The notes under the pieces were generated by a model. The model searched no databases. It was not told where the DNA came from and saw only the letters and a program-made list of their open reading frames with translations. DNA of 26,283 nt from a virus, in the IMG/VR virus record IMGVR_UViG_3300044802_000002, positions 1 through 26,283 of that record, one strand, 5' to 3'. Positions 1 to 26,283 of the stretch are shown one piece after another; position 1 is the first letter of the stretch; each line of letters starts with the position of its first letter. Made by a program: the position numbers and the translations under genes.

Positions 1-2
1 CT

Positions 3-416
3 CGTAATCAAGGGGTTGCGGTTTCTACTATAACCAAATACCTCCAATCAATTAATCAAGATATTTCAAATACTAAACAATATTCATATCTCAAAGCCGA
101 CGCGCTCGTTCGGTCCCAGTTAAAAGCCGCTACAATTTCAGATGTTATTATGGACCATTGGCTAGCGAATCCAGAGGAATACCTGCTGCGACAAGATGTA
201 CGGCTTCAAAAAGAAATACTCGTTGCTGCTGGCTCAGTTAAGACCTACGACCACAACCAGGAACGCCTCGAGCGCGGACAGGCTACCAGTATAACCGACG
301 TACGATCCCTCATCCTAGAACTCGACGTAGCCGAGGCAAGGGCGTTAAGGATGCTGCCGCAACGACCGGCCCCACCACAAGATATAGTAATTGATGCCAT
401 CGAGCCTGTTAAATAA
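3..416 (+). CDS. 5'-truncated hypothetical protein, possible HTH DNA-binding protein
   Basis: The reading frame is open from the first bases of the window to a TAA at 414-416, so the gene begins upstream. An internal ATG at 150 would give only 88 residues, but the upstream codons look equally protein-like, so I treat the gene as partial (137 residues visible). The first visible residues, NQGVAVSTITKYLQSINQD, resemble the second and recognition helices of a helix-turn-helix. The rest is charged and probably helical, with a Pro-rich stretch (PQRPAPPQD) near the end. A small terminase or a replication or regulatory DNA-binding protein would fit this position, but I do not recognise the family. 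Two DnaA-box-like sites follow immediately downstream. Confidence 0.55.
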   Translation, partial: RNQGVAVSTITKYLQSINQDISNTKQYSYLKADALVRSQLKAATISDVIMDHWLANPEEYLLRQDVRLQKEILVAAGSVKTYDHNQERLERGQATSITDVRSLILELDVAEARALRMLPQRPAPPQDIVIDAIEPVK

Positions 417-426
417 TCATTCCAAG

Positions 427-435
427 TTATACACA
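427..435 (+). promoter_or_regulatory. DnaA-box-like site 1 (TTATACACA)
   Basis: A perfect match to the bacterial DnaA-box consensus TTATNCACA, 11 bases after the stop of the truncated upstream gene. It has the same orientation as a second perfect match 91 bases downstream. Function is inferred only from the motif. Confidence 0.4.
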
Positions 436-517
436 AAAAGGTTATTCTTCAATACAGTTGTGCTTCTATGGGGGTTAACCCAACGTCCTCTAACAACTAT
501 TATGTAAAGTTCAAAAG

Positions 518-526
518 TTATTCACA
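518..526 (+). promoter_or_regulatory. DnaA-box-like site 2 (TTATTCACA)
   Basis: A second perfect TTATNCACA match in the same intergenic region, followed by G. The pair could mark a host-DnaA-dependent origin or a regulatory site; a pair can also arise by chance in AT-rich sequence. Confidence 0.4.
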
Positions 527-630
527 GCCATACCGGGGGGGTCTCCTAGACCGATTTTGGGTACAAGAGGGGGGCGGCTCCACTCGTCACCCTTCCCTTT
601 CTGTGTTCAGAAATTATAAAAGGACCTTAT

Positions 631-681
631 TTTGTGACACAATTCTCTTGACTTTGTGACACAGGTATTTTATTGTGACAC
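631..681 (+). promoter_or_regulatory. Three-copy operator array TTGTGACAC
   Basis: TTGTGACAC occurs at 632-640, 654-662 and 673-681, starting 22 and 19 bases apart. The first copy extends to TTGTGACACAA, a perfect 11-base palindrome around a central A; the second has one mismatch (TTGTGACACAG) and the third is a half-palindrome. The array lies on a -35/-10-like promoter and stops 13 bases before the ATG of a ribbon-helix-helix-like gene. This is the usual arrangement of an autorepressor operator. Confidence 0.6.
648..676 (+). promoter_or_regulatory. Putative sigma70-type promoter
   Basis: TTGACT at 648-653 is five of six bases of the -35 consensus. After a 17-base spacer comes TATTGT at 671-676, a weak -10 element. 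Operator copy 2 overlaps the end of the -35 element and copy 3 overlaps the -10, so bound repressor would block polymerase. It would drive the RHH gene and probably the packaging operon behind it. Confidence 0.45.
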
Positions 682-694
682 TTAGGGGGTGGTT

Positions 695-1048
695 ATGGCG
701 AAGGATGGTTTATTAAAAGTCCGTGTCCCTTCTGGGGATTTGGAGAGTTGGCAGAAGCGGGCGCAGGAAGAAGGAATGAAGTTCCCTGAGTGGGTGATTC
801 ATGAATTGAATAAGTTGGACACAAGAGAAGTCCCTTCTGTTTTGGTGAAGGGGGTTAAGAATGTGAAGAAGTTTATTATCTCTCGCCAAAACGAAGAACC
901 TGTTATTCGGGTATTACCAACTAAACCATCGCCCCCGGTTGGGCGGGTTTATACAGGTGCGATGAAAGAGTTTAATGGGGTTCCACAGTATGAGTATGAG
1001 ACAGAGAATGGGGTGAGGTGGACGGCTGTTCCTCCGGGGGAAGAATGA
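695..1048 (+). CDS. Small ribbon-helix-helix-like regulator
   Basis: A 117-residue protein. I choose ATG 695 rather than the in-frame GTG at 689 because AGGGGGTGG at 684-692 is the ribosome binding site and would overlap the GTG. The N-terminus (residues 5-40) reads as one beta strand, LLKVRVP, then two helices around LESWQKRAQEEG and FPEWVIHELNKL. This strand-helix-helix order, with the alternating residues of the strand contacting DNA, is that of Arc/CopG-family ribbon-helix-helix proteins. The C-terminal half is basic (VKGVKNVKKF) then Pro-rich, and is unassigned. The three TTGTGACAC operators on its own promoter support an autorepressor role. It could instead be a general phage accessory DNA-binding protein. 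Confidence 0.6.
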   Translation: MAKDGLLKVRVPSGDLESWQKRAQEEGMKFPEWVIHELNKLDTREVPSVLVKGVKNVKKFIISRQNEEPVIRVLPTKPSPPVGRVYTGAMKEFNGVPQYEYETENGVRWTAVPPGEE

Positions 1049-1205
1049 CGGTGCTAATCGGAAGAGAGATGAAGTTCGGGTCCGGTGGTGTGAAGGAGTT
1101 TGTTTGAAGTGTTACTATTGGGCTGTGGGTATTCTTCATGCTTTCATGGGGGCGCGTTATGCAAGGGCTATTGAAGTGCGATTTGATCCTATAGATACCA
1201 GGTGA
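1017..1205 (+). other. Possible small ORF without a usable start (frame-disrupted?)
   Basis: Between the RHH gene and the next gene, one frame is open for 62 codons to a TGA at 1203-1205, five bases before the next ATG. Its C-terminal part is protein-like, with Cys residues in C-x3-C-x2-C spacing (CEGVCLKC) and an end EVRFDPIDTR. There is no ATG, GTG or TTG at its beginning; only CTG 1026 is available. An ATG at 1045-1047, overlapping the RHH stop as ATGA and preceded by a G-rich Shine-Dalgarno-like stretch, opens the wrong frame and stops after 20 codons (1107). One extra base just after that ATG would join the two. This could be a decayed gene, a sequence error, or noncoding. Confidence 0.3.
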
Positions 1206-1209
1206 GTCA

Positions 1210-1461
1210 ATGAAGCGAGGTTTACTTGATGCGATCAGGAAAGAGAATGAAGAGTGTTTAAAGAGGGCGGAGTTATATGTTGAATCTTTTGGTGGTGGGG
1301 CGTATAAGGTAATCCAGTACCGAACTCCCAGGGGTGTTGATTACGGGGTGCTGTTGAATATCGGCCCGAAGGTCACAGTCTGGAATGCCTTTTCCGAGAG
1401 GATAGAAACAATGTCACATAATGAATTCAGCCGGTTGGTAGTGATTGATGCCGGCCGCTAA
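1210..1461 (+). CDS. Hypothetical protein upstream of terminase
   Basis: An 83-residue protein with ATG 1210 and an upstream GGTGAG as ribosome binding site. The N-terminal third is a charged helix (LLDAIRKENEECLKRAEL). The remainder looks like a small beta domain, with YKVIQYRTPRGVDYGVLLNI and a second strand KVTVWNAF. It overlaps the terminase gene by 14 bases, so the two are translationally linked. I do not recognise the family. Its place before the large terminase is where small terminases are found, but no DNA-binding motif is visible, so I do not make that call. Confidence 0.6.
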   Translation: MKRGLLDAIRKENEECLKRAELYVESFGGGAYKVIQYRTPRGVDYGVLLNIGPKVTVWNAFSERIETMSHNEFSRLVVIDAGR

Positions 1462-3091
1462 GCGTCCGCCGAGGGCTCCAATACCCGAGTTGATAGTAGC
1501 CACTCCTTCAAACGGGGAAGATGCCCTTGTTCAACTTGAAAAGATCCGCGCCGCCAAAGCTCAAATCAAAAAAGACAATCTGATTTTCTTTTTCAAGCCA
1601 GGGGATATTTGGTATCCTAACCCGCTTCAACAAACCCTTATAGATGCATGGAAAGATACAAGGTGGAAAGTTTTTGTTGCTTCGGGAAGTAATCGCCGGG
1701 GGAAAACAACTGCCGCTGTGATCTTGGCCTATTGTGTTATGTTTGGAGAGTGGCCGTGGTCTGGAGAGAAGATTCCCTTCCCTCATAACGACCCTCGTTT
1801 GATCCTTTACGTTGGCCAGGGGTGGGAAAGCCATATCCAGAAAGTTGTGGAGCCAGAACTTATAAAGTTATGGCCCAAGAGCCGGGGGGCGGTATCTGAT
1901 GTTACGAAAAAGAACAACCAGGGGATAAGGGCATTTTGGGAAGATCCTGTTACGAAGTCTCAACTTCACATCGGTTCGAATAACCAAGAAGTTGATGCTT
2001 TCGAAGGTCCGAAGTGGGACTTAATAATTTGGGATGAACCACCTTCACGGAATGTTCGTGTTGCCGCAGCTCGTGGGCTAGTTGACCGTAATGGGCGAGA
2101 GTTGTTTGTCGCTACTCTTGTGAAGGAAGCATGGGTTCATAAGGAAGTTATTAAGGCGAGGGACGAGAACGGCAAGCCCGATACTTCGGTCTTTCATATC
2201 GACGGTGACATATACGATAATGTTTCACGCTGCCAGTGTGGCAAGTATATACTTAGGACATTACAAAGACCGGGGGGGCTTATTATTGGGATTTGCCCGG
2301 ATCATGGGGAACAAGAAGAGTTTGACCGCCGAGGGTTAACCCTTGAAGGGGTAGAACAATTCAAGAAGACGCTTCGAAAGGACGAAATAGAATCACGTAT
2401 CAATGGTAGACCTTCATACCTTGCCGACCTAGTTTTAACCAACTTTGACAGAAACCGAAACTGCCGGCCACGTATTACGAAGCTCCCCCTTAATTGGGTA
2501 TTTGATGTTTCAATAGACTTCCATCCTGCGAAACCTTGGGCTGTCTTGTTCATGGGAACCGACCAGAAGAACTTCAAATACCTTACCCATTGCCTTGAAC
2601 TCCGGGGCGGGCCTAATTCAGTCGGGGACGAGATAGTCAGATTGATCCACGACAACCATATGTATATCAATTCGATAACCATTGACCCCTTGTCTAAAGG
2701 TGATGAGAACTCCCACGAAGTCGGGGAGGTCAATACCACTTTCAAAAAACTGGAAGAGAAGTTTGCGGCTTATGGGTATGTTTTGGAAGTCGCCAGCAAA
2801 GACAAGACCAACGGGATTTCCCTTACTAACGATCTCCTCCTGACCGAGAATGAAATGCCGTCCCTATTTATATTCGACGACATGGGACAGGTCATCGAGC
2901 AGTTAGAAGGATGGATGAGAGACCCTGATACGCTGTTACCTTCTAAGAAAAATCCCGATGAGTGGGGAGAACTTCTTTACCGACTCGTACTGAAAAATAC
3001 GCAATGGTATGATCATCTCAATATTTCTCTTGACAATTTAAGCGGATATGATAAAAATGAAGAAGTATATGATCCGCTAGGCCGGAGATGA
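1448..3091 (+). CDS. Terminase large subunit (ATPase-nuclease)
   Basis: A 547-residue DNA-packaging motor protein that docks on the portal, pumps DNA by ATP hydrolysis and cuts genome units. The start is ATG 1448 (a TTG lies one codon earlier). Visible motifs: Walker A SGSNRRGKTT at residues 80-89; Walker B DLIIWDE at 191-197; an RNase-H-like nuclease domain starting with VFDVSIDFHP (Asp357) and continuing with TIDPLSKGDE (Asp413) and a C-terminal acidic helix near PDEWGELLYR (Asp504). Length is normal for the family. An insertion between the two domains carries Cys262-x-Cys264 and Cys283-x2-His286, which looks like a small zinc-binding knuckle. The gene ends in an ATGA overlap with the next. 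Confidence 0.93.
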   Translation: MPAAKRPPRAPIPELIVATPSNGEDALVQLEKIRAAKAQIKKDNLIFFFKPGDIWYPNPLQQTLIDAWKDTRWKVFVASGSNRRGKTTAAVILAYCVMFGEWPWSGEKIPFPHNDPRLILYVGQGWESHIQKVVEPELIKLWPKSRGAVSDVTKKNNQGIRAFWEDPVTKSQLHIGSNNQEVDAFEGPKWDLIIWDEPPSRNVRVAAARGLVDRNGRELFVATLVKEAWVHKEVIKARDENGKPDTSVFHIDGDIYDNVSRCQCGKYILRTLQRPGGLIIGICPDHGEQEEFDRRGLTLEGVEQFKKTLRKDEIESRINGRPSYLADLVLTNFDRNRNCRPRITKLPLNWVFDVSIDFHPAKPWAVLFMGTDQKNFKYLTHCLELRGGPNSVGDEIVRLIHDNHMYINSITIDPLSKGDENSHEVGEVNTTFKKLEEKFAAYGYVLEVASKDKTNGISLTNDLLLTENEMPSLFIFDDMGQVIEQLEGWMRDPDTLLPSKKNPDEWGELLYRLVLKNTQWYDHLNISLDNLSGYDKNEEVYDPLGRR

Positions 3092-3360
3092 GGTTTTTTA
3101 TGCTCGATGTTTATAGCTTGGTGAAGCGATACTTGACGCATCCGAAACTCTACTTTGGCGGACCCGACCCCCCCGCTGTTCAGAACATAAGCCCCGCAGG
3201 ACAAGATGCCAATGCTGCCAAAGCTGCTGGAGATGCCGCAGAACTTCAACGCAAGAAACTTGAAAAAGAACGCGGCCAGGCTGCTAATATCCTTGGTGGC
3301 AAAGACATTCAAACGAAGACTTCCGATAAACCCACATTACTTTCAGGGCTGCCAACATGA
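3088..3360 (+). CDS. Small hypothetical protein between terminase and portal
   Basis: A 90-residue protein overlapping both neighbours (ATG 3088 in the terminase stop; its TGA in the portal start). The first 20 residues are moderately hydrophobic (FFMLDVYSLVKRYL). The middle is Pro-rich, and residues 40-65 form an Ala/Lys/Glu-rich helix of coiled-coil character (AAKAAGDAAELQRKKLEKER). The tail is polar. Small proteins at this place in related podoviruses are often minor virion components, but no function can be assigned. Tight overlaps argue that it is a real gene. Confidence 0.6.
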   Translation: MRFFMLDVYSLVKRYLTHPKLYFGGPDPPAVQNISPAGQDANAAKAAGDAAELQRKKLEKERGQAANILGGKDIQTKTSDKPTLLSGLPT

Positions 3361-5192
3361 CGATCGCTCTCAGAGAATGCTGGAAAGGAACGGATCAAGA
3401 AATAATTCAGACCCTAACTAACCATCAAGGGTATCTTCAAACTGTTCGGCAAGATTACGAACCTCTCTGGCAAGACATAGTTGACTACCTCAACTTCAAT
3501 CGTTTCAACTTTCTGCAAAATAAACAGAAGGGCCAGAAAGCAAATACATTAATCTACGACGGCAGCCCCGTTACCGCTTGGAAACTTCTTTCCGCTGGGA
3601 TACTGGGTAATGTCTTTACACAGTCTCAGGCGTGGTTTACGCTTACCCTCCCCAACGTTATTACTTTCCCTCGCGATTCCGTACTACGAAAATATAATGG
3701 CCGGCTTGATCAGATTCCACAAATGAAGGTTTACCTCGAAGAAAAGCAAGATCAGATGTACGCTGCTTTCAATCGGTCCAACTTCTACAATGAAATCTAT
3801 ATGATGATCGGTGATGCGTCTTCGATAGGGACCGCAATTCTTTATGCTGAAGACGACCTTGCCCGCAAGAAGATAAATTTCCTCTGCATGAATCCGGGGG
3901 AGTGCTATATTGCGGAGAATAGATTTGGGGAAGTAGATACTGTCTTCAGGAAGTTTGCGATGACGGCCAAGGCCGCTTCGGAGATATTCCCTCTTGACCG
4001 GATGGAACCGGGGCTAAGAGCCGCCGTTGACAAAACCCCTTATGCTCTTTACAACTTCATTCACGCCTGCTTTCCTCGCGACGACATACAGATGTATTTT
4101 GGGAAAGATGGAGTCTTACGAGAGAAGGCCGGGATTGAAAACACTAAATGGGTTTCGATGTATATCCAGGGGGGGGCGGCAGCGGCTACAAGTCAGACAC
4201 CTTCAACCGGTGGAGTCGGGACCAAGGTTCTTAAAAAGTCCGGGTACAACTACAACCCGTTCATAACATGGAGGTGGTTAAAGAACTCCGAAGAAACTTA
4301 CGGAAGATCCCCGGCCATGGATGCCATTGTCGATATTATGAAGCTGAACATGATCAGTAAGACCATGCTTCACGCCGCGCAAGTCGGTGTCGAACCGCCT
4401 ATGCTGGTCCATGAGAAGTTCCGTAACCGGTTAAGACTTGGTCCTCGCGGAAGGAACTATGTAACTTCCGGAGAGATGGGGCAGGAACTTATCAAGCCTA
4501 TCCAACAGAATATCAATTACCAGATCGGCGCAGACAGGGAAGCCCGAGTCCAGAAGATAATCGAGCAGCATTTCATGACTGACTACTTCGTTATGCTTTG
4601 GAAAGCTGCGATGGAAGGAAGTCAATTAAGCGTTCCTCAAGTCCTAGAGATGCAGGGCGAGAAGGCTTCAATCATGATGCCGATGATGGAGAGAATGCTT
4701 TTCGATTTGAACAATCCTGTAATTGACGTTGTTGATGCAATAGAGGAAAACGCCGGCCGTATGCCTGACCCTCCCGATTTTGTAAAATCGCTTCTCATGC
4801 CGTTTGCCGGCCAACGTATGCCTGTTCAGTTTAACGGGCCGCTTGCTGTGGCCCAAAAGAGATGGGCAAAAGCCCAAGGTGTTCTTCAAGGGCTTGAGAT
4901 GCTAATGCCTCTTGCTAAAGTCGATCCTTCAGTTATGGACGTAGTAGATATGACTGGAACGGCTTTGGAGATTGTAAGAGATTCCGGCTGGCCCGCCAAG
5001 GGCATCAGGACGGTTGACGAGATCAAACAAGTTCGGGACCAACGCGCTCAAGGGCAGGCCCAGGCGCACAATGACCAGAAGGCCGAGAAGCTACTCCAGA
5101 ATGCGGCAGGTCTCAGTAAGATGGTTGAGTCAATGGGTGGGGCAGATAAGTTGGGGGCGTTGACCGGGGTCATAGGACAGGGGCAAGCATGA
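3357..5192 (+). CDS. Portal (head-tail connector) protein, T7 gp8-like
   Basis: A 611-residue protein expected to form the dodecameric ring at one capsid vertex, through which DNA enters and leaves and to which the terminase and tail bind. The N-terminus (residues 20-50, around YLQTVRQDYEPLWQDIVDYL) and following segment (DGSPVTAWKLLSAGI) match the podovirus head-to-tail connecting family as I know it, as do length and position directly after the terminase. A Gln/Ala-rich C-terminal helix (residues 555-611) is typical of the portal barrel or crown. It starts with an ATGA overlap on the preceding gene and ends in ATGATGG, where the next small gene starts. Confidence 0.9.
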   Translation: MTIALRECWKGTDQEIIQTLTNHQGYLQTVRQDYEPLWQDIVDYLNFNRFNFLQNKQKGQKANTLIYDGSPVTAWKLLSAGILGNVFTQSQAWFTLTLPNVITFPRDSVLRKYNGRLDQIPQMKVYLEEKQDQMYAAFNRSNFYNEIYMMIGDASSIGTAILYAEDDLARKKINFLCMNPGECYIAENRFGEVDTVFRKFAMTAKAASEIFPLDRMEPGLRAAVDKTPYALYNFIHACFPRDDIQMYFGKDGVLREKAGIENTKWVSMYIQGGAAAATSQTPSTGGVGTKVLKKSGYNYNPFITWRWLKNSEETYGRSPAMDAIVDIMKLNMISKTMLHAAQVGVEPPMLVHEKFRNRLRLGPRGRNYVTSGEMGQELIKPIQQNINYQIGADREARVQKIIEQHFMTDYFVMLWKAAMEGSQLSVPQVLEMQGEKASIMMPMMERMLFDLNNPVIDVVDAIEENAGRMPDPPDFVKSLLMPFAGQRMPVQFNGPLAVAQKRWAKAQGVLQGLEMLMPLAKVDPSVMDVVDMTGTALEIVRDSGWPAKGIRTVDEIKQVRDQRAQGQAQAHNDQKAEKLLQNAAGLSKMVESMGGADKLGALTGVIGQGQA

Positions 5193-5278
5193 TGGAATAT
5201 TTCAACTCCATACCTTTGTTGGTAATCGTTGGGGCTGCTTTGTACCTTGCCTATGCGTTGGGTAAAATGTCATGTTGA
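5189..5278 (+). CDS. 29-residue single-span membrane peptide
   Basis: ATG 5189 overlaps the portal stop (ATGA) and GGGGCAAG precedes it as a weak ribosome binding site. The product is one hydrophobic helix, SIPLLVIVGAALYLAYALG, flanked by MMEYFN and KMSC. It overlaps the next small gene by seven bases. It has no lipobox or charged tail that would identify a spanin, and is too short for a known holin class. The function is unknown; the overlap with both neighbours is the main evidence that it is translated. Confidence 0.5.
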   Translation: MMEYFNSIPLLVIVGAALYLAYALGKMSC

Positions 5279-5430
5279 CTTATGCGGCCATTGTTTCGAT
5301 TGTCCTTATCGCTTTCTTTGCGGGGGTAGTTTGTGGGGCGGCGATTACGGAGTATATTGAGAAGGCTTGGAGAAGGATTAATAAACATGGCAAACCGGAT
5401 TACGGCCGTTTATCAGGAACTAAAGAGTAA
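5272..5430 (+). CDS. 52-residue small membrane protein
   Basis: ATG 5272 lies within the end of the preceding 29-residue peptide. The N-terminal 25 residues form a hydrophobic span (IVSIVLIAFFAGVVCGAAI), followed by a basic, polar cytoplasmic-like tail (EKAWRRINKHGKPDYGRL). Its last 44 bases overlap the next gene in another frame. The pair of overlapping tiny membrane genes after the portal could act together at the membrane, for example in lysis timing or DNA entry, but nothing in the sequence decides this. Confidence 0.5.
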   Translation: MLTYAAIVSIVLIAFFAGVVCGAAITEYIEKAWRRINKHGKPDYGRLSGTKE

Positions 5431-5701
5431 ACTTGTTGGGGAGCCTCCTGAAGAGGGGCCGGACAAACTTCAACTCCAATATTTTGAAGTCTTCAATACC
5501 CTTCAAGGTAAAGCGGTCCTTGCGGATATGTTGGACGACCTGCATGTATTCGATGCTCTTGCGACTGACGAAGACGCTACGCTAAATACTTATGGGAAGT
5601 TACTGCTTTCAAAGATAGGAATAATCCAAGGCGACAACGTGGGAGAAATAGTCAACTCTCTAATGGGGGTTGCTCAACGCGAAACAATCAGGCAGGGGTA
5701 G
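5387..5701 (+). CDS. Bbp19-like small phage protein
   Basis: A 104-residue protein. ATG 5387 is chosen over longer upstream starts because AGAAGGAT at 5371-5378 is placed correctly and the longer form would overlap the membrane gene further. The central segment, around YFEVFNTLQGKAVLADMLDD, followed by an Asp/Glu-rich segment and a final helix, resembles the Bbp19 family first named in Bordetella phage BPP-1, which sits among head genes in many podoviruses. Its biochemical role is not known to me. It ends with TAG at 5699-5701, and the frame stays open beyond it into the next gene. Family call from memory. Confidence 0.6.
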   Translation: MANRITAVYQELKSKLVGEPPEEGPDKLQLQYFEVFNTLQGKAVLADMLDDLHVFDALATDEDATLNTYGKLLLSKIGIIQGDNVGEIVNSLMGVAQRETIRQG

Positions 5702-5728
5702 TGGTTGGCCCATAGAGGGCAGAGCCGG

Positions 5729-5744
5729 GCGGTGCAAACACCGC
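5729..5744 (+). other. Perfect hairpin just upstream of a ribosome binding site
   Basis: GCGGTG-CAAA-CACCGC forms a 6-bp perfect stem with a four-base loop, ending three bases before AAAGGAG (5748-5754) of the next gene. There is no T-run, so it is not a standard terminator. It may protect or process the mRNA or limit access to the ribosome binding site. Confidence 0.45.
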
Positions 5745-5761
5745 GTAAAGGAGAAAAGATT

Positions 5762-6022
5762 ATGTCTACAGAGAGGTATGAACCATCTGCACATGCAACG
5801 TTTAAAAGCATCAGATTAAGAGGCGACATCCCCGCGGACGGGAGTAGCGGTCATTCTGCAGGCACTATTAGGGTCCACCAGACCACAGGTGTCTTGTATC
5901 AGAATATGGGGACTTCAACTTCCTGCAAGTATAAGCCAGGTCCGAAAATGGCTGATACTGCCAACGGGAAGAGTTATTATCTGCAAGCGACAAACGGGGT
6001 TCTTACCCTGGTGGAGGTGTAG
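5762..6022 (+). CDS. Hypothetical small protein
   Basis: An 86-residue protein starting at ATG 5762, seven bases after AAAGGAG. It is rich in Gly, Ser, Thr and Tyr and looks like an all-beta protein (TFKSIRLRGDIPADGSSG, GTIRVHQTTGVLYQNMG, YYLQATNGVLTLVEV). Composition and position would fit a minor decoration or tail component, but I do not recognise a family. Its TAG at 6020-6022 is followed one base later by the ATG of the next gene. Confidence 0.6.
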   Translation: MSTERYEPSAHATFKSIRLRGDIPADGSSGHSAGTIRVHQTTGVLYQNMGTSTSCKYKPGPKMADTANGKSYYLQATNGVLTLVEV

Positions 6023-6023
6023 C

Positions 6024-6293
6024 ATGAGAAATTATATTTTCACATTCATCGGAGTTATTCTGTTGTCGGCATTTTTCATCATGCAGATATTCTGTAAGCC
6101 CCACAATGCAAACGCTGCTTCAGGAGATGTGACAAACGTTGGAGGTCCGCTTCAGCACATAGTATCCTCGTCGACCAAGGCACAGCCGGCCGGGGGGGAG
6201 CGTCTTCAGATCGGCCCGTCATATCTTTACGTTAACGTCTCGACGGCAGCGCGCCCTCACTTCCGCAGGATTTCGTTGGGTGCAAGTTTCTAA
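6024..6293 (+). CDS. Small exported or membrane-anchored protein
   Basis: An 89-residue protein; GGTGGAGGTG at 6010-6019 precedes ATG 6024. Residues 1-32 look like a signal peptide or signal anchor: basic start MRNY, hydrophobic core FTFIGVILLSAFFIMQIF, then HNANAA with a plausible cleavage after Ala. The remaining 55 residues are polar, with a strand-rich end (GPSYLYVNVSTAA, HFRRISLGASF). It is one of three genes in the window with an export-type leader, which is unusual between head genes. No function recognised. Confidence 0.55.
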   Translation: MRNYIFTFIGVILLSAFFIMQIFCKPHNANAASGDVTNVGGPLQHIVSSSTKAQPAGGERLQIGPSYLYVNVSTAARPHFRRISLGASF

Positions 6294-6305
6294 GGAGAAA
6301 ATCCT

Positions 6306-6749
6306 ATGAGTGAAATACTTCGCCCTGTGGCGAATATGCCCATCACAACGACTTCATCCCCTGGGATTCTCCGGGGGGTGAAAGGTTGTTCCTTTGAACC
6401 GGGCTTATGGCTTCGCCCAAACGAAATGTATCTTATGATCATGTCGAAAGAAGACGCGGTTCCTTATCCGCCTCAAGGGTTTTATGAAGTCCCTGATAAG
6501 GGGAAGACTATCTATATTACCCACTTCAAGCCTTACCAGCGGTCTGAGTACAGGACGATCAGGAAAGAAGACCGGATAGCCCTTCATAACAACCCTGAAC
6601 AGTTGAGGGAACTTCACAAGTGGAGGATGTACGTCTTTCTAGCATACGAAGGAGATCCACCGGCCAACTTTGTTCCGACAGCCAACTTTGATTACAAGCA
6701 ACAGCGGATAACAAACATCATGGCAAGTCTGGAAGGGAGGACTCATTGA
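6306..6749 (+). CDS. Hypothetical protein, 147 residues
   Basis: TAAGGAG upstream and ATG 6306 give a well-formed start. The protein is soluble, with many aromatic and Pro residues (PYPPQGFYEVPDKGKTIYI, HKWRMYVFLAYEGDPP), and resembles a compact beta-rich domain. I do not recognise the family. It sits in a run of small genes between the portal and the scaffold, and its stop overlaps the TTG start of the zinc-ribbon gene (TTGA). Confidence 0.65.
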   Translation: MSEILRPVANMPITTTSSPGILRGVKGCSFEPGLWLRPNEMYLMIMSKEDAVPYPPQGFYEVPDKGKTIYITHFKPYQRSEYRTIRKEDRIALHNNPEQLRELHKWRMYVFLAYEGDPPANFVPTANFDYKQQRITNIMASLEGRTH

Positions 6750-6922
6750 CTTCCAGCGACACTCGGATACGATTCATAAGGAAATGCCGATGCCTTAACG
6801 AGATTGAAGTTATTGGCGCTATCGGCAAGCCTTATAACCAGCAATGCAGAAAGTGCGGGGCGTGGCTGAAAGGGTTTATCGAATCTAAGGGGGTGTCTGT
6901 TGGAAAAGCCAAACGAATTTGA
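6746..6922 (+). CDS. Com-like zinc-ribbon protein
   Basis: A 58-residue protein starting at TTG 6746, overlapping the previous stop, with GGAAGGGAGG (6731-6740) as a strong ribosome binding site. It carries Cys14-x-Cys16 (RKCRC) and Cys34-x2-Cys37 (QCRKCGAW), a four-Cys zinc ribbon. Size and spacing resemble the Com regulator of phage Mu, which activates translation of mom, and related phage proteins. No Mom-type DNA modification gene is next to it, so its target is unknown. It overlaps the following gene by 23 bases. It could also be a structural zinc protein. Confidence 0.55.
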   Translation: MTSSDTRIRFIRKCRCLNEIEVIGAIGKPYNQQCRKCGAWLKGFIESKGVSVGKAKRI

Positions 6923-7076
6923 AACTCTGACAAAGATACTCCGTAAGATGACGGCCCCTAAATTCTTTGGGAACATCCAGTTTGTTTTCAATGACGGTAA
7001 CATTGTCCATATCGACAAACATGAAACATTCAAACCAGATGGGGTAAAGAAAGTTCTTGACTTACAAACAGATTAA
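6900..7076 (+). CDS. DUF2292/YezD-like small protein
   Basis: A 58-residue protein starting at TTG 6900, with GGGGGTG just upstream, inside the end of the Com-like gene. The core FFGNIQFVFNDGNIVHIDKH matches the pattern of the DUF2292/YezD family, in which an aromatic-Gly is followed by two strands around a D-G turn and an I-x-K/R ending. The biochemical role of that family is unknown. In other phages such genes are often found beside Com-like zinc ribbons, which supports both calls. It is the last gene before the terminator. Confidence 0.55.
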   Translation: MEKPNEFETLTKILRKMTAPKFFGNIQFVFNDGNIVHIDKHETFKPDGVKKVLDLQTD

Positions 7077-7117
7077 GTATAACGCATAAAATAAGTTTAA
7101 GCTATCGGAACAACCGA

Positions 7118-7162
7118 GGCGACAACAATCCGTAATGGTTACGGGGAGTGTCGCCTTTTTTT
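7118..7162 (+). terminator. Strong Rho-independent terminator
   Basis: GGCGACA (7118-7124) pairs perfectly with TGTCGCC (7149-7155), followed by seven T bases (7156-7162). Nested inside is a second perfect stem, CCGTAA-TGG-TTACGG (7130-7144). It lies 42 bases after the last gene of the portal operon and separates it from the scaffold-capsid operon. Confidence 0.85.
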
Positions 7163-7228
7163 ATTATCCGGTTCCAACCGCTCCTATCCGGACACAATAG
7201 GAAACGATGAGCAACAAAGCATAGAGTC

Positions 7229-7385
7229 CATGAGCTTACGGGCGGCATAGAAAGACGGACCCGGCCGCCGATAATTCTGACAAGGGTAAATGTGAGGATG
7301 AACGGATAAACAGGCTACGTGGCAAAAAGATAGACCGTGTTCGCCGAGCGGCATCATCGGCACCTGATAAATCCGTAAGCGAATG
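7229..7385 (+). ncRNA. Candidate structured RNA element
   Basis: GCTTACGG (7234-7241) is perfectly complementary to CCGTAAGC (7373-7380). Outside this helix comes a GA/GA internal loop (7232-7233 with 7381-7382), the tandem sheared G-A geometry, then CAT/ATG (7229-7231 with 7383-7385). Inside are hairpins GCGGC/GCCGC (7242-7246, 7264-7268) and GCCGA/TCGGC (7343-7347, 7357-7361). An alternative helix, ACGGAT (7302-7307) with ATCCGT (7371-7376) plus CAGG (7311-7314) with CCTG (7363-7366), excludes the closing helix, as in switching RNAs. One 8-bp match in a region of this size is expected by chance, so the case rests on the combination. No known riboswitch class recognised. Confidence 0.35.
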
Positions 7386-7474
7386 TAGAGAGAAAACCCC
7401 TAGACCACATTGGGGGTGATGATGGAGAGATAGTAAGTATACTGATTGCCGAAGCACATATTATATGTATGCTG

Positions 7475-7494
7475 ATAATCAGTGTACTGATTAT
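7475..7494 (+). promoter_or_regulatory. 20-bp operator-like palindrome before the scaffold gene
   Basis: ATAATCAGT-GT-ACTGATTAT has perfect 9-bp arms around a two-base centre. A third half-site, ACTGATT, lies at 7441-7447. The surrounding AT-rich sequence contains several -10-like hexamers (TATTAT, GATAAT, TATATT), but no good -35 partner. This is probably a binding site for a dimeric regulator at the capsid-operon promoter; a short RNA hairpin is the alternative. Confidence 0.5.
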
Positions 7495-7529
7495 ATTACA
7501 GGGGAGAAAATCCCAAAAGGAGAAACACC

Positions 7530-8396
7530 ATGGCAGAAGAAGGCAACGAAGGATTAGGATTTCGGGCTGCGCTTACACCCGACCTGCAAAACCATGAGTA
7601 TATAACCGCTCACAAGGAAGTCAAAGACCTCGCCGCTGATTATGTTGCAGTTAAATCAAGCGTCAATGATTTGACGACCAAATATACTGAGGCCGGGAAT
7701 AAACTCACTGAGTATGAAGGGAAGTTGAAAGACGCACTCTTTATTCCTGGGTCTGACGCACCGCCTGAGAAACAACAGGAGTTCCGAAGCCGGATCGAGG
7801 GGTATGTAAAGGATAACATACTAAAAGACAACTATATCCCCAAACCCAAAGAGAACGCCACGGATGAAGAGAAGGCCGTTTACTACAAGGCCATAGGTCG
7901 TCCGGATACTCCGGAGTCTTATGAATTCCCAAAAGTTGAACTGCCGGCCGGTCTAGAAAAGCAGATCGACCCCGAAGCGGAAAAGGCTTTCCGTGCCGAT
8001 GCCTTTATGTTGGGACTCACGAAAGAACAGGCTGGATTCATTTACAAGCAGTTCATGGAAAGAAACGTCAGCCGGTACAATCAGTCAGTCCAAGCACAAG
8101 AGCAATCCCGTCAGGATGGGGAACTAGCCTTAAAAAGTGAATGGGGCGCGAAGTATGCCGAGAACGCCGAGATCACCAACAGGGGGATGGAAAAGGTCTT
8201 CAAGGAGTTCCCAAACCTGAAAGCGAAGTTAGAAGCGGCCCAAATGGGGAACGATCCCGAAGTCATGAAGTTTTTTCACTTCATGGGGAATGCTTTTGTC
8301 GGTGACACCCTCATAAGAAGCGAAGGCATCCGGAACGAACACGAAGCCCGTGAACCGGGCAAACTCAAATATCCATCAATGGAACAAGCAGCATAG
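7530..8396 (+). CDS. Capsid assembly scaffolding protein
   Basis: A 288-residue protein with AAAGGAG seven bases before ATG 7530. It is acidic and largely helical, with a coiled-coil-like N-terminal third (residues 28-70) and the segment KAIGRPDTPESYEFPKVELP (about residues 111-130), which recurs in podovirus and siphovirus scaffolding proteins. The C-terminal half contains repeated charged helices ending in a basic segment (REPGKLKYPSMEQ). Scaffolding proteins direct assembly of the procapsid shell and leave before or during packaging. Position two genes before the major capsid protein agrees. The TAG stop is followed by GGAG for the next gene. Confidence 0.82.
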   Translation: MAEEGNEGLGFRAALTPDLQNHEYITAHKEVKDLAADYVAVKSSVNDLTTKYTEAGNKLTEYEGKLKDALFIPGSDAPPEKQQEFRSRIEGYVKDNILKDNYIPKPKENATDEEKAVYYKAIGRPDTPESYEFPKVELPAGLEKQIDPEAEKAFRADAFMLGLTKEQAGFIYKQFMERNVSRYNQSVQAQEQSRQDGELALKSEWGAKYAENAEITNRGMEKVFKEFPNLKAKLEAAQMGNDPEVMKFFHFMGNAFVGDTLIRSEGIRNEHEAREPGKLKYPSMEQAA

Positions 8397-8406
8397 GAGA
8401 TAACCC

Positions 8407-8634
8407 ATGCCTAAATATCCATCCATGACCAAGGAAGACAGAAAGTGGAAAGCCGAGTGTGACGCAAGCACATTGGCTGAAGCGGAGATGATCAAGGGCG
8501 ATCCAGAACGCCTCGCCGCCGCGCAGAAATGCGCCACTGAGAAAGCCAAGATCAAGGAAGAGGAAGCTGAGAATCTAAAAAAAGTAGCTTCGGGTAAAAT
8601 CTCCTATTCTGTAATGCCAAAAGAAAAGGAATAA
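8407..8634 (+). CDS. Small charged protein between scaffold and capsid
   Basis: A 75-residue, Lys/Glu/Ala-rich, predicted all-helical protein (ATLAEAEMIKG-like and EKAKIKEEEAENLKK segments). GGAG lies seven bases upstream of ATG 8407. Its opening words KYPSM repeat the end of the scaffold (KYPSMEQ), which may be coincidence or a small duplication. No family recognised; small helical genes here may help scaffold or capsid assembly. Confidence 0.6.
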   Translation: MPKYPSMTKEDRKWKAECDASTLAEAEMIKGDPERLAAAQKCATEKAKIKEEEAENLKKVASGKISYSVMPKEKE

Positions 8635-8653
8635 CTAAAAGGAGAAATATCCC

Positions 8654-9637
8654 ATGACTACTACCGCCGTAAAGGTATATTCACAATACACCCTGATGGA
8701 GTTGGCAAAGAGGACCACTGACGGCAATCTCGTTGAGATAGCCGAAGTCCTTAACACCAGCAAAGACCTTATTCAGGACGCCGTATGGCTCGAAGCCAAT
8801 CAACTCAACTCCCATGTCGGTACTCGCCGGACCAGACTCCCGGCCGGCAGTTTCCGTCAGGCTAACCAAGGTGTTGCTGGCGATGCGTCTTCGACCCGGC
8901 AGATCACCGAACCAATCGCCCGGCTTGAAGGGCATTCCAAGATTGATGAAGCTATCCTCGATGTTGCTCCTGACCGGCAGCTTGCCCGTTCTCAAGAAGA
9001 TTTGGCATATGTTGAAGGAATGGGGCAAACCCTTGAAACCAAGTTCTTCTATGGAAACATCGCCCAGACTGAAAACGAGATCGACGGGCTCTCGACTAGA
9101 AGTGATTACAACTCAAGTACCGCCGCTAACGTCCAGAACTCAAATGGAACCGGCGCGACCACAACATCATTGTGGATCGTTGAGTGGGGGCCACGTATGG
9201 TCTACTTAACCTATCCGAAGTCTTCCCAGGCAGGATTGGCGACTACTGACGAAGGGCGAATCTACGTTCCTGACGACAACGACTCCACCAAGTTCCTCTT
9301 TAAGTGGGTAACGAAGTTTGTTATCAATTTCGGGCTTTTCATCAACGACGCACGGTATGTCCAGCGCGTAGTCAATATCGCCACCTCTGGCTCCACCGGG
9401 CTCCTGAACGATAACGACATAATCTCCGCCCTGAACAAGATGCCGAAAGCCGGCGGCGGGCCGACCGCCCGTATCTATGCCAATAGGAATCTGAAGACCC
9501 AGTTCGACATCCTGGCAAAAGACAAGACCAACGTTAACTATTTCGTCGAGAATGTTTTCGGGGAACCCATGACAATCTTCCGCACTGTTCCTATCCGTCT
9601 CGCTGAAGGTTTGACCAACGCCGAAACCGCTATATAA
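8654..9637 (+). CDS. Major capsid protein
   Basis: A 327-residue protein with a very strong ribosome binding site (AAAGGAGAAA). It has the features of a podovirus major capsid protein of BPP-1 type: a helical N-terminal region (LMELAKRTTDGNLVEIAEVL), a loop rich in Gly and Arg (RRTRLPAGSFRQANQGVAG) that corresponds to the extended loop of the HK97 fold, and a C-terminal region with RIYANRNLKTQFDILAK and VENVFGEPMTIFRTVPIR. Length fits. It assembles into the icosahedral shell, with the scaffold upstream and the cement protein downstream. Confidence 0.85.
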   Translation: MTTTAVKVYSQYTLMELAKRTTDGNLVEIAEVLNTSKDLIQDAVWLEANQLNSHVGTRRTRLPAGSFRQANQGVAGDASSTRQITEPIARLEGHSKIDEAILDVAPDRQLARSQEDLAYVEGMGQTLETKFFYGNIAQTENEIDGLSTRSDYNSSTAANVQNSNGTGATTTSLWIVEWGPRMVYLTYPKSSQAGLATTDEGRIYVPDDNDSTKFLFKWVTKFVINFGLFINDARYVQRVVNIATSGSTGLLNDNDIISALNKMPKAGGGPTARIYANRNLKTQFDILAKDKTNVNYFVENVFGEPMTIFRTVPIRLAEGLTNAETAI

Positions 9638-9662
9638 GCGGCTTAATAAAAGGAGCAATATT

Positions 9663-10079
9663 ATGCCAATGTCAGACGCAAAACTTCATTTTAGCAATAG
9701 CCAATCCCTTGCAGGGGTAGCGACTACCGACGCATACGGGACTTACGAACTTGACTTCGAGACTGCCTATCCGGATAAAGGGTCTGGGTCGCCGCTTGTC
9801 GTTCGGTTTCTTATCATGACATCTTTTACCGTGGCGACATCGGTAGCATTTTCGATATGCTTCGACGCTACCAGCCAGGCAACTGCTGGCGGCGGGACTG
9901 TCGTAGCAACTACGGGGGCCATTGCCATCGCCACACTTATCGCCGGGTATTCGTTCGAATTGAAAGTACCGGATGAACATCTCCAATACATGAACGTGAA
10001 ATACACCACGGTAGGAACTCCGGGGGTAGGGGCGGTCTCTGCATATCTGGATATCGACACCGGCCTGCGGCACAGGTAG
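9663..10079 (+). CDS. Bbp16-like capsid cement protein
   Basis: A 138-residue beta-rich protein with AAAAGGAG before ATG 9663. The opening DAKLHFSNSQSLAGVATTDA and the following GSGSPLVVRFLI pattern match the Bbp16 family, which in phage BPP-1 is the capsid-stabilising cement protein encoded right after the major capsid gene, as here. The rest alternates short strands and Gly/Thr-rich turns. It is expected to bind at the shell surface and strengthen the mature head. Confidence 0.78.
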   Translation: MPMSDAKLHFSNSQSLAGVATTDAYGTYELDFETAYPDKGSGSPLVVRFLIMTSFTVATSVAFSICFDATSQATAGGGTVVATTGAIAIATLIAGYSFELKVPDEHLQYMNVKYTTVGTPGVGAVSAYLDIDTGLRHR

Positions 10080-10107
10080 AAAATAACTTTCACCAAGGAG
10101 AATTTGT

Positions 10108-10389
10108 ATGGCAAGTAATCTGTCAAGGTTTCGCGCAATCAGGCCATGTTACCACCGTTCTTTCTACTACAATGTGGGGGATCAATATTTTCCCACGGCT
10201 GAAGAACTTGCTCAAGACAGCGTTCCGGAACACTTCGTAAAGGAGCGGGACTTCACTGAAGAGGTTGTCGAAGCTGCTGAAGTAGAAGATCGAAACCGTC
10301 AGGTGTTTGTAAAGCCGATGAAATCTGATGAAGTCCAGTCGCCGGCTGCACCTGCAACAGAATCAGTGGTCGATTCGAGTAAGAAGTAA
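10108..10389 (+). CDS. Small hypothetical head-module protein
   Basis: A 93-residue protein with CAAGGAG before ATG 10108. The N-terminal 45 residues (FRAIRPCYHRSFYYNVGDQY then VPEHFVKERDF) look like a small folded domain. The C-terminal half is disordered-looking, acidic then Pro/Ala/Ser-rich, ending in KK. Proteins of this size and composition follow the cement gene in related phages, but I cannot name a function. Confidence 0.6.
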   Translation: MASNLSRFRAIRPCYHRSFYYNVGDQYFPTAEELAQDSVPEHFVKERDFTEEVVEAAEVEDRNRQVFVKPMKSDEVQSPAAPATESVVDSSKK

Positions 10390-10399
10390 CTCACCAAGG

Positions 10400-10422
10400 G
10401 CGGGGGGCTTCGTGCCTCCCGC
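10400..10422 (+). other. GC-rich hairpin abutting the ribosome binding site of the gp11-like gene
   Basis: GCGGGGGGC (10400-10408) pairs with GCCTCCCGC (10414-10422) over nine positions, with one G-T pair and a TTCGT loop. AGGAG follows at 10426-10430. There is no T-run, so it is a stable mRNA hairpin rather than a classical terminator. It lies at the head-to-tail gene boundary and could set relative expression of the two groups. Confidence 0.5.
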
Positions 10423-10436
10423 TTCAGGAGAATTCT

Positions 10437-11081
10437 ATGCCCTTATCTTGGGTAGACATATCAAACATGGCTCTTTCTAGGATAGGGACTTCTTCCGTAA
10501 TAACCAGTTTAGATAATAATGACAAAGCAAGCGTTGCATGTAACGCGGCTATCTATACAAATAGAAATGCAGTTCTTGAAGGGTGGGATTGGAAATCAGT
10601 CTCAACTCGCATTCAGTTAACCAAAGATGCTACTCCTCCCGCGTTCGGTTTCAAAAATAGGTATCTTCTCCCTGAAAAGCCATATTGCCTCAAAGTAAGG
10701 GAAATGCGTCCTCATAGGTATGATTGGGTTATTGAGGGGCGTTATCTCCTGACGGATGCTGATAGTGATTTAGAATCAGTATTTATCCGGTATACCGCGA
10801 GCACAGACGACCCTTCGATCCTTACAGCTCTATGCGCTAAAGCTATTGCATGGCGAATGGCTGCGGAAATATGTAACAAATTTGTCCAAGGAAACGCTGT
10901 TACCGGCCAGCAGTCGATACAGAAAGAATATTTAATGATCATCGAAGAAGCCCAAGGTGCTAATCAATGGGAAGATAAATCGCATGATGAAGACTCTGGG
11001 TATTCCGGAGACGGGCTATTCAGGGGTCATGGTCATGGAGATGATTGGGTAAAGAGCGGAACGTCCAGATCAACATACTGA
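10437..11081 (+). CDS. Tail tubular protein A-like (T7 gp11-like adaptor)
   Basis: A 214-residue protein. The N-terminus VDISNMALSRIGTSSVITSL followed by NRNAVLEGWDWKSVSTRIQL matches the gp11/TtpA pattern, in which a helical core near the start is followed by an L-x-x-W motif. gp11-like proteins form the ring between portal and tail nozzle. The C-terminus is His/Gly/Asp-rich (FRGHGHGDDW) and probably disordered. It is followed eight bases later by the gp12-like gene, its usual neighbour. Confidence 0.82.
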   Translation: MPLSWVDISNMALSRIGTSSVITSLDNNDKASVACNAAIYTNRNAVLEGWDWKSVSTRIQLTKDATPPAFGFKNRYLLPEKPYCLKVREMRPHRYDWVIEGRYLLTDADSDLESVFIRYTASTDDPSILTALCAKAIAWRMAAEICNKFVQGNAVTGQQSIQKEYLMIIEEAQGANQWEDKSHDEDSGYSGDGLFRGHGHGDDWVKSGTSRSTY

Positions 11082-11089
11082 GAGTCTGA

Positions 11090-13723
11090 ATGCAAAGATC
11101 CACAAGCATACTTACCAACTTTTCGTCTGGCGAGATTTCGCCTAAAATGGCGGCGCGGCTTGACCTTGCACAATATCAAAATTCCTGCCGTACAATTTTA
11201 AACGGAATAGTTATCCCACAAGGTGGAGTTGAAAAACGCCCAGGGGCTTATTACGTCGGAGAAGTAAAAGACAGTACACAACCAACATATTTATTAACTT
11301 TTAAATATTCTGCCGACCAGCAATATATTCTTGAACTAGGCAATCTTTATATACGTTTTTGGTATAATGGCGCGCAAGTAGTGTCGTCTCCTGGAGTCCC
11401 TCTCGAGGTTGTCACTCCTTATCTAACGGCTGAAATCCCAAGTATCAACACTCTCCAGTCTGCCGATGTTCTATACATCGTCCACCCAAATCATCCGCCA
11501 GCTAAACTTTCGAGGACTGCTACCGGGTGGGCCTATGGAGTTATTACATTTCAAGAAGGCGAAGTGCCTGTATCGGATGTTACGGCCGGCAGCACAGGCA
11601 ATGTCCGACTTCGTGTTATCAACCATGGGTTCACGTCAAATAATTTCGTATATGTCAGTGGGGTTGTGGGCGTACCTCAAGCTAACGGGATATTCCAGAT
11701 AAATGTAATTGATGTAGATTCTTTCGATTTGATTGGCAACATCTTGCCGGGAAACCAGATAACAAATGCGGTTACTTATGGCGGCCAAATAAAGATAACA
11801 GCTCCGGGATTTCCCACAACTACTGGAGAAGTTGTTAATATCGGGGGGATTCAAGGGACTATCGAGGCTAATGGCGCATGGGGGATAACCATTGTAGATT
11901 CATCTAATTTTGTCTTAAATGGATCGTCATTCGTAAATGCCTACATTTCAGGCGGGTGGGTTAGCTCGACATCGGCCTATTCTTATGTGAGTGGCGGTGG
12001 GGTAACATTAATCCAGCCTATATCTGGGGCGGCGGCTAACAGTAAAGGAGAAATCAGAATAACCTCTGTTGACCACGGATTTACCACTGGTCAAGGTGTG
12101 TACGTTACTGGAGTAACAGGCACTACTGAAGCCAATGGGACATGGGAAATAACGAAAATAGATGATAACACCTACGATTTGAACGGGTCAGTGTTTGCTC
12201 ATACCTATGTCTCCGGAGGTTTCGGAGTCGCTAAGACATTTGCCACTGCCAATAATTACCCTTCAGTCATTGCTTTTTTTGAACAAAGATTAGTATTTGG
12301 CGGGACTACAAATGAACCTCAGACATTATGGCTTTCGGTGACAGGGGATTTTGAGAACCTTACCCGCGGGACAAACGATGATGATGGGTTGAAATATACT
12401 CTCAATTCCGACGGGGTAGATGCGATCCGATGGTTAACGACATGGAACGTTTTGCTGGTAGGGACTGTTGATGGGGAATGGCGATTCGGCGGAGCTTCAA
12501 TTACAGACCCGCTTACTCCATCTTCCGCATTGGCTAAAATTCAATCGAACAAAGGATCGGCAAATATCAAAGCTCTTTTGATTGGGGACCTGGTTGTGTT
12601 TGTTCAATACTATGGGAAGAAGATTTACCAAATAGGATACAACTTTGTAAGCGATAGTTTCACTTCTGCTGAGCTTACAAAACTTTCAAGCCACATCACA
12701 ACCCCAAATGTAATTTGGGTAGAGAACCAGGAAGCGCCAGAAATTATAGTTTGGATGGGGCGAAGCGATGGCGATCTCGCGAGCATGACTTTCTACACCG
12801 ATGAGAAGATAATTGCCTTTTCAAAACATACTACAGACGGCTTGTTTGAATCCGGGGCTCATGTCCACGGACCCACTGAAGATCAAGTTTGGGTTATTGT
12901 CAATAGAACTATTAATGGAGTGACAAAAAGGTATATTGAATACTTCATGCCCAGGGATTTTTCTACAGGGCAATCGGCATTGAGGCCATTACCGTATTTT
13001 TTTGTGGATAGTGGGCTCGCCTTTGATGGGGGAGATCCAGTAACGATAATCAATGCCACGAAGACTAATCCCGTAGTGATCTCATATGCGGGGAATAACC
13101 CGACAAACGGATGGACAGTCATGTTAGATTCTTTGCAAGGCATGACCGATGTTAACGAAAATGTTTATACTGTTGCCAATGTGGACTCTTCCGCAAAGAC
13201 GTTTGAACTTGCATTGACTGATGGGACTAACTTCAATGCGTATATCAGTGGTGGGACTTGGATAAGGGTTATTAATTCAGTTACAGGAATAGGCCACCTT
13301 GAAGGAAAAACGTGTGACATCTATGCTGACGGCTACGCTCTTGCCCCCCAAGTTGTAGCGTCAGGCAGCTTGCCGTTGGGGGGGTATTATAATCGTGTTT
13401 CGGCTGGGCTCCATTATGATTTTATTATTGAGCCCCAAAGTATTGAGATAAACGCACAGACCGGGACTTCGGCCGGCATGACGAAAAGAATAGAAAAACT
13501 TATGCTTCGGGTGTATAACACAGTAGGGCTTAAAGCCGGGCCGTCCTTAGATAGTTTGGAAGAACTTATATTTGGGGTTCAGTCGGGGCTATTCACCGGA
13601 GATGTTCCCCTTGAGTTCTCTGGGGATTACGACACAAACGCTTACATATCAATCAAACATGATCAGCCATTACCCTGCACGATTTTGGGAATAATAACTT
13701 TTATGTCGGCATACGAGCGATAA
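11090..13723 (+). CDS. Tail tubular protein B-like (T7 gp12-like nozzle) with inserted repeat domains
   Basis: An 877-residue protein starting at ATG 11090. The N-terminus (ILTNFSSGEISPKMAARLDL, then GGVEKRPGAYYVGE) and later segments (EQRLVFGGTTNEPQTLWLS, WLTTWNVLLVGTVDGEWRF) are characteristic of the gp12 nozzle family. Four copies of a beta-domain of about 50-60 residues are inserted at about residues 170-215, 234-288, 322-378 and 662-724. They share a G-V-x-G-(T/V)-x-x-A/V-N-G core and a Y-I/V-S-G-G end, a pattern I know from phage proteins annotated with the E1-FCCH-type domain. These may be surface decorations of the nozzle. Confidence 0.85.
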   Translation: MQRSTSILTNFSSGEISPKMAARLDLAQYQNSCRTILNGIVIPQGGVEKRPGAYYVGEVKDSTQPTYLLTFKYSADQQYILELGNLYIRFWYNGAQVVSSPGVPLEVVTPYLTAEIPSINTLQSADVLYIVHPNHPPAKLSRTATGWAYGVITFQEGEVPVSDVTAGSTGNVRLRVINHGFTSNNFVYVSGVVGVPQANGIFQINVIDVDSFDLIGNILPGNQITNAVTYGGQIKITAPGFPTTTGEVVNIGGIQGTIEANGAWGITIVDSSNFVLNGSSFVNAYISGGWVSSTSAYSYVSGGGVTLIQPISGAAANSKGEIRITSVDHGFTTGQGVYVTGVTGTTEANGTWEITKIDDNTYDLNGSVFAHTYVSGGFGVAKTFATANNYPSVIAFFEQRLVFGGTTNEPQTLWLSVTGDFENLTRGTNDDDGLKYTLNSDGVDAIRWLTTWNVLLVGTVDGEWRFGGASITDPLTPSSALAKIQSNKGSANIKALLIGDLVVFVQYYGKKIYQIGYNFVSDSFTSAELTKLSSHITTPNVIWVENQEAPEIIVWMGRSDGDLASMTFYTDEKIIAFSKHTTDGLFESGAHVHGPTEDQVWVIVNRTINGVTKRYIEYFMPRDFSTGQSALRPLPYFFVDSGLAFDGGDPVTIINATKTNPVVISYAGNNPTNGWTVMLDSLQGMTDVNENVYTVANVDSSAKTFELALTDGTNFNAYISGGTWIRVINSVTGIGHLEGKTCDIYADGYALAPQVVASGSLPLGGYYNRVSAGLHYDFIIEPQSIEINAQTGTSAGMTKRIEKLMLRVYNTVGLKAGPSLDSLEELIFGVQSGLFTGDVPLEFSGDYDTNAYISIKHDQPLPCTILGIITFMSAYER

Positions 13724-13725
13724 AT

Positions 13726-14658
13726 ATGGAATTTAATCCAGACATAGAATTTAGATTATTCGTAAAGCAAGACGCTTACGATATAGTTTACAGGACTGAA
13801 GACGCACACAAAAAAGACAACCCTTATTACGATTCCTGGGCTGAAGAAACAGCGAAAGGGGCCGGATTTACCGGGTTCAGAAAGTCAGACGGGAAAATAC
13901 TAGGATGCGGGGGTATCAAGGTCTTCCGGCCTGGGTGTGGTGAGGCATGGGCGATATACTGCGATGAGATAGGCTTATATGCGAAAGAGTGTCGTGAGTA
14001 TTCTCATTATTATGTAACAAGTCTTATGAAGACGATGGGGCTTCATTGGCTTCAGTGTATCATTGATGCTGACCGCAAACTGAATCTTCGATTTGCCAAG
14101 TCAGTCGGCTTTAGCAATCCTGTCTTATTGAAAGGGTATCGACCGGACGGGACAGATTGTTACATGATGACATACACTCCTGAACCGGATATTAAATCTC
14201 TGACGCTTAACGTCCCATCTGAAGTTTTTTCATTTATGAACCTAAGAGACAAAGTGCAGGTGATTGAAAGTAAGATCATGGAACAACCCGATGCCTTAAT
14301 GGGACATGTGTGGCCGTTGAAGCATTCTTTCGCCAAAGGATTGTATGTTAGGCAAATCAAAGTTCCGGCAGGAGTCCTATTGACAGGGGCTATCCATAAA
14401 TATTCGCATGCGTTCTTTCTTCTAAAGGGAGACATTTCAATTTTGACAGATGGCGGTGTAAAGCGAATAAAAGCTCCCGCCACTTTCATAACTCCCGCAG
14501 GGACGAAGAGGGTTGTCTATCATCATGCCGACACCATAGTAACTACAGTTCACTCGACAGACAAAACCAATGTTGAAGAGATCGAAGAAGAGCTTATTGC
14601 AAAGACATGGGAAGATTATGACTCTCTTCCTCTTCAATTAAGCGGGGTGTCAATATGA
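13726..14658 (+). CDS. GNAT-like (gp13-type) protein fused to a cupin-like domain
   Basis: A 310-residue protein. Residues 1-150 read as a GNAT acyltransferase-like fold, with GFTGFRKSDGKILGCGGIKV, a central strand EAWAIYCDEIGL and a final FAKSVGFSNPVLLKGY, and match the GNAT-type proteins at the gp13 position of T7-like virion modules. Residues 190-300 are a cupin-like beta-barrel: HKYSHAFFLLKGDISILTDG, with His224 and His228 as possible metal ligands, then PAGTKRVVYHHADT and TTVH. Such cupin-like proteins are often separate genes in other phages. Catalysis is unproven; a structural role in the virion core is also possible. It ends in an ATGA overlap with the gp14-like gene. Confidence 0.65.
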   Translation: MEFNPDIEFRLFVKQDAYDIVYRTEDAHKKDNPYYDSWAEETAKGAGFTGFRKSDGKILGCGGIKVFRPGCGEAWAIYCDEIGLYAKECREYSHYYVTSLMKTMGLHWLQCIIDADRKLNLRFAKSVGFSNPVLLKGYRPDGTDCYMMTYTPEPDIKSLTLNVPSEVFSFMNLRDKVQVIESKIMEQPDALMGHVWPLKHSFAKGLYVRQIKVPAGVLLTGAIHKYSHAFFLLKGDISILTDGGVKRIKAPATFITPAGTKRVVYHHADTIVTTVHSTDKTNVEEIEEELIAKTWEDYDSLPLQLSGVSI

Positions 14659-15146
14659 GCTTTGCTATTACCGCCGTTGTAATCACAGTCATATCGACTG
14701 CCGTTTCAATGACGGCACAATATCAACAAGCACAGACTCAACAGAAATGGTCTGATTATAATGCCAAAGTCCAACAGCAACAAGCAAATGAAGTTCTTAG
14801 ACAGTCAGAACAAGAAGCATCAAGAAAGCGGGCCGAAGGGGAACGTTTAATAGCTCGTCAGCATGTCCTTTATGCCAAGGCAGGGCTAGACCTTAGTGGG
14901 ACTCCTGAAGAGTTAATGATAGGAACTGCGGAAGAGGTAGAGCAAGATGCTCAATTAATAATCCACAAAGGCGAGATGGGGTACGATCAAGGCATGGAAT
15001 CTTCCATATTATCAAAAGGTCAAGGCGAAATGGAAGCTAACGCTGGGATGGCAAAAGCAGGAGAGACTCTCCTTTCTGGTCTAGGTAAGGCTTATGGACA
15101 ATACAGTTCTAATTACCAACCGGGGTCGGGCGGTGGCGGGCGGTAG
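14655..15146 (+). CDS. Internal virion protein, T7 gp14-like
   Basis: A 163-residue protein. It starts with a hydrophobic helix (FAITAVVITVISTAVSMTA), followed by a long Gln/Ala/Glu-rich helix (residues 22-75) and the segment ARQHVLYAKAGLDLSGTPEE, a pattern common in gp14-like core proteins that are ejected into the outer membrane during infection. The order gp13-like, gp14-like, gp15-like, gp16-like is as in T7. The frame ends with SGGGGR and a TAG. A +1 slip in the Gly codons would add a Gly/Pro-rich tail ending at TAA 15196-15198, directly against the next start. Confidence 0.72.
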   Translation: MSFAITAVVITVISTAVSMTAQYQQAQTQQKWSDYNAKVQQQQANEVLRQSEQEASRKRAEGERLIARQHVLYAKAGLDLSGTPEELMIGTAEEVEQDAQLIIHKGEMGYDQGMESSILSKGQGEMEANAGMAKAGETLLSGLGKAYGQYSSNYQPGSGGGGR

Positions 15147-15198
15147 CGGTAACATCCCAACTTATTCAGCCGGACCTTCCGGCCCAGCGGGAGGATAA

Positions 15199-16923
15199 TT
15201 GCCTATAATCCCTGAATACAGTTCCAACGTAACCCCTTCAGCCGAGACGCCTAATATCTTGGTTAATCCTGCAGCTATGTCTAAGGGCTGGGAAGGGCTT
15301 GAAGATTTGTCACAGGGACTTTCGAGGGCCAATGATGAAGTATCCAGTGGGATAGCCACCATTCAGGACCGACAGGCCAAAATAGCGGCCTATGATGCGG
15401 CTAATAAATACCAACAAGCCATAACTGCCAGGAGCATTAAGGCGAAAGAACTTGAAGGGAACGCAGTCAATGATTACAGTTCTATAACTGGGAAGGATGA
15501 GGATAAGACGACAGACCTCTTCACTGGGGAGAGCAACCAACTCCCAGGAGTCAGGGCGCAATTCCTTGAGAAGTTGGACCCAAAAGCCAGGGAGATATTC
15601 AACCACCTTGCGAACGGAACGGATGATAGTTATAGATCAACATTAGCATCACACCAGGCGACCGAAACCAGAGCTTATAATGCCGCTGTTGTAAAAGATA
15701 CTTTCGAAATTGCTAAACAGAGCATCGTAGAAAACCCAAACGACAAGAATATCGAAGAACAGATAAAGAAGGTAAGAGAAGTCATATCCCTCCACACCGG
15801 CAAGGCTGATAAAGAACTTGCAGATAAGATGGAAGCGGATCTCCGCTCAGCCGGCCGCGCTCGTAAAGTCAGCAACATGGTCACGACCGAGACTGTTGCT
15901 CTTCAAAGGGAGATGAAGATAAAATATCCTGATGACCCCGTTAGAGCTTTAGATGAGGCTTTGACAAAGGCCACTTCTCCGGAATGGCGTGAAGACGCGA
16001 TGAATAGGGGAATAGACGAGACGGCTCAACAAAGGATTGTCTCTCAACTGAACTCATCGCTTATTCAGCAGAATCATTTATACAAGAACAATGTTGATAA
16101 GAAACTTTCGGACTTTCTAGTCCTGCTTGACAACAAAGGTGTTGACCAGAAAGGGAGACCACTATCTTCATGGAAGGATTCAATTGATTCATTTATCTAT
16201 GGCAAGGATTCCGGGCTTAATGGAGAAGACAAGAAGAAGTTCCTCCACATGGCGAATCAGGAAATAGACCGGCAAGTCAAAGAAATCAAATCTGAACAGG
16301 CTGAGATAAGAAGGGACAGACGGGAAGCGGAACATATCCAGGTAGAACGTCACCGCGCAGCGACAGACGACCGTCGAGAGAAAGCAGAACGCGAGAAAGC
16401 GGCGAAAGATAAAAAGAAAGATGAAGTCCTTCAGCGGATTATTTCAGGCGACATAAAAGATCCGATTGACATTGCCCGCACTCCTGGGATGGACGTTGAC
16501 ACTATGAAGTCCCTGGGCCCGGTATTGAAGGAAGTCAGTTCGTCAATTTATATCAAAGACGCATATAAAACAGTTGATGTTTTTGTAAAGACCCATGAAA
16601 GCGATCCGCTCAAGCAGAAACAACTTTTAAGCGAGATGCATGATAAGTTACACGCGAGCCTCGCAGGGAAATCAGATCCCGCAGAGATCAAGAAAATAGT
16701 CGACGACATGATGACGGAAAAGACTTCTGCCCGGTTTAAGGATATTCTTGAGGTGGTAGGCAACTTCTTTAACCCGAAACCAGAGGCAAAAGCGGAGCAG
16801 CCGAAAACACAACCGAAGCAATTCACTGAATCATCCCTACGTGCTGACCTTGCTTCACATGGGATAAAAGGCCAGGCGGCTGACGATTATATCAAAAAGG
16901 CAAAAGCGGCTGGAAAACTTTAA
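15199..16923 (+). CDS. Internal virion protein, T7 gp15-like position
   Basis: A 574-residue protein starting at TTG 15199, with GGGAGG five bases upstream and an in-frame TAA immediately before. It is almost entirely helical and charged. It has a Gln/Ala-rich region (residues 48-100), a segment around SSITGKDEDKTTDLFTGE, a highly charged coiled coil near residues 355-410 (RRDRREAEHIQVERHR) and a C-terminal Pro/Lys/Gln linker. Length, helical content and position between the gp14-like and giant genes fit the gp15 component of the ejected core. I did not recognise a specific domain. It overlaps the next gene as TAATG. Confidence 0.65.
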   Translation: MPIIPEYSSNVTPSAETPNILVNPAAMSKGWEGLEDLSQGLSRANDEVSSGIATIQDRQAKIAAYDAANKYQQAITARSIKAKELEGNAVNDYSSITGKDEDKTTDLFTGESNQLPGVRAQFLEKLDPKAREIFNHLANGTDDSYRSTLASHQATETRAYNAAVVKDTFEIAKQSIVENPNDKNIEEQIKKVREVISLHTGKADKELADKMEADLRSAGRARKVSNMVTTETVALQREMKIKYPDDPVRALDEALTKATSPEWREDAMNRGIDETAQQRIVSQLNSSLIQQNHLYKNNVDKKLSDFLVLLDNKGVDQKGRPLSSWKDSIDSFIYGKDSGLNGEDKKKFLHMANQEIDRQVKEIKSEQAEIRRDRREAEHIQVERHRAATDDRREKAEREKAAKDKKKDEVLQRIISGDIKDPIDIARTPGMDVDTMKSLGPVLKEVSSSIYIKDAYKTVDVFVKTHESDPLKQKQLLSEMHDKLHASLAGKSDPAEIKKIVDDMMTEKTSARFKDILEVVGNFFNPKPEAKAEQPKTQPKQFTESSLRADLASHGIKGQAADDYIKKAKAAGKL

Positions 16924-19900
16924 TGCCATACGACCCCTTAAATATCGGCACAACTGAAAACACTCCGCCGCCGGCTGTTGTCGCAGGATATGACCCGCTC
17001 GGAATTAACACTCCGGAACCTACCACTCCCCTCGCCTCACACGACTCCCCTACCCCTGACCTTTCATGGCGACAAGGCAAGCCGAAAGGCCCAATAGACA
17101 AACTAAAGGACTTCATAGGGCTTTCAGACAACAAGCCCCACGACTCAGCGAAAGCGGCCAATGCCTTGACCTACTCTGAAATGTTGGGGGTCTCTCCTTC
17201 GATCGCTTATGACAATCATGATGAGATTTCAAAGCGGATGAGAGAAGCGGCTCCGGGCGAAAAGATCGACACGCGGACAAGAGGGGGAGTTGGCAAGGCA
17301 GTAAAGGCTGGAGCGAAGTCTTCTCTTGTCGGGATGATGGCAAATCAGAAAGCTCCTGAACCTTTTGAGTCTCTAAATCAGTTCGAACGATGGGCGGAGA
17401 TGGGAACTCAAATGGCTCTTGACCTCCCTGCATTCCTCGCGGGGGATGTCGTTGGAGGTCCGGCTGGAGGGTTCGGGTTCACTGCGGGGATGAGGCAACT
17501 TCTCACTGAGACATATCAGAAAGGAAAGATCAAGACCCCTCAGGAGTTTTTCGACCGCACGATTAACGCTGTCAAACAGACAGTAGGGGGCGAGATTGTA
17601 GGTGCGGCGTTTGGCGTGGCTGGTAAAGTTCCAGGGCCGGGATATGTTAAGGCTGCTTCCGAACTTGCGGCCATGACCACCATGAGCAAGGTTATTCAAG
17701 GGGAACTTCCTACCGCTCAAGACTTCATCGACAATGCGGTTGTGTTTGCAGTCATATCCGGGGGGGTGAAAGGTAAAGACTACATTCTCCCCAAACTCCA
17801 CAAGATGTATTCAAAATACGGACTTCACCCTGACGAAGTGGCGGAAGAGATTAAATCTCGGATACCTGGAGGGAAAGAGAACCCTTCACCCGAAGAAGTG
17901 AAAGCGGCATTGCGCGACATTGAAACCGACTTACAAGAAAAGACCGCGCTGAAACCGGCAATTAAGAAAGCTGATGGGGAAGTTATAAAGGGGAAGCTCG
18001 GCCAGACACACGAAGATATTCTCCGTAACGAGCCGGGGATTGTTTTTGATGAAGCGGCAGACGAGAAAGTCTTCACCAAGGGAGAAGATGACAAGACACT
18101 TACCCGCGAAGAAGCCAAAGAGGATTTAAAGACTTCTGACCCGGAAACTTATCAGAACTGGATTGCGTTAAACGGTAAGGGTGAAGATGGAGAACTGCAT
18201 AGCCAAGACTACATGGCCGCTTCAGAGATTACCCCTGTACCGTCAGAAACCGCAAAAGCCATTTCCATGACTCCTGAAGAATATGCACTTGATGTTTTTG
18301 GCAGGCCACTGGCACAGATAAAAGAAATTGTCGGTCCTGAAGCTGGCGATCAGGTCATGGAAGCTCACCGGCTTGCAGTTGAATCGGCACATGCTGCAGG
18401 GCAAGATGTCCCCGCCAAGGTACTCGAAGCCTATGGATTAAAAAAGGGGGGTGAAGTCGCTGATACGAAACCGGGAGAAGGAAGCGCGCAAGAAACCCAA
18501 GAAGGTACTCTCTACGAAAAAACCCTAGCAGGCGACCAGGGCAAGCTTTTTGCCACCCCTCCCACATTCGGCAAACATCCAAAAACAGGTGAGCCTTTAA
18601 CCACGGCTGACTTTATCGACAACTTCACTCCCGATCCGCAACAAGACCTATTCGGAAAGCCCGAACGGTTCTCAGTGTTCCAAAAATCCGAAGCGCCGAA
18701 GTCTCGAACTATTGGCGATGTAATAAAGGATATGAGGGATGCCATAGGCGAAAGGGGGGCCATTGGAGATCAGGAAGCGACCGATAAACAGAAAGCCGCA
18801 AGGGAAAGACTTCGTAAAGATGTTGAGGCACTTAAAGCGAACGCTACTAAGGCCGGTAAAGAACTTGGTGAATATCTTAAAGACCTTGGATACGATGACC
18901 CGACTATAGAACGAATAATGGCGTTTGCCGGGGCTACAGGAGGTCCACAAGCCCCTGAAGATAAAGAGGCGGAACCTATCTTTAACGAAACGGCAGGGCC
19001 GGCAGTAAGCCCTGTAACCGAAGCCAACGCGCCTGACCATATCGGTAGGGCATGGAACAAGATCAAAAACTTATGGATAGGAGAAAAAGATGTCGCGAAG
19101 AGTCAATCAGAAATTGAAGCGAGACTTCTAAAAAGAGACTTGATTGACGCGATGGGAGATAATCCCTTCACATTTTTAAAGACCATTGCCCCAGGTTATG
19201 CAGATGCTAGGGCTTACATAAAAGACCTGAACAAAGCAATCCAGATTTACATCGACACGAAGCGCGACTCTTCCGCGATAGAAAGGACTGAAGGTGCATT
19301 GACTGAAGAGCAGAAGAGAATCCTTGACCTTTCTCAAAACCTTCCTAAAGAAATAATGCCGGTTGTAGAGAGGATTCAAAAGGCTTATGCCGATATTGCC
19401 AAGACTCAATATGACTCAGGGATGGTAAAGAACTTCATCGAGAACTTTGTCAACCGTGTTTGGAACCTTGATGATAAGGGTAGACCGTCTGATGATACTC
19501 GCGCGAAGTTTGGGTTAAAGACCCGTCACGCCAAAGAGAGGCAGTTCGAAACTATCCTTGACGGGTGGGCGGCAGGGTATGATTTGAAGGTAGAGGGGGC
19601 GATAGATGCTCTCAAAGTTATGCGCGAAGAGATTTCCAAGGTAGTTGCCAACAAGGAACTTATTGAAGCGGCAACCAGGGCCAGAGACATAGAAGGCCGT
19701 CCGATAATGGCAACGCCTCAGACCTTGGCTGCGGCACTCAGGAAGGCAAAGGAAGCGGTCAGAATCAGGAAAGAACGCGAAGAGTCCGGAGAGATAGCAC
19801 ATGATGCAAAAGCGGCGGCAAAGGAAGCAAAACTTGTTGCCGATCTTGAAAAGGGATACAGGAAAGTTCCGGTAAGCGGATTCAAACATTGGGAATGGGC

Positions 19901-22502
19901 GGGGAAGATCGAAGCGGCCACGACCGAAAGAATAACCCAAACTCGTAATGTCTTGAGTGAAACAATAAGCGTGTTAACGAGTAAAGGCAAAACCCCGTCT
20001 TCAAAAGTTGAAGCCAAAGTTAGAGAAGCCTTGACCGCTAGGGGATGGTCTGAAGGTGAAGCAAACCAGATGATCGAGCGGGTAAAGAACGCTGAACCTG
20101 GCGAGAAACAAAACACAATAATAGAAAGGACGATTGAGAAGACAATCACGCGAGAGATTGCCACGGAAGTTAATGTCAAGCAGTACGGGAAAGATTTCTT
20201 TATTAAGGACGCGAACATATACGAAAACCGGGATTTGTACGCTAGGGAAGACATAGCAAAGAACCTTGACCATATGCTGAGTAAGGTTCATCCTCCCGAC
20301 TGGGCCGACAAGATAGCAAAGTACAATGCCATATCAAAGGGGTGGGTGCTTGCGTCTGGTTTTTTTCACAACATCGCGGGTATGTATAATTACTACCTTG
20401 GAACCGGCAAAGTCTGGAAAGACATGAGTATCCGCAAGGCTTACAAAGAAGGGATGAAGCAATTAGAAGAACGCAATCCCGTTTTGATGGAAGGTATAAA
20501 GAATGGGCTTACTATAGGGGCGCGGCAGGATTGGCAAGAGCATTACTTGCAGGAAAAGACATGGTTTGGCAAGCAGGTAGACAAACTCGGATTTATCGGA
20601 GAGGTAAAGGACAAGCTCGTTGAATTGCGCGAACTACAATCAAGTTTCCTTTTTGAAGAGTTCTTCTCCGGGCTGAAGGCGATGCAGTATCTTGATGAGT
20701 ACAAAGGGATACTTGAACGGCACGAAGGCATTGACCCGGACAAGGCAGCACACCAAGCAGCAGCAGTAACCAACGCGAATTATGGGGGGCTGAAGTTAGA
20801 GCAACTTGGTAAGTGGAACCCCACACATGAATTCAGGATGGGAAGAGACCCGCGCAGCCAGTTTGTATTTCATTTACTTGCACTAGCTCCAGACTGGTGC
20901 ATTTTGCCTGATACTCGCGCTATGACAAAAAACGGATGGAAATATTACCATGAATTGACCGTTGGGCTGGATGAGATATTAGCCTTCAACCCCGTCACCA
21001 ATAAATATCAATGGTCTGTTCTTAACGATATGTACGTCAACAAAGAATATAAAGGCAAAATGGTTTTTGTTAAAAACCACAACAGGCTTATTGGTACAAC
21101 ACCTCACCACAAAAACTTTGTGTGGAATATATCTAAGAAGAAGTTTGAAGTAGTCTTATCAGAAAACCTTAACTCGGCGCACAGGATACCCCGGAGCGCA
21201 GGTTTTGATTTTCCTAGTGAAGAAGAATATACAGATTATTTTGTCAAGATTGTTGGATGGTTTGTGACTGATGGATACATTAAGTCATGTTTCCAAACTC
21301 GGTCAACAGGTGAATATGCTGTATATCGTTATGGCAAAATCACTCAGTCAAAGCCAAACACAGTAGAGATTTTGAAGAATATGGGGATGCTGTACCATGT
21401 TGAAAAAACAAATTGCGATCATGACAAATTCAAAGCCAATTATCCGAAACATATCTTTACCATTCCCAAAGCCATATTTGAACAGATTGAGAATGATCAC
21501 ATAACTAGAGGGGGATTGAACTGGGACTTCCTTAGCAAACTCACAAAAAGACAGCTTGAATTGCTTTACGATACCATGATGTTAGGCGATGGGACAGGGC
21601 AAAACAGATTTTGTGGACAAGAGAAGGCCGTCTTTTACATGACAATGATTCAAACGATGTTAGGCAAACCGAGCACGTTTTATCAGCAAGAAGATAATTG
21701 TTGGAGAACTAGAGTTTTACAAGACTCCAAAAAGTTTATTACTTGCAGTGGGACTATTTCCAAAGAAGATTATGAAGGCGCTATCTGGTGTCCCTCAGTT
21801 GATACAGGTTTTTGGCTTGCCGAACGTGAAGGGCTGATGTTTATAACGGGGAATACCGAAAGTAATATCCAACTTGTCGGCAATGCTTTGAAGGGCGTAG
21901 CAACTGGGAGTCCTCAAGAATTAGAAGTCTATCAACGTCTTGTTGCGAAGTGGGCTATCCGTGGGACCGGGGCGTTGGTAATTGGGAACTTCGTCCTTGC
22001 CGGCGGTGATCTGGACAAGATGATTGATAATTTCGAACGGTCATGGAAGGAAGGAAACCTGAATTGGATGAGATGGGATATCACCCCTATCTTCCGGATG
22101 TTCGGGGGAGACCAATCAAAACACAAATACATTTCAGCCTTTGGGCATATGGAAGACCCTGTTAAGTCCGTACTCCACACAGGCCAGTTTTTGAAAAACA
22201 AATCTTCCATTATAGGCAAAACACTACTTGACGGGATTACTGGCAGAGATTGGCAGGGCAAGGCGTTCACGGAGTTTGGAGACCTATGGCAAACAGGCAA
22301 GGCGGTAAAGTGGAGCGCCACAGCACACCCAATAGACTTCTCAACCTTTCCGGCTTATGCTATAACTGAAATCATCGGTACAGAACCGATACAGTTACAG
22401 AATTTACTTGGATGGACAATGGGCCAAGAAGATGCCTTTGATATGGTCCTGAAGTCCACAGGGCTGAGAGAAAATACAGCGAATCCGAAGAAAGTGAAAT
22501 AA
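16923..22502 (+). CDS. Giant internal virion (gp16-position) protein containing an intein
   Basis: An 1859-residue precursor, about 1540 residues after removal of the 319-residue intein (residues 1326-1644). The N-terminus is Pro-rich, followed by Gly/Ala-rich amphipathic segments at about residues 160-280, suitable for membrane interaction. Long charged helical regions fill the middle (300-1200). The C-terminal part, around NANYGGLKLEQLGKWNP, FVFHLLALAPDW/TESN and WAIRGTGALVIGNFVLAGGD, resembles the LPD38-type domain of large polyvalent phage proteins as I remember it. No lytic transglycosylase or protease motif was recognised. By position and size it corresponds to T7 gp16, which is ejected into the cell envelope to help DNA entry. 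The gene ends in TAATG with the next. Confidence 0.72.
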   Translation: MPYDPLNIGTTENTPPPAVVAGYDPLGINTPEPTTPLASHDSPTPDLSWRQGKPKGPIDKLKDFIGLSDNKPHDSAKAANALTYSEMLGVSPSIAYDNHDEISKRMREAAPGEKIDTRTRGGVGKAVKAGAKSSLVGMMANQKAPEPFESLNQFERWAEMGTQMALDLPAFLAGDVVGGPAGGFGFTAGMRQLLTETYQKGKIKTPQEFFDRTINAVKQTVGGEIVGAAFGVAGKVPGPGYVKAASELAAMTTMSKVIQGELPTAQDFIDNAVVFAVISGGVKGKDYILPKLHKMYSKYGLHPDEVAEEIKSRIPGGKENPSPEEVKAALRDIETDLQEKTALKPAIKKADGEVIKGKLGQTHEDILRNEPGIVFDEAADEKVFTKGEDDKTLTREEAKEDLKTSDPETYQNWIALNGKGEDGELHSQDYMAASEITPVPSETAKAISMTPEEYALDVFGRPLAQIKEIVGPEAGDQVMEAHRLAVESAHAAGQDVPAKVLEAYGLKKGGEVADTKPGEGSAQETQEGTLYEKTLAGDQGKLFATPPTFGKHPKTGEPLTTADFIDNFTPDPQQDLFGKPERFSVFQKSEAPKSRTIGDVIKDMRDAIGERGAIGDQEATDKQKAARERLRKDVEALKANATKAGKELGEYLKDLGYDDPTIERIMAFAGATGGPQAPEDKEAEPIFNETAGPAVSPVTEANAPDHIGRAWNKIKNLWIGEKDVAKSQSEIEARLLKRDLIDAMGDNPFTFLKTIAPGYADARAYIKDLNKAIQIYIDTKRDSSAIERTEGALTEEQKRILDLSQNLPKEIMPVVERIQKAYADIAKTQYDSGMVKNFIENFVNRVWNLDDKGRPSDDTRAKFGLKTRHAKERQFETILDGWAAGYDLKVEGAIDALKVMREEISKVVANKELIEAATRARDIEGRPIMATPQTLAAALRKAKEAVRIRKEREESGEIAHDAKAAAKEAKLVADLEKGYRKVPVSGFKHWEWAGKIEAATTERITQTRNVLSETISVLTSKGKTPSSKVEAKVREALTARGWSEGEANQMIERVKNAEPGEKQNTIIERTIEKTITREIATEVNVKQYGKDFFIKDANIYENRDLYAREDIAKNLDHMLSKVHPPDWADKIAKYNAISKGWVLASGFFHNIAGMYNYYLGTGKVWKDMSIRKAYKEGMKQLEERNPVLMEGIKNGLTIGARQDWQEHYLQEKTWFGKQVDKLGFIGEVKDKLVELRELQSSFLFEEFFSGLKAMQYLDEYKGILERHEGIDPDKAAHQAAAVTNANYGGLKLEQLGKWNPTHEFRMGRDPRSQFVFHLLALAPDWCILPDTRAMTKNGWKYYHELTVGLDEILAFNPVTNKYQWSVLNDMYVNKEYKGKMVFVKNHNRLIGTTPHHKNFVWNISKKKFEVVLSENLNSAHRIPRSAGFDFPSEEEYTDYFVKIVGWFVTDGYIKSCFQTRSTGEYAVYRYGKITQSKPNTVEILKNMGMLYHVEKTNCDHDKFKANYPKHIFTIPKAIFEQIENDHITRGGLNWDFLSKLTKRQLELLYDTMMLGDGTGQNRFCGQEKAVFYMTMIQTMLGKPSTFYQQEDNCWRTRVLQDSKKFITCSGTISKEDYEGAIWCPSVDTGFWLAEREGLMFITGNTESNIQLVGNALKGVATGSPQELEVYQRLVAKWAIRGTGALVIGNFVLAGGDLDKMIDNFERSWKEGNLNWMRWDITPIFRMFGGDQSKHKYISAFGHMEDPVKSVLHTGQFLKNKSSIIGKTLLDGITGRDWQGKAFTEFGDLWQTGKAVKWSATAHPIDFSTFPAYAITEIIGTEPIQLQNLLGWTMGQEDAFDMVLKSTGLRENTANPKKVK
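20898..21854 (+). mobile_element. Intein with LAGLIDADG homing endonuclease
   Basis: A 319-residue in-frame insertion. Block A: Cys1 in CILPDTRAMTKNGWKYYHEL. Block B: GTTPHH, the T-x-x-H motif with His70. Two LAGLIDADG-like helices with their acidic residues: IVGWFVTDGYI (nt about 21249-21281) and LLYDTMMLGDGTG (about 21561-21599), suggesting an intact endonuclease. Block F: WCPSVDTGFWLAEREG. Block G: ITGN ending in Asn319. The flanking residues are Trp before and Thr after, so Thr would be the second nucleophile. The penultimate residue is Gly instead of the usual His; TGN endings occur in other phage inteins as I recall. Joined exteins read LLALAPDW-TESNIQLVGN. Confidence 0.92.
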
Positions 22503-22924
22503 TGAACAAGTCACTCAGGACATACAGCAGAATCACCGGGACACCTCTAAACGCATGGGACATACATGATGGATGCTATGGAGATATGGAGGGCGTGAGT
22601 GGGGGCCTCAAGAACGTGAAAGGGTGCTTTACTTATGTCCATGGGTCATTTACTGATTTGCAGGGCGATGTTTCCGGACTCCAGGGGAAGGTGAGGATCA
22701 GCGGGCGAATACACATTACAGGCAAAGTGAACCGACTTCGTGGCGATGTTTCCGGGTTCGGTGATAAGCCGTTGTTCGGTGACGTGACCTACTTGGCTGG
22801 CGATGTTTCGGGTTTATGGGGAGACTGTACGGGAATCGCGGGGGATTTAACCCTTTGCGGGATCACCGCAGAAGACAGGGCCAAGGGCATTGATATTGGA
22901 ACACTGGTGAACGATGCGGCGTGA
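22502..22924 (+). CDS. Gly-Asp heptapeptide-repeat protein
   Basis: A 140-residue protein. From residue 41 on it consists of about nine seven-residue repeats beginning with Gly: GCFTYVH, GSFTDLQ, GDVSGLQ, GKVRISG, then GKVNRLR, GDVSGFG, GDVTYLA, GDVSGLW, GDCTGIA and GDLTLCG, with two short interruptions. Gly-Asp followed by alternating small and hydrophobic residues suggests a narrow beta-solenoid. The end is non-repetitive (GITAEDRAKGIDIGTLVN). Similar repeats are found in uncharacterised phage proteins near tail genes. A tail accessory or fibre-tip role is possible but not shown. It overlaps the ATP-grasp frame by 11 bases. Confidence 0.65.
   Translation: MNKSLRTYSRITGTPLNAWDIHDGCYGDMEGVSGGLKNVKGCFTYVHGSFTDLQGDVSGLQGKVRISGRIHITGKVNRLRGDVSGFGDKPLFGDVTYLAGDVSGLWGDCTGIAGDLTLCGITAEDRAKGIDIGTLVNDAA
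22664..22812 (+). repeat. Three DNA copies of GGCGATGTTTC(C)GG
   Basis: GGCGATGTTTCCGG occurs at 22664-22677 and 22742-22755, and GGCGATGTTTCGGG at 22799-22812, all encoding GDVSG in the repeat protein. The near identity at DNA level, including synonymous positions, suggests recent duplication or recombination within the gene. Confidence 0.7.
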
Positions 22925-24245
22925 TTATAGTAACGAGCATTGGGTTATTGTGGATAACGGGAACTTCACTCAACAGGCTTTGGAATTTAGCTAGTATGTG
23001 GGGAAGGTAAGTTATTTCACCCCTTGGGTTTGTGACTTCCCTATGTCGAATGATCGGATGTTTGGGGCGGGTCTTGAGAACTACTGGGACAAGGGCCAGG
23101 GGATAACAAGAGTGGATGACTTCTGGTATCTTCGCCACAAAGCCGATCGCTTCTATTTCCCTGACTGCTATCATGGGGATGCAGCGGATGTGCTTCGGGA
23201 AATGGGGAAGAAGGTCATAAGCTCATTTTATGGCGATGAACTTGAGATGTACCGCAAGGAAGCGAAAGACCACTTTGCCAGTTTGGGGCTTCCGATTTTG
23301 CCGGCAGAAATCGTCTATGGATTCCCAAACCTCCGGGCGTACCTGAAAGATCATCCTAACACATGGATTAAAACTGATGTTCAAAACCGCGGAGACTTCG
23401 AGACGACCTTTGCCGAGACTTACGAACTCAAGGAAGCATGGCTCGATAAGATGCAGTCTGAACTATATGCTCAGAAGAATACATACAAGTTTGTAGTTGA
23501 AAAGAACTTTGAAGGGGATGAAGAACATCCGATTGTCGAGGGGGGGACCGATACGTTTTGCGTGGATGGGGTTTATTGGCAGAGAGCCATGTCGGGCATT
23601 GAAATCAAAGGACTTGTCTATCTGGCAACATGGGGGCAATGGGATAAATTCCCGCACGAACTTACCGACTGGAATACAGCGATTGCGCCTGACCTAAAAG
23701 GGTACGGATACCGCAATTGGTTAAGCACCGAGTGCCGGATGCACGAGGAACTAGTCAACGGAAAGATTCAGATAGTTTCCAGACAGAATGATTGCGCTTG
23801 CCGTGTTGGTCATCCCCCTAACGAGATTCAGCTTGTCATGATAAAGAATCTTCCAGATGTGCTCGCCTATGCTTCTGAAGGGGAACTTGTGGAGGCAGAG
23901 ATTACCAAGAAATTCGGCGCTCAACTGAATCTTCATTCATCATGGGCGGCAGAAGGGACTCAGAAAGTTTGGTTTCCTCAAGACAAAAAGGATAATGTCC
24001 GGCTTCGGAAGCTGGCTTGCGATGACGAACAGTATTTTGTGATAAAGCGCGGATTCGGAAATACCGGTATCGGCTGTATTGCGGTTGAAGGTGACTCTTG
24101 GGATGACTGTACTGAACAAATAAAGAAGATTGCCGACCATGTAAAGGGTGACTGTATAGAGAAAGACCTTACACCCTTTGACGCAGCGCAGGACAGGATA
24201 GATGCGCTCAAGAAGATAGGCGTTGATCTACTTGCTATTCAATGA
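22914..24245 (+). pseudogene. ATP-grasp ligase-like protein, interrupted by in-frame TAG
   Basis: The full frame from ATG 22914 is 443 codons with TAG at 22992-22994 (codon 27). The upstream part, EHWVIVDNGNFTQQALEF, and the part after it, YVGKVSYFTPWVCDFPMSN, together form the Rossmann-like N-terminal unit expected of this phage ATP-grasp family (D-N-G-x-F, then G-K-V-x-Y-x-x-P-W), so the TAG interrupts one gene. Later motifs: WIKTDVQNRGDFET (about 151-164), VVEKNFEGDEE (194-204), MSGIEIKG, and NDCACRVGHPP (292-302). ATP-grasp enzymes join a carboxylate to an amine using ATP; the substrate here is unknown. A shorter product could start at GTG 22998, three bases after the TAG, with a poor ribosome binding site. 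Other genes here end in TAG, so global recoding is unlikely. Confidence 0.68.
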
Positions 24246-24314
24246 TAGAGTGTGACTATGGAATCAAAAATATGTAGGGTATGTCATAGCCTAAAACCTG
24301 TTATCGAAAAAATC

Positions 24315-24356
24315 GAGGCGATATCACGCATGAATATATGTGAGGTATCGTCTTTT
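24315..24356 (+). terminator. Probable Rho-independent terminator after the ATP-grasp gene
   Basis: GGCGATA (24317-24323) pairs with TATCGTC (24346-24352) with one G-T pair. An inner CGCAT/ATGTG stem continues the hairpin, and TTTT then CTATTATT follows. It lies about 70 bases after the ATP-grasp stop and would isolate the two signal-peptide genes as a separate unit. The open frame running through this hairpin from GTG 24252 is therefore not used as a start. Confidence 0.6.
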
Positions 24357-24386
24357 CTATTATTAACAGCACAAAAGGAGATGATT

Positions 24387-24797
24387 ATGAAACAGTTAAT
24401 CTTGGCAGCGATAGTGGTTTTAATGGCAGGTCATGTTTTCGCCAAAGATTACATGCATGTCTGGGCGACTTATGACGCAGGCGGGACTATGGTGCAAGGC
24501 TTTGCCCCAGACCCATTGAAGTCAGTTATTGTTCCTGATAATTCTAGGCATAATATGACATTGTTTTCTAGCGTTCTTGGTATAAATATTATTTACAATG
24601 GTACAGGTGGATGTATTTTCCGGTTGTTGAATACTAATGCTACTTCAGGGCTAAGTAGCACTCCTACATATGTTGTGCCGGCGGCGGGGTCTTTCGGCCG
24701 GATAGTAAACCAAAATGCTTTATTCGGACAATATTCTGGATGTTATAATTCTTCACCAACTGCCGCCAACCCACAATCCATAATTGAGAAAATGTAA
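24387..24797 (+). CDS. Small secreted protein with signal peptide
   Basis: A 136-residue protein; AAAAGGAG ends six bases before ATG 24387. Residues 1-19 are a textbook Sec signal peptide: MKQ, hydrophobic core LILAAIVVLMAG, then HVFA with cleavage before KDYMH. The mature part of about 117 residues is beta-rich with several Cys, Asn, Gly and Ser (YNGTGGCIFRLLNTNATSG, GQYSGCYNSS). Family not recognised. It lies 11 bases upstream of a tail-spike gene that also has a signal peptide, so the two may work together at the cell surface or in the virion. Confidence 0.65.
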   Translation: MKQLILAAIVVLMAGHVFAKDYMHVWATYDAGGTMVQGFAPDPLKSVIVPDNSRHNMTLFSSVLGINIIYNGTGGCIFRLLNTNATSGLSSTPTYVVPAAGSFGRIVNQNALFGQYSGCYNSSPTAANPQSIIEKM

Positions 24798-24808
24798 AAG
24801 GGGTATTT

Positions 24809-26283
24809 ATGAATCGGTTACGATTAGGATTATTTGCTACACTGATTCTTATATTCACTTCTCCTTCATTCGCTGTTGTTACAGGGACGCAATTTATTCA
24901 ATCCTTTTCATGCAGCGGGTCAACGACTGCTTTTTCCTTTACTTACCCAGTCCATGAAGCATCTGACATAATCGTACAAGTTATGACTGGCGGGACTCCA
25001 GTTGTACTTACCCCAATATCGCAATACTCAGTTTCTCTGCCAGTTTATCAACCGGGTGGCACAGTGACTCTGGCTTCATCTTCACTCTGCCCGAGTGGGT
25101 CGTCTCTCAATATCATCCGGTCAACTCCATTAACACAGACTACCTCTTATAAGAACAATCAGTATTTCAACCAGAACACTCTTATGAATGATCTGGACAA
25201 GATATGGATGTCAAATCAGGAAACAAGTGGCCGGGCTGTTCATATCCCATTAGGGATGCAAGGACCGCTGACCTTACCGCCTCCAACCCCTGGGGGAATT
25301 ATAGCTTGGAATCAATTAGGGACGGCTTTTGAAAACTTACTCATTGCTCCTCCGTATGTGAGTACAACTGTTTCTGCCAGTTCTTACGGTTCAGATATTA
25401 GCGCGGCGATTTCAGCCGTTGGATCATCATCGGTTACTTTGGTTGTCGATTCTCCAATTACATGCAATGCAAATGCCGTGGTTCCTGCAAATATCTATTT
25501 GGAAATAAAACCTCCAGGAATAATAAATATTTCATCAGGAAAAACTTTAGCCATCAATGGTTCTTACGATTTCCCTCTAACCCAAGTTTTCACTGGGACT
25601 GGAACGATCACAGGGCTACGCTATGCCACTCCTGAATGGTTCGGCGGAGGAGTTGGGATAGATTCAGGGGCAGCTATCAATGCGGCTATAAAGGCTGTTA
25701 ACGGGAATGGCCCCATATACTTCCAACCAGGAACTTACTTGTCAAGTATTCCTATTCTAGCAAACATCCCAAGAACGCACTTGATTGGTTCGGTAACAGG
25801 AAATAATTACATCGATGATTCAGCGGGCGCCACAATCCGTTTTACTGGGGGGACAATCGGCATTGATACCTACTATACCCCTACAGATGAGGCTACATTC
25901 GGAACAGATCCAGGAATGGGAGAAGTTTACCCTGCTGACAATGTAACAATAGAAAATTTAAAGATTAATGGGAATAGTACACTGGCAGTAGGAATTCGGG
26001 GAGGAAATAAATTACACATAAAAGACTCAAGTGTTTTTGGATGTTCAGTTGCGGGGGCAAGGCTCCGAGGCGTTATAGAAACCTATATTGATAATTCTAC
26101 TTTAAACTTTAATGGTTCGGGATTAGTGTTTGATTCATGGGGCGGGACATTTTATATGACAGGGGGGAATGTCAGTTCGAATACATATGGCCTTAATTGG
26201 AATGGCAGAGGAGGCGCGAGTAAGTTCCAAAATGTTGTTTTTGAAAACAATATAACAGCAAATGCTAGGATAACAAGTATTAA
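24809..26283 (+). CDS. Tail fibre/spike with T7-fibre-like N-terminus and beta-helix, 3'-truncated
   Basis: 491 residues are visible and the frame is open at the window end. AAAGGGG precedes ATG 24809. Residues 1-22 form a Sec-type signal peptide (LRLGLFATLILIFTSPSFA). Residues 23-150 match the N-terminal virion-attachment pattern of T7-type fibres: FSFTYPVHEASDIIVQV, ISQYSVSLP, SLNIIRSTPLTQTTSY, and a helix MNDLDKIWMSNQE. From about residue 269 (ATPEWFGGGVGIDSGAAINA) a right-handed beta-helix of pectate-lyase type begins, with recurring short strands (VTIENLKINGN, LHIKDSSVFG). This is the layout of depolymerase-type spikes that bind or cut host surface polysaccharide. No catalytic residues can be assigned from the visible part. 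Confidence 0.78.
   Translation, partial: MNRLRLGLFATLILIFTSPSFAVVTGTQFIQSFSCSGSTTAFSFTYPVHEASDIIVQVMTGGTPVVLTPISQYSVSLPVYQPGGTVTLASSSLCPSGSSLNIIRSTPLTQTTSYKNNQYFNQNTLMNDLDKIWMSNQETSGRAVHIPLGMQGPLTLPPPTPGGIIAWNQLGTAFENLLIAPPYVSTTVSASSYGSDISAAISAVGSSSVTLVVDSPITCNANAVVPANIYLEIKPPGIINISSGKTLAINGSYDFPLTQVFTGTGTITGLRYATPEWFGGGVGIDSGAAINAAIKAVNGNGPIYFQPGTYLSSIPILANIPRTHLIGSVTGNNYIDDSAGATIRFTGGTIGIDTYYTPTDEATFGTDPGMGEVYPADNVTIENLKINGNSTLAVGIRGGNKLHIKDSSVFGCSVAGARLRGVIETYIDNSTLNFNGSGLVFDSWGGTFYMTGGNVSSNTYGLNWNGRGGASKFQNVVFENNITANARITSI

Follow-up and report, generated by a model that had tools for sequence, protein, structure and literature searches.

Inteins of phage portal proteins are already known (PMC5050341), so phage structural proteins can host these elements. 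Portal inteins of the Gordonia phage Woes (KU998240) and of GX15bay (Caudovirales, MK557849) align over the full length of the intein that we describe here, from an uncultivated virus fragment of 26,283 bases belonging to a T7-like phage (hereafter the window, meaning the whole stretch). They share its invariant residues, including the penultimate Gly and the Asn, and reside, as it probably does, in a virion structural protein, but they are only about 28% identical to it, occupy another protein and site, and carry Trp at position B:12. The large terminase inteins of Gordonia phages GordTnk2 and GMA3 likewise align over the full length and have the splice residues found in the window; they differ in identity (27-28%), in their host, which is a packaging ATPase, and in Trp B:12. 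The gp289 intein of Synechococcus phage B23 (MN695335) gives the best match (E 8e-21) and, like the window intein, is without Trp B:12, whereas its host is a gp55-like protein and its identity to the window intein is 30-32%. Finally, the mycobacteriophage RDF intein (Bethlehem gp51), which splices, resembles the window intein in its penultimate Gly, as judged from its description rather than from an alignment, and differs in host protein (PMC5050341). Another protein that hosts an intein of this group is gp135 of Mycobacterium phage Pinkcreek (L006:2033-4411), a hypothetical protein that is perhaps structural and whose gene is flanked by a baseplate J gene and a minor tail gene.

Relative to these systems, the element is of a known kind, and the window intein represents a new allele group within it. 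Its host protein family and insertion site appear not to have been described before, and our literature search found no report of an intein in either. The original prediction had called an intein in a structural protein uncommon; the portal inteins show that such a host is not without precedent. The host open reading frame (16923-22502) codes for 1,859 aa with the intein included, and the intein occupies codons 1,326-1,644, with the frame open throughout its 319 codons. The features are as follows, with a slash marking a splice junction:

16923..20897, + strand: N-extein, the 1,325 N-terminal aa of the gp16-position protein up to ...LLALAPDW (open reading frame; uninterrupted homologues cross the junction)
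20898..21854, + strand: intein, 319 aa, Cys1 to Asn319 (full-length tblastn to phage inteins, alignment, G+C)
20898..20939, + strand: splicing block A, CILPDTRAMTKNGW, with the Cys1 nucleophile (C1, T6, G13 invariant in 10/10)
21099..21116, + strand: block B, TPHHKN, with T68 (B:7), H71 (B:10) and N73 (B:12) (H71 invariant in 10/10)
21219..21752, + strand: LAGLIDADG homing endonuclease domain, limits approximate (model against I-DmoI and intein endonucleases, residues ~108-268)
21243..21281, + strand: LAGLIDADG motif 1, VKIVGWFVTDGYI, catalytic-position D125 (D or E in 10/10 aligned inteins)
21555..21599, + strand: LAGLIDADG motif 2, LELLYDTMMLGDGTG, catalytic-position D231 (D in 9/10; C in L001 only)
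21777..21827, + strand: block F, GAIWCPSVDTGFWLAER, with C298 (F:4) and L307 at F:13 (WCP invariant in 10/10)
21831..21857, + strand: block G, GLMFITGN/T, with T317, G318, N319 and the +1 Thr (T, G, N invariant in 10/10)
21855..22502, + strand: C-extein, TESNIQ... to the stop, 215 aa (contiguous with the N-extein in uninterrupted homologues)

The Cys1 codon starts at 20898, Asn319 ends at 21854, and the TESN of the C-extein resumes at 21855 in an unchanged frame; the region of blocks F and G reads ...IWCPS...REGLMFITGN/T, with F:4 numbered after PMC4031507. The predicted coordinates, 20898-21854 between LLALAPDW and TESN, were therefore exact, and blocks A, B, F and G and both LAGLIDADG helices were all recovered. 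Base composition also sets the element apart, with 39.0% G+C in the intein vs 48.7% in the remaining gene.

Homology and fold identify the 319 residues. By tblastn against 50,697 phage records, the 319-aa sequence matched 209 records at E<=1, 125 of them with at least 80% coverage; these include one record annotated 'contains intein' and end-to-end matches (1-319) to inteins of TerL, portal and gp55-like phage proteins, with a best E of 8e-21. The intein alone returned nothing useful in single-sequence searches of Pfam, NCBIfam and PDB, so sensitivity had to be drawn from its relatives: a profile of the ten-intein alignment retrieves Hint-fold inteins from the PDB (best E 1.7e-5). AlphaFold2 models built with four and six relatives have a pLDDT of 61-62, a moderate confidence that is low for residues 258-319, which hold blocks F and G. 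PI-PfuI is the top Foldseek match of the model (E 1.8e-5), and structural alignment gives Z 12.5 over residues 1-311 for the TliVMA intein, a full-length intein with endonuclease, about 10 for PI-SceI and about 9 for I-DmoI. The expected Hint and LAGLIDADG similarity was thus found by both profile and fold comparison. Together with this Hint similarity, the locus has homologues without the insertion, a terminal Asn319 and the nucleophile Thr+1. At a probability of roughly 0.93, we read the 319 codons as a full-length bifunctional intein, comprising a Hint splicing domain and a two-motif LAGLIDADG endonuclease, that likely splices by the class 1 route. The view of the stretch as an ordinary host-protein domain draws only on the fact that Pfam and NCBIfam, when searched with the single sequence, gave it no name; this reading is refuted by the uninterrupted homologues and contradicted by inteins with the same ends in unrelated proteins and by the Hint and LAGLIDADG similarity, and we give it practically no weight.

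Those uninterrupted homologues are numerous. The DNA pattern for LAPDWTESN matches 72 viral contigs and is encoded in an open reading frame in 71, and 69 of these 71 align to the window extein across the junction (blastp), at up to 40-45% identity. One match to the pattern ITGNTESN, in L082, was rejected as chance in an unrelated protein. Because this first set was chosen by the motif itself, which biases any estimate of its conservation, it was replaced by a site-blind search with an alignment-built profile that ends before the insertion site. The site-blind set holds 68 loci (61 uninterrupted, five with an intein and two doubtful), and the uninterrupted loci read LAPDWTESN (56), L[AG][AS]DWTESN (3) or LAPDWTFSN (2). 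Alignment to these insertion-free relatives is continuous through the motif. In the site-blind set, no other 9-mer of the 400-residue C-terminal module is as conserved as LAPDWTESN (0.98 vs a mean of 0.51), which bears out the predicted position of the junction in the best-conserved stretch of the C-terminal domain, and the intein splits the motif as LAPDW/TESN.

Ten aligned inteins have C1, T6, G13, H71, W297, C298, P299, T317, G318 and N319 as invariant residues. The window intein keeps every splice residue that the group shares, and a search for the loss of essential ones found none lost relative to known phage inteins. Histidines at G:6 and F:13 usually assist Asn cyclization in inteins; block F of the window intein has Leu rather than His at F:13 (L307), so both are missing, as they are in the whole group. 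The penultimate Gly and the +1 Thr, in contrast to the earlier view of them as non-standard, are neither of them anomalous: the Gly is common to all ten aligned inteins, and a mycobacteriophage intein with this residue splices, more slowly once it is changed to His (PMC5050341), while Thr is one of three standard +1 nucleophiles (PMC4031507, PMC7664689).

The class 1 signature, C1 with T68 (B:7) and H71 (B:10), is present in the window intein. Class 3 was defined by Kelley et al. by a Trp-Cys-Thr triplet (PMC5050341); here Cys F:4 and Thr G:5 are present, but B:12 is Asn, and the Cys1 nucleophile is in place. With two of the three signature residues, splicing might nonetheless start at C298 of block F and leave Cys1 dispensable, and five phage relatives (L003, L004, L005, L006 and L007, in terminase, portal and one tail-region protein) combine the full triplet, with Trp at B:12, and Cys1. 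Where Ser1 or Cys1 accompanies the triplet, some inteins may splice via the class 3 route. However, tested class 3 inteins require the Trp at B:12 (PMC5222942), none of the ten aligned inteins lacks Cys1, and Cys is the second commonest residue at F:4 in inteins generally (PMC4031507). We regard a class 3-like start as unlikely and retain the class 1 assignment. Less plausible still, the alleles at PDW/T could be intermediates between the splicing classes, descended from ancestors with both Cys1 and the triplet, in which the Trp was lost and Cys1, Cys F:4 and Thr G:5 were kept, either cysteine may start the reaction, and splicing would gate the maturation of a virion effector; we offer this as a quite improbable speculation.

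The same intein family occurs at the same site in six further contigs. L001, L085, L089 and L081/L096 carry it there, a remote homologue (L093, profile E 8e-8) has it at PDW/T, and the copy in L095 is truncated and out of frame. In the latter (L095:4001-4857), the C-terminal part of the intein and the following TES are absent, a frameshift leads to a stop, and the downstream extein lies in another frame; the copy has decayed naturally or else was misassembled. The endonuclease of the window intein, as predicted, is intact-looking: both motif acids, D125 and D231, are kept, and the two acidic motifs accompany a fold that matches PI-PfuI and I-DmoI. In L001 (6001-6957) the second motif is GCG, not GDG, and this Cys at 231 has probably left the endonuclease dead. 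The truncation in L095 and the lost acid in L001 indicate that decay occurs in the family, and the window copy might similarly have decayed and lost the ability to splice, its protein being made as a precursor or as two cleaved pieces. We consider this very improbable, since all group-shared splice residues are intact and the frame is open in the window, and, with the site so conserved, damage to the host protein would be expected from a broken copy.

The distribution of the intein conflicts with the extein tree, which was built from six carriers, the window among them, and 61 others. No fewer than five changes of the trait must be placed on well-supported branches, a single carrier clade is rejected (p-AU 0.00026), and the intein-less L097, L102 and L105 group with the window extein, which is itself a long branch. 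Between the window and other carriers, identity is 53-61% for the inteins and 27-42% for the exteins. L001 has the same G+C contrast, 40.9% in the intein vs 51.9% in the rest of the gene. Because the carrier exteins form no clade and the inteins are more alike than the exteins, horizontal movement of the element fits these sequence comparisons best, and we infer homing as the obvious route. The insertion site appears to have been used repeatedly by unrelated phages. The only close pair of inteins differs by two changes, too few to measure selection.

Gene order provides the context for the host protein. The window is arranged as in T7, with terminase, portal (phrog_332), capsid (phrog_212) and tail tubular proteins A and B (phrog_394, phrog_376), then a gp14-like internal virion protein (phrog_418, 14655-15146), a 574-aa protein (15199) and the intein host at 16923, with a tail fiber (phrog_1640) beyond it. 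From this order, the host protein is probably the gp16-position internal virion protein and probably carried in the particle. The original prediction of a giant internal virion protein at that position is supported by gene order and not by sequence similarity: neither the host protein nor its C-terminal module has a significant match in Pfam, PHROG or PDB, and the extein has no match in the 50,697 phage records. Matches of the large protein to RecX, RuvA and RmuC fell below curated cut-offs and were dismissed as chance, and Pfam LPD38 found no support as an identity for the C-terminal module, none of six members matching it. Searches of the other contigs with phrog_376 and phrog_332 gave matches too patchy for shared gene order. 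Elsewhere in the window, the tail tubular B-like protein (11090-13723) matches Pfam E1_FCCH in two stretches (PF16190, E 4.9e-17).

Several homologues of the host protein are polyvalent-type fusions. Domains described in polyvalent proteins (PMC5512222) recur among them, namely ART-PolyVal, PRTase and 2H phosphoesterase in the L001 homologue and a single enzymatic domain in L027 (SNF2 helicase) and L019 (ART-PolyVal). For polyvalent proteins, entry into the host along with the phage DNA has been proposed (PMC5512222). Unlike that class, the window protein has no such enzymatic domain in a Pfam search, and the C-terminal module that it shares matches no Pfam family. This module of ~400 residues, with near-invariant NDDFGGLHL and LAPDWTESN motifs, occurs in giant proteins of many uncultured phages and in a few MAG contigs (Halanaerobiales, KSB1, Nitrospirae). 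Just before the intein, at ~20775-20850, the window extein has ~11 additional residues (GGLKLEQLGKWNPTHEFRMGR vs GGLHLxRMGR).

Under the class 1 route, Cys1 would attack the Trp-Cys1 bond, the acyl group would pass to Thr+1, cyclization of Asn319 would free the intein, and a last acyl shift would link LAPDW to TESN in a 1,540-aa protein. The predicted ligated junction is ...LALAPDWTESNIQ..., and LLALAPDWTESNIQ is the expected spliced-product peptide. Splicing is probably needed for the host protein, because the insertion hits the most conserved stretch of its C-terminal module. During co-infection, the probable target of the endonuclease is the LAPDW/TESN DNA site in copies without the intein, and cutting there would spread the element by homing among related phages.

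In summary, the window adds one insertion site and one host protein family to phage inteins, and the wider phage intein group to which it belongs mixes class 1 and class 3 residues. It also points to a widespread C-terminal module of phage giant proteins in which LAPDWTESN is near-invariant. With uninterrupted copies, several carriers, an endonuclease-site mutant and a truncated copy, intein invasion and decay can be traced at a single site.
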